Under the pieces are notes generated by a model that was not told the origin of the DNA, did not search any database, and worked only from the letters and a program-made list of their open reading frames with translations. This document shows, in pieces, positions 1 through 50,941 of a DNA stretch of 50,941 bases (position 1 is its first letter; each line of letters opens with the position of its first letter). The stretch is from Synergistaceae bacterium. Its GTDB lineage: Bacteria; Synergistota; Synergistia; Synergistales; Aminobacteriaceae. The position numbers were made by a program, and so were the translations under genes. The DNA lies in contig JAISQE010000119.1 of the NCBI GenBank assembly GCA_031274425.1, positions 1 through 50,941 on the forward strand, written 5' to 3'.

Positions 1-462
1 TTATTCTCAACAATATGCATAATATGACCCCTGCTGTACCTATAATTTACAGACTATTATAGGTCTAATTTCTTGAAAAATCCAGTATCTTCAATACTAG
101 AAAACTAAACCTATAAAAAATTCCGGGGATTTACGTTTTAAACACTGTCTTTTCTCGAACGTCATAGATATTAGAGGTTCAGTGCAAAACATTCAGAATA
201 TAATATCTATTTAATGAGATTCGTCACGCGTCAATTTAGTCCTGGATTATTCAGAAAATTAAGAGTCTATATTTTCAGATGATTAAAAAATAAAGACATA
301 ACAAATTTCAACGTCTCAAATTTCCCATAAAGAATCTAAAGAAAATCTATTATACAAAATTAATTGAAATTTCCATCTCATTGGGTCAATTATATTAACC
401 GCATCCTCCTTTTATTGCTTAACCCCTGGTCTGAATTTCTGGGGCCATTATAGCTTTTTTTC
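1..462. other. AT-rich region without a credible gene
   Basis: This stretch lies downstream of surE and is strikingly richer in A and T than everything to its right. I see no open reading frame with a ribosome binding site and recognisable protein character. It holds a 9-bp inverted repeat (ACCTATAAT at 38-46, ATTATAGGT at 56-64) and a further ACCTATAA at 109-116. No strong T-tailed hairpin directly follows surE. It could be a decayed gene or horizontally acquired DNA, or the edge of a regulatory region for a gene outside the window. Confidence 0.5.
38..64. repeat. 9-bp inverted repeat in AT-rich DNA
   Basis: ACCTATAAT (38-46) and its exact reverse complement ATTATAGGT (56-64) are separated by 9 bases. 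A related half-site ACCTATAA recurs at 109-116. It could be an operator or a small hairpin. In DNA this AT-rich, chance is a real alternative. Confidence 0.35.
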
Positions 463-1293
463 TTAACACTGATTTATTTTGAGCTTGTCGATTTCCTCCG
501 CGCCGACGCGGTCGTTGAGACCGTAGTCTGTGGTGTCGTATTGCAGGAAGGTCAAAGCGACGAAACCGTCGTTCACCGCCTTTACGTCGCTGCCCTCCAG
601 TTCTTCGGAGTCGGCGGGAGCGCCCTGAATCCAGTAGCACGGATCTCCTCGCGGGGTCATGATCCTTTGAACGCGATCCCGATAACGGCGGCGCCCGGTA
701 AAAGTCATTTTAAAGCCCTGGATCTCCGAAAGCGGCAGATTCGGGACGTTCACGTTCAGAAGGGCGGCTTCTCGGCCCCCATTCTCGCCAAAGCCGCCAA
801 AAAAGACGTTCAAATTCTCCACCAGAATTTCGGAGACTCGAACGGCGGTTTCATAGTGTTCTTCTTCGCGGGTTCCTTCGTCCCGGGCGGGATATTCCAC
901 GGCAAGCGACATCGCGATGGCCCCGCGGTTTTCGAAATACCCCTCCCGCGCCGCCGCCACCGTTCCAGAATAAAAAACGTCGCGCCCCATGTTGGGGCCG
1001 CTGTTGATTCCGGCGAGCACCAGTTCGGCGTCCGGCGCCGCGACGCCCAGCCCCAGCAGCGTGGAATCCGCCGGGGTTCCGTTGCATTTGAACGTTCGCA
1101 CTCGCGGGTCGTACCCTGGAAAGGTTCCCCGTTTGAGGTGCAAAGAGGTGGTGGTGACGGAGTGCCCCGCCCCGCTGCGCTCCCGGTCGGGAGCGACGAC
1201 CGTGACGGCGTGCCCCAGTTCGGCCAGCCGATTGCTCATGAAGATAATGCCCGGCGCGTGAACGCCGTCGTCGTTGGAGATCAAAATTTTCAT
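463..1293 (-). CDS. surE: 5'/3'-nucleotidase SurE
   Basis: SurE is a divalent-metal-dependent phosphatase acting on nucleoside 5'- and 3'-monophosphates in the cytoplasm. The 276-aa protein starts MKILISNDDG, with the metal-binding Asp pair at residues 8-9. It goes on with SGAGHS, CNGTPAD and the family signature INSGPNMG followed by YSGTV. The length is normal, slightly long at the C-terminus. The ATG is preceded by AAGGAA at good spacing. It is the last gene of a minus-strand run and begins 27 bases after the M50 protease gene. Nothing suggests loss of function. Confidence 0.95.
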   Translation of the reverse strand: MKILISNDDGVHAPGIIFMSNRLAELGHAVTVVAPDRERSGAGHSVTTTSLHLKRGTFPGYDPRVRTFKCNGTPADSTLLGLGVAAPDAELVLAGINSGPNMGRDVFYSGTVAAAREGYFENRGAIAMSLAVEYPARDEGTREEEHYETAVRVSEILVENLNVFFGGFGENGGREAALLNVNVPNLPLSEIQGFKMTFTGRRRYRDRVQRIMTPRGDPCYWIQGAPADSEELEGSDVKAVNDGFVALTFLQYDTTDYGLNDRVGAEEIDKLKINQC

Positions 1294-1320
1294 TTTTCGC
1301 TTCCTTACTTGATATTTAAT

Positions 1321-1974
1321 TTAAAAAAACGCGCCCCTCAGATCGCCCAAGGGCAAGAGGCTCAATAACAAACGGAAAATAGGGTTGAAGAGAAAATCGA
1401 TGACGCCCGTGAACAGCAGGACAAACAAAATAATGATGCCGTTTCGCTCCAGCCAGTAATAATGATGGACATAGCGGTACGGCATGAAAGCGTAAAGCAC
1501 TTTGGATCCATCGAGGGGAGGGATCGGTATCAAATTGAAGGCCGCAAGCCCCATATTGACGGTCACCATCTGCCAGACGACCAGAAAACCCGTTCCCCCC
1601 GTCATGGAAAGCCACACGCGGCCGAAAACCCGCAAAAAAAGAACGCAGGCGATGGCCGTCGCCACATTCCCCGCCGCCCCGGCGAGGGAGACTAAAACGA
1701 TGTCGCGCTGCGGGTTTCTGAAATAGCGTGTATTGATAGGCACGGGTTTGGCCCATCCGAAACCCACGAACAAAAGCAGAAGAGTCCCCATAACGTCGAA
1801 ATGCGCCAAGGGGTTCAGGGACAAACGCCCTTGGCGCTCCGCGGTCGGGTCCCCTACCAGTTTGGCGGCGTAGCCGTGACAAAATTCGTGGAACGATATG
1901 GCCCACAACACGGCGGGCAACGTCAACAAAAGCATCCTCAGCCCCTCGGGGCTGCCTAAATTGCGAAATCCCAT
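1321..1974 (-). CDS. M50 (site-2-protease-like) membrane metalloprotease
   Basis: This 217-aa multi-pass membrane protein belongs to the compact M50 rhomboid-fold-free group found next to housekeeping genes in many bacteria. It carries the zinc motif HEFCH in the first membrane segment, then NPLAHFD and KPVPIN, and the second active-site motif NLIPIPPLDGSK, whose Asp is the third metal ligand. About five hydrophobic segments are visible and there is no PDZ domain. It follows the nucleotidyltransferase fusion gene by 18 bases, with AAAGGAG in front of the ATG. Substrates of this subgroup are not established, so I assign none. Confidence 0.85.
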   Translation of the reverse strand: MGFRNLGSPEGLRMLLLTLPAVLWAISFHEFCHGYAAKLVGDPTAERQGRLSLNPLAHFDVMGTLLLLFVGFGWAKPVPINTRYFRNPQRDIVLVSLAGAAGNVATAIACVLFLRVFGRVWLSMTGGTGFLVVWQMVTVNMGLAAFNLIPIPPLDGSKVLYAFMPYRYVHHYYWLERNGIIILFVLLFTGVIDFLFNPIFRLLLSLLPLGDLRGAFF

Positions 1975-1992
1975 ACTTATCTCCTTTCGGCG

Positions 1993-4605
1993 TCAATCTC
2001 GCCTCAGCATTTCCTGCAGATAGAGCACCTCGTCGTCTCGTGTTTTGATTCTGCCGTCCATGCGCTCAAGGCGAATCCCCTCCAGCATCTCTCCCAACCA
2101 GGGGCCGGCGCTGTATCCCATTTTTAACAAGTCGTCGCCCTTCAATTCCCCTTTCAGGGGAGCGAAAGAAAATACCTGCAGCGCGAGCCAATGCCGCGTC
2201 TGACGCCGTTTTACGGCGGCCATGCAATATAGAAGCGGAACCGGGCCGTAGTTTTTCAGGAAAAGATAGCTCTCGGAATTCCTGAATGTTTTTTTCGAGC
2301 CGAAAAACTGCTCGATCGGCGTCAGAGAGGAAAAGCAAGCGGTGAGGATTTCGCGCTCCTGGGGCGTGAAATTCAGACGGTCCATAGCGGCGGAGCGCAC
2401 GTTCGCCGAGGACTCCGAGAAGATCGCCGCCATATAGGTCAGCCATTCCATCCCTTTAAAGGAGGGCTTCGCTTTCTTGAATACGAACAGTATCTTTTGC
2501 AGATACCTCATTTTTTTGATGATCGCCGGGCCCCAACGAAGCCCGGGAAAGAGCGCCTCCCAGATCCCCAGATCCTGCATCCGCTCGAAGACCTTTTTGG
2601 ATCGATGCTCCTTGGCGTTGATCTCTACCTCCATCCGCACGCGAGGGGTCGAGAGTTTTCCCAAAAGCCCTCCCTTGATAGCGCTGCGGATGAGGCGCAT
2701 GGTGTTGTCCTCGAATTTCAGCCCCAAGCGCTGTTCCAGGCGAACGCCCCTCAAAATCCGCGACGGGTCTTCCACGAAACTCAGGTTATGCAGTACTCGA
2801 AGGGTGCCCTCTTTCAAATCCCGGCGGCCCCCGTAAAAGTCGATCAAGGTACCCCAGTCGCCGTCGCTTAAAGACACGGCCATCGCGTTGATGCTGAAAT
2901 CCCTTCGGGCCAGGTCCTGTTTCAAAGAGTCGCTGCTGACCTCCGGCATAGCGGCCGCGTATTCGTAAAACTCGCGGCGCGCCGTGGCGATATCCACCTT
3001 GAGCCCGCCTGGAAACGCGATCGTACCCGTTTTGTAGCGTCCGTGAATGGTTCCGCGGCACCCCGATTGATCCCAGCTCTGGACAAAAAGCTCCGCATCC
3101 CCCTCCACGGAGATATCCAGGTCGATGTTGCGCTCTCCCTTCAAAATATCGCGGACCGCGCCGCCGACGATATAGGCTTTCATGCCCATCTTCTGCGCCT
3201 TTTCCCCGATGCGCCGCAGCAGGGTATGGACTTCCGGCGCGAAAGAAGCCTCCAGAAGGGCCGTGATGTTCTCCATCCACAAAAACCCGTTGTCCGCGTC
3301 TTTTTCGCCGCGCGTCCGAGACGATTGGTAGAGGGCGCGCACGAGATCGGCGCGCGTTACAATCCCCACGAGGCGTCCTTGTTGCAGGACGGGCAACCGC
3401 TCGAAGCTGTAGGTCGCCATCAGGCGATGCGCTTCGTTGACGGACGCGTCGGCCGAAATGGCGATGACGCCCTCCGTCATAAAGTCCCGGACCAGGGCGC
3501 GGTCGAAGCCGTGAAGATGCGCTTTGTCCAGGTCCTTGCGCGTCATCATGCCCAGCACCTCCCCGTCGCGGGCGACCGGCAGAGCCTGGTGCCCGAAGCG
3601 CAGCATCGTACGATACGCGTCGCCCACTATCGCGTCGGGCACGACGGCCATCACGGGAGAGGTCATCACGCTCGATACCTTGTCGAAGGGGGCGATGGCC
3701 TCGGGTAGTTTCGCCTCGAGTTCTTTCAGGAGTTCCTGAGGGTTTCTGTCCAAAAGCGTCGCCGAACCGGCCTGAAGGTGTCCGCTGCCGCCGTAAGGGG
3801 TGAGAAACTCTTTTACGTTCAGCACGTTGGGCGCGCTGCGGGCGATCAGGCACGTTTTTTTGCCGCAGCGCACCGCCGCCAGCGTCACGTGAGATTCGCA
3901 GTAGTCCTTCAATTTATGCACGAAAATAGAAAGCCCCTCCACGTATTCTTCCGATTCCGCCCAGGAAGAAACGACTTTCGCGCCGTTGACGTACATTTCC
4001 GAGGAATTTTCCACCATGGCGTCCAAGAGCCTGCGTTCGTTCGCCGGCATGGACACCTCGACGCGCGAGAGGATCATCGACATGTCGGCGTCCATCTGGC
4101 GGAGACGCCCTATCGCGATGATGTCCCGGTCCGTGGTGGCCTCGTAGGTCAGCGCGCCCGTGTCGTCGTAAATGCCCATGGCAAAAAGGGTGGCCTCCTC
4201 CGAGGAAATGCGCGCGCGTTCTTTGCACAGCCGTTCGAAGAGCAAAGTCACCGTTGCGCCGACAGGTTCGTAGACCATTTTGTTCGCGGGAATGTCGTCG
4301 ATCGTAGGAGGGTGATGGTCGTAGACGTGCACCTCCACGTCGTGTTTTCCCGCCAGGGCGGCGAAGGGGCCGAGTCTCGACCGCAGACGCGTGTCCACCA
4401 CGACCATCAAGGTCACTTGATCCACAGGAATTTTGCTGGGTTTCTGAAAATTCCACAGATGGCCGTAACGGTTCAGAAAATCTTTGACGCGGCGGTTCAT
4501 CGCGCCGGGCGGACAGATCACGGCGTCGGGGTAAAGTTTCTGCGCCGCGACCATACTTGCGAGAGAATCAAAGTCCGTATTGAGATGGCTCGTTATCAAG
4601 TACAT
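1993..4605 (-). CDS. DHH phosphoesterase / CBS / CBS / tRNA nucleotidyltransferase fusion
   Basis: The 870-aa protein joins three units. Residues 1-300 are a DHH/DHHA1 phosphoesterase (YDHHPP near 95-100, YGGSGH near 271-276). Residues 310-425 are two CBS domains. Residues from 475 are a class II poly(A)-polymerase/CCA-adding domain (GGAVRD at 481-486, the catalytic DLD at 495-497, RRDFSINAMA at 567-576), followed by RNA-binding helices. This order is known from A-adding or CCA-adding enzymes of some deep-branching bacteria. The role is repair or completion of tRNA 3' ends, perhaps controlled by nucleotide binding to the CBS pair. The chosen ATG overlaps the coaE stop codon (TAATG) and has GGGAGGG upstream, so translation is probably coupled. 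Whether it adds CCA or only A cannot be told by eye. Confidence 0.88.
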   Translation of the reverse strand: MYLITSHLNTDFDSLASMVAAQKLYPDAVICPPGAMNRRVKDFLNRYGHLWNFQKPSKIPVDQVTLMVVVDTRLRSRLGPFAALAGKHDVEVHVYDHHPPTIDDIPANKMVYEPVGATVTLLFERLCKERARISSEEATLFAMGIYDDTGALTYEATTDRDIIAIGRLRQMDADMSMILSRVEVSMPANERRLLDAMVENSSEMYVNGAKVVSSWAESEEYVEGLSIFVHKLKDYCESHVTLAAVRCGKKTCLIARSAPNVLNVKEFLTPYGGSGHLQAGSATLLDRNPQELLKELEAKLPEAIAPFDKVSSVMTSPVMAVVPDAIVGDAYRTMLRFGHQALPVARDGEVLGMMTRKDLDKAHLHGFDRALVRDFMTEGVIAISADASVNEAHRLMATYSFERLPVLQQGRLVGIVTRADLVRALYQSSRTRGEKDADNGFLWMENITALLEASFAPEVHTLLRRIGEKAQKMGMKAYIVGGAVRDILKGERNIDLDISVEGDAELFVQSWDQSGCRGTIHGRYKTGTIAFPGGLKVDIATARREFYEYAAAMPEVSSDSLKQDLARRDFSINAMAVSLSDGDWGTLIDFYGGRRDLKEGTLRVLHNLSFVEDPSRILRGVRLEQRLGLKFEDNTMRLIRSAIKGGLLGKLSTPRVRMEVEINAKEHRSKKVFERMQDLGIWEALFPGLRWGPAIIKKMRYLQKILFVFKKAKPSFKGMEWLTYMAAIFSESSANVRSAAMDRLNFTPQEREILTACFSSLTPIEQFFGSKKTFRNSESYLFLKNYGPVPLLYCMAAVKRRQTRHWLALQVFSFAPLKGELKGDDLLKMGYSAGPWLGEMLEGIRLERMDGRIKTRDDEVLYLQEMLRRD

Positions 4606-5276
4606 TATAACCCTCCCTCGGAACTTGCGGCGCGGCGTGTTTCTTTCGGGCATATCGCCTTCGAGCGCACGGCCTTTACGGCTTTTTCCAAATCCTCCAA
4701 GCCGCCGTCGTTTCGAATGACGTAATCCGACCGAGCCATGCGTTCTTCGCTCGGCAGGAAAAAACTTTCCCGTCTCGTCATCTCGGCCTCGTCCCAACCC
4801 CTTGCGCGGCACCGGGCCGCGCGCGTCTTTCTCGATGCCGTCACGAACGTCGTGACCGTGACCCAAGGAGCGACGCCCGCCTCGAACAAGAGCGGGATCT
4901 CGACGACGGCCCATTGCGGCGTTTCGCTTCGCTTTTCTTGATTTAAATTTAAAAAATTAATATTTAAAAAATCGATCCGGCGCTCGATTTCCTTATCGAC
5001 CCGAGGGTGCAAAAGCCCCGTGACCCAATCGTACTCCCCCTGATCGCCAAAAATACGCTCGGCGATCCGCTTGTGTACGACATGCCCCGACTCGTCGAGA
5101 ACGGCCTCGCCCCACCGTCCCACCGCCGCCTCGATCACCTCGGGGGTGCGCCAGAGTTCGGCCACCACTCGGTCGGCGTCGATCAAAAAACCGCCGAGAG
5201 ACGCGAACATTTTGGCGACCGTGGATTTACCAGCCCCAACGTCGCCGGTTATGGCCATAACCGTACCTGTCGTCAC
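4605..5276 (-). CDS. coaE: dephospho-CoA kinase
   Basis: CoaE phosphorylates dephospho-CoA at the ribose 3' hydroxyl, the last step of coenzyme A synthesis. The P-loop GDVGAGKST lies near the N-terminus, followed by the family's DADRVV region, LLHPRV, and the VVEIPLLFE segment. I chose GTG at 5276, which follows GAGGAGGCGAGG and gives 223 aa. An upstream TTG (5306) and an inner ATG (5258) are alternatives. The gene overlaps the end of pcrA by about 50 bases and its stop overlaps the next start. The insert rich in Asn and Leu near residues 85-100 is unusual. Confidence 0.9.
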   Translation of the reverse strand: MTTGTVMAITGDVGAGKSTVAKMFASLGGFLIDADRVVAELWRTPEVIEAAVGRWGEAVLDESGHVVHKRIAERIFGDQGEYDWVTGLLHPRVDKEIERRIDFLNINFLNLNQEKRSETPQWAVVEIPLLFEAGVAPWVTVTTFVTASRKTRAARCRARGWDEAEMTRRESFFLPSEERMARSDYVIRNDGGLEDLEKAVKAVRSKAICPKETRRAASSEGGL

Positions 5277-7283
5277 GGCGCGCCTCGCCTCCTCGATCAT
5301 CCACAAATTTATAATTGTCCCCGATCTCGAAGAGAAATCTCGAAAAACCCTTGTCGTACGTCGCGCCGTAGAGGCGTCTGCTGCGCGCGGCGGTGAGGTA
5401 GAGGCGCTCCTCCGCGCGGGTCATGCCCACGTAGCAGAGCCGGCGCTCTTCTTCCATCTGAGAGGGGTCTTCCTGAGCGCGATAGTTCGGGAACACGTTT
5501 TCTTCCAGCCCCACCAGGAACACCACGGGGAACTCCAGTCCTTTCGCCGCGTGAAGCGTCAGGAGGTTGACGACCCGTCGCTCGTCGGGGTCGTTTTTGT
5601 CCGCGTCGGTGAAAAGAGCGGCCTCCGCCAGAGCCTGAGCCAGGTCTCCCCCAGGGACGATGGACCGTAGCTCCATGATGTTGTCGATACGGTCTTCCCA
5701 GTCGTCCGGGTTTTTCTGCCGCAGCAGGTCCTCGTAGCCCATTGTGGTCAGGATATGGTCTATCGCCGCGCCGATGTTCTCCGAGATCGTCAAAAGCGTC
5801 GACATATATCCGCCCAATTCCGCTAGGGACTGCCCCACCTGCCCCTTTATCGGGCAGGCCCCCCCGGCTAGGTTCTTCCAAAACTTCTCCGGTTCCAAAA
5901 AGAAACCGCCGGAGTCCCGGCCCCACGCCGCGAATTCCATCATCTTTTTGGGGCCAAGGCCCTTCACCAGAAAGCCGGCGGCGCGCTCCAAAGCGTTCAG
6001 ATCCCCCGGATTGACCGCCAGTTTCAAAATCGATAAAACATCCCGGACCTCTTTACGCTCGTAAAAGGCCACGCCCCGCACCACCCTGTGGGAATGCCGG
6101 CCTCCAACAGTTTTTGTTCGTAGAGGCGGCTCATCGCGTTCTGACGATACAAAAGGGCGACATCGCCGTACTCGTAGCCGTGGTTGACGCGGAGTCGTTC
6201 GATCTCCGCCGTGATAAAATCCGCTTCCTGAAAATCGCTCTGCGCCAGAAGGTTGTAAACTTTCTCGCCCTCGCCACGCGCCGTTTTCAGGTTTTTTTCT
6301 CTGCGGGCAGAGTTGTTGCGGATCAAAGAGTTCGCCGCTCCCAGAATGTTGCCGCTGGAGCGGTAGTTTTCGTCCAACACGACCACGTGGGTCTTGCCCT
6401 GGCCGCCATTCGGCGCGTTTGCCGCGTTTGCCGTCTGAAAATCGCGTTCGAAGTTCAGGATCACGCCGATGTCCGCGCCGCGCCAGCCGTAAATCGACTG
6501 GTCCGGGTCGCCCACCACCATGATCCGGCAGTCGTCGCCGACCAGGTAGCGCAAAAGAAGATACTGCGGTTTGTTGACGTCCTGATACTCGTCCACCAGG
6601 AGCCATTTGATCCGCTGCCGCTCCCGCGCCCTCAGGTCGGCGTCCGCGGCCAGCATTTGAAGCGGGGCGATCATCAGGTCGTCGAAGTCCACCGCGTTGC
6701 GTTCCCGCAAAAGGTCCTGATATTGACGATAGACGTCCAGATAGAGCCCCTCCAACGTGGAGTTTCGCGGGCCCGGCGACCAAGCGGATTTTTCCCGAGA
6801 AATGGCGTCCAGCAACGACGCGGGCTCGATGTCCTTCGTGTTGATATGGGCGTTATCGAGAATTTGCTTGACCAGGGCGCGGCTGTCGCCACGGTCGAAA
6901 ACGGCGAAACCCGGCCGGATGCGAACGATTTTTTCCGCCTCCTCTTTGTTGCGAAAAAGAAGGCGCAGTCCAAAGGAGTGGAATGTGCTGACCTGCACTT
7001 CGTCGGCCCCGTAAGGGACCAACGCGGAGACCCGGTCGCGCATCTCGCCCGCCGCTTTGTTGGTGAACGTGACGGCCAGGATCTGCCAGGGAGCCGCGTG
7101 GCGCTCGGCGATCAGCCACGCCACCTTATGGGCCAGAACCCTCGTTTTGCCGCTTCCCGCCCCCGCCAACACCAAAAGAGGGCCGTCGATGTAAGTCACG
7201 GCCTCTTTCTGGCGCGGAGCCAGCTTCGATAAAATGTCGTCGCCGGCGGGGAGCCGGAGGGGAGTTTTTTCGTCAATCGACAT
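5227..7283 (-). pseudogene. pcrA: UvrD/PcrA-type DNA helicase with a one-base frameshift
   Basis: This is a superfamily 1A 3'-5' helicase of repair and replication-fork maintenance, about 685 codons when both frames are joined. The first part (from 7283) has the Q motif APRQKEAV, Walker A AGAGSGKT, TFTNKAAGEM, the DEYQD box, GDPDQSIYGWRGAD and DENYRS. The reading then shifts near 6089-6090. The family-typical GIPYRVV reads as GIPTGWCG, and the correct frame resumes at VVRGVAFYERKEVRD. It then runs intact to 5227 with the motifs TLHAAKGLEF and YVGMTRAEERL. Adding one base restores Tyr exactly. Both halves are otherwise undamaged, so a sequencing error or very recent mutation is likely. The ATG at 7283 overlaps hypB. 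Confidence 0.88.
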
Positions 7284-7938
7284 GAGCGCGCTTCCTCCTG
7301 AGCCGGTCGGAGAGGAAGGACACCCATTCCTCCACTCCGACGCCGGATATCAGATCGAGTTCGATGATCGGGCTTTTGGGGTTGAGAGTCCTCACGTCCC
7401 GCAAAAACAGTTCCTTATCGAACCTTACGTAGGGCAGAAGATCCACTTTCGTCAACAACACCACCTGGGCCTGAGCGAAAAGCGCGGGATATTTGAGCGG
7501 CTTGTCCGCGCCCTCGGGGGTGCTGGCGACCGCCGCCTTGAAGTCCTCTCCCAAATCGAACTCCGCCGGGCAGACCAGATTTCCCACGTTTTCGACGAAG
7601 AGAACGTCCAAGGAGTCCAGCGAAAGCGAAGAAAGCGCTTTTTCGACGACATGAGCCTCTAAATGACAGCAACCTTTGGTGTTGATCTGAAGGGCTTTGA
7701 TGTTTTTTACGGCCAACCGTTCGGCGTCGCGCGAGGTCTCCAGGTCCCCCTCGATCACCGCGAAGGAGAAATCAGCCTTGGGGGCCGTCTCTTCAAGCAA
7801 GCTCGTCTTGCCGCATCCCGGAGAACCGATGATGTTCGCCATCAGAATTTTGTTGTCCCGCATAAGCCGCCGGATGCGGGAAGCGTACTTTTCATCTTCC
7901 GCCATAACGGCCTGCTGTATCGTCACGATTTCGCTCAT
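7273..7938 (-). CDS. hypB: nickel metallochaperone GTPase HypB
   Basis: HypB is a GTPase that delivers nickel, with HypA, to [NiFe] hydrogenase precursors. The 221-aa protein has Walker A GSPGCGKTS, the metal-binding GCCHLE, ENVGNLVCPAEFDLGE and the guanine-specificity motif TKVDLLP. It lacks the N-terminal His-rich nickel-storage stretch of some homologues. I chose the ATG at 7938, which has AGGA at 8-base spacing. It overlaps pcrA by 11 bases and follows hypA by 27 bases. No hydrogenase structural gene is in the window, so the client enzyme must be encoded elsewhere. Confidence 0.93.
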   Translation of the reverse strand: MSEIVTIQQAVMAEDEKYASRIRRLMRDNKILMANIIGSPGCGKTSLLEETAPKADFSFAVIEGDLETSRDAERLAVKNIKALQINTKGCCHLEAHVVEKALSSLSLDSLDVLFVENVGNLVCPAEFDLGEDFKAAVASTPEGADKPLKYPALFAQAQVVLLTKVDLLPYVRFDKELFLRDVRTLNPKSPIIELDLISGVGVEEWVSFLSDRLRRKRAHVD

Positions 7939-7965
7939 TATCATTATCCTAACTATGAAAGTCGA

Positions 7966-8322
7966 TCACAGGACCTGACGGCCCTCGACCTCCATGGATT
8001 CTATGGTCAACTCCATGCCCGAAAGCAACTCCACATCCGTGCTGCCGCAGTCCTGGCAGATGAAGGTCATGGCTTCGCTTCCAATTTTTTTGCCGCAAGC
8101 ATGACATTTAAAGACGATAGGCAACTCCAGAATGGACAGTTCCGCGTCTTCGGACACCGTACCCTTGGCGACCACGTTGAAGGCGAAAGAGAGCAACTCG
8201 GGATCCACCTGCCGCATGTGTCCGATTTTCAGAACGATGCGGCGAACACGCGCCCACGCGGAACGCTCGCACAGATCTTTGATAGTTTTGTTGATTGCCT
8301 CCGCAAGCGACAGTTCATGCAT
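7966..8322 (-). CDS. hypA: hydrogenase nickel insertion protein HypA
   Basis: HypA binds nickel through its N-terminal Met-His-Glu and a structural zinc through two CxxC motifs. Here the protein starts MHELSLAEAI and has CHACG and CQDCG near residues 74-93, as expected for the family. It is 118 aa, of normal length. A longer reading frame exists (12 more codons), but the nickel-binding MHE must be N-terminal, so the start at 8322 is firm. AGAGG lies 8 bases upstream. It is the first gene of the run hypA, hypB, pcrA, coaE. Confidence 0.95.
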   Translation of the reverse strand: MHELSLAEAINKTIKDLCERSAWARVRRIVLKIGHMRQVDPELLSFAFNVVAKGTVSEDAELSILELPIVFKCHACGKKIGSEAMTFICQDCGSTDVELLSGMELTIESMEVEGRQVL

Positions 8323-8366
8323 GACGAAGCCTCTGTTCCCAAAGATAAAATCTCGCATAATGTCGT

Positions 8367-8372
8367 ATTATA
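8367..8372 (-). promoter_or_regulatory. candidate -10 box upstream of hypA
   Basis: A perfect TATAAT on the minus strand lies about 45 bases upstream of the hypA start. I find no good -35 hexamer at normal spacing (the best is TGGTGT), so the promoter may be weak or activator-dependent. Confidence 0.4.
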
Positions 8373-8403
8373 CCCCCGAGTGGCCGAGAACACCAGGATA
8401 TAA

Positions 8404-8427
8404 GCCGACTTCGGCGGTCGAAGCGGC
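8404..8427 (-). terminator. possible terminator after the histidine kinase gene
   Basis: GCCG-CTTCG pairs with CGAAG-CGGC around a 5-base loop with one bulged T. Only a short T-rich stretch follows, so it is a weak intrinsic terminator or simply a hairpin between the kinase gene and hypA. Confidence 0.3.
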
Positions 8428-8467
8428 GGCGCGCAAATTAGTTTTTTATTCACTTCGTTATTTTGAT

Positions 8468-10546
8468 TCAATCCTTTAATATTTTATCTTCAGGCAACCA
8501 CTGCAGCAAAATTCTGTTGAGGTCCGGGATCTCTATGGGTTTGCTGATGAAATCGCTCATGCCGCACGACATGTAAGTCTCTTTCATTCCGGTGACGGCG
8601 TTTGCCGTGAGGGCTATTATCGGGACGTCTTCCGTCCAGCCCGGCGTCGCCCGCAGGGTTTTCGTCGCGTCTATGCCGTTGATCTCCGGCATCATGTGGT
8701 CCATGAAGATGATGTCGTACTTTTTATCCTTCACCAGGTTGTAGGCGCTCCGGGCGTCGTCGGCGAGGTCCGGTTCTATGCCGTATTGACGCAGGATCTC
8801 GCTCTCGACCAGCAGGTTGATCTCGTTGTCGTCCACCAAAAGGATCTTCGCGTCGCGGCATTGAAAAGAACCGATGACGCCGTTGTCCGTATTGTCCCGC
8901 GCGTCCTGGGCGGAGGAGGTCATGTTGTTGAGGGCTTGACTCATCGCCGTCGCCAGGACCGGCTCGAAAAGAACCTCGATTTTCGAATCCGTATGCTGCC
9001 TCGCAGCGAACTTTATGTCCTTCAGCGCGACGATCCGGCACGTGTCGGGTATCTTTTCCATTCGGGCGTTCAGCATATCGTGGCCGACGCCGTACTCGTA
9101 TATCAAATGGGTGTATCCGCCGTTTTTCAAGAGCGAGGCGAAAGCGTCCTCGTCGGAGCAGGCGTCGAAACCCACGCCCAGATCCTCGAGCATTCGCTCG
9201 TATTCCAAACGGTGCGGGCCGTCGGCGAGCAAAAGAGCCCTCTTCGACTCCGCCGCCGAAACCGCGGCAAGCGGCGCGTCGGACGCGGCAGAGACGTTTA
9301 TGGAAAAAAAGAAGGTGCTTCCCTGACCGTACACGCTTCGAACTTTCAGCTCCCCGCCCATCTTTCTCACGAGCCTGCTGCTGATGGAGAGCCCGAGCCC
9401 GGTGCCCTCCACGCTTCGATTGGCGTATTTGTCGGATTGAGCGAACGGCTGAAAGATCAGCTTGAGGTCCTCCTCCTTCACGCCTATCCCCGTGTCCCAT
9501 ATCTCGAACGTCAGGCACGCGCCTTCGCCTTCCCCCGCGCGTTCGCGGACAAGCCCCAGCCCCACCTGCCCTTTGTGCGTGAACTTTACGGCGTTGTTCA
9601 GCAGGTTCAGCAAAATTTGCTTCAGCCTTATGTCGTCGCATAGAATCACGGCAGGCGCGCGGGGATCGATCCGCGTCACAAAGGCGATCGCTTTTTCCGA
9701 CGCTTTGAGGTTGATGAGCCCCGAGACGTCGCTCAACAGTTGCCCCAGGTTGGCCTCGACCTCGACGAGGTCGAGTTTGTCCGCCTCTATTTTGGAGAAG
9801 TCGAGGAGGTCGTTTATGATCGCGAGGAGGGACTGGGAGGCGTTTGTGATGCTTTTGGTATATCCCGCCTGGACGTCGTCCAGCTTCGTGAGCAAAAGCA
9901 GGTCGCTCATCCCTTTGATGGCGTTCATGGGCGTGCGGATTTCGTGGCTCATGTTCGCCAAAAAAGTGGTTTTCGCCCTCTCGGCGGCCTGGGCCTTTTT
10001 GATGGCGCTGAACAACTGCGTGACGTCGTGAAGGACGACGGCCACGCCGTGACACACTCCGTCGGAGCCTATCGCCGGCGAGACGTACACGTCGAACTGA
10101 AGCAGTTCCCCGGAGTTCATGTTTATTTCATCGTTGAAATGAATGCGCTTCGATTGCTCTAAAGAAAGCCTGCATTCCCCAACCATTTTTTCGACCCACG
10201 ACTCCGGGGCGATCCTCGAAAAAAGCTGGCCGAACGTCAGCCTCGCCATCTCTCTTTGATCGGAGAACGACAACATCTGCATCAACTGGCGCGAGCCCGT
10301 AACGTATCGCAGCTCCCTGTCGAGCACAAAGATAAGAATGGGAGAAGTTTCGAGCAACAGCCGATTGTATAGAAACTGCAGCGCGAGCTCTTTTTCGTTA
10401 AAACTCCGAAGATGCTCGGAGTTCTCGTACATCAGGGCGAGCTGAGCGTAACTTCTCTCCAGCTTGTCGATTTTTCTTTTGTTCTTTTTGGACTCGGCGA
10501 TGATTTCTTTTATTTCTTCATCACTGTATTGTCTGTTTTCGTCCAT
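8468..10546 (-). CDS. hybrid sensor histidine kinase (PAS, HisKA, HATPase, receiver)
   Basis: This is a cytoplasmic-looking kinase of about 692 aa with no membrane segments. Residues 1-60 are a charged coiled coil and about 65-180 a PAS-like sensor. The dimerisation/phosphoacceptor domain follows, with [11 protein letters not shown] (His near 201). The ATPase has the N box [15 protein letters not shown] and [10 protein letters not shown] degenerate receiver-like region follows at about 440-550, then a full C-terminal receiver ([10 protein letters not shown], phosphoacceptor Asp near 616 in FMDHMMPE, and SKP). The start is uncertain: ATG at 10546 or TTG at 10558 overlapping the FIST stop. Neither has a clear ribosome binding site, which suggests coupling to the FIST gene, its probable sensory partner. 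No separate response regulator gene is adjacent. Confidence 0.9.
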
Positions 10547-10554
10547 ATACCGAT

Positions 10555-11772
10555 TCAAATGGCAAGCAAAACCAGAGATTCGTTATGCGCGGCGTTGAGA
10601 GCCCTGCCCGACCTCACGGAGGTGGGGCAAATCTCCCCGAAGCTGTAATACCCGCACAGGGACAAATCCGATGGGAGCCCCGTCTTCAAGGCGTCCGCTT
10701 CGAGGGTGTTTCTGCCCGCCATGACGTAATATCGCGCCACGCAGGACACGGCGAAAACCATCGAGTATTTGTAGCCATCCGCTTCGTTTTGTTTTATTGC
10801 CGCCAACAGGTCCTCCGTGCTGTTTCGAGTCGAAGTCTCTATATCCTGCGCCTGGAGGACGCCGATCGAAAGAACGCTGCCCTCCGCAATTTCCCCGATC
10901 GCCGTTCCCGAACCCGTTTGCAGGTCGATGCCGTGCAGAGTCCTCACGATGGGAACGCCGTCGGGATTCTCGATGTCGGGCCTTTCGATAAGCAGGGGAT
11001 AGGTGGTGAACGATGTGGTCTTTTCATCGGGATTGGCGAGTTTCGCGCTGTCCAGGCCGAACTCTTCGATGAACTCGACGAAAGTGCCGTTTCCCACTCT
11101 ATGGACCACATTGTCCTGGGAGCTTGTAACGGTTCTTTTCAGGCCGGAGATCAACGTGCCGATGTGGTTCTTGACCGTCATCACGGGCTTGATCGCTCCG
11201 GATGCCAGCATCACGGTAACCCGGTCGCTTGCCGCCGTGTCGCCGCAGTAAACGGCGGTGCGGCCATTCACCTCGTCATGGGCCGGAAGCCCTCCGAATA
11301 CCGGAAGCCCTCCGGAGACCCGGTCGAACTCCCTGGGGTAGATGTCGAGCATGATTCCCAGGATGTAGGGGGGGAACGCCAAAACGAGAGCCGGTTCGCC
11401 CTTCAACGATTCGAGCGCCCTCTTGTACGTGAGCTCTATCTGACTGACGATATTCTCGGGCGTGAGCGGCTCGCTCGTCGCCATGGAAAAAAACACGTCG
11501 TCGGAGGTGACGGTGGTCAAAACGGCGGACATGTCGGTCAATCCCTTTTGCCCAGAGATCATCGCGGTCGAGGAAAAACCGACGATAGGGACGCCCAACT
11601 TTTGATGCAGTTTCCTCGCGAAATCCTCGTGGTCCACGTCGGAGTCGCATAACAAGAGAGCGAAGCTGTTGCTTTGCAGTTCGATTTTTTCCAGAGTTTT
11701 CCTCGCCAATTCGGACGTCCCGGCGTCTATGTCGTCAAGCTCGTCGGTGATGACGGTAGTCGATTTCAACAT
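10555..11772 (-). CDS. FIST domain sensory protein
   Basis: The 405-aa protein matches the FIST N plus FIST C layout. An N-terminal alpha/beta part includes [11 protein letters not shown] and [13 protein letters not shown]-terminal part includes the conserved region from about 235 onward and the motif [11 protein letters not shown] near the end. FIST domains are predicted small-ligand sensors, often proposed to bind amino acids, and they occur beside or fused to signalling proteins. There is no signal peptide. GGGAGGGG precedes the ATG. It forms a two-gene operon with the hybrid kinase downstream, so it probably feeds ligand information to that kinase. The ligand is unknown. Confidence 0.85.
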
Positions 11773-11816
11773 ACTTAATATACCCCTCCCTCGTTTGATC
11801 TTGCGGTGACGCGGTC

Positions 11817-11846
11817 ATTATAATCGATTATAAGATAAATAGCCAA
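11817..11846 (-). promoter_or_regulatory. promoter of the FIST-kinase operon with palindromic operator
   Basis: TTGGCT (11841-11846) and TATAAT (11817-11822) are spaced by 18 bases on the minus strand, about 45 bases upstream of the FIST start. A perfect 16-bp palindrome, TTATAATCGATTATAA, covers 11818-11833 and so overlaps the -10 box. This placement suits a repressor site. The palindrome is AT-rich, so the regulator claim is inference. Confidence 0.6.
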
Positions 11847-11868
11847 GAAGTATAGGCTTAGGTTGCAT

Positions 11869-12477
11869 TTATTGCTCGATCATTGCCCGGATGATTCTCA
11901 CCGCGCCGCCGATACCGGTAAAACTGGTGTTGATTGCGAGATCGTAAGATTTCACAATTCCCCACTTTTCATCTGTGTAGTGTTCATAATAATTGGCCCG
12001 GCCTTTATCCACTTTCGCCATCGTCGCCTCGGCGTCCTCCCGCGCGACGCCGTATTCCTCCACGATGCGCCGCAGTTTGTCTTTCGTTTCGCCGTAGACA
12101 AAAACCCTGACGAGATTCGGAAGATCACGCAGAACATGGTTGGCGCATCGTCCGATAATGACGCAACCGCCCTGGTCCGCAAGCTCTTGAATGGCTTTCG
12201 ACTGAGCGAAAAAAATTTGATCGCTGATGGGAACGTTGACCTGAGAAAAAACGCCCGCCGCGACGTAGCCTCCGATGGCGAGATTGAACAGGAATTTACT
12301 GGTGGCCTCCTCCTCCGCCTTCTCGATCGTTATAGGATCGAGCCCGCTTTTGGTCACGGCCAAGTGAATCAAAGACTTGTCGTAAAAGGCAACCCCCAGT
12401 TCATTGGCCAGCCGCTCGCCGACTTGTCTCCCCCCGCTTCCGAATTCCCTGCCGATGGTGATCACTAAGCCGCTCAC
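11869..12477 (-). CDS. cytidylate-kinase-like family protein
   Basis: The 202-aa protein matches the cytidylate-kinase-like family seen across anaerobes. It begins with ITIGREFGSGGRQVG, where the usual P-loop Lys is absent and the loop is GREFGSGG. It continues with FYDKSLI, CVIIGRCAN, and a lid-like segment KVDKGRANYYEHYT. True Cmk proteins have GxxGSGKs, so CMP kinase activity is doubtful. The family's role is not established. It is the last gene of the TRAP operon, 20 bases after the PPC gene, and is likely co-transcribed with it. Confidence 0.8.
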   Translation of the reverse strand: MSGLVITIGREFGSGGRQVGERLANELGVAFYDKSLIHLAVTKSGLDPITIEKAEEEATSKFLFNLAIGGYVAAGVFSQVNVPISDQIFFAQSKAIQELADQGGCVIIGRCANHVLRDLPNLVRVFVYGETKDKLRRIVEEYGVAREDAEATMAKVDKGRANYYEHYTDEKWGIVKSYDLAINTSFTGIGGAVRIIRAMIEQ

Positions 12478-12497
12478 ATCACCCTCCCCCTTTCACG

Positions 12498-12980
12498 TCA
12501 GTCGATGCTGAAAATCGCCACGCCGGACTCTTCATCCACGGCGCGGGTGATATCCACTCCGTCGAACGCGTGGATGACTATCTCCATCGTGCAACAGACC
12601 CGGTTCCCTTCCTCTTGAATATGCCCAGACCGGGTTACGCCCTGGTCGTCGGTAACGACGATGTGCATGTGGACGAAAAGCTCGTCTCTCTTCTCCTGCA
12701 GAGTTCCGATTGTTCCCTGGGCCGCGATGAATTCCAGCGGGCCGGCGATGACCGCCGGTTCCCCATACTTGAACCCCAGTTTGGCGAAGGGGTCCGGCGT
12801 GGCCCACACGAAACGGACAACATCGAGACTGCCGATACAGGACACGATGACGCCGTTTCTGACGCCGTGCTCCGCGCAGATTGCCTTGATGCCGGCGATC
12901 AGGTCCGTTTTGGGAAAAAGCCTGCCGACGATAGTTCGTACGTTACCGACCTGTTTGGATTTTTGGCGTACCTGACTCAT
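12498..12980 (-). CDS. PPC/DUF296 domain protein
   Basis: The 160-aa protein is a single PPC (plant and prokaryote conserved, DUF296) domain. Typical features are the N-terminal GRLFPKTDLIAGI region, ASC-like VIVSCIGSLD, the FVHMHIVVTDDQG strand with clustered His residues, and GHIQEEGNRV. PPC proteins form trimers. In plants they sit on AT-hook DNA-binding proteins. In bacteria their role is unclear, and DNA binding is presumed rather than shown. The start with GGGAGG 9 bases upstream gives MSQVRQKS. An earlier ATG (13001) lacks such a site. Its place behind two dehydrogenase genes suggests a regulatory or metabolite-binding role for that pathway. Confidence 0.8.
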   Translation of the reverse strand: MSQVRQKSKQVGNVRTIVGRLFPKTDLIAGIKAICAEHGVRNGVIVSCIGSLDVVRFVWATPDPFAKLGFKYGEPAVIAGPLEFIAAQGTIGTLQEKRDELFVHMHIVVTDDQGVTRSGHIQEEGNRVCCTMEIVIHAFDGVDITRAVDEESGVAIFSID

Positions 12981-13025
12981 GAACCTGCCTCCCTTGACCA
13001 TGATGCCGTGGTTCGCTTGTGCGGT

Positions 13026-14069
13026 TTACCTCTCCGGCACCAAAAGAATTTTACTGGCGTTCTCTCCCTTTTCCAGCATCTCGAAAGCGTTTCCCGCCTC
13101 GGAAAGCGGCATACGATGCGAGATCATCGATCCGAGGTCGATCTTCCCCGACTCCAGCAAGTTTATCATCCTCGTCCAGGTTTGAAACATTTTACGTCCA
13201 TGATAACCGTGAATGGTCGCCTCTTTGAAGATCACGTCCGACGCCAGATCGATCGACGTCGGCGTGGAGGGAAGGCCCAGAAGATGCACGCTGCCGCCTT
13301 TACGCAGATACTTGAACGCGCCCGCTATGGCGGCCGAATTCCCGGAGGCGTCGAAGATCACGTCGGCCCCCACGCCCTGGGTTTTTTCGCCGATAAAAGC
13401 GTTCGGATCGGTTTCCGACGGGTTTATCGCGTAATCGGCGCCGCATTTCGCCGCCAGCGACAGTCGGTATTCGGAAATGTCGAGCGCCGTGATCGTCCCC
13501 GCGCCCATAGCTTGGGCCGCGCAGATGACGCCGAGGCCGATGGGGCCGCTGCCGATCACGACGACATTTCCGCCCGCGACCTGCGCGTTTTCCACGGCGC
13601 TGACGCCGACGCCCAGGGGCTCCATCAGCGCGCCGCACTCCACCGGAATCGAGGCGGGAAGTTTTACGAGGCACATTTCCGGGTATGACAGGTATTCGGC
13701 GAAGGAACCATCCCGATGAATTCCCGGCAACTGGAGATTGAGGCAGATGTGCCGCATGCCGTTGCGGCATTGGTAGCACTGCCCGCAGGGGATATGGGTC
13801 TCTCCGGAGACGACGTCGTTCACCTTCAGCGATTTGCAGCCGGGCCCCGTTTCGACCACCCGGCCCACAAATTCGTGCCCCATGGTTATCGGGACTTGCT
13901 TGATATTTGCCTGAGCCCAAGCGTTCCACGCATAGATATGAATGTCCGTGCCGCAGATGGCCGTGCTCGCGATTTCGATCAAAACTTCTCCGTCCAGAGG
14001 TTGGGGAATGGGAATTTTCTCGTAAGACGCCCCATATTTGCGTTCTTTTTTTACAAACGCGTTCATCAT
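13026..14069 (-). CDS. zinc-dependent alcohol dehydrogenase, L-threonine 3-dehydrogenase-like
   Basis: This 347-aa medium-chain dehydrogenase has catalytic-zinc ligands Cys39 (TAICGTD) and His65-Glu66 (GHEF), and structural-zinc cysteines 95, 98, 101 and 109. The Rossmann motif is GSGPIGLG. Several stretches resemble E. coli threonine 3-dehydrogenase: HIYAWNAW near the N-terminus, and GRKMFQTW with ISHRMPLS near the end. Sorbitol- or galactitol-type dehydrogenases are the main alternative. The ATG overlaps the preceding stop (ATGA), so translation is coupled. With a TRAP transporter and a hydroxyacid dehydrogenase upstream, it may oxidise a hydroxylated acid rather than threonine. Confidence 0.82.
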   Translation of the reverse strand: MMNAFVKKERKYGASYEKIPIPQPLDGEVLIEIASTAICGTDIHIYAWNAWAQANIKQVPITMGHEFVGRVVETGPGCKSLKVNDVVSGETHIPCGQCYQCRNGMRHICLNLQLPGIHRDGSFAEYLSYPEMCLVKLPASIPVECGALMEPLGVGVSAVENAQVAGGNVVVIGSGPIGLGVICAAQAMGAGTITALDISEYRLSLAAKCGADYAINPSETDPNAFIGEKTQGVGADVIFDASGNSAAIAGAFKYLRKGGSVHLLGLPSTPTSIDLASDVIFKEATIHGYHGRKMFQTWTRMINLLESGKIDLGSMISHRMPLSEAGNAFEMLEKGENASKILLVPER

Positions 14070-15013
14070 GGCAGGTTTTTCGATCTCCTTTCATACGGCA
14101 AAGAACAAGAATCAGAAGAAGAATCGGAACAAGAATCGCGCCCGAGCGCTATCCCCATGCTCTGTTCGTAGACGCTGGCGATTGCGCAGTGATCCTCGTC
14201 GATCCGACCCTGCTTTTCCATCTGATTCATGTAGTCGAGCACGATCTGGGACATGGGGATCTCCACGTTCATCTCTTTCGCCAGCGCCGCGGCGTTTTTG
14301 AGGTCTTTTTGGTGTACGGCGATGCGGGCGCTCGGCGAAAAATCGCCCGTAATCAGGCGCGGCGCCTTGGCATTCATCACCGCGCTGCCGGCAAAACCGT
14401 TTTTGATCGCCTCAAACAACGTTTCCAAGTCTAACCCCGCCTTTTTCGCGAAGCAGAACGCCTCTCCCAGCGCCGCGATGTTGCAGCCCACGATCATGTT
14501 GTTCGCTATCTTGGCCACGCACCCGCACCCGCTTCCCCCTATGTACGTCACCGTTTTGCCCATGGTTCGAAGCAACGGCAGAACGCGGTCGAACACCTCT
14601 TTGTCCCCCCCGCACATCAGCGCCAGCGTTCCGTCGACAGCGCTGGATTCTCCGCCGCTTACCGGCGAGTCCAGCAACGAGACGTCCTTTTCTTTGGCCG
14701 CCGCGTAAAGCGGACGGATGACGGCCGGCGATGTGGAGCTCATGTCGACGACCACCGTCCCTCCGGGACAGGAAGAGATCAGGTTTTCGACGGTGCTTTG
14801 CACCAGCTCGTTTTTGGGGAGGCTGAGAAATATGACGCCGCACTCCGCGCGGATTCTTTCCAGGCTGCCGGCCGCGACGCCGCTTCTGGACGCCAACTCG
14901 CCCCGCGCCTGGGACACGTCGTAACCCAGCACGGGAAGTCCGCTTTTTTCCGTCAAATTCCTGGCCATAGGAAGCCCCATGATGCCAAGCCCTATAAAGC
15001 CGAGACGTCGCAT
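14066..15013 (-). CDS. beta-hydroxyacid dehydrogenase (3-hydroxyisobutyrate / tartronate semialdehyde reductase family)
   Basis: The 315-aa NAD(P)-dependent enzyme has the dinucleotide motif GFIGLGIMGLPMARNL at the N-terminus, the substrate-binding DSPVSGGE at 115-122 and the catalytic Lys168 with the following NN (AKIANNM). These fit 3-hydroxyisobutyrate dehydrogenase or 2-hydroxy-3-oxopropionate reductase, which convert short hydroxyacids and semialdehydes. After the family's normal end, the C-terminus carries an odd Asp/Ser/Cys tail made of three four-residue units, encoded by a tandem repeat. The gene follows dctM by 34 bases and overlaps the next gene by 4 bases. The substrate is probably what the TRAP system imports, or a product of it. 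Confidence 0.85.
   Translation of the reverse strand: MRRLGFIGLGIMGLPMARNLTEKSGLPVLGYDVSQARGELASRSGVAAGSLERIRAECGVIFLSLPKNELVQSTVENLISSCPGGTVVVDMSSTSPAVIRPLYAAAKEKDVSLLDSPVSGGESSAVDGTLALMCGGDKEVFDRVLPLLRTMGKTVTYIGGSGCGCVAKIANNMIVGCNIAALGEAFCFAKKAGLDLETLFEAIKNGFAGSAVMNAKAPRLITGDFSPSARIAVHQKDLKNAAALAKEMNVEIPMSQIVLDYMNQMEKQGRIDEDHCAIASVYEQSMGIALGRDSCSDSSSDSCSLPYERRSKNLP
14102..14137 (-). repeat. 12-bp tandem repeat, three units, inside a coding region
   Basis: On the minus strand GATTCTTGTTCC, GATTCTTCTTCT and GATTCTTGTTCT follow each other and encode DSCS-DSSS-DSCS near the C-terminus of the hydroxyacid dehydrogenase. The 12-base period keeps the frame, so slippage would change tail length without truncation. 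Confidence 0.8.
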
Positions 15014-15047
15014 ACGCGTTCTCCTTTCTCGAACTGATTGCCGCTCG

Positions 15048-16325
15048 TCAGCGCAGATATTGGGGCAGGAAGAGAGAGAGCCAGGGGACGAAAGTTATGA
15101 GCAGCAGGGCAAGAATGCCCGCGATGACGAACGGCGCGATCTTTTTGCAAACGTCGACCACCGAAATCTGAGCGATGTTGCACCCCACGTAGAGGTTTAT
15201 TCCAACGGGCGGCGTGATCAGCCCTATCGCCATGTTGACCGTGACGAACACGCCGAAGTGCACCGGATCGATATGGAACGCCGCCACAATCGGCATCATG
15301 ATGGGAATCAGAATATAGAACGCGGAGTTGGCGTCGAGGAAGCATCCGGCGATCAGGAAAATCACGTTTATCATCAGGAGCATCATCGTTTTGTTGATTC
15401 CGAACCCCAGCAAAGCGCTCGAAATATCTCCGGCGATGTGGGTGGTGGTCAGCAGCCACGCAAACACGCTGGCTCCCGCCACGATGAACATCACGATGCC
15501 GGACGAGACTGCCGCGTCCACGAAGAGTCTCCAGAGATCCCTGAATTTGATCTCCCTGTATACGAAGACCCCCACGAACAGTCCGTATACGACGGCGACG
15601 CCGGCCGCCTCGGTAGGGGTGAATATCCCTCCGTAAATGCCGCCGAGGATGATGACGGGCGTCATCAGGCCCCAGAAGGCGTCCTTGAAGGCCAGCCACT
15701 TTTCTTTGGCGCTCGCCTTCGGTTGCCGCACGATGTTCTTGTCGTTCCGGGACGAGTACATGGCCGCCCCGATGTAGGCCAAACCCAACAGGACGCCGGG
15801 AATGACGCCGCCGCTGAAAAGCGCCCCTATCGAGACGTCGGATATGGAGGCGTACACCACAAAGGCTATGCTTGGCGGAATGACTATGCCGATCGCGCCG
15901 GCGGCGCTCATCAGCGACGTGGCCATCGCCTTGTCGTACCCCGCCTCCGCCATCGCGGGGATTAAAATGCTCCCCAACGCCGCGACGGTCGCCGGCCCCG
16001 AGCCTGAAATAGCGGCGAAAAAACACGACACGACCACGACTACCGAGATAAGCCCGCCTTCCATGTGCCCTACGCAGACGGAGGCGAATCGGATAAGCCG
16101 CTGAGATATTCCGGCGTACTCCATGATAATGCCCGCGAGAATGAAAAAAGGAATGGCGAGGAGCGCGAACTTGCCGATAGACGTGTAAATGATGCTTGGA
16201 AACATCAGGAAAGAAAAATCCGCCATGTGCAGACCGATCAGAGAAGAAAGCCCCAGCGCGACGGCAATGGGGATATTCAGGAACACCAACGCGAAAAAGA
16301 TCGCGAACAACAGTACCCCTAGCAT
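15048..16325 (-). CDS. dctM: TRAP transporter large permease DctM
   Basis: DctM is the ion-coupled translocating subunit of a tripartite ATP-independent periplasmic transporter in the inner membrane. The 425-aa protein has about 12 hydrophobic segments and family hallmarks such as IPFFILAG, SGSGPATVAALG, IPAMAEAGYDK and IPPSIAFV, with a mirrored half near the C-terminus (DANSAFYILIPI, ITPPVGINLY). It overlaps dctQ by 7 bases. Length and motifs are normal. Confidence 0.93.
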   Translation of the reverse strand: MLGVLLFAIFFALVFLNIPIAVALGLSSLIGLHMADFSFLMFPSIIYTSIGKFALLAIPFFILAGIIMEYAGISQRLIRFASVCVGHMEGGLISVVVVVSCFFAAISGSGPATVAALGSILIPAMAEAGYDKAMATSLMSAAGAIGIVIPPSIAFVVYASISDVSIGALFSGGVIPGVLLGLAYIGAAMYSSRNDKNIVRQPKASAKEKWLAFKDAFWGLMTPVIILGGIYGGIFTPTEAAGVAVVYGLFVGVFVYREIKFRDLWRLFVDAAVSSGIVMFIVAGASVFAWLLTTTHIAGDISSALLGFGINKTMMLLMINVIFLIAGCFLDANSAFYILIPIMMPIVAAFHIDPVHFGVFVTVNMAIGLITPPVGINLYVGCNIAQISVVDVCKKIAPFVIAGILALLLITFVPWLSLFLPQYLR

Positions 16326-16828
16326 GTTGGGGTTCCTCCGGCCTCGGGGGATTTCGACCCGGCCGAAAGCCTTTTGAACTCCGTCCAGCCCGCGATGAGA
16401 ATCCTTACGGCAATAAACAGGCCTCCGACCGGGATGGCAAGACCTTGAGCCGCCAACGGCAGATGCAACGCCGGGGTCTTTGCCCCGAGCATGATTTGCC
16501 CGTCGACCATCTCAATGCCCTCGTAAATCATGACCGAAATCATGGCCAACGAGCAGAACATGGATAACAACATCATGGGCGCCTGCATTTTCGCGGGAAG
16601 TTTCTCCACGAAGTAATTCATGCCCAGGTGAGACATACGCTTGAATCCGGCGGCGATACCCAACATGCTCACCCATACGAACGTCATGATCGTGATTTCT
16701 TCGGTAAAGGAAAAAGAATTCGTAAAACAGTAACGACTCACCACGTTGGTGAAATTCATTATCGTCATGAAAGCGACGCCCAGAACGATAAGACTTTCCT
16801 CCAGATAATCAAAGGCCTTCGTCAACAT
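16319..16828 (-). CDS. dctQ: TRAP transporter small permease DctQ
   Basis: The 169-aa protein has four hydrophobic segments and the family signature NVVSRYCFTNSFSFTEE, in which the Glu pair follows the first loop. It forms the membrane complex with DctM and helps dock the binding protein. It lies 117 bases after dctP, with a strong hairpin in between, and overlaps dctM. Confidence 0.9.
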   Translation of the reverse strand: MLTKAFDYLEESLIVLGVAFMTIMNFTNVVSRYCFTNSFSFTEEITIMTFVWVSMLGIAAGFKRMSHLGMNYFVEKLPAKMQAPMMLLSMFCSLAMISVMIYEGIEMVDGQIMLGAKTPALHLPLAAQGLAIPVGGLFIAVRILIAGWTEFKRLSAGSKSPEAGGTPTC

Positions 16829-16864
16829 TTTCCCCGCACCTCGACTTCGTGTAAACGCTCAAAA

Positions 16865-16905
16865 CCAGGGGGGCAAAGCCCCTCTGAAAGGCGAAGCCCC
16901 CCTGG
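16865..16905 (-). terminator. strong hairpin between dctP and dctQ
   Basis: CCAGGGGGGC pairs perfectly with GCCCCCCTGG around a 21-base loop. On the minus strand TTTT follows. The inner sequence again alternates GGGGCTT and GCTTCGCC, as in dispersed palindromic elements. It probably acts as a partial terminator or mRNA stabiliser that keeps the binding-protein transcript in excess over the permease transcript. Confidence 0.6.
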
Positions 16906-16945
16906 AACCCCTTGTCGGGACGTAACTGGCGCATGGGGCTTGAAC

Positions 16946-17950
16946 TTACTTGAACGTATATCCGAACGCGCCGAAGAGGTCGACTCCAATCGTTTCCTTA
17001 TACTTTTCGTAAATAGGGGAGGCGGCTTTTTGAAACTCCGCGATCTGCTCGGCGGTCAGCTCGGTGATCTCCATATAGCTTTTGAAGGATTCGAGGATGT
17101 CTTTGTCCATCGCCCGCGAAGCGTCGACTTGCGTTTTCATCGCCATCTGGCCGGCCTCGTCGAAGATCTTTTTGTCCTCGTCGCTCAGCCTCGCCCACAC
17201 TTTCTTGCTGACCGAGAGAGCGATCGGGTCGTAAGAGTAATTCCAAATGGAAATGTACTTCTGAACCTCTTGTATTTTCGCGCTGCGTATGGTGTCCAAG
17301 GGATTTTCCTGTCCGTCGATGGTTCCTTGCTGGAGGGCCGTAAAGACTTCCGAATAACTCATTACCGTCGGATCCGCGCCGAAGAGTTTGAACAGATCCA
17401 GGTACATCGCTATAGGCGGAGTCCTGATTTTAAGCTGTTTCATGTCTTCGAGCCCGATTATTGGGCGAACGTTGTTGGTGATCTGCCTGAATCCGTTTTC
17501 GCCGAAGGCGATAACGTGCGCTCCTTTGTTCTCGATCAGTTCGCGGAGGCGCTTTCCGCCCTCCCCGTTGAAGATGACCTCGTCCACGCTCCGATATCCG
17601 TTCGGGAAAAGCCACGGCATCGTGACGACCGTCAGCTTCGGCTCGAAACTCGTCATGTTGATCGCCGAGTGGAGGTCGACGTCCGTCACGCTGGTGAAAA
17701 GCATTTCGACGCCCTTTACCAGGTCGCCGCCTGAAAGCTGCTCGTTGGGGAAGATGGATATTATATACCTGCCGTCGGTTTTCTCCTCGACCAAACGCTT
17801 GAACTCTCTGGCGCCCACCATCCACACGCTGGATTCGGACGTGGTCACGTTCATCTTGAGCTCCACCGGGTTTGTCGCCGAATACCCGACACCGCAGCAA
17901 ACAAAAAGCATCACGAAGAATATTGCGCTCGCCAAAAGCACTTTCCTCAT
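16946..17950 (-). CDS. dctP: TRAP transporter substrate-binding protein DctP
   Basis: This is a periplasmic solute receptor of about 334 aa with a Sec signal peptide (MRKVLLASAIFFV, likely cut after the Ser-Ala region near residue 24). Family marks include NEQLSGGDLVKGVEML, MPWLFPNGYRSVDEV, the LKIRTPP segment whose Arg contacts the ligand carboxylate, and QQGTIDGQENP. These point to an organic acid ligand, type unknown. GGGAGGTG precedes the ATG at 17950. A longer frame to 17983 is possible but has no such site. It is the first gene of the operon. Confidence 0.93.
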   Translation of the reverse strand: MRKVLLASAIFFVMLFVCCGVGYSATNPVELKMNVTTSESSVWMVGAREFKRLVEEKTDGRYIISIFPNEQLSGGDLVKGVEMLFTSVTDVDLHSAINMTSFEPKLTVVTMPWLFPNGYRSVDEVIFNGEGGKRLRELIENKGAHVIAFGENGFRQITNNVRPIIGLEDMKQLKIRTPPIAMYLDLFKLFGADPTVMSYSEVFTALQQGTIDGQENPLDTIRSAKIQEVQKYISIWNYSYDPIALSVSKKVWARLSDEDKKIFDEAGQMAMKTQVDASRAMDKDILESFKSYMEITELTAEQIAEFQKAASPIYEKYKETIGVDLFGAFGYTFK

Positions 17951-17981
17951 TTTTGCACCTCCCATAGTTGTCCCTACCAGC

Positions 17982-18011
17982 AAATTAGAAACGCCGCGCG
18001 CCCAGAGTCAA
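17982..18011 (-). promoter_or_regulatory. candidate promoter of the TRAP operon
   Basis: TTGACT (18006-18011) and TAATTT (17982-17987) are separated by 18 bases on the minus strand, about 30 bases upstream of the dctP start and just downstream of the tRNA-Pro terminator. Confidence 0.5.
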
Positions 18012-18052
18012 CGCCGAACATACTCCTCCTTTCCGATACAGGATATATTACT

Positions 18053-18082
18053 AAAAGGGCCTTTCTGCCTCCAGAAAGACCC
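18053..18082 (-). terminator. intrinsic terminator of tRNA-Pro
   Basis: On the minus strand GGGTCTTTCTG pairs with CAGAAAGGCCC (11 bp, one G-T pair) around a GAGG loop, followed by TTTT. It lies about 55 bases after the tRNA 3' end and separates it from the TRAP operon. Confidence 0.75.
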
Positions 18083-18138
18083 CGTCATACTTCCGTCCTT
18101 TTGAAAATGTAAAAAAATAAAAATGTGAAAACACAAAA

Positions 18139-18216
18139 TGGTCGGGACGAGAGGATTCGAACCTCCGACCCCCTGCACCCCATGCAGATGCGCTAGCCAG
18201 GCTGCGCTACGTCCCG
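18139..18216 (-). tRNA. tRNA-Pro (anticodon GGG)
   Basis: A full cloverleaf can be folded from the minus strand. The acceptor stem is CGGGACG with CGTCCCG, then discriminator A and an encoded CCA. The D arm has GCGC on both sides. The anticodon stem TCTGC/GCAGG encloses ATGGGGT, with anticodon GGG. The T arm GGAGG/CCTCT encloses TTCGAAT. The 78-nt length and GGG anticodon fit proline decoding CCC and CCU. Confidence 0.95.
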
Positions 18217-18218
18217 AA

Positions 18219-18259
18219 CTTTACGTAAAGTATTCTACAGGATTTTTATCAAAGGTCAA
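18219..18259 (-). promoter_or_regulatory. promoter of tRNA-Pro with palindrome at the start site
   Basis: TTGACC (18254-18259) and TAGAAT (18232-18237) are spaced by 16 bases. A perfect 12-bp palindrome CTTTACGTAAAG (18219-18230) lies between the -10 box and the mature tRNA, where transcription should begin. Confidence 0.65.
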
Positions 18260-18264
18260 GGCCC

Positions 18265-18329
18265 GATGCGTTTGCCCTGCGCGAATACCTCTCGAATACC
18301 TCTGGCTGTGGTCTAGGCGATGCGTTTGC
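18265..18329. repeat. short direct repeats downstream of metY
   Basis: GATGCGTTTGC occurs at 18265-18275 and 18319-18329. Between them CGAATACCTCT is present twice in tandem (18282-18303, the two units directly adjoining). No hairpin terminator for metY is visible here. Confidence 0.6.
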
Positions 18330-18330
18330 G

Positions 18331-19671
18331 TTATTCCCAGGCGGATGTTTTTCGTACGTCCGGCTTCTTGCCGAATACGGCCGCGAAGGCTTGGTCAAGG
18401 TCCTCGATCAGGTCCGACGGGTCTTCGAGGCCGATGGAGAGCCGGATCAGGTTTGGCTCGATATGGGCTATCCTCTGCTCGTCCGGCGTGAGCTCGCCGT
18501 GTGTGGTCTTGGGGGAGTTCACGATCAAGGACCGGGCGTCGCCGACGTTCACGTGGTAGCTGAATAATCGGACCGAGTCGATGAACGCCTCGATTTGTTT
18601 TTCGTCCCCTTTGAAGCCGAAGGAAAAAATCGCCCCCGCGCCCAAGGGCAGGTATTTTTGCGCCAGCTTGTAGTAGGGGCTGTCGGGCAGCGACGGGTAC
18701 TTTACCCACTCCACGTACTCGTTGCCAAGAAGATATTCCACTATTATTTTCGTGTTGGAGACCTGTTTCCGAACGCGCTCCGAGAGGGTTTCGATGCCGA
18801 CGAGGGCGAGATACGCCTCGAAGGGGCCCAACGTGGCTCCGGTGTAGCTGAGGTAGTCTGTTCTGATGCGGAACGTGAACGGCGTGTTAGGGAAAACTTC
18901 CAGCGAATTCCGCGGTTCTCCGTCCATGTTGCGCAGAGTGTATTGTTTTTCCATAAATTGCGGAAATTTCCCGTTATCCCAGGGGAATTTCCCGCTCTCC
19001 AGGACGATGCCGGCGATGAGATTGCCATGCCCCGACAGGGCCTTGGTCGCGGAGTAGATCACGATGTCGGCCCCGTACTCGATCGGCCGGAGGAGGTAGG
19101 GCGTCGCGAAGGTATTGTCCACCACCAGGGGAATGCCGTGGCGGTGCGCGATCCGGGCAAGCGCCTCTATGTCGGCGACCACGCCGTTGGGGTTGCTGAC
19201 GCTTTCGATGAATAGACCTTTGGTGTCCGGCTGAATCAACGTTTCAAGGGCGTCCAGGTCGGAGAGGTCCTCCGCCAGATCCACATGAATGCCGAGCCTC
19301 GGGAATATTTTTTTGAACCCGTCCGCGGTGCCCCCGTATAGCCAGGGCGTAGAGAGGATGCGGCCGCCGTTCTCCGCCAGGTTCAACAGCGTATAGGTGA
19401 TGGCGGCCATGCCGGAGGCGAGCGCGATGCCGCCCGACGCGCCATCCAGCGCCGCCGCGCGCTGTTCCAGCACCCCGACCGTGGGATTGCTCCCCCGGCT
19501 GTAGCGCCAGCCCGGTTCCTCGAAACGAAACAGACGTTCGGCGCGCGCCGTGCCGCCCAGATCATAAGACGCGGTTTGGTAGATCGGCACCGAAACCGCG
19601 TGGTTGTGCTCTTCCGAATTATAGGCCGCCCGCACTTTGAGGGTGTCGAAGCGGTACGTGTTCTCAGACAT
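18331..19671 (-). CDS. metY: O-acetylhomoserine sulfhydrylase (MetY-type)
   Basis: This PLP enzyme converts O-acetylhomoserine and sulfide (or methanethiol) into homocysteine (or methionine). The 446-aa length fits MetY better than the shorter MetB/MetC/MetZ. Visible marks are YSRGSNPTV near 58-65, ALASGMAAI, the DNTFATPYLL segment and the PLP lysine K210 in YSATKALSGHGN. The C-terminus has VGDARSLIVNSPKTTH and LIRLSIGLED. GGGGAG precedes the ATG. It lies 43 bases after the YczE-type gene and ends the sulfur-related operon that starts at the ABC binding protein. Confidence 0.93.
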   Translation of the reverse strand: MSENTYRFDTLKVRAAYNSEEHNHAVSVPIYQTASYDLGGTARAERLFRFEEPGWRYSRGSNPTVGVLEQRAAALDGASGGIALASGMAAITYTLLNLAENGGRILSTPWLYGGTADGFKKIFPRLGIHVDLAEDLSDLDALETLIQPDTKGLFIESVSNPNGVVADIEALARIAHRHGIPLVVDNTFATPYLLRPIEYGADIVIYSATKALSGHGNLIAGIVLESGKFPWDNGKFPQFMEKQYTLRNMDGEPRNSLEVFPNTPFTFRIRTDYLSYTGATLGPFEAYLALVGIETLSERVRKQVSNTKIIVEYLLGNEYVEWVKYPSLPDSPYYKLAQKYLPLGAGAIFSFGFKGDEKQIEAFIDSVRLFSYHVNVGDARSLIVNSPKTTHGELTPDEQRIAHIEPNLIRLSIGLEDPSDLIEDLDQAFAAVFGKKPDVRKTSAWE

Positions 19672-19714
19672 GTTTCACTCCCCGTTCCCGGTGTGATTTT
19701 AAATCCGTTAATAC

Positions 19715-20380
19715 TTATTTAACCAGGCTTTCTGACGCTCTCCATACGTTTTTTATGGATGCCAGCACGCTTTCATGCTGAATCGCCCTCACGTCAAAAC
19801 GCAATAATTTAAACGTGTACTCCAGGATCAGGCCGATCCCCAAGACGGAGACGACGGTGCCGATCCCGATTTTTGCGCCCAGCGACCACCCTGTCAGAAG
19901 AGCCGTTCCCTCGATCAATCCCCTGATAAGGCCGATCGACGTTTGGGGCAGGCGTTTTCCAAGCGCCACCATCAGTAAATCTCTTGGCCCGCAGCCCAAC
20001 CCGGCACTGATATAAAAGTAGCTGCCTACGCTCATGAACAGCAATCCCAGCAGCAGAACCGCCATTCCAGCCGCGAAATTGTCGCACAAAGGCATCAGGT
20101 CGGCCCTGAGCAGCAGATCGGTGAATTTCCCGATCAGCACGGCGTCTAAAATTGTCCCGATCCCGAGCCGTTCGTTCAACAGGTGGTCGACAACGAGGAT
20201 AACCGCCGAGGCGAGGACGCTGACGTCTCCAAAAGATATTCCGCCGATTCCTGACACGCCCATGTTGAACGCCGACCAAGGCGTGAGCCCGATGTTCGCC
20301 TGAATAGACAGATAGCTGCCCACGGAAAAAAGGAACAGTCCGAATATCAGTTTCGCGATTCTCCATGACAGCCGCTTCAT
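19715..20380 (-). CDS. YczE/YitT-type integral membrane protein
   Basis: The 221-aa protein has about five hydrophobic segments and the features of the YczE/YyaS/YitT group: GSYLSIQANIGLTPW near the N-terminus, and SVGSYFYISAGLGCGPRDLLM in the middle, which has the same Gly-Leu-Gly-Pro pattern. These proteins have no proven biochemical function. Some lie beside transcription factors or amino acid transport genes. GGAGGAGG precedes the ATG. Sitting between an SsuABC-like transporter and metY, it may move or sense a sulfur compound (inference). Confidence 0.75.
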   Translation of the reverse strand: MKRLSWRIAKLIFGLFLFSVGSYLSIQANIGLTPWSAFNMGVSGIGGISFGDVSVLASAVILVVDHLLNERLGIGTILDAVLIGKFTDLLLRADLMPLCDNFAAGMAVLLLGLLFMSVGSYFYISAGLGCGPRDLLMVALGKRLPQTSIGLIRGLIEGTALLTGWSLGAKIGIGTVVSVLGIGLILEYTFKLLRFDVRAIQHESVLASIKNVWRASESLVK

Positions 20381-20424
20381 CAAAGGGCCTCCTCCATGTT
20401 GGGTGTCGTGTGGGGGAAGAGCTA

Positions 20425-21252
20425 TTATATCGCATACTCTACGGGAGCCTCCGCGCCCGCCAGGTGAAATTTTTCGAGCACTTTGTTGCGCAGCTCCACG
20501 AATCGGGCGCTGCTTCTGCTCCTGGGGCGCGGGTAGTCGGCGTCGATGATCTCGCTTATCCTGCCGGGTCTCGGGGTCATGATGACGATGCGGTCGCTCA
20601 GGTAGACCGCTTCGTCGATGTCGTGCGTCACCAAGATGATCGTCGCCGAGAACTTCTGCCAGAGCTCCAGCAGCTTTTCCTGCAGGTCCATTCGGGTGAA
20701 CGAGTCGAGCGCCCCCATCGGCTCGTCCAGAAGCAGCGCCTTGGGCCTGTTGATCAGCGCTCGGGCCAAAGAGGCGCGTTGGGCCATGCCGCCGGATATC
20801 TGGTGCGGGTACGACCGCTCGAACCCCTTGAGCCCGGCCATGGCGATGTACTCCGCCACGTCGCCGCGGTATTCCTCGTACACGCCGCGCGCTTTGAGCC
20901 CAAAGGCGATGTTCTCCTCCACGGTCTCCCACGGAAACAAGTTGGCCTGCTGAAAAACGTAGCCGCGCTCGTGGCTCGTGCCCGTCACGGGCTCGCCTTC
21001 GACGAGAAGCTCCCCCGACTGGGGCGCGTCGAGACCCGCTATCAGCCTCAAAAGGGTCGTCTTGCCGCAGCCCGAGGGACCGATGAGGGAAACGAACTCG
21101 CCTTTTCGTACGGAGAGATCGACGTTCTCCAGGGCGGAGACGCTTTTCTCGCTTTTTTCGCGGGCGTCCCAGAAGACGCGCGTTACGTTTTTTACCTCTA
21201 TGATGACGGGCGGGGCGGCAGGGGAGTTAATGACGATAGAGGGGGAGCTCAT
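20425..21252 (-). CDS. ABC transporter ATP-binding protein (SsuB/TauB type)
   Basis: The 275-aa ATPase has Walker A GPSGCGKTT, the Q-loop FQQANLFPWETV, the signature ISGGMAQRASLARAL and Walker B ALLLDEPMGALD, with the H-loop in VTHDIDEA. The FPW pattern after the Q-loop and the MGALDSFTR stretch are typical of nitrate/sulfonate/taurine importers. The start overlaps the preceding permease stop (ATGA). It energises the two permeases encoded just upstream. An N-terminal extension of about 15 Pro/Ala/Ser-rich residues is unusual. Confidence 0.93.
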   Translation of the reverse strand: MSSPSIVINSPAAPPVIIEVKNVTRVFWDAREKSEKSVSALENVDLSVRKGEFVSLIGPSGCGKTTLLRLIAGLDAPQSGELLVEGEPVTGTSHERGYVFQQANLFPWETVEENIAFGLKARGVYEEYRGDVAEYIAMAGLKGFERSYPHQISGGMAQRASLARALINRPKALLLDEPMGALDSFTRMDLQEKLLELWQKFSATIILVTHDIDEAVYLSDRIVIMTPRPGRISEIIDADYPRPRSRSSARFVELRNKVLEKFHLAGAEAPVEYAI

Positions 21253-22211
21253 TTCACCAGTCCTTTCTGCCAGGCGAGCAGCCTGTTTTTTATCGCGTTG
21301 ATCACAGCCAACACCAGAGTGAAGGAGACCGCCATGAGCAGGATGGCCGCGTAGACGCTCGCGTAGTTCATCCACCCCATCGCGATGTTGATGTAGTAGC
21401 CAAGCCCTCCCCTGGCTCCCACCATCTCGGAAACGACCAGCGTGCTGAAGGATATTCCCGTCGCGGTGGATATTCCCGTGAAGATGGAGGGCACTGCCCC
21501 GGGGATGGCGATTTTGCGGAGCATGTACCCGTTTTGAGCGCCAAGCGTGCGCGCCGCCTCGAAGTAGGATTTGTGAATGGATTTGATTCCTCGCGCGGTG
21601 GTGAACGCCACGGGGAACCAGGCGCTGATCGCGACCAGCGCCACAGCGGTAGAAAATGTGCCGGGCATGACGATCAGAACGATCGGGATGAGCGCGATCG
21701 CCGGAATGACCCCGACGACCTTCATGACGGGGAAAAGCCAGTAATCCCACAGCTTGGACCACCCGATCAAGATGCCGCTCACCACGCCGCAGAAGGCCCC
21801 CGCCGCAAAGCCCGCCGCGAAAAGGCGCAGGGAGTAGAGGCAGTTCAGCGCGTGAGCGCTCCGCTCCCGGAAGAGCACCTCCATGATCTGCGCGGGGCCG
21901 GGGAAGAACGGCAAGGGCAGCGACCCCGTTTTGGACGAGAGGACGTCCCAGACCATGAGCAACGCCCCGGCCGCGAAAGTGAACTGCGACCTGTGGTTGT
22001 ACTTGAGCGCGAGCTTTTCGTCGTGGAAGGCGCGCAGATAGCAGACCGCGGTGTGAGCTGCCAGCGCCAGCAGAAAAACACGATAGGGCCTCTCGTCGAC
22101 CTCGATGATGGGCCGCATCGCTATGTTGACGACCAGAGCCGCGGGGTAGGAGAGCGCCGCGAGAACCTGCCAAGCGTTGGAGCGGGGTTTCCAGTACGAG
22201 GATTTATTCAT
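21249..22211 (-). CDS. ABC transporter permease (SsuC/TauC type), first paralogue
   Basis: The 320-aa inner-membrane protein has a BPD_transp_1 domain with the EAA loop EAARTLGAQNGYMLRKIAIPGAVPS cut short here: EAARTLGA then IPGAVPSIFTG. It has the LPLPFFPGP entry and VVSEMVGARGGLGYYI that mark the NitT/TauT family. An additional hydrophobic N-terminal region of about 90 residues precedes the usual domain. It overlaps the second permease gene by 8 bases and is clearly similar to it throughout, so the pair arose by duplication and probably forms a heterodimer. Confidence 0.9.
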   Translation of the reverse strand: MNKSSYWKPRSNAWQVLAALSYPAALVVNIAMRPIIEVDERPYRVFLLALAAHTAVCYLRAFHDEKLALKYNHRSQFTFAAGALLMVWDVLSSKTGSLPLPFFPGPAQIMEVLFRERSAHALNCLYSLRLFAAGFAAGAFCGVVSGILIGWSKLWDYWLFPVMKVVGVIPAIALIPIVLIVMPGTFSTAVALVAISAWFPVAFTTARGIKSIHKSYFEAARTLGAQNGYMLRKIAIPGAVPSIFTGISTATGISFSTLVVSEMVGARGGLGYYINIAMGWMNYASVYAAILLMAVSFTLVLAVINAIKNRLLAWQKGLVK

Positions 22212-23181
22212 TCGTGAGACCGCTCTGCCATGCCAGGACTTTGCCGCGAACGAAGTTCAGCAGGGCCAGCACCGCCGAGAAGACCAGCGCCATAACGGCG
22301 ATCGCGGCGTAGACCTTCGAGTACGCCGACCACCCCTTCGCCCAGTTGATGTACCACCCGAGCCCCGCCTCCGCCCCCACCATTTCGGAGACGATGAGGG
22401 TGCAGAACGACAGCCCCGTCGCGGCCGACACCCCCGTGAAGATGGAGGGCGCCGTGGCCGGTATCGCCACATGGCGCAGGATAAATCGATCGTCAGCCCC
22501 CAGCGTGCGCGCGGCCTCGAAGTAGGAAATCTGTATCGAGGCGATGCCGTTCGTCGTGGCCAGGGCGACGGGGAACCAGGAACATATCGCGATCATGAAG
22601 ACGCCGGTGATGAAACTCGACGGGAAAACGGCCATCCCAAAGGGTATCCACGCGACCGCCGGCACGATGCCGCATACCTTGAGCACCGGAAACAGCCAGT
22701 AGTTCCACTGCCTGGACCAGCCGATGAGGATGCCCGTGACGACCCCGAGAACCGTCCCCGAGGCGAAACCGTAAGCGAAGAGACGCAGGGAGTACAGGGT
22801 GCTCCGTAAAAGCTCCCGCCAATCGGCGCGGGCCACCTCCACGATTTGGACCGGTCCGGGAAAAAACGGCAGCGGAAATATTCCGGCCTTGGTCGAGAGC
22901 ATGTCCCAGGCCAGGAGGGCTATCCCCACCGCCGCGAAAAACCGGGCCTTGAACTCGACCGCCGCCTTGACGCCGGGCCTGAAAAACGACAGCCCGTATC
23001 TCCCCGCCATATAGAGGGCGATGAAACCGACTAGAGTCCGATAGGGCGTCTCGTTGATGGCGCGAACGGGCGGAATCAGGATATTTCCCCCCAAGGCGAA
23101 GGCGAAGGCGAGAATCGCCAGAGGCGGCCAGGGTGAAAAGCCTTTTTTCCCGCGAACGTCGCCCCCTGTCTCATGCCTCAT
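22204..23181 (-). CDS. ABC transporter permease (SsuC/TauC type), second paralogue
   Basis: The 325-aa protein shares the layout of its neighbour: a hydrophobic N-terminal extension, LPLPFFPGPVQIVEV, SLRLFAYGFASG, the EAA loop EAARTLGADDRF with IPATAPSIFTG, and VSEMVGAEAGLGWYI. It overlaps the binding-protein stop by 4 bases (ATGA). Most NitT/TauT systems use one permease as a homodimer, so two distinct adjacent permeases are less usual. Confidence 0.9.
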   Translation of the reverse strand: MRHETGGDVRGKKGFSPWPPLAILAFAFALGGNILIPPVRAINETPYRTLVGFIALYMAGRYGLSFFRPGVKAAVEFKARFFAAVGIALLAWDMLSTKAGIFPLPFFPGPVQIVEVARADWRELLRSTLYSLRLFAYGFASGTVLGVVTGILIGWSRQWNYWLFPVLKVCGIVPAVAWIPFGMAVFPSSFITGVFMIAICSWFPVALATTNGIASIQISYFEAARTLGADDRFILRHVAIPATAPSIFTGVSAATGLSFCTLIVSEMVGAEAGLGWYINWAKGWSAYSKVYAAIAVMALVFSAVLALLNFVRGKVLAWQSGLTNE

Positions 23182-24218
23182 TTTTTCGTCGTGCCAAGGA
23201 CGTCGTAATACACGTCATCCACCCATTTTTCGACGTCGAGGTTCTTCCCCTGAAAGAACCCCGCCTTTTGCAGTCTGCTTGCGAAGTAGTAGGCGTCCGC
23301 TTTCGGGTCGCTGGGCTGGCCGGTGCCGTGCAGGTGCTGGGTCCCGTGGTACTTGTACTCCGAAAGGAGCTGCGTCAGGAGGGCCTGGTCGCTTGTTTTG
23401 ACGTAACCCTGTTCTATCTCGATTTTTGCCGCCTCCGACGGGTTTGCCCCTATCCACTCGATCGCCTTGTTGTAGGCGCGAAGAATGGCCTCGACCTTCT
23501 CGGGTTCTTCTTTTATCTTTTTATTCGAGGCGTAGAGGAAGCAGCAAAACCTGCCGGCGAAAAGCGGATCCGTGGCGATGTCGGAGATGACCTGATAATT
23601 CTGGTCTCTCACCGCCAGAGACCCGAAGGGATCCCACGCCGAGTACGCGTCGATCTCGCCCTTGCCGACGGCGACCGAGAGCTGATCGAGGGGGTAGGGG
23701 CGCCACTTCACGTCTTTGGTGGGGTCGAGCCCCGCCTCGGCGAGCACCAGGCTCGCGACGAAGAAGGGAGTGCCGCCGATCTGGTCGACGCCTATGGTTT
23801 TACCCTTCAAGTCCTTGGCGTTTTTGATGCTCGAGTCCGGGGGAACGATCAGTTTGATGCATCCCTCGTGCAACCCGGCGACGATCTTGAGGTCGAGCCC
23901 CTCAACGATCGACGGAAAAAAGTTGAAATCTCCGTTCGCGACGTAAAACTTGCCGCTGGCGAGCCCGGCTTTTTGCGTCTCGAAGTTCCCCGCCACCAGC
24001 GTGACGTCGAGCCCTTCCTCCGCGAAGAACCCCTTCTCGAGCGCGATGTACGCCGGAGCCCCGCAGGCGGAGCCGGAACGGGCCTGAATCTCGATGCTTC
24101 CCAGTTTGAATTTCTCCTCTTTAACTTTCTCCTCCGCGGCCTCGGCCAGGCTTACGCCGAGCGCCAACAACACGGCCAACAACAACAGCGATTTTTTTAT
24201 TGCGGTTTTGTCTTTCAC
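23178..24218 (-). CDS. ABC transporter substrate-binding protein (SsuA/TauA/NMT1-like)
   Basis: The periplasmic receptor has a Sec signal peptide (KKSLLLLAVLLALGVSLAEA) and a type II binding-protein fold: APAYIALEKGFFAEEGLDV, LKGKTIGVDQIGGTP and GEIDAYSAWDPFG. These fit the nitrate/sulfonate/taurine cluster. Cysteines in SACGAP and in RFCCFLYAS are unusual for a periplasmic protein. I chose the GTG at 24218 because AAGGAG lies 8 bases upstream. The GTG at 24227 sits directly on that site. It is the first structural gene after the long leader. A sulfur-containing ligand is inferred from metY downstream. Confidence 0.9.
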   Translation of the reverse strand: MKDKTAIKKSLLLLAVLLALGVSLAEAAEEKVKEEKFKLGSIEIQARSGSACGAPAYIALEKGFFAEEGLDVTLVAGNFETQKAGLASGKFYVANGDFNFFPSIVEGLDLKIVAGLHEGCIKLIVPPDSSIKNAKDLKGKTIGVDQIGGTPFFVASLVLAEAGLDPTKDVKWRPYPLDQLSVAVGKGEIDAYSAWDPFGSLAVRDQNYQVISDIATDPLFAGRFCCFLYASNKKIKEEPEKVEAILRAYNKAIEWIGANPSEAAKIEIEQGYVKTSDQALLTQLLSEYKYHGTQHLHGTGQPSDPKADAYYFASRLQKAGFFQGKNLDVEKWVDDVYYDVLGTTKK

Positions 24219-24381
24219 GTTCGTCACTCCTTAAAGTGTGTCTTCGGCGTCATGAAAACGCCACGCTATGAAAACGCCTCTGAGATTCTCAAAAAACGCC
24301 TTTTCGATTTTCTCGACTTCCTCAATACCCTGCCGCTCCCGGAGCACCACCTCCCATCCCATCCCTGCCATATCCAGCCCC

Positions 24382-24419
24382 AAAAAGAGAGTCGGCCTGC
24401 CGATGACAGACCGACTCTC
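24382..24419 (-). terminator. strong intrinsic terminator in the ABC-metY leader
   Basis: GAGAGTCGGTCTG pairs with CAGGCCGACTCTC (13 bp with one G-T pair) around a 7-base loop, directly followed by TTTTT on the minus strand. It lies inside the operon leader, about 160 bases before the binding-protein start. It must therefore be overcome for expression, as in attenuation. Confidence 0.85.
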
Positions 24420-24449
24420 AAAAAGCGCCCCTCCGGGGCCGTAACGCTT
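24420..24449 (-). terminator. second, weaker hairpin with T tail in the same leader
   Basis: CCCC-GGA-GGGG is flanked by AAGCG and CGCTT, with a 6-base bulge on one side, and is followed by TTT. It starts about 10 bases after the leader-peptide stop codon and directly precedes the strong terminator. It could be the first of tandem terminators or part of a pause or antiterminator fold. Confidence 0.5.
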
Positions 24450-24459
24450 CTCGATGCCT

Positions 24460-24591
24460 TTATATCCGAGTGTTCATCCAACAGACATGATCCCTATGCA
24501 AATATCCGGCGCGGCGACACATCCGCATCGGAAGAACAGTACGACACATCATATTTGCGTTTGCGCTCTGAATCCAAGGATGTCCGCTCAT
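24460..24591 (-). CDS. candidate Met/Cys-rich leader peptide (43 aa)
   Basis: The small frame starts about 23 bases after the predicted transcription start, with AAGGA at 9-base spacing, and ends 10 bases before the terminator hairpins. Of 43 residues, six are Met and three are Cys, clustered as NMMCR (13-17), PMRMCRR (21-27) and VCWMN (36-40). Arg (six) is also frequent. This enrichment, the position, and the downstream sulfur transport and metY genes suggest a leader peptide whose translation senses charged Met- or Cys-tRNA. It could instead be a chance frame within a structured RNA leader, since GCAAATAT at 24551-24558 pairs with ATATTTGC at 24498-24505. Confidence 0.5.
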   Translation of the reverse strand: MSGHPWIQSANANMMCRTVLPMRMCRRAGYLHRDHVCWMNTRI

Positions 24592-24621
24592 GACCTCATA
24601 TCCTTTCGATAAATTGCGCTC

Positions 24622-24650
24622 AGTATAGGGGACGTTTTCCTGTCTGTCAA
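24622..24650 (-). promoter_or_regulatory. consensus sigma-70 promoter of the ABC-YczE-metY operon
   Basis: TTGACA (24645-24650) and TATACT (24622-24627) are separated by exactly 17 bases on the minus strand. It lies about 400 bases before the first structural gene, leaving a leader of about 390 nt. Confidence 0.85.
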
Positions 24651-24806
24651 TAACCTCGCAATCATATTTATTTTATATGCAATAAGATGGCGACTCGACT
24701 TGCCCCGGCTTCGGAGGGGCGCCGATAAACGCTTGCCGCTCTTTGGAATTTTCGCTGGGAGTTTTTTTGTAATCTAGGGGAACCCTTCCGAGAGTTTAGT
24801 TTTTAG

Positions 24807-24835
24807 TTGACGTATTGGAAAAGATAGGGTAAACT
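24807..24835 (+). promoter_or_regulatory. promoter of tRNA-Leu
   Basis: TTGACG (24807-24812) and TAAACT (24830-24835) are spaced by 17 bases on the plus strand, about 30 bases upstream of the mature tRNA. The 150 bases between this and the divergent ABC promoter hold only a GC hairpin near 24703-24722, without a T tail. Confidence 0.75.
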
Positions 24836-24866
24836 TTTTCCCGTTCATGAGGCAAGTTCTGAGTGC

Positions 24867-24953
24867 GCCCGGATGGCGGAATTGGTAGACGCGCTAGATT
24901 CAGGTTCTAGTAGTCGCAAGGCTGTGGAGGTTCGAGTCCTCTTTCGGGCACCA
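24867..24953 (+). tRNA. tRNA-Leu (anticodon CAG)
   Basis: The 87-nt class II tRNA has acceptor GCCCGGA paired with TTCGGGC (G-T at one position), discriminator A and an encoded CCA. The anticodon arm CTAGA/TCTAG encloses TTCAGGT, with anticodon CAG. A long variable arm and the T arm GGAGGTTCGAGTCCTC follow. It decodes the leucine codon CUG. Confidence 0.95.
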
Positions 24954-24962
24954 TAAAAATTG

Positions 24963-25004
24963 AAAAGGATATGGTCATGTCGCTTGACATGGCTGTATCC
25001 TTTT
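24963..25004 (+). terminator. long hairpin after tRNA-Leu
   Basis: AAAAGGATA pairs with TATCCTTTT, and inside it CATGTC pairs with GACATG around a short loop. The 3' side ends in TTTTG. It probably ends the tRNA transcript. Its 3' half also carries the -35 box of rpoB. Confidence 0.7.
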
Positions 25005-25012
25005 GTTATGAT
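24984..25012 (+). promoter_or_regulatory. consensus promoter of rpoBC, inside the tRNA-Leu terminator
   Basis: TTGACA (24984-24989) and TATGAT (25007-25012) are spaced by exactly 17 bases, about 50 bases upstream of the rpoB ATG. The -35 box and spacer are part of the preceding hairpin. Confidence 0.8.
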
Positions 25013-25062
25013 TATATTTCGGCATAAAATTTCCCCGACCAGTAAGGGAGGTCTTTTAGTCC

Positions 25063-28000
25063 ATGCCCGAGTTCGTTTCAGTCAGCAAAAAACGGCAGCG
25101 TTTTACTTTTGGCCGCGTGCACGACCTCATAGAAATACCCGATATGATTGAGGTTCAGCGCGCTTCTTACCGTTGGTTTTATCAAGACGACGTGGCGCCG
25201 GATTCACGTGAAATGCAAGGCTTGCAGGAGCTTTTGCACGAAGTTTTCCCTATCGAGAGCTATGACGGTCAATTTGCGCTGGAGTTTGTTCGCTACTATG
25301 TCGACCATCCCAACCTGACGGAGGAGGAGGCGCGCCGGCGCGACATGACGTGGGCGCGCCCGATTCGCGCGACCATCCGTCTGACCAACACGAAACTTCA
25401 GGAAATCAAGGAAGAAGAGATCTTTCTCGGAGACTTTCCCGTAATGACCGAGCGAGGGACCTTCATCATCAACGGAACGGAGCGCGTCGTCATCAATCAG
25501 TTGGCGCGCTCGGCCGGCGTTTATTTCACGAAAGAGGACTCGATCCCGGGCCAGGAGTCCTGTACGGCGAAGATCATTCCCGACAGAGGAGCCTGGCTGG
25601 ATTTCGCGACCGCTCCCGGCGAGATCGTCTCGGTCAACATCGACAACCGGAAAAAATTGCCCGTTTCTTTGTTGCTGAAAGCCTTTGGCGCTAAAGACAA
25701 CGAGGAGATCCTCGGGCTGTTCGGCGCCGAATCCGTGTTTATGGAGTTCAGCGATGAAATGAAGGGAATGCTGGCCGCCGCGGAGTTCAAGGACCCGGAC
25801 GGCAACGTGATTGTGGCGCGCAACCGCCCTATCACCCGCGACGCTTTGGAAAAATTGAAGCAGTTGGACCCGGAGGGACGCGGCGGCATCGAGGTGCAGG
25901 GCATCGACCCCTCTTTGGCCTTGACTTTGGAGAAGGATACGACCCAGAGCACCGACGAGGCGATGCAGGAAATTTTCCGGCGCCTCCGCCCCAATGAGCC
26001 CGCTCGTATAGAAAACGCGAGAGACTACCTGTACTCGCTCTTTTTCGACCCCCGGCGCTACACCCTGGGGCGGGTGGGGCGCTACAAACTCAATCGCCGT
26101 TTGAGGTTGGACGTCTCGGAATCCACCCGCCTTTTGACGCGGGAGGACCTGTTGAGCATCGTGCGCGAGATGTTCGCCATGCGCGCTCTCGACAAGAAGA
26201 GCGACGACATCGACCACCTGGGAAATCGCCGGGTGCGCTCCATCGGGGAGTTGCTCCAGAACCAGATTCGCATCGGGCTTCTGCGTATGGAGCGCATCGC
26301 GAAAGAACGCATGACGACCATTCCGAACTTGAGCACGGCCATGGGCCGCGAGCTCATCAACGTGCGCCCGATCGCCGCGGCGCTTCGCGAATTTTATGGT
26401 TCCGGCCAGTTGTCCCAGTTTATGGACCAAACGAACCCCCTGGCGGAAGTCACCCATAGACGGCGTCTTTCCGCGCTGGGCCCTGGGGGCCTGAGCCGCG
26501 AGCGCGCGGGTTTCGAGGCGCGCGACGTCCACTACACCCATTACGGCCGCGTCTGCCCCATCGAGACGCCGGAAGGGCCGAACATCGGCTTGGTGTCGTC
26601 TCTCACGACTTACGCTCGATTGAACGAGCACGGATTTTTGATCACGCCGCGCCGCAAGGTCGAAAAAGGCAAGCTGACGGGCGCGATAGAGTTCCTTTCC
26701 GCCGACGAGGAGGACAACTACCACGTCGCCATGGCGAACACGCCCCTGGAAGAGGACGGAGCCACCATCAGCGGAACGGAATGCCCCACGCGGCACCAGG
26801 ACGACGTCGACACGATTCCCGTCGAAGAGGTCGACTATATGGACGTTTCGCCCAAACAGATCGTCTCCTCCTCGACGGCGCTTATTCCCTTCCTGGAGCA
26901 CGACGACGCCAACAGGGCCTTGATGGGCTCCAACATGCAGCGCCAGGCCGTTCCCTTGATTTTCCCCGAAGCTCCTATTGTGGGGACGGGGATCGAACAT
27001 CGCATCGCCAAAGACTCGGGGTCCTGCGTGGTGGCGCTGGAGTCCGGCGAGGTCATGTGGGTGGACTCGGGGCGCATTGAGCTGCGATCGAAAAAAGGAC
27101 ACAGCCACGTTTACGATTTGATCAAATTCAGGCGTTCGAACCAGGGCACGATCATTCACCAGCGCCCCTTGGTGGAAAAGGGCGAGCAGATCGAGAAGGG
27201 AACGATCATTGCCGACGGACAGGCCGTCGACAACGGGGAGCTCGCATTGGGGCAGAACGTCCTGGTCGCCTTCGTCCCCTGGGAGGGGTACAACTTCGAG
27301 GACGCCATACTGCTCAGCGAGAACCTGGTCAAAGAGGACAAGTTTTCGTCCATACACATCGACGAGTACGAGATCGAAGCCCGCGAGACGAAACTGGGCC
27401 CGGAGGAGATCACCCGGGACATTCCCAACGTGGGCGAGGATATGCTCAAAAACCTTGACGATAGCGGAATCATTCGCATCGGAGCCGAGGTGAACTCGGG
27501 CGACATCCTGGTGGGGAAGGTCACTCCCAAAGGGGAGTCGGATCAAACTCCCGAGGAAAAGCTTCTTCGCGCGATTTTCGGGGAAAAGGCGCGGGAGGTG
27601 CGCGACAACTCCCTGAAATTGCCTCATGGAGCCAGGGGCAAGATCGTCGCCGTAAAGCAGATGACCCGCATGGACAACCCGGAGGCGCTTTCTCCGGGCG
27701 TGATTCGGACCGTGAAGGTCTACGTCGCCCAGTGGCGCAAGATCACGGTGGGGGACAAAATGGCGGGGCGGCACGGCAACAAAGGCGTCGTCAGCCGCAT
27801 CCTTCCTGTGGAGGACATGCCCTATCTGCCGGACGGCACGCCGGTGGACGTGGTTTTGAACCCTCTGGGCGTTCCCAGCCGCATGAACCTGGGTCAGGTT
27901 TTGGAGACCATCATGGGTTTCGTGGCGTTGAATAACGGATGGCACGTGGCCACGCCCGTTTTCGAGGGCGCCCAGGAGAAAGAAATTTTCGAGAACATGG

Positions 28001-28737
28001 AAAAGCTGAGCGCCGAAAAGTACCCAGACCTGACCCAGGACGGCATGATCACCCTTAGGGACGGCAGGACCGGCGAACCGATGGAAAAGAAGGTCACGAT
28101 CGGCTGCATGTACATGCTGAAGCTGATCCATTTGGTCGACGATAAAATCCACGCTCGCTCCACCGGACCTTACAGCCTCATCACCCAGCAGCCGCTGGGG
28201 GGCAAGGCGCAGTTCGGAGGTCAGCGCTTCGGAGAGATGGAGGTCTGGGCCCTGGAGGGTTATGGCGCGGCCAACGTCCTCCAGGAGATGCTTACGGTGA
28301 AATCCGACGACATCCGCGGGCGCGACAAGACCTACGAGCGCATCGTCAAGGGTCAGAGCCTCGTGAAGCCCGGCATCCCCGAGAGTTTCAGGGTGTTGGT
28401 CAAAGAGCTTCAGGGCCTGGGATTGGACGTGGAGGTTCAGTACGACGACGGCACCGTGGGCGGAATGGTGCTGGACGACGAGGACGAGGACAAGGGCATG
28501 CGCAGATATAGCGCGGTCAGCGAGGCGGCGTTCTTCGAAGAAAATGAGAGCAATAAGGGCGACGCTCCGCGTTTGCCCGAAGCCGGCGAATCGTCGGAGC
28601 CGGAAGAGCTCGTCGAGGACACGGACATGTTCGCCATACCGGATTTGTTTTTGGAGAAAGAAGCGTTGTCGGATGGAATGTCTTTGGTAGAGGTAGAGGA
28701 AGAAGGGACTGACGCACTATGGCCCGAAGAGAGATAG
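25063..28737 (+). CDS. rpoB: DNA-directed RNA polymerase subunit beta
   Basis: The 1224-aa catalytic subunit shows the usual landmarks. These are the rifampicin-pocket region ([18 protein letters not shown] near 447-464) continuing into [45 protein letters not shown] and the C-terminal [20 protein letters not shown]. The C-terminus carries an unusual acidic tail of about 85 residues after the conserved end. GGGAGGTC lies 9-10 bases before the ATG. rplJ/rplL, normally upstream, are absent here. A tRNA gene and a divergent operon precede it instead. The last 19 bases overlap rpoC. Confidence 0.98.
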
Positions 28738-31700
28738 TCGGTGTACGCATCAAGCTGGCTACCCCGGCGCGCATACGGGAGATATCGAGCGGCGAGGTAA
28801 AAAAGCCCGAGACCATCAATTACAGGACCTTGCGCCCTGAAAAGGACGGCCTTTTCTGCGAGCGTATTTTCGGGCCCACGCGGAGTTACGAGTGCGCTTG
28901 CGGCAAATACAAACGCAGCGGGCCGAAGTTTCGCGGCATCATCTGCGACCGCTGCGGCGTGGAGGTGACGGACAACCGGGTGCGCCGAGAGCGTATGGGA
29001 CACATAGAGCTGGCGGCGCCCGTCGTCCACATCTGGTACCTTCGCGGCATTCCCAGCCGCCTCAGCCTGCTCTTGGGCACCAGCGCCAAGGACCTCGAAA
29101 AAGTGGTTTATTTCGCCCCCACCCGCAAAAAGGAGGGGGCTTTCAAAGTTGTCGCCGACGGGCGCAGGACGGACCTGATTCGCAAAGGGGCGGTCATATC
29201 CGAAAGCGAGATGAAAGTCCACGCGCATTACGACCCGAAATTCAAGGCCGAGGAGGCTTACATCCTGGAGTCCGTCGACAACATCCCCGTCAACGAGGGG
29301 GACATCCTGACGTCTCCGCAGGTTGCCCGCTACAAGACGGATTACGGAGACGAGATTTTCAAGGTGGAGCCCGCCTTCGAACTTCTGGCGGAGGTGGAAG
29401 ACTTCTCCATAAAAGCGGGAGATGTGGTGTCCGAGACGGAAATGGCACGGCTTTTGGGGCAATATGGCGATCGGGGGGACGGCGGGGAACTCTTTAAACG
29501 CGCCTTCATTTCCAACAACGAAGCTTTTATCGTCACCGCAGCCCTCAAGCTGCCCTTCGTCAAGGGAAACATCATTTCCAAGAGCGAGCTCGAACTCTTC
29601 CAGCAGAAGTATCCAGGCCGTTTTTCGGCGCCGCGCTGGGGGGTCACGATCGACGACCCGTGCTACATCGTCGTCGAACAGGGCTCGTCGCCTTTCGCGC
29701 GGGCCGACGTCGTTTATGACCGGCAGCAGAGCCTGTGCCAGGCCTACGACAAAAAGTTCGAGGCGGGGATCGGCGCCGAGGGGGTGCAGACCATGATCAA
29801 CCGGCTGGACCTGGACCTGTTGGCCGCCTCGTTGCGCGAGGAAGTCGCGGAGAGCAGCGGCCAGAAGAAGCGCAAGCTGGTCAAGCGCCTGCAGGTGGCG
29901 GAGGACTTTCGTAAGAGCTCCTCCGAGGCGCAGTCCATGATCCTCGAGGTGCTGCCCGTCATCCCGCCGGATTTGAGGCCCTTGGTGCAGTTGGACGGCG
30001 GGCGCTTCGCCACGTCGGACCTGAACGACCTCTATCGGCGGGTGATCAATCGCAACAACCGTTTGAAGAAACTACAGGAGCTTCGGGCTCCCGAGATCAT
30101 CATCCGCAACGAAAAACGCATGTTGCAGGAATCCGCGGACGCCCTCATCGACAACGGGAGGATGGGCAAGGCCGTCTTGGGGGCGGGAAACCGCCCCCTC
30201 AAGAGTTTGACCGACCTTCTGCGCGGCAAAAAAGGCCGTTTCCGTCAGAACCTTCTGGGCAAGCGGGTGGACTACTCGGGGCGCTCCGTGATCGTCATCG
30301 GCCCGCAGCTCAAGATCTATCAATGCGGATTGCCGAAGCAGATGGCGCTCGAGCTGTTCAAGCCTTTCGTCATTCGGCAGTTGGTGGAACGCGGCCTCGC
30401 CCCCAACGTAAAAAGCGCCAAACGCATTATTGAGCGCGGGCGCGAGGAGATCTGGGGCATCCTGGAGGAGATCATCCGGGACCATCCCGTCATGTTGAAT
30501 CGCGCGCCGACGTTGCACCGCCTGGGCATCCAGGCCTTCGAGCCGGTTTTGATGGAGGGCAAGGCGATTCGTCTTCACCCCATGGTTTGCACGGCCTTCA
30601 ACGCGGACTTCGACGGGGACCAGATGGCGGTTCACGTTCCTTTGTCCATTGAGGCTCAAGCGGAGGCGCGGCTTTTGATGCTTTCCGCGAACAACCTTCT
30701 GTCGCCGGCCAGCGGACGCCCCGTCGTCACCCCGACTCAAGACATCGTGCTGGGGATTTACTACCTGACGGACATGCACGAGGGCTTGACGGGGGAGGGG
30801 ATGCATTTCTCCAGCGAGGAAGACGTGCTCTCGGCCTTCGACCACGGCGCGGCGCATCTCAACGCCCGCGTCTGGCTGAAGGTGAACCCCGACTGGGCGA
30901 TCCTGCCCGAGGGGCGGCGCAAATACCGCGGGGCGAAGGGCAAGGCGGTCATCGTGGACGACGCCAAAAAGAGCAAAATTCCCGAGGGAGCCACTGTGTT
31001 CGTGGAGACCTCTCCGGGACGCGTTCTTTTCAACAGCATCATCGCGGCTCCGTTGTGCTACGTCAACAAGCAGTTAGACAAGAAAAACATGGGTCGTCTT
31101 CTGGACGACGCGTACGACAAGGTCGACCGCACCTCCGTGGTGGAAATGCTCGACGCCATCAAGGCGCTGGGTTATCGCTGGGCGGCGAAGAGCGGCATCA
31201 GCTTCGGCGTCGGGTCGATCATCATTCCGCCGGAAAAAGAGGAAATCACGGCCGAGACGATGAAGCAGGACGAGCTCTTTAAAGAAGAGTACGAAATGGG
31301 AGTTCTGACTCAGGACGAGTATCTTTTCCACAAGGAAATGCTCTGGTCGGAGGCCGCCAGAAGGATTGCCGACAGCATCGCGGGCCACATGGATGAGTCG
31401 AACCCGGTTCGCATGATGGTGGACAGCGGCGCTCGAGGAAGCCGGGGGCAGATGGGGCAGATGGCGGGCATCCGCGGTTTGATGTCCGACCCCTCGGGGC
31501 GCATCATCGACTACCCGATCACGGCGAATTTCCGCGAGGGAATGAACATGCTCGAGTACTTCATCTCCACGCACGGCGCTCGAAAAGGACTTGCGGACAC
31601 GGCGCTTCGCACGGCGAAGTCGGGTTATCTGACGCGCCGTCTCGTGGACGTCGCGCAGGACCTGATCATCACCGAGCACGACTGCGGCACGGATAAGGGG

Positions 31701-33776
31701 ATTTGCATCCGCCCGCTGACCCGAGACGGCAAGGACATGATTCCGCTGCGTGATCGCATTTCGGGCCGTACGGCCCTGGAGGACATTCGGACGGGAAACT
31801 CGAAAAAAATTCTAGTGAAAAAAGGCGAACTCATCACCTATGAGCTTGCCAGCGAAATCGACAAGAGCGGAGTCACGGAGGTTTGGGTGCGTAGCCCTCT
31901 GGCCTGCGCCTTGAAGCGGGGGCTTTGCCAGAAGTGTTACGGCATGGATCTCTCCTCGCGGCATCTGGTTCCGATCGGAGAGGCCGTGGGCGTGGTCGCG
32001 GCCCAGTCCATCGGAGAACCGGGAACGCAGCTCACGATGCGCACGTTCCACACGGGGGGCGTGCGCCTGACGGGAGAGGACATCACCCAGGGCCTTCCCC
32101 GCATCGAGCAGCTTTTCGAGGTTCGCCGCCCCCGTAAAGTGGCCTTTTTGGCGGGGATCGACGGAACGATCGAGGAGATTCGAAATTCCGAGGGCAAGCG
32201 CAAGGTCATCGTCGTCGCCCCCGATGGGGAGACGCGGGTCGTCCACACGATCCCCGCGACTCAGGAGCTCAAGGAGAACATCGTCGAGGGCCTGGAGGTG
32301 GCGAGCACGACGCGCCTTACTGAGGGCAACATCGACCCCCAGCAGCTTTTGGAGGTCAGCGGAATCGACGCGGTGCAGCACATGTTGGTCGACGAAATTC
32401 AGGAGGTTTATCGTTCCCAGGGCGTCTCGATCAACAACAAGCATATCGAGGTCATCCTCCGCAAGGTCGCGCCTTTGAACCGGGTTCGCGTCATCGAGGA
32501 AGGAGACACGTCTTTCGTGGCCGGCGATTTGGTGTGGCTCAGCGATATCGAGGAAGAAAACGTGCGTATCGAGCAGGATAACGAGCGCAATGTTTCGGAG
32601 GCCGTGCGCATTTTTGCGGGGGATAAACTTAAAAGAGTGGAAAAACCCAACGAGGAGACGGCCGACCTTCTGGATAAACCCCTGGATGAAGCCGGGATAC
32701 GTCTTTTACTGAAACCGGGCATGATGATTTCCGACGTCGTCGTGGAGCATGAGGCCCGTGACGTCAACATCGTGGTTGGAGAAGCCGCCTTCCGCAAACA
32801 GATGGAAGACCTGGAGCTCGTTTTCGATTTTTCCGTCGAGGATACGGAGATCGAGGCCGGCGAGCGGTTGACGGCGGCCCAGCTTCGCCTGATCACCTCG
32901 CACGACCCCAAACCCATCATGGTGCGCGACCGGGACACCCTCGACAAACTTGTCGGGGTGGAATGGCTGGCGGAGCGCATCGTGCAAGATGGCGAAACGC
33001 TGGTAGAGGCGGATTCCCTGATCTCCAAGGAGGTCGTGGACCTGATCGGCGAACGGAATCTTTTCGAGATCAAGGTCTGGCACAACGTGGAGCAGGTGGG
33101 CGTCGTCGACATGTTCCAAAACGACCTGATGAATAACGACAACCTTTGGGGCAAAACGCTTTTGCAGGCCGCGGACAAAGAGGGGAATCCGATCTCGGGG
33201 ATTCCGCAGTACGTGGACGCGCGCGTCGTGCGGGGCCTCGCCGAGGGAGAAATAGCCGCGATCGAGACCGAGGAGGGAGTTCTCCCTCGAAGAACGCTTT
33301 TGCACAAGTTTTTGATGTCTAAAATTTACGGCAAGGTCTTGCTCGACTTCACGTTCTCCGACCAAACGGCCGCTCCTCTGGAGCCCGGTCAAGAGATCAA
33401 CAAAACGGTGGTGGACGCCATCGTCGATCGCGAGCCCATGGAAATTTTCGTGCGCGCGATCTCCTCGAAAGCCGTCGTCAAACAGCTGATTCGGGAGGTC
33501 ACCTTCGTGCGCAAACTGCGCGAAAGCCCGGAGTGCAAGCCATTCATTCATGGCATTACGAAAGCGGCGCTGGCGACCGACAGCTTCCTGAGCGCGGCTT
33601 CCTTCCAGCAAACGGCTCAAATCCTGGCCGGCGCGGCGGTAAAGGGACAGATCGATCCCCTGCACGGATTGAAGGAAAATGTGATCATCGGGCACCTGAT
33701 TCCTGCGGGAACGGGCGCCGAGGTCTTTCGTAAACTCGAGGCCGACAGGGCGGAGGCGGGAAAAGCGGAAAGTTGA
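28719..33776 (+). CDS. rpoC: DNA-directed RNA polymerase subunit beta'
   Basis: The 1685-aa subunit has the N-terminal zinc site (CACGKY near 59-64, with CDRCG near 76-80), the lid and rudder region, the catalytic NADFDGDQM that holds the active-site magnesium, bridge-helix and trigger-loop segments ([16 protein letters not shown]) and the second zinc site ([13 protein letters not shown]). An insert of about 200 residues after position 135 contains repeated short beta modules ([36 protein letters not shown]), like the clamp insertions of some deep-branching bacteria. Further GxxV modules recur near the C-terminus. It overlaps rpoB by 19 bases in another frame, so translation is coupled. Confidence 0.98.
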
Positions 33777-33796
33777 AAACAGAAAATCGGAACCAT

Positions 33797-33829
33797 AAAA
33801 AAAGGGCTCGCTCCGAGCCCCTTTTTTTT
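33797..33829 (+). terminator. intrinsic terminator of rpoBC
   Basis: GGGCTCG (33804-33810) pairs with CGAGCCC (33814-33820) around CTC. It is preceded by seven A and followed by eight T, so it should end transcription well and could work in both directions. Confidence 0.95.
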
Positions 33830-33949
33830 ATGGCATCGATTTTTCCTTTCACTTAATATTTGGATCTCACGGATGAGGAGCCTTTTTTTCATTTTTTGCT
33901 ATACTTTATTATCGTTATTATCACCGCAATATCTCATGTGGAGCAAAAA

Positions 33950-34507
33950 ATGAAGATCGTACGCCCTATCAAGGACGTAAAAAAAATAGAGTCGATGAAG
34001 CTTATCTTGAAAAATCAAAGCATACGAGACCTTCTCCTTTTTGTCATGGGCATCAACACGGCACTGCGGGTGAGCGATCTGTTGACCTTGACCGTGGGGG
34101 ACGTCCGGGACAACAATGGGGTATTTCGTAATTTCGTGAGAATGAAAGAGGGGAAGACGGGAAAGTTGAAAGAGTTTCCCCTCAACGACGCGGTGTTGAA
34201 GGTTTTGAGGGAATATGTGGGAGCGGGAATGGAAAGCGACAGGTTCCTTTTTTTATCCGCCAAGGGCGGAGCGTTATCCCGGGTGCAAGCCTATCGGATT
34301 TTGAACGAAGCGGCTCAACGAGCTGGGATAGACGCCGTGGGGACGCACACGCTGAGGAAGACCTTCGGGTATCACACCTACCGGCAGACGAGAAACCTGG
34401 GGTTGGTGCAGAAGCTGTTGAACCACAGCAGCAGCATAGATACTTTGCGGTACATCGGAATCGAACAGGAGGACCTGGACGCCGCGTATTTGGGATTGAA
34501 CCTGTGA
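33950..34507 (+). CDS. short tyrosine recombinase/integrase
   Basis: The 185-aa protein is a catalytic domain without the usual N-terminal SAM-like core-binding domain, a size like the FimB/FimE inverters. All catalytic residues are visible: Arg in NTALRVSDL, Lys in the MKEGKTGK hairpin, HTLRKTFG, LLNHSSS and the nucleophile Tyr in TLRYIGI. GGAG stands 7 bases before the ATG, and a longer frame from 33860 has no such site. It stands alone between the rpoC terminator and a convergent GGDEF gene. No integrase-type attachment repeat or mobile cargo is visible nearby, so it may act on a DNA switch elsewhere. Confidence 0.88.
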   Translation: MKIVRPIKDVKKIESMKLILKNQSIRDLLLFVMGINTALRVSDLLTLTVGDVRDNNGVFRNFVRMKEGKTGKLKEFPLNDAVLKVLREYVGAGMESDRFLFLSAKGGALSRVQAYRILNEAAQRAGIDAVGTHTLRKTFGYHTYRQTRNLGLVQKLLNHSSSIDTLRYIGIEQEDLDAAYLGLNL

Positions 34508-34548
34508 TGTCCCCAAAAGATCGCATTGTGAATTGAAGTAAAAGGCCT

Positions 34549-34575
34549 AAAGCTAGAATAGCTAAAACAGCTTTT
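34549..34575 (+). terminator. weak hairpin after the recombinase gene
   Basis: AAAGCT pairs with AGCTTT around a 14-base loop that itself contains AGCT, followed by TT. It is the best terminator candidate in the 176-bp gap between the recombinase and the convergent GGDEF gene, which otherwise shows nothing. Confidence 0.3.
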
Positions 34576-34683
34576 TAAAGGGTTTAATTCATTTTTACCA
34601 GTACGTTCTTTTGTTAAAGCACTATATCTGTAAGACCCCGAAGACATAGGATCCCGGACGGACTCTGCTTGAGTTACGAAAAA

Positions 34684-36393
34684 TTATGGCGCGGCCTCGA
34701 ATTCCGTTCGGTTGCGCCCGGAGGTCTTGGCGCGATAAAGGGCTTCGCCGGCGCGCTGGACCAAGGTCACGACGGTGTCGCCCGCCCTCAGGAAAGAGAG
34801 CCCCAAGGAAAGCGTGATCGCTTTGTTTTTGTCCAACGCGTGCGTTTGTTTTTCAAAAGTCTGACGGATGCGCTCGGCGACGAGAACGGTGGAGGGCAGC
34901 GTCCCGCCGGGCAAAATGATGCCGAACTCCCCGCCGCCGTAGCGCGCGGCGATATCGCTTTCCCGAAGGCACTGCCGGATGAGCTTCGCCAAAAACAGCA
35001 TCGCCTTGTCCCCCTCCGGGTATCCCCAGGTGTCGTTGAACTTCTGAAAGTGGTCGATGTCCATGATGACGAAAGCCAATTGCTTTCCGCCGAGGTGGGC
35101 GACGCGGATATTTTCGTCCAAAAGGGCCAGGAAATACGCTTTGTTGTAAAGGCCCGTTATGCCGTCTCTCTGGCCCAGCTGTTCGTAACGCGTGTCTTTC
35201 TCCTCGATGGCAAAATAGTTCTCGAAACGCCGCCGCGTCCCCGGAACCATCATCAAGGCGAGGCAAAGCGGATCGAGCAGAAAAGAGATCATCGCGAGAT
35301 GCTCGAATATATAGGTCGGCCAGACGAAAAAAATATTGATCGACAAGAACACGATACCCGCGGCGAAAGCTATTCGCGAGAGCATGAACAAGAAAATCAG
35401 ACGATAGCCCTGGCGAAACTTGACGATCCCCATCGACGTGATGGACAGGGCCTCCAAAATTGTGGAGAAGCCCGTGAGCGTCAGCGACACGTAAGGCAAA
35501 CTCCAAAAAGCCGTCACGGCCACCGACATGCCCATGAGCGCGTGACAGAAAATCAACCGTCGAAGCCATGACGGGCCCATGTTCAGCTGCAGCAGATATT
35601 TGCAGAAAAACGACGTCATGACGCAATGCATCCCCAGGGAAAACCAGCATATCACGTAGACGACGTGCGGGCTGAAGTCGAAATAATATTGAAAATAACC
35701 GTTGAAGGCAAACAGGAAGAAAAGCGTGCAGGACTGGCGCAACACGGCGATGAAGTATCCCAGGTCTCCCGTCATGAAATAGAAAAAGAAATAGGCTAGA
35801 ATCAGCGCGGCCATAAAACTGTAAAAAGCCATGTACCGGGTCAGATATCCGACGAACAGTCCGTGAAAGTCTTGTTCCGCTTGAACGGCGACGCCAAAAG
35901 CGATGGGCACGTTTGTTCGGACGTTCAGGTAAGCGTATCCCTCGTCGTAAGTTCCCTCCAAGCGGAAGGTGGGGTATCGCGACGGGAAACTCCGAAACAT
36001 GACGGGCGTGTCCAATCCGTGAAACGAATGTTTGAACTCGCCGGCCGCCATAGGCAAGAAAAAATCGACCCGCGAGACGTATTCGTTCCACAAAATCAGA
36101 ATACTCTCCTCCCCCCAGAAAGCTTTGGCGGCCTCCCGCAGTTTCGCCATGGGGATGCGAAGCCACAGAGAATCCTCCAGCTTCCAGAAACGGATGCCGC
36201 TCTCGGCGATGGGGCGAAAATCGTCGGAATAGAGGTTGGCCACCTGAAACACCCCGAAGGAATGGTCTCGCAGAAACAGGAATTCGACGTCGTTGAAATA
36301 GGCGACGGGCTTGGTCTCGGCCGCGAAAGCCGGCAAACTCATGCTCCACAGACACAAAACAAAACTCAGGACGCGCAAAAACGACCTCCGCAT
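34684..36393 (-). CDS. 7TM sensor protein with C-terminal GGDEF domain
   Basis: The 569-aa protein has a signal peptide (MRRSFLRVLSFVLC, cut near AFA-A) and an extracytoplasmic beta-rich sensor to about residue 190 resembling 7TMR-DISM extracellular domains. Seven membrane segments follow at about 200-395, then a GGDEF domain. The metal-binding MDIDHFQKFND is normal, but the signature reads RYGGGEFG, with Gly where Asp or Glu should be. Third-position loss usually abolishes or weakens cyclic-di-GMP synthesis, so this may be a degenerate effector. No EAL domain and no RxxD inhibitory site were evident. The start at 36393 has GGGAG 6 bases upstream. Confidence 0.88.
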   Translation of the reverse strand: MRRSFLRVLSFVLCLWSMSLPAFAAETKPVAYFNDVEFLFLRDHSFGVFQVANLYSDDFRPIAESGIRFWKLEDSLWLRIPMAKLREAAKAFWGEESILILWNEYVSRVDFFLPMAAGEFKHSFHGLDTPVMFRSFPSRYPTFRLEGTYDEGYAYLNVRTNVPIAFGVAVQAEQDFHGLFVGYLTRYMAFYSFMAALILAYFFFYFMTGDLGYFIAVLRQSCTLFFLFAFNGYFQYYFDFSPHVVYVICWFSLGMHCVMTSFFCKYLLQLNMGPSWLRRLIFCHALMGMSVAVTAFWSLPYVSLTLTGFSTILEALSITSMGIVKFRQGYRLIFLFMLSRIAFAAGIVFLSINIFFVWPTYIFEHLAMISFLLDPLCLALMMVPGTRRRFENYFAIEEKDTRYEQLGQRDGITGLYNKAYFLALLDENIRVAHLGGKQLAFVIMDIDHFQKFNDTWGYPEGDKAMLFLAKLIRQCLRESDIAARYGGGEFGIILPGGTLPSTVLVAERIRQTFEKQTHALDKNKAITLSLGLSFLRAGDTVVTLVQRAGEALYRAKTSGRNRTEFEAAP

Positions 36394-36439
36394 AGGGAAC
36401 TCCCACCTGTTGTCAATTATGTAAAGAATATTCTTATCT

Positions 36440-36468
36440 ATTCTAGCGAATATATTTTGCAAATTCAA
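36440..36468 (-). promoter_or_regulatory. candidate promoter of the GGDEF gene
   Basis: TTGAAT (36463-36468) and TAGAAT (36440-36445) are spaced by 17 bases on the minus strand, just downstream of the cheR terminator. Confidence 0.6.
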
Positions 36469-36479
36469 TATTGCAATAC

Positions 36480-36508
36480 AAAAACTCCCCGCCGAGAGGG
36501 GAGTTTTT
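36480..36508 (-). terminator. intrinsic terminator after cheR
   Basis: AAAAACTCCCC (36480-36490) and GGGGAGTTTTT (36498-36508) are exact complements around a 7-base loop. On the minus strand the hairpin ends in TTTTTG. It ends the frr-cheR transcript and is symmetrical enough to act in both directions. Confidence 0.9.
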
Positions 36509-36546
36509 GTCCTTCACACCTTCCGCGTCCTGTGTTTTCCGTATTT

Positions 36547-37350
36547 TTACTTCCGCGTGTACAAAAACGGCCCGGCGCTCTCGAACCCTATTTTTTTGTG
36601 CTCGAAAATCTGCTCGGTGGAGCCCACCAAAAAGTAGCCTCCGGGGGCCAGCGCGTTGTAGAATTTGGCGTAGAGAGCGGTTTTCGTTTCCATGGTGAAG
36701 TAGATGACGACGTTGCGGCACAAAATGACGTCGAAACCCGCTCCGAAAGAGTCGTCTATCATGTTGAAACGCTTCCACGTCACGCGCCGCTTGATTTCCG
36801 AGTTGATCTGGTACGTCTCCCCTCCGTCCGACGTCGTAAAGTATTTGTGGAGGTAGTCGGGGGGCACATTCAAAAGCTGGCGCTTCAAGTACACCCCCTT
36901 TTGGGCGGTCGCCAAAGCCCCCTGGTCGATGTCGCAGGCCAGAACGGGAACCGAGACTTCCAGACCGCAAACGGCCGATAAAATCGCCAGAGAATAGGGC
37001 TCCTCCCCCGTGGCGCAGCCGGCGCTCCAAAGTTTGATGCGATGCGTGCCGCGTTTTTTGATCATCTCGGGGATAATCTGGTCTCTCAACTTCCACCACT
37101 GTTTATCGTTACGGAAAAATTCCGAAACGTTGATCGTCAAGTAGTCCAGAAATTCGCGAAGTTTCTTGTCGTCGTTTTTGATCATGTTGAAATAATCGTC
37201 GTACGTTTTGACGTTCCAACGATCTCTCAGCATGTGAACACGACGATGGATTTGATTTTTGTAAGAATTCAGATCCAAACCGATGATTCTGCGCAACTTT
37301 TGTTTGAAGGCCTCGTACTCGGGCGAATTATAGAGATTAGGTTCTTCCAT
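36547..37350 (-). CDS. cheR: CheR-type protein-glutamate methyltransferase
   Basis: CheR methylates glutamates of chemoreceptors using S-adenosylmethionine. The 267-aa protein has the N-terminal all-helical domain (LRRIIGLDLNSYK, and MLRDRWNVKTYDDYF), then TINVSEFFRN, the SAM motif LWSAGCATGEEPYS, ACDIDQ and ILCRNVVIYF, ending in GSTEQI. Length is normal. GGGGGAGG precedes the ATG. It follows frr by 46 bases with no terminator between, so it is probably co-transcribed with the translation genes. No other chemotaxis genes are in the window. Confidence 0.93.
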   Translation of the reverse strand: MEEPNLYNSPEYEAFKQKLRRIIGLDLNSYKNQIHRRVHMLRDRWNVKTYDDYFNMIKNDDKKLREFLDYLTINVSEFFRNDKQWWKLRDQIIPEMIKKRGTHRIKLWSAGCATGEEPYSLAILSAVCGLEVSVPVLACDIDQGALATAQKGVYLKRQLLNVPPDYLHKYFTTSDGGETYQINSEIKRRVTWKRFNMIDDSFGAGFDVILCRNVVIYFTMETKTALYAKFYNALAPGGYFLVGSTEQIFEHKKIGFESAGPFLYTRK

Positions 37351-37396
37351 TCAACGGCACCTCCCCCGTGATTCTTCCATCGTCGCTCTTTCACCG

Positions 37397-37954
37397 TCAT
37401 TCTTCCATGATTTCTTTTTCTTTGACCTTGAAAGAATCGTCTATTTTCTTAATGAAGTCATCCGTAATGTCTTGCACGTCTTTACTGAATTTTTTCAGCT
37501 CATCTTCGGTGATCTTGGAGTCTTTTTCCATTTTTTTCAAAACTTCCACGGCGTCCCGGCGATGGTTACGCATGACGACCTTGGTTTCCTCGGCTTTTTT
37601 CGCCACCAGCTTCACCAGGTCCACCCGGCGTTCTTTCGTCAATTCCGGCAGGGTCAACCGCACGGATTCTCCGTCGTTTTGGGGCGTGATGCCCAGGCTG
37701 GACGCCAGGATAGCTTTTTCCACCGCTTTCAGACTGCTTCGGTCGAAAGGCGAAATCAGAATTTTACGCCCCTCGGGGATCGTGATGTTGGCGATTTGTT
37801 TGAGAGGTGTCTGACTGCCGTAGTAGTCGACTTTGATGTCGCTGACCAAGCCCGGGTGCGCACGCCCCGTGCGTATCGCCAGATATTCCCCTCGCAGAAA
37901 CTCCAGCGCCTTGTCCATCTTTTCCCGCAAATTTTTTACCACGGCCTTCGGCAT
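37397..37954 (-). CDS. frr: ribosome recycling factor
   Basis: RRF splits post-termination ribosomes together with EF-G. The 185-aa protein shows the family pattern: LREKMDKALEFLRGEYLAIRTGRAHPGL cut here to IRTGRAHPGL, the YYGSQTPLKQIANI hinge region and ERRVDLVKLV with VVMRNHRRDAVEVLKK. It matches the normal length. The longer frame is rejected because GGGAGG lies 8 bases before the ATG at 37954. It starts 61 bases after pyrH. Confidence 0.97.
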   Translation of the reverse strand: MPKAVVKNLREKMDKALEFLRGEYLAIRTGRAHPGLVSDIKVDYYGSQTPLKQIANITIPEGRKILISPFDRSSLKAVEKAILASSLGITPQNDGESVRLTLPELTKERRVDLVKLVAKKAEETKVVMRNHRRDAVEVLKKMEKDSKITEDELKKFSKDVQDITDDFIKKIDDSFKVKEKEIMEE

Positions 37955-38015
37955 TGTAAGTCCTCCCTTCTCGATTTCGCGCAAAAAGCAAAAACTGAGC
38001 GAACATTCCCTTGAA

Positions 38016-38738
38016 TCATGAGCTTCGATCATGAACGATTGTACCAATTCGTTCGCCTTTTACAAGCAGAGAGACCAGATTGTCGCGCTTCGAAATATTG
38101 ATGACGAGAATGGGAATTTTGTTTTCCATGCAAAGAGAAAACGCCGAGGCGTCCATGACCTCGAAACGGCCGGTCAGGGCGTCTTCGTAGGCGATGTCCG
38201 TCAAGAGGCGCGCCGACGCGTTCGTCTGAGGGTTGGCGTCGTACACTCCATCGACCTTCGTCCCCTTGACCATGCAGTCCACGTTCATCTCCGCGGCGCG
38301 CAGGGCGGCCGTGGTGTCCGTCGAGAAATACGGGGACCCCGTGCCGGCCGCGAAGATCACGACCCGCCCTTTTTCCATGTGGCGGAGCGCGCGTCGGCGG
38401 ATGTAGGGCTCGGCTACGGAGCGCATCTCGATCGCGGTCTGAACGCGGGTCGGCACGCCCAACTGCTCCAACACGTCCTGCAGGGCGAGGGCGTTGATGA
38501 CCGTCCCCAGCATCCCCATGTAATCCGCCTGGACCCGCTCGATGCCGAGCTTTTCCATTTCCTTGCCGCGCAGCATGTTGCCTCCCCCGACCACCAGAGA
38601 GAGGCTCACCCCCGCCCGGTGGACGGTCGCGACCTCCTCTCCGATGCGGCGCACGGTTTCAAAATTCAGGCCGAAATTTTTGTCGCCGGCCAAGACCTCA
38701 CCCGATAATTTGAGCAACACCCGGGCATATTGCGGCAT
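38016..38738 (-). CDS. pyrH: uridylate kinase
   Basis: PyrH phosphorylates UMP to UDP. It is a hexameric amino-acid-kinase-fold enzyme controlled by UTP and GTP. The 240-aa protein begins MPQYARVLLKLSGEVLAG and has VVGGGNMLRG, ADYMGMLGTVINALAL, AAGTGSPYFSTDTTAALRA (shortened: GTGSPYFSTDT) and VDGVYDANP. I chose ATG 38738, because GGGAGGG is 9 bases upstream. An ATG at 38747 lies directly on that site. It belongs to the run rpsB, tsf, pyrH, frr. Confidence 0.97.
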   Translation of the reverse strand: MPQYARVLLKLSGEVLAGDKNFGLNFETVRRIGEEVATVHRAGVSLSLVVGGGNMLRGKEMEKLGIERVQADYMGMLGTVINALALQDVLEQLGVPTRVQTAIEMRSVAEPYIRRRALRHMEKGRVVIFAAGTGSPYFSTDTTAALRAAEMNVDCMVKGTKVDGVYDANPQTNASARLLTDIAYEDALTGRFEVMDASAFSLCMENKIPILVINISKRDNLVSLLVKGERIGTIVHDRSS

Positions 38739-38820
38739 AACGGACATCCCTCCCAATAAAAACCCAACGGTTCGTGTAGTTCGCGAGCGACCTTGCTCGT
38801 CGATTGTCTGCCTATCGCAT

Positions 38821-38860
38821 AAAAGGCTCCGGCGCGGAAAAGACGATCCACGCCGGAGCC
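38821..38860 (-). terminator. hairpin between tsf and pyrH
   Basis: GGCTCCGGCG pairs perfectly with CGCCGGAGCC (10 bp) around a 16-base loop, followed by TTTTA on the minus strand. It lies in the 154-bp tsf-pyrH gap and could reduce read-through, so that EF-Ts is made in excess over PyrH. Confidence 0.6.
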
Positions 38861-38892
38861 CGTTACTTGCCCATACCTTGTTCAAACGGTCT

Positions 38893-39489
38893 CTATTCCC
38901 CGATCATGAATCTGGAGAATCTTCGAATGACGATGTTCTCGCCCATCTTGGCGATGATCTCGACGAGCAAGTCTTTGATTTTCTTGCTGCCGTCCCGAAT
39001 ATAAGGCTGCTCCAAAAGGCAGGTGGTTTCGTAAAATTTGTTGACCTTGCCCTCGATGATTTTGTCGAGGCGATCCGCCGGTTTGCCCTCGTCGATCAAC
39101 TGCTGCCGATAAATGGCTTTTTCCCGGTCGAGATCTTCCGTCGGAACGTCCTCCGGTTTTAAGTAAAGAGGGTTCGCCGCGGTGATGTGCATCGCCAGTT
39201 CGTGTCCCAGTTCGTTGAATTCGTCGGTTTTCGCGACGAAATCCGTTTCGCTGTTCAGTTCGAGCAAAGCGCCCACCTTGAAATTCGTGTGGACGTAGTG
39301 GAAAATACGCCCGTCGGAGGCCGTTCTGGCGGCCTTTTTGGCCGCTTTCGCCAGTCCCTTTTCGCGCAGGTAATCTATCGCTTTTTCGATGTTTCCGTCT
39401 GTTTCGGCGAGGGCCGCTTTGCAGTCCATCATGCCGGACCCCGTGCGCTCCCTCAGTTCTTTTACGACGCTTGCAGCAATTTCAGCCAT
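38893..39489 (-). CDS. tsf: elongation factor Ts, short form
   Basis: EF-Ts exchanges GDP for GTP on EF-Tu. The protein starts with the UBA-like region (VVKELRERTGSGMMDCKAALAE) given here as ELRERTGSGMMDCKAAL, followed by GDGRIFHYVH-like SDGRIFHYVHTNFKVGAL and the core LNSETDFVAKTDEF with the TDFV pocket. At 198 aa it lacks the second core subdomain of the 280-aa E. coli protein, as in Thermus and some other phyla. GGGGAG precedes the ATG. It starts 61 bases after rpsB. Confidence 0.96.
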   Translation of the reverse strand: MAEIAASVVKELRERTGSGMMDCKAALAETDGNIEKAIDYLREKGLAKAAKKAARTASDGRIFHYVHTNFKVGALLELNSETDFVAKTDEFNELGHELAMHITAANPLYLKPEDVPTEDLDREKAIYRQQLIDEGKPADRLDKIIEGKVNKFYETTCLLEQPYIRDGSKKIKDLLVEIIAKMGENIVIRRFSRFMIGE

Positions 39490-39550
39490 TAGAGCAAATC
39501 TCCCCTCTTTGCCTCTCCGCTTTTCATATTTTGCGAAACACCCGTTTCAT

Positions 39551-40375
39551 TTACGCATTTTCCACGTTTTCGGGGTCGTAAGCCTTGTGTAGACGTTCCT
39601 TGACGGCAATAATATCCTCTTCGGCAACGTCGATGGGCACGGGCGCGGCAACTTCCTCTCGAGGAGCCGGAGCTTCTTCCTCCACGGCGTCCTCGCCCTG
39701 CTTGCCCTCGATGATGGCGTTGGACATCAACCCGGCGATCAGTTTGATGGCGCGAATGGCGTCGTCGTTGCCGGGGATGGGATAGTCGATCACCTCGGGG
39801 TCACAGTTCGTGTCCACAATGGAAATCACCGGAATGCCCAGTTTGCGCGCCTCGGCGATGGCGTTTTCCTCGCGCCTGGGATCGATGAGAAAAAGAGCGT
39901 CGGGGACGCCGTCCATCTTCGCGATGCCGCCCAGGTACTTCTCCAGCTTGGCCTGCTCCTTGCGCAGAGTGGCCACTTCCTTTTTGGAGAAGGACTCCCA
40001 TGTGTTGTCCTCGTCGTACCTGCGAAGCTCGGTCATACGCTGCACCCGCTTCCGAATCGTGGGAAAATTGGTCATCAATCCCCCCAGCCAGCGCTGGTTG
40101 ATGTAATGCTGCCCGCATCGCAGGGCCTCTTCGCGGATGGTGTCTTGCGCCTGGCGTTTGGTCCCCACGAAAAGAACGGTGCCGCCCCTCGTCGAGACCT
40201 CACGGATGAAATCGTAGGCTTTGTCCAAGCCCCTCACGGTCTTTTGCAGGTCGATGATATAGACCCCGTTGCGTTCCGTGAAGATATAGGGCTTCATCTT
40301 GGGGTTCCAACGCCTGGTCTGGTGCCCGAAGTGCACCCCGCACTCCAACAACTGCTTCATGCTCACAACTGCCAA
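39551..40375 (-). CDS. rpsB: 30S ribosomal protein S2
   Basis: The protein matches S2: [61 protein letters not shown] and IVDTNCDP. The start is TTG at 40375, preceded by GAGGAGG at 7-base spacing. This gives an N-terminus [10 protein letters not shown] in line with homologues. The upstream ATG of the longer frame is not supported, and the inner ATG would remove conserved residues. The 274-aa protein has an acidic, Pro/Ala/Glu-rich C-terminal extension of about 40 residues. It heads the rpsB, tsf, pyrH, frr run. Confidence 0.96.
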
Positions 40376-40423
40376 TTTTTCAACCTCCTCAAATGGTTGT
40401 TCCTCCACAGAGACGCGCAAAAA

Positions 40424-40486
40424 TTTCGTATCCGAGAAACTCCCCTTCCGGGCTTTTCAGCCGGAACGAAGTCCTCTTGTACGAAA
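40424..40486 (-). promoter_or_regulatory. structured leader of rpsB
   Basis: In the untranslated leader TTTCGTA (40480-40486) pairs with TACGAAA (40424-40430), enclosing an inner stem TTCCGG/CCGGAA (40461-40466 with 40446-40451). The fold sits about 50 bases before the rpsB start. It could be an S2-binding autoregulatory site, as known for rpsB leaders elsewhere. The match to any described S2 leader was not tested. Confidence 0.45.
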
Positions 40487-40534
40487 CACCCTTTTGTCCG
40501 TCTTCATCCTGTGTGTGTACTGAACACGTGCGCA

Positions 40535-40564
40535 AGTATAACACAAAAACTTCGCCCGTTGCAA
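40535..40564 (-). promoter_or_regulatory. promoter of rpsB
   Basis: TTGCAA (40559-40564) and TATACT (40535-40540) are spaced by 18 bases on the minus strand, giving a leader of about 150 nt. It lies just after the end of the TPR/CHAT cluster, whose last gene has no clear terminator. Confidence 0.7.
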
Positions 40565-40599
40565 AAGCTGCGGAAGGCGCGAATTTTTTACTTCCCCTT

Positions 40600-41859
40600 T
40601 TACTTTCCCCCGGCCATCCAGTAGTGGCTGAGATTCGTCAAATCCACGTGTTCGATTTCCACCCGGAAGGTTCCATTGGCCTTATCCGTCACGTACATCC
40701 AGATTCCGTAGGTGTTGGACAAAGCCAAACCCACTTCGTAGCTGAAGATGCTCTCCGTCGCCCGGATCCCGCGAGTATCGCTTTTCCCCGTCAGCTCGGG
40801 CAGCTCTCGCTCGAGGGTATTTTTTAGGTCCTCGAAAGAGCGATTGTTATCGTAGTTCAATTGAACGACGATGGACAGGACCCCCTCGTTGTAAGCCGTG
40901 ACGTAAAAATGCCCGGAGACGGCGCCGTCCGTGAGAGAACGGGGCAATGCCGCGGGAAGCCCCTGGACGGGGTGGTAGGTCCTTCCGTCTTTGGCGAAGG
41001 GCTCGCCCGCGCTCGGGTATCCGTTTTCTTTCAGCTTCGCGAGCGCTTCGTCGATGTTCGAACCCAAGGTCACCCCGTAAACGGTCTCGTACCGAAGGGG
41101 TGCTTTGGCCGATTCTTCCGAAACTTTTTTGGGGGAAGGCTTTTTGGGTTTGGAAGGAGTTTTTTCCTTTTGAGGCGCGGCCTTTTGAGGCTTGGCCTCT
41201 TGAGGTGTAGTCGCCGAGGAATCGGGGCTCGGCGTATCTTGAACGGGGGCTGGCTCCGGCTGGGGTTCCGGGCTGGGCTCCGGTTCCGGCTCTTCCGGGT
41301 TCGGCACGGCGTTCGGTGCGGACGCCGCGTTTTGCTCGCCGAGCAGGGCGTCTTTTTGCCGGTCTTCTTTGTCGGTCAACGTCGTCGTTTCTGGAGCCGC
41401 TTCTCTTTCAGGGGTTTCTTGAAGAGCTTTTTGAGCCAGTTCCAGGCCTCGTGAGGCCCGCTCCGTCACTTCTTGGTCGCCGGGCGCGGCTTTTAGGGCC
41501 TCCTGAAAACGCGGCACGGCTTTTTCGTAGAGTTTTCCGTCCAGGTAGATTTCTCCCAAGCCGATAAAAACCCACACGGCATCCTCGCCCCGAAGCAGGG
41601 TCAGGGCTTTCTCGAACATCTCCTCCGAGCTTTTCAGCTCTCCCAGGTATCTCAGACACCAGGCGGAGAGATCCAAGGCCGTTCCATCCTCGGGGTCCTG
41701 GCCTAAAATTCTCTCGTAGAGGTTGAGAGCCGCGCGATAATCTCCGACGTCGTAGAGATTTTTGGCGCGCTTGTGCAGTTCTTCGTTTGCCCGCGACGAC
41801 GTGGCGCAAAACGACAAAACAATTGCCGCCAGAAATAAAATTACTGTTTTCTTAAACAT
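40600..41859 (-). CDS. exported TPR protein with Pro-rich linker (paralogue A)
   Basis: The 419-aa protein has a Sec signal peptide (FKKTVILFLAAIVLSFCA, no true lipobox), and about three TPR units at residues 25-145 (AKNLYDVGDYRAALNLYERI; GLGEIYLDGKLYEKAVPRF). A low-complexity linker of about 100 residues follows, first rich in Pro-Glu, then in Lys-Pro, like the periplasm-spanning linker of TonB. It ends in an unrecognised domain of about 140 residues (YGVTLGSNIDEALAKL onward). The TPR part is clearly related to the protein at 46525-47808, and the two genes flank the CHAT gene. GGAAAAG-type site precedes the ATG at 41859. Function unknown; probably an adaptor or substrate for the CHAT protein. 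Confidence 0.75.
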   Translation of the reverse strand: MFKKTVILFLAAIVLSFCATSSRANEELHKRAKNLYDVGDYRAALNLYERILGQDPEDGTALDLSAWCLRYLGELKSSEEMFEKALTLLRGEDAVWVFIGLGEIYLDGKLYEKAVPRFQEALKAAPGDQEVTERASRGLELAQKALQETPEREAAPETTTLTDKEDRQKDALLGEQNAASAPNAVPNPEEPEPEPSPEPQPEPAPVQDTPSPDSSATTPQEAKPQKAAPQKEKTPSKPKKPSPKKVSEESAKAPLRYETVYGVTLGSNIDEALAKLKENGYPSAGEPFAKDGRTYHPVQGLPAALPRSLTDGAVSGHFYVTAYNEGVLSIVVQLNYDNNRSFEDLKNTLERELPELTGKSDTRGIRATESIFSYEVGLALSNTYGIWMYVTDKANGTFRVEIEHVDLTNLSHYWMAGGK

Positions 41860-41903
41860 GTCTCTTTTCCTTTCTATATCTATAAAATATCTATAAATAA
41901 TTT

Positions 41904-44900
41904 TCACCAGGGAATGCCCACGTATTTGAACACCGCCCAGTGCCGGGGCGCTCTCTTCAGCATGGACAGTTGGGCTTCATGCAAAGCGTCGACGGGCAAA
42001 ACGTCGTCCAGAAGCGTGGAATAGAGTCTTTCCATGAAGCGGGGCGCGGTGTCGTCGAAAGCCCTCCAGCGAGTCAGAACGGCCCCTTTGGCCCCGCCGG
42101 CCAAAAGAACCGTGGACAAGCCGAACATGCCGTCGCCCACGTAAAGGTCCCCCAGTCCGGTTTCGCAGGCGGAAAGGACGACGAGCTCCGCGTTCCATTT
42201 GACGGTGGACAGCTCCCCCATCTGCAGAAACGAGTCGTTCTTGAAATCCAGGATGGGCGAAAGGGCGAGCCCCGGCTGCAGGTCGGGAATGGTTCCGCGG
42301 TCGTAGCCGTGGCAGGCGATGTGAATATAGCGGTACTGTCCGGGGTCGCTTTCCCAGAACGCCTCCTCCGACGCGTGCCCCGCCAGCAGCATTTTGGGGG
42401 TATGGTTTCCTTTCTCCCGCCATAGATCTCGCAGAGAGTCGGCCTCGGTCTGGGTCCCCGCGAGGAGGGTGATTTTGGGCGCGAAGTCCTTCTTGACGGT
42501 GGAGTCCAGCTCCATAAACTTGCGGGTGCCGGCGAGGTTCTCCTCCCAAACCTCATCCAGAATTTGTTGAAACTCCTCCCCTCGAGGACCGGCGGAAAGA
42601 AATTGCTTTAGGGACGTTCCATCGATGTGTTTTTGAAACAGGCTCTCGACGTCGGGATCTTGCTTGACGACCTCCAGCCAATCCGCGCCTTTCTTTGTGA
42701 AAAGCTCTCCGTAGGCCGGATTGGCGACGAGAAGAAGGGAGTTCTCTTTCCGCGATTTATCCAGGCCCGGCTCGGCCTTTTCGCCACGCGTCAGCAAAAA
42801 GGCGCTGGGCAATTCCGCGAACGTCCAGTCTTCGACCAGGTAAGAAGCCTTGTCGTCCCTGCTTTGCCTCATGGCCTCGAAGGGGAGCACGTAGAGGATA
42901 TCGTGAGGGATGACCAAGAGTTTTTTCAACTTTCCGCACTCGGCGGCGACGGGTTGAAAGAGACCGTCACCCACGTCCTGGGGAGACAGCCCGCAGACCG
43001 TAACATAGAGATCCCCCCGGTCGGGGAATTTATTTTCGTCGTATTCCTCGTAGGGCGAAAGTTTGCTTTGCTTGCTCCGCATCCAATAGGAATAGCCGAA
43101 AAGGGAGTCGTAATCGACGTCAAGCGGTATCACCCTGGGCTCCTCTTCTTTTTTCAACAGGATGGCAAAGGACAGGGACGGCGAGAGATAATAGTCGGCC
43201 ACTCCCCAGTCCGCAGGCATGAGGGAACGCACCGCGGCGGTCCCCGGGATTTCCTTCACCTCAAGGGAGAGATTTTGGGTCAGCTTCACGCGTTCTTCCC
43301 TCAAGCGCCGCATCTCGTCGTTGATCTGCGTCATCCTTTCGCTTTGCCTAGCGCCGCTCGCTCGGTTGTACTCGCCTTCCAGCGCGACGCGCCTCGCCTC
43401 CAGCGCCCGTATCTTGCCCTGAACGTCGGAGGGCAGAGAGTTCAGGAATTCTCCGCCCATTGTGGCCATAAGCTCCCTCCACTGACGGCCTTTCATGCCC
43501 TCTAGGGCGAGCCATACCTTTTCGGCGTTTTCGGCGGAGGGTTTTTCCCGCCATAGCTCGAAGGCGACGCGAATGGCCCCGCTGTAGAGGGCGGCCCGGT
43601 CGGAGGCGCTCTGGCTCGTGGTTCCCTCGATGGGGTGAACCTTGGCGGCCTGAGTCAGCGCTTTTTCATACAACCCCGCCGCTCCGCCCCAGTCCTTTTT
43701 GTCCTCGGCGATACGGGCCAGGAGGGCATAAGCCCGCCACTGCATGTCCGGCTGCATCTCCGAGTCGAGGGCGTCCAGGGGCGCGGTTATGAGGTCAAGC
43801 GATTTTTTCGCCGTTTTCTCCGCCTTCTCCGGCTCCGAAAGAGCGTAATAGATGCGGGACTGCAGCTCCAAAAGAGACAGCCGGTCGGAATGAGAGATCT
43901 TCCCCTCCGCGGTCAAAAGGGATTGGATGTTGTCGCTCTCGTCTCGAAGCTCCATCAGCGCCAGTTCCCTCGCCAAATCCCGCATCTTCGTCAAATCTTG
44001 CGGTTTCGTCGTGGCCTCCGGGTTGTCGAGAGTCAGGGCAAAGGAGACGTCGAAGCGCTCCTTGCCCTTTCCAAGGGCCGCGCCCAACTGCTTCAAAAAG
44101 TTTCCCCAGTTCTTGTCCGTCTTGAGCGTTATGCCCAGCTCCCGCAAAATCACCGCGCGACGGCGCATGTTCCGCCATGATTCCAAGTAACCGAGCATCT
44201 CCTCCCCAGCGCCGAACGAAAGCAAAAAGTAAGGAGAGTTTTTGAAAGAAGGAAGCAGTTTTTCGGCCTCCTGTTCGTCCTGTCTTTTTTGTTTTGCCGT
44301 CCGCTTCGACGAAGATTTGTCGCTGCCCGAATGGAACGTTTCGAGCAGCGACAAAAGGGGCTGCCGCAGCGCGGCGTCGGTTGGGGAAGGCGTTTGCGAG
44401 GCCTGAGAGAAAAGGGCCGACCTCAGTTTGTTTTTCAGAGACTCGGGCAAAGGCTGTCCCGCGATGAGAGCCTTTTGCAAGCTCTCGGTCTCGCCGGCCT
44501 TGAGCGGCGACATTTTTTTGTACAGGCTCTCCAGCTTTTTGATATCCGCGTCCACGGCCTCGGCCTGAGGGGTCGCGTTTTTTTGGGGGGGCTCGGGCTC
44601 CGTCGGCTCCAGGGATATTCCCCCCGCCTGTATCCGCGTGAAGGTCTCCTCCGAGGGCGCGGACAACGTCCCCTCTCCCGCCAGCACCCGCAGGAAGTTC
44701 AGCGTCGTGCCGAAAGCCCGTTCGACGTATCGCGCGTCGACGGCCTCGTTTTTACGGGCGGCCAGCTCTCGAAGGGCTTCTTCGGCCTTCTCGGCGCTCC
44801 GCAGGCGCTTCGTCGCCAGGCGCAGCGCCGCGTCCCCGATATCCCAGGCGACCTTGACCTCCTGATAATAGTGACGGATCTTGGGCGCCGCGCGAAACGC

Positions 44901-46379
44901 CATCTCCCGGATCAGACGGAACCCGTCCAGGCTGGGAACGGGCGCGAAGATCTCCTTGCGCAGAGAATCGACGGTCATCCAGGCTAGTTTGAGCCCCTGG
45001 TCGTCGTAGCCTTTTTCTTTCCTCAGAGGCCGGGCCGTGAGGGAGGCCCGCCAAGGAAGGCCCTGCATGGACTTGTAGTCCACCTTCCCGACGAGCCCCA
45101 ACTCGTTTCGGATATCGCCGGCGTAGACGCCCTGCATCGCGATCAACGCGCTGTCCATGTCTTGGGCTTTGAGCGAGGCGGAAAAAGCCTCTTGATAATG
45201 CGCGGCCGACTCGTTCCACATGCCGATTTCCCCGTACAGGTTGGCCAGTTGGATATAGGCCTGCGCGAGGCGTTGCTGTTGTCCGAACTCCGAGGCCAAA
45301 GATCTGAAAATCTGAAAAAATTTCAACGCCGGTTCGTATTGCCCCTTCATACGGGCCAACACCCCGAGTTCCGAGTTGAGCTCCATCTTCAAAGTGGTGT
45401 TGTTTGTCCCCACAGCGGTGTTCAGAAGTTCGCTCATCTCTTTTTCGGCCTGGGCGAAATCTCCCAGATACATGGAGGTCTGGGCGTAATTGTTTTTCAC
45501 GCTCAGAAGCTCCGGGGCGTGGTCGGGCATCCCCAGTTTCTCGCCGGCCGCGAGCGCTTCGGAGAACGTCTTTTGAGCCTCGGCAAACCAGCCGGTGGTC
45601 AACAAGAGATATCCCTTTTCGCTTTGGGCGAGGAAAGTCAACCTGTTGCCTTCATCCCGCGTTTTTTCGTTTTTTTGAAGGGCCGCGGCGTCCTTGGCGA
45701 CGGCGTCGTACATTTCAAGCCCCTCGAGCACGTCCCCCCGCATACCGGCGATAAAAGCCAACTGGAGTCTCACCCTCAGTCCGCCGCCCGGATTGTTTTT
45801 GTAAGATTTCTCGGCCGACTTGAAAAATTTCTCCGCTTCTTCGAGGTCGCCTTTCGCTCTTTGTACGCGCCCCAGCCCTTCCTCCGCCAATCCGCGCATC
45901 AGGGGCGTTTTTGCCGCGATCTTCGCCGTGCGTTCGTAGCGCTCGCGGGCCTTGTCCCACTCCATAGCGTTCATATACAATTGAGCGGCGGAAAGGCGAG
46001 CGTTGCACTCGCCCCCCACGTCTTTGACGCTTTGGTAGAGGCCGGACGCCTTGTCGAACGCCTGTATGGCCGGCTCGCTTTGCGCCGAGGCGTTCTGGCA
46101 CAGCCCCTGATTGTAGTAGCACTGAGCCGCCTTCAATTTATTTTTTTCCTTCTCGTAAACCTCGCCCGCCAGGCCGAACGACTTCGCGGCGTCTTCCATT
46201 TTTTGCGCCTGGTAAGCTGCGAGCGCCTCGTTGAAAAAACCATCTCCTTTACTGGCGGCGTGGGCGGCATCGGGGAAGTAAGCAAGGTAGGCAAGGCAGC
46301 CAAAAACATTCCACGCCAAAAGCGTCGCGATCGACAAAATCGCCGCTTTCCATATTTTTATTTTTTTTATTTTCCCCAT
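41904..46379 (-). CDS. exported TPR-CHAT protease-like protein
   Basis: CHAT domains are caspase-clan cysteine proteases. This 1491-aa protein has an N-terminal hydrophobic export segment (about 12-34, possible cleavage after AHA near 41) and an array of TPR-like helices at about 45-430. A long helical middle carries charged low-complexity stretches (EPTEPEPPQKN near 600, KSSSKRTAKQKRQ near 690). The C-terminal CHAT domain starts at about 1130. The dyad is intact: His1357 in IHIACHGY and Cys1405 in VLSACETGLGD. The motif GMFGLSTVLLAGGAKGAV and the final HWAVFKYVG also fit the family. GGGAG precedes the ATG. It probably cleaves envelope proteins after a signal read by its repeats. Substrates are unknown. 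Confidence 0.88.
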   Translation of the reverse strand: MGKIKKIKIWKAAILSIATLLAWNVFGCLAYLAYFPDAAHAASKGDGFFNEALAAYQAQKMEDAAKSFGLAGEVYEKEKNKLKAAQCYYNQGLCQNASAQSEPAIQAFDKASGLYQSVKDVGGECNARLSAAQLYMNAMEWDKARERYERTAKIAAKTPLMRGLAEEGLGRVQRAKGDLEEAEKFFKSAEKSYKNNPGGGLRVRLQLAFIAGMRGDVLEGLEMYDAVAKDAAALQKNEKTRDEGNRLTFLAQSEKGYLLLTTGWFAEAQKTFSEALAAGEKLGMPDHAPELLSVKNNYAQTSMYLGDFAQAEKEMSELLNTAVGTNNTTLKMELNSELGVLARMKGQYEPALKFFQIFRSLASEFGQQQRLAQAYIQLANLYGEIGMWNESAAHYQEAFSASLKAQDMDSALIAMQGVYAGDIRNELGLVGKVDYKSMQGLPWRASLTARPLRKEKGYDDQGLKLAWMTVDSLRKEIFAPVPSLDGFRLIREMAFRAAPKIRHYYQEVKVAWDIGDAALRLATKRLRSAEKAEEALRELAARKNEAVDARYVERAFGTTLNFLRVLAGEGTLSAPSEETFTRIQAGGISLEPTEPEPPQKNATPQAEAVDADIKKLESLYKKMSPLKAGETESLQKALIAGQPLPESLKNKLRSALFSQASQTPSPTDAALRQPLLSLLETFHSGSDKSSSKRTAKQKRQDEQEAEKLLPSFKNSPYFLLSFGAGEEMLGYLESWRNMRRRAVILRELGITLKTDKNWGNFLKQLGAALGKGKERFDVSFALTLDNPEATTKPQDLTKMRDLARELALMELRDESDNIQSLLTAEGKISHSDRLSLLELQSRIYYALSEPEKAEKTAKKSLDLITAPLDALDSEMQPDMQWRAYALLARIAEDKKDWGGAAGLYEKALTQAAKVHPIEGTTSQSASDRAALYSGAIRVAFELWREKPSAENAEKVWLALEGMKGRQWRELMATMGGEFLNSLPSDVQGKIRALEARRVALEGEYNRASGARQSERMTQINDEMRRLREERVKLTQNLSLEVKEIPGTAAVRSLMPADWGVADYYLSPSLSFAILLKKEEEPRVIPLDVDYDSLFGYSYWMRSKQSKLSPYEEYDENKFPDRGDLYVTVCGLSPQDVGDGLFQPVAAECGKLKKLLVIPHDILYVLPFEAMRQSRDDKASYLVEDWTFAELPSAFLLTRGEKAEPGLDKSRKENSLLLVANPAYGELFTKKGADWLEVVKQDPDVESLFQKHIDGTSLKQFLSAGPRGEEFQQILDEVWEENLAGTRKFMELDSTVKKDFAPKITLLAGTQTEADSLRDLWREKGNHTPKMLLAGHASEEAFWESDPGQYRYIHIACHGYDRGTIPDLQPGLALSPILDFKNDSFLQMGELSTVKWNAELVVLSACETGLGDLYVGDGMFGLSTVLLAGGAKGAVLTRWRAFDDTAPRFMERLYSTLLDDVLPVDALHEAQLSMLKRAPRHWAVFKYVGIPW

Positions 46380-46442
46380 CGCGTTTTCTCCCGTTTTCTT
46401 CTCGTAAAAGACGAGTTCTGTAGATTTTGCGCATACAAAACA

Positions 46443-46500
46443 GGGATGAAGCAGGCGATCTCTTCATCCCGATCTTTTCATTCCCGATTTCTTCATCCCC
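46443..46500 (-). repeat. three 15-bp direct repeats and a hairpin before the CHAT gene
   Basis: In plus-strand order, GATCTCTTCATCCC (46457-46470), GATCTTTTCATTCCC (46471-46485) and GATTTCTTCATCCCC (46486-46500) adjoin. The first unit also pairs with GGGATGAAG at 46443-46451 to form a 9-bp hairpin that is followed by TGTTTTG on the minus strand. This is the only long gap (145 bp) inside the cluster. It may be a regulator-binding array, a partial terminator, or both. Confidence 0.7.
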
Positions 46501-46524
46501 GAGGCGGTTCTGTGCCTTCTTGGG

Positions 46525-47808
46525 TTATTGCCGCTGTTCGTTCAATTGTTTGGCGTTTTCCCAGAAGACGTTCAGGCCCGGAAGGTCGTTGTAGTTGACG
46601 ATCAAGACGACCTGACCGTCCAGGCTCGCCGTCGTCTCCAGCGCGATAAAATGCTTGTCGTTGGGGACCCAGTAGGCCTCGGCGAAAATCCCGTTATCGC
46701 TGAGATTCGCGTAGGGGCCGTATTTTTCGCTGAGGCTGTCCGACATTTCCTTGAAGAGCTCCTCTTTCATGCGGATGCTGTTCTCGCGTCCCCTCCAGGT
46801 AACGGATGCGCTCACGGACAGGAGTTTTTCCTGAAATTCCTCGAGGACGTAGAGTATCGAATCCGCGTCCTGGCGCACCAGCTCGGGAAGGGGAGACTCC
46901 CCTGGGAGCTTCACGGTATAAAACTGAGTGCCGAGCCTGGTGGGTTCCGCCGCTTTCCGCACGTCGATTCCCCGTTCGCTCAAGTGCGTCATGACGGCCT
47001 GGATGGGCTCGCCCAGAGTGAAGTCCCAGATGGTGACGGCCTCCTCCGCCGTCTCGACGGTCGCTTGCTTCGCCACTTGCTCCTGTCGCTCCATCGTGTC
47101 GGAGAGCTCCGCCGGCGACGACGCTTCGAGGGGTTTTTCTTCGGGCTCCGGTTCCTTCTCGGCGCTTGCCTCTTCGGGGCTTTTCTCTTGGGGCGGCACG
47201 GAGTCCTCGACGGAGGAGGCGAAGAACTTCCGGCGGTTTTCCAAAAGGGACGCGGCTTCGGCCCCGACCGCGGTAGCCGCCGCGGAGTCTTTTTCGGCCA
47301 AGAGCTTCATGTTCTCATCCACTCGCTCGGAATCTCCAAGGCAGGCATAGGCGAAGACGAGTCCCTTCAGCGCGCGGACGAGCAGCTCCTCGTCCTCCGG
47401 CGCCAACTCGATCGCCTGAGAAAAGGACTGAAGCGCGCTTTCGTACGCCCCCGCCCCCAAATAGGTCTCGCCCAGGCCCGCTTTGACCCATTTGACCAGC
47501 GCCCCCGGCAGTTGCTCGGCTCGCTCGAATCCCTGACGGGCCTGTTCCCAATTTCCCAGATAACGATGGCACCAACTGGCGTAGTCCCACGCCTCGCCGT
47601 TTTGAGGATCGAGCTCCAGGGCTTTCGCGAACAGCAAAAGCGCGTGATTGTAATCTTGCACGCTGTATAGGTTCTTGGCGCGCTCCGTCAGCGACTCGCT
47701 TTCGGTTGCCGCCGCGGCGGGCGCGGCAGCCGAAAGAAACGCGGAAAAAAGAACAAACGCGCTCAAAAACAGCCTCAGCTTCCCACGGATATTCATCTTC
47801 AGATTCAT
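46525..47808 (-). CDS. exported TPR protein (paralogue B)
   Basis: The protein of about 427 aa has a signal peptide (LRLFLSAFVLFSAFLSAAAPAAA in part: FLSAFVLFSAF) and TPR units at about 30-160 (AKNLYSVQDYNHALLLFAKAL; GLGETYLGAGAYESALQSF). An acidic Pro/Glu linker (about 190-240) and a C-terminal domain (WDFTLGEPIQAVMTHLSERG onward) with mixed beta strands follow. The TPR part, including ASWCHRYLGNWEQA, aligns with WCLRYLGELKSSEE of paralogue A. The start is uncertain: ATG 47808 or 47796, neither with a clear ribosome binding site, 17 bases after the DUF4384-like gene, so coupling is likely. Function unknown. Confidence 0.72.
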   Translation of the reverse strand: MNLKMNIRGKLRLFLSAFVLFSAFLSAAAPAAAATESESLTERAKNLYSVQDYNHALLLFAKALELDPQNGEAWDYASWCHRYLGNWEQARQGFERAEQLPGALVKWVKAGLGETYLGAGAYESALQSFSQAIELAPEDEELLVRALKGLVFAYACLGDSERVDENMKLLAEKDSAAATAVGAEAASLLENRRKFFASSVEDSVPPQEKSPEEASAEKEPEPEEKPLEASSPAELSDTMERQEQVAKQATVETAEEAVTIWDFTLGEPIQAVMTHLSERGIDVRKAAEPTRLGTQFYTVKLPGESPLPELVRQDADSILYVLEEFQEKLLSVSASVTWRGRENSIRMKEELFKEMSDSLSEKYGPYANLSDNGIFAEAYWVPNDKHFIALETTASLDGQVVLIVNYNDLPGLNVFWENAKQLNEQRQ

Positions 47809-47825
47809 CTTCAGCGGTCTGTATT

Positions 47826-48854
47826 CTACTCGTCGACGGTCACGGCAAACGAGAGCTCGAGTTCCGTTCCATCCTCCGCGGCCAGCTTGGCTTTGATGAC
47901 GTCCTTGCCTGTTTTGCTGGCCGCCACCAGTTTCCATTTGTCGTCTTTTCTGGGCAGAACGAGAATTTCACCGGCCTCGATGCTCACGTCCGTTCCCTCG
48001 GGCAACAAATTGTTCTCGTTTTCGCTGGCTCCCAGATTGACCAGAGAAACCAGTTTGGCGGGCTTGTCGCTTATGAACTTCACGAATACCAGGTCTCCCG
48101 TCAGAAAGTCCGTGCCGTTGGTCCACGCCTTGGCCGTCCAGTCTCCGTTGACGGCGACTCCAAAGCCCGTCGGCGCGTCGGCCTTCTCGGGGTCGCGGGT
48201 CATGACGGCCAGGGAGGCGACGCTCCACCGCAAAGGATCGGAAGGCGTTTCGCCGCCGGGCTCGGGTTCCGGCTCTTCGTCTTCCACGAGCAGGATGTCG
48301 CGCGTGGCGTTTTTGGCGTCTTTGAGGACGGCAAAGGGACCCGCGAGTTCCCGGTTCTCGGGGTCGACCACCGGAACGTCGTTGTTCGTCGCGATGGCCT
48401 TCACCACGTCCACCCCCACGGGCCCGCCCGCCTTCATGGCGAATTTCTGTCCCTCGGCGGGGATTTTTACCTCCTCGCCGGCTTTGACGCGGTTGTTCTC
48501 CACCCACTTATTGGGGAAAAGAACCAGTATCTGCCCGCTGGACGTAAAATCCAGAACGGTCAGATAGGCGTCGGCCTCGGACTTGAACGTCAGGACGATA
48601 TTGTCCCCGATGCCGTAAACGCCGTCCTCTTTGTCGGACGTCAGCGTCACGGAGAAGTCGTTTTTGTGCAGCTCCTCCACGTCCAGCACGGCTGCGGCGA
48701 CCTCCGCCGTCTCCTTTTCTCCCTCGCCTTCTTCCTCCTCGACCAGCACGATGTCGCGCGTGGCCGTCGTCGTGCTGGGTTTGATATCCGCCCAGGCAAC
48801 TCCGCATATCGTCGACAGCGCAAAAATCAGCAATGCTCCTACAACCTTTTTCAT
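47826..48854 (-). CDS. exported DUF4384-like protein with two modules
   Basis: The 342-aa protein has a signal peptide cut near AWA-D (residue 23). The first module (about 64-157) matches DUF4384: GVYGIGDNIVLTFKSEADAYL cut to GIGDNIVLTFKSEADAYLT, SSGQILVLFPN, NRVKAGEEVKIP and a final VKAIAT. The second (about 235-325) has a similar order (LTGDLVFVKF, LVNLGASENENNLLP, SIEAGEILVLP). Each module is preceded by almost the same acidic segment, TRDIVLVEEEE at 32-42 and TRDILLVEDEE at 184-194. GGGAGG precedes the ATG. DUF4384 often accompanies caspase-like proteins in bacteria, but its role is unknown. Confidence 0.78.
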   Translation of the reverse strand: MKKVVGALLIFALSTICGVAWADIKPSTTTATRDIVLVEEEEGEGEKETAEVAAAVLDVEELHKNDFSVTLTSDKEDGVYGIGDNIVLTFKSEADAYLTVLDFTSSGQILVLFPNKWVENNRVKAGEEVKIPAEGQKFAMKAGGPVGVDVVKAIATNNDVPVVDPENRELAGPFAVLKDAKNATRDILLVEDEEPEPEPGGETPSDPLRWSVASLAVMTRDPEKADAPTGFGVAVNGDWTAKAWTNGTDFLTGDLVFVKFISDKPAKLVSLVNLGASENENNLLPEGTDVSIEAGEILVLPRKDDKWKLVAASKTGKDVIKAKLAAEDGTELELSFAVTVDE

Positions 48855-48884
48855 GTCAAACCGACCTCCCAGCATAGAATTTGT

Positions 48885-50747
48885 TTACTTCAATTTCAGA
48901 GCCTTTTTCATCTCCAGCGCGGGCATGTAGTCCTTCTTTATTTGAAGGCAACGATCCAGCCATTCTTTCACGGCCGCGTTGTTTTTGGCGTTGTGCGCGG
49001 CCAGGGCCGTCCAGTAGGCGTCCAGGTAATTTCCGTCGATCATCTTCGCCGCCCGCCCAAACTGGCGCACCGCCAGCTCGTACTTGCCCGCGTTGAAATT
49101 CTCGAGGGCCTTTTCATGCTCTTCCACCACGGCGGCCTTCGCGGCCTCGTCGGCGTTCAAACCCCTCAGGGTCTCGACGCCCTCGGCGGGGGGCTGAATC
49201 GATCCCTTTCTCGACGGAGCCGCCGGTTTCGAGGGTTTTTCCCGCTCTTTTGCCCTTTTCGGCTCTTCCCGCCTCGAGGGCGGCCTCTCGTCCTTTATCG
49301 GGCTCGAGCCGGGGCCTCCGATAAGCGAGCTTTTATTTTTAGGCGGGGACACGACGGCGATCGTCTTCAAAATAACGCTGTCCCACGAGTTTCTGTGGAT
49401 ATACTCTCCCTTGGGTATGCCTTGAGCGCGGTAGTGGTATCGCTCCCGCCCCTCGGAGTCCTGGAAGTTGATTTCGTAAAGGAAAGACTTCCAGACGGAG
49501 GGCCTGTAGCCTTTATAGATGTAGATGACGCGGGAATTTCGTATGTAGCTTTCGAAGTCGAAGCCTGGAGCGAAACGTTTGAAATCCTCCGCCACCTGTT
49601 CGACCCCCGCATCGTCGTACTCGTAGATGATCATCGTGCGGACTTCGTGCTCGTTGGCGTCCCAGTTCGTCAGTTGCTTGGAGATCGTGGCGCGCATGTG
49701 GTCGTCCTCTTTCACGATATAGAACTTTCCCCCGGCGTCCGCGAATCGGATGATGATGTCCTCGCCGTACCCCATGGGATCGAGGTCCGTCTCCCGTCCG
49801 ATGCTTCGGCCGACGGTCTTGACGAAGGGAGAATAGGTCCCCAAAAACTGATGGGCGCCCGCGCCGATGGAGTCCATGCGCCTTTGGAACTGGCTCATCC
49901 TTTTGCGGCTGAACATGCCTTGAGCATAGACTAGGTCGTGCATCATTTGCTCCAGTCCGCCTCTGTTATTGTAAAATCTCGTTGCGTCGTCTATCATTTT
50001 GAACCCTTCAAGCGCTATCCCGATGATCTGCGGCAGGTTGGAGAGGACATCGCCCAATCCCTTCACGGCCTTCTCCCCCGGCTCGACCACGTCTCGGTCC
50101 AGCACCGCTTTTTCTTCCGGCTCCATCTCGTCCGCGTCGAATCGTCGCGCCATCTGGTGGGCCGTGGCCACGGCGCTGTTGCCCGCCACCTGAATGTCCT
50201 TTTCTCTCGCCGCCACCTGCTGGTCGGTCAGCTCGTCCAACTGCAGCGTATTGACCGCGGTCTCCATAGCCTTATAGAAGGATTTGACGATATAGATGGC
50301 GGACTCGTCGCCCCCGATGGCCTGCAAAAGGGCCACCTCGCGGTCCGTCAGCGTTTTGAGCTCCGCCAGGGAAGCCCGGGCCTCCGGGATTCGCCGCTCC
50401 AGTTCGCCGCGCAAAGCCGACGCATCCTGTCCTTTTTCGTTCGCGCTGTAGTAACGATTTTGAACTTCCTGCGCCGCGCTGATGACACGGAAATGCTCGA
50501 CCTTCCGCCTCCGAATCTCGCCCAATTCCTTGGATTCGACTTCTTTGCCTTCCTGCTTGGCCTTCTTCTGCTGCGCCACGTTCTGCGTCGTGTCGGCGCC
50601 CTGGATGCCTTGGAGTTCGTGAAAGCTGGCTGTGTTCGAAACTTGGCTCGCGACGATGGCTTCTCGCGCCACCGCGACGACCAACGCCGCCAAAAGCAGC
50701 ACCAGCAAAATCGCGATGCCCCACTTGATTGTCGACCTGCGCGTCAT
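48885..50747 (-). CDS. membrane-anchored protein of unknown function with C-terminal TPR
   Basis: I do not recognise this 620-aa protein as a whole. Residues 9-28 form a single membrane segment, followed by coiled-coil-prone helices to about 200. A mixed domain lies at about 280-450, with GYGEDIIIRFADAGGKFYIV and the Tyr-rich RVIYIYKGYRPSVWKSF. A Pro/Lys/Arg-rich linker follows (about 475-530). The last 80 residues look like two TPR units (ENFNAGKYELAVRQFGRAAK). It is the first gene of the cluster and lies 30 bases before the DUF4384-like gene. The anchor and orientation suggest that most of it is periplasmic. A sensor or scaffold role is inference only. Confidence 0.7.
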   Translation of the reverse strand: MTRRSTIKWGIAILLVLLLAALVVAVAREAIVASQVSNTASFHELQGIQGADTTQNVAQQKKAKQEGKEVESKELGEIRRRKVEHFRVISAAQEVQNRYYSANEKGQDASALRGELERRIPEARASLAELKTLTDREVALLQAIGGDESAIYIVKSFYKAMETAVNTLQLDELTDQQVAAREKDIQVAGNSAVATAHQMARRFDADEMEPEEKAVLDRDVVEPGEKAVKGLGDVLSNLPQIIGIALEGFKMIDDATRFYNNRGGLEQMMHDLVYAQGMFSRKRMSQFQRRMDSIGAGAHQFLGTYSPFVKTVGRSIGRETDLDPMGYGEDIIIRFADAGGKFYIVKEDDHMRATISKQLTNWDANEHEVRTMIIYEYDDAGVEQVAEDFKRFAPGFDFESYIRNSRVIYIYKGYRPSVWKSFLYEINFQDSEGRERYHYRAQGIPKGEYIHRNSWDSVILKTIAVVSPPKNKSSLIGGPGSSPIKDERPPSRREEPKRAKEREKPSKPAAPSRKGSIQPPAEGVETLRGLNADEAAKAAVVEEHEKALENFNAGKYELAVRQFGRAAKMIDGNYLDAYWTALAAHNAKNNAAVKEWLDRCLQIKKDYMPALEMKKALKLK

Positions 50748-50801
50748 GAAACTATCACTCCCGGTCTTTATAAGTTTGAGCTGTAAAAATACTTGGGAAG
50801 C

Positions 50802-50831
50802 CTTATATCTTACGTTATTTACTTACGTGAA
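50802..50831 (-). promoter_or_regulatory. candidate promoter of the TPR-CHAT cluster
   Basis: TTCACG (50826-50831) and TATAAG (50802-50807) are spaced by 18 bases on the minus strand, 55 bases upstream of the first gene. Two TTACGT copies (50810-50815 and 50823-50828, 13 bases apart) overlap the spacer and could be an operator. The hexamers are imperfect. Confidence 0.4.
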
Positions 50832-50913
50832 TATGCTAACATAAACTTTACGAAAAAGGTATACCGCGTACTTTAAAACGGAGTACCTTAAGACAGACAT
50901 GGAGGTGCAGCAA

Positions 50914-50941
50914 ATGTTGGTGAATGGCTTCAAAAAAGCGG
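50914..50941 (+). CDS. start of an unidentified gene, cut by the window edge
   Basis: GGAGGTG stands 6 bases before an ATG at 50914, and an open frame (MLVNGFKKA) runs off the right end. Only nine codons are visible, so nothing can be said of its function. It is divergent from the TPR-CHAT cluster and shares its upstream region. Confidence 0.5.

Follow-up and report, generated by a model that had tools for sequence, protein, structure and literature searches.

A leader region in the DNA analyzed here quite probably functions as a ribosome-mediated transcription attenuator with a Met/Cys leader. The larger and more interesting result is a modular family of leaders that extends across the phylum Synergistota. 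It appears likely that this phylum uses one cassette, in which the RNA switch (a GGAUCYUC box, a stop codon, and a GGGGAUCC-type terminator) is fixed and the codon run is exchanged (Met, Cys, branched-chain, Thr, or Phe/Tyr), and that some metY2 operons carry independently evolved Cys/Met leaders. Among these is the operon in the window, by which is meant the whole 50,941-nucleotide stretch of Synergistaceae DNA that was analyzed. The label metY2 is given here to the O-acetylhomoserine sulfhydrylase-like gene of the window and to its subfamily.

All of the elements described lie on the minus strand of the window, and they are listed below from promoter to last gene.

24622..24650, minus strand: sigma70-type promoter, TTGACA-17-TATACT, matching 11 of 12 consensus positions
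24601..24606, minus strand: Shine-Dalgarno-like AAAGGA, 9 nt 5' of the leader ATG
24460..24591, minus strand: 43-codon leader ORF with an ATG start and 9 Met/Cys codons, including the start
24544..24552, minus strand: Met-Met-Cys cluster, codons 14-16
24517..24528, minus strand: Met-Arg-Met-Cys cluster, codons 22-25
24475..24483, minus strand: Cys-Trp-Met cluster, codons 37-39
24420..24449, minus strand: terminator 1, with a GCCCC-GGA-GGGGC core (24439-24427), an outer AAGCG/CGCTT arm, and a T-tail
24382..24419, minus strand: terminator 2, with a 15-bp stem, a 3-nt loop, and five T residues (hairpin 24419-24387)
23178..24227, minus strand: SsuA/NMT1-like ABC substrate-binding protein (SBP)
22204..23181, minus strand: ABC permease (BPD_transp_1; SaoP/NtrB/SsuC-like)
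21249..22211, minus strand: second ABC permease (BPD_transp_1; SaoP/NtrB/SsuC-like)
20425..21342, minus strand: ABC ATPase (SaoA/NtrCD/TauB-like)
19715..20380, minus strand: YczE-like membrane protein (NF052291, under its curated cut-off)
18331..19671, minus strand: metY2, O-acetylhomoserine sulfhydrylase-like PLP enzyme (TIGR01326, 454 bits against a cut-off of 495)

The Shine-Dalgarno-like element and the three codon clusters were located by reading the sequence. The original prediction had described a consensus promoter with perfect spacing, and the 17-nt spacer is indeed present, but the -10 element (TATACT) keeps the site from full consensus. This promoter is the sole sigma70-like site on the minus strand of 23800-25200. 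The 43-codon frame encodes MSGHPWIQSANANMMCRTVLPMRMCRRAGYLHRDHVCWMNTRI and holds, as had been proposed, six Met (start included) and three Cys codons in three clusters (MMC, MRMC, and CWM). The two tandem T-tailed hairpins and the ABC-YczE-metY operon that had been described are likewise borne out, and these intrinsic terminators, of which the second is far stronger than the first, sit between the leader ORF and the first operon gene. When the leader was dinucleotide-shuffled 5000 times, the best ORF held nine or more Met/Cys codons in 0.24% of cases (p=0.0024), and the leader ORF has the highest Met/Cys content among the 160 window ORFs of 30-60 aa. Such enrichment fits the content of the operon, which combines SsuA-type ABC genes with metY2. 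The composition and position of the leader ORF, together with the lack of any other recognizable promoter, are the strongest direct support for attenuation.

In the proposed mechanism, a shortage of charged tRNA-Cys and/or tRNA-Met would cause the ribosome to stall at the MMC, MRMC, or CWM clusters, after which the leader RNA would refold, RNA polymerase would pass the terminators, and the operon would be transcribed. When charged tRNAs are plentiful, the ribosome would instead reach the stop codon and transcription would end at 24420-24382. The window leader would be one of several Met/Cys leaders of the metY2 subfamily, following the logic of the modular attenuators without their sequence module.

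The metY2 subfamily is small, with 10 members spread over 6 of the 188 Synergistota genomes. Met/Cys-rich leader ORFs, each followed by a T-tailed hairpin, precede the metY2 genes at G072:C122 (MNGSRIQDMCMCSRMQRMEDCRCKYMSMKPHLP), G146:C59 (MHKRISNVNIIVCSVSAMRMSCCACMPMCSTLPIPKPA), and G146:C63 (MRKAPCICRTCICRICKADRDIPLYFPS), and a weaker Met/Cys leader ORF that lacks a terminator precedes metY2 at locus L261. By one fixed criterion, four of 10 other metY2 operon heads score against a background of 0.016 per 400 nt (1.6%), and the resulting binomial p of ~1e-5 is only indicative because the heads were inspected after the pattern had been suspected. Several metY2 operon heads have no leader. The recurrence of Met/Cys leaders in metY2 relatives is the strongest comparative support for an attenuator in the window, and the metY2 leaders of Synergistota, including that of the window, appear to have arisen independently in a lineage-specific manner. 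Every leader of the subfamily holds several Cys codons, and Cys is more constant than Met (the leader at G146:C63 has no internal Met, given its ATG start). Cysteine, rather than methionine, may therefore be the true or common signal of these leaders.

Other metY2 loci present features of their own. The window genome has a second metY2 (L180, G000:C102) without a Met/Cys leader, and this gene is preceded by sulfite-reductase-C-like, TusA-like, MoeB-like, and JAMM-like genes (the TusA-like and JAMM-like calls come from reading of the sequence), a set that resembles a sulfur-carrier route to homocysteine. Also, nitrogenase alpha-like and beta-like genes, scoring under their family cut-offs, lie ahead of metY2 at L261:608-3423 (G146:C59), and these possibly encode a nitrogenase-like reductase for sulfur salvage.

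A comparison of leaders from orthologous operons had been suggested by the original prediction. The nearest orthologous ABC operons, found in two close relatives (L032 and L033; SBP 86% identical), have no leader and begin directly after unrelated coding sequence. No close match to the window SBP is present in the same-genus genomes G070 and G071; in G070, the site upstream of rpoB instead holds metY with its own leader. Furthermore, a DNA search of 83 family genomes revealed no homologous leader DNA, only short matches at chance level, the best of which (E 3.6e-4, 48 bases) falls at the 3' end of the query in the terminator region.

Neither a SAM riboswitch nor a T-box had been recognized in the leader when it was first described, and a search with Rfam covariance models agrees, giving no match to these or to any other Rfam family. 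Matches of the leader to PtaRNA1 and suhB were far under their cut-offs and were rejected. 6S RNA (RF00013) was rejected as well, its sole match in the genome, above cut-off, lying at G000:C75:395-570.

A mutually exclusive antiterminator fold had also been named as a feature to look for, but none was found in the window leader that beats shuffled sequence. Sequestration of the terminator 5' arm is no better than in shuffled leaders (fractions 0.25-0.62), and in equilibrium folding terminator 2 does not open at any ribosome position (formed 0.92-0.99). However, equilibrium folding also leaves the terminators closed in nearly all conserved Synergistota leaders, so this outcome is compatible with antitermination during transcription of the window leader. 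Equilibrium folding of the whole terminator is uninformative because the terminator nearly always wins, and truncated transcripts were folded instead. The attenuator proposed at the outset is partly supported. The makeup and placement of the ORF favor it, together with the promoter, the terminators, and the genes that follow, as do the independent leaders before other metY2 genes and the clear Met and Cys attenuators on sulfur genes of the same genome and phylum, whereas the leaderless L032 and L033 operons, an antiterminator that does not rise over shuffles, and a terminator 2 that stays closed count against it.

Among competing explanations, the one that fares best, although unlikely, is that the region is a free-standing short unit (a small RNA or peptide) ending at the tandem terminators, with the operon transcribed from an unrecognized promoter in 24381-24228. 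A terminator 2 that is strong and closed in every ribosome-masked equilibrium fold would suit such a unit, as would the ~155 nt between this terminator and the first gene and a leader fold that is somewhat more stable than shuffles (z -2.1). Yet the interval from 24382 to the first gene yielded no sigma70-like promoter, no Rfam family matches the leader and the 6S RNA of the genome lies elsewhere, and analogous Met/Cys ORFs with terminators are located directly before metY2 in G072 and G146. More doubtful still is the idea that the short 5' leader contains its Met/Cys-rich ORF by chance and that translation of this frame has no role in operon control. This explanation would account for a leader that occurs in a single genome with no homologue found, for an antiterminator that does not exceed the null, and for the leaderless metY2 heads, but it is difficult to reconcile with the shuffle result, with the rank of the ORF as the richest of 160, and with the recurrence of Met/Cys ORFs before other metY2 genes. 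A new ligand-binding riboswitch (e.g., for a sulfur metabolite) with an incidental ORF is very improbable, since the arrangement of a 5' leader with terminators at its end before a metabolic operon, and the S-box riboswitches at two loci with related ABC genes (L034 and L036; Bacillota/Clostridia records), are outweighed by a search at E up to 10 that returned only two non-riboswitch families, far under their cut-offs, and by the lack of a conserved structure that follows from finding no leader homologues.

Attenuation, the preferred reading for the window leader, can be followed more closely in conserved Met leaders of the same phylum. A conserved leader (MMMC...GSSPG) that is part of the modular family lies upstream of canonical metY in some members of the family and is followed by a terminator, as in the window's own genome (MFKHATSIEAQFAMSMMMCMDCGSSPGAIGV at G000:C83). 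The pattern ATGATGATG-12-GGNWSNYCNCCNGG is present in 26 of the 188 Synergistota genomes, and the pattern read backwards does not occur among the genomes listed. An ORF plus a terminator is carried by all of the 30 pattern loci but L231, which was set aside as a chance match inside coding sequence. Recognizable next genes at these loci are metY, metQ, metX, or cystathionine-synthase-like (family search gave the metQ and metN annotations, and the remainder come from sequence reading).

In these leaders, a GGAUCCUCG box located 3' of the Met codons is the complement of CGGGGAUCC, the 5' arm of the terminator, with 9/9 pairing in most leaders of the type. Changed yet still paired boxes occur at L243 (GGAUCUUCG/CGAAGGUCC) and L244, and a second box type (GGAUCUCCUCC) pairs across 7 positions. 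In a set of 16 leaders, 92% of cells are paired in the antiterminator and 97% in the terminator, and sliding lowers the antiterminator value to 54% or less; covariation judged by shuffle controls is modest for the antiterminator (4/500) and good for the terminator (0/500). When truncated, ribosome-masked transcripts are folded, the terminator arm is sequestered with the A-site up to the Met/Cys codons and is released one or two codons past them in nearly all conserved leaders. Because the box stands at a fixed distance from the codons, this drop is a consequence of that spacing, which is itself the real observation. Relative to shuffled upstream sequence, sequestration is always over the mean, with individual fractions of 0.00-0.34, and a test in which region 2 and the terminator arms were swapped gave p=0.02-0.2, a weak outcome because the sequences are highly conserved. 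An antiterminator/terminator switch is supported for the conserved Met leaders by these predicted pairings. At one locus (L201, G019:C23:66200-67022), a SAM-I riboswitch (511-613, minus strand) lies directly upstream of a Met leader (~338-455, minus strand) and metY, such that two distinct methionine sensors occur in tandem.

R1, a sequence model of the conserved Synergistota leader, matches 111 of the 188 genomes, representing 48 of 63 genera, where about two matches are expected from E-values. An out-of-phylum control, which took 37 genomes encountered via other loci, gave two matches, both weak (E 0.002 and 0.007). A candidate leader ORF is present at each of 39 R1 matches inspected, and in many of them the codon run is a different one (leader loci are L220-L249 and L296-L335). 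Branched-chain codon runs lie ahead of ilvN, ilvC, and ilvB (ilvN by sequence reading), a FFEYYY (Phe/Tyr) run ahead of PaaK, and a TITTMTT (Thr) run ahead of homoserine dehydrogenase. Cys/Met runs are found ahead of SsuA-like proteins, cysE, and an SsuC/SaoP-like permease of the window genome, where the module leader has CAMCLC (L296, G000:C180). A module leader with CTMYFY (L297, G000:C6) also precedes an SsuC/SaoP-like permease in that genome, and at L329 (G001:C3) an aspartate kinase gene follows the leader MSMKPAVPHHPAACAMTMTSGDPPGEVGA, which has Met/Thr codons.

For 17 of 18 leaders tested, the drop in sequestration comes close to where the codon run ends; the exception, L298, shows no sequestration, and its terminator probably was mis-located. 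When 47 leaders are tabulated, those of sulfur pathways are fully set apart from those of other pathways, although the entries were classed by eye after the genes had been seen, such that the table illustrates the rule and is no test of it. No Rfam family overlies the module leaders tested, save a SAM riboswitch upstream of one. R1 has no match in the window, and by this model the window leader lacks a GGATCYYC-CC-NGG box after the codon run that would match the terminator 5' arm. A suggestive alignment of MRMCRRAG (window) with MMMCAVRG was not taken as homology because R1 gives the window no score.

Methionine genes are usually thought to be under the control of SAM riboswitches, T-boxes, or repressors. 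SAM-I riboswitches and T-boxes, the usual terminator-based systems for these genes, were not found in the window by Rfam search. Amino-acid attenuators (trp, his, ilv, leu, thr, and phe) share with this leader a promoter, an amino-acid-rich short ORF, and a terminator before structural genes, but the window leader would sense Met and/or Cys, has tandem terminators, and has an antiterminator that is only putative. The one proposed Met leader peptide encountered in the open literature searched is the Streptomyces lividans metL leader MSTTSDRTPATEATTTPGARCMCRRMCAF, proposed upstream of metNIQ (PMC8079986). It too is a leader peptide rich in Met/Cys that stands ahead of an operon related to methionine, but it is leaderless, has no clear terminator, and belongs to another phylum, whereas the window leader has a Shine-Dalgarno-like sequence and two terminators. 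Cys runs in a short ORF before sulfur or Cys genes are likewise known from mycobacterial and actinobacterial Cys-codon uORFs (PMC4633059; Seliverstov et al., PMC1262725) and from the uORFC-8-2 motif upstream of cysS (PMC8632094). However, intrinsic terminators are missing from the mycobacterial uORFs, the gene under uORFC-8-2 control encodes a tRNA synthetase, and no Met run is described. The Synergistota module (MMMC...GS[SP]PG, A1/A2, R1) applies the same logic and is present in the window's genome ahead of metY and of sulfonate-type permeases, but the window leader does not match it. No prior reports of such leaders in Synergistota were found in open papers and the few subscription papers covered, and the phylum-wide modular family is, as far as the open literature shows, a new form of known attenuation.

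Leaders with Met/Cys codons recur before sulfur genes within one phylum, and the conserved cassette yields a prediction, that leader codons name the sensed amino acid, which can be read from genomes. Leader codons could also name the substrates of poorly annotated Synergistota transporters, and the modular leaders offer a natural collection in which the coupling of codon runs to an unchanging RNA switch could be tested. Many module leaders end in Pro-Pro-Gly (conserved C-terminal GS[SP]PG), which is a ribosome-slowing motif. This ending may tune the timing of the ribosome, or it may merely mirror the RNA box.
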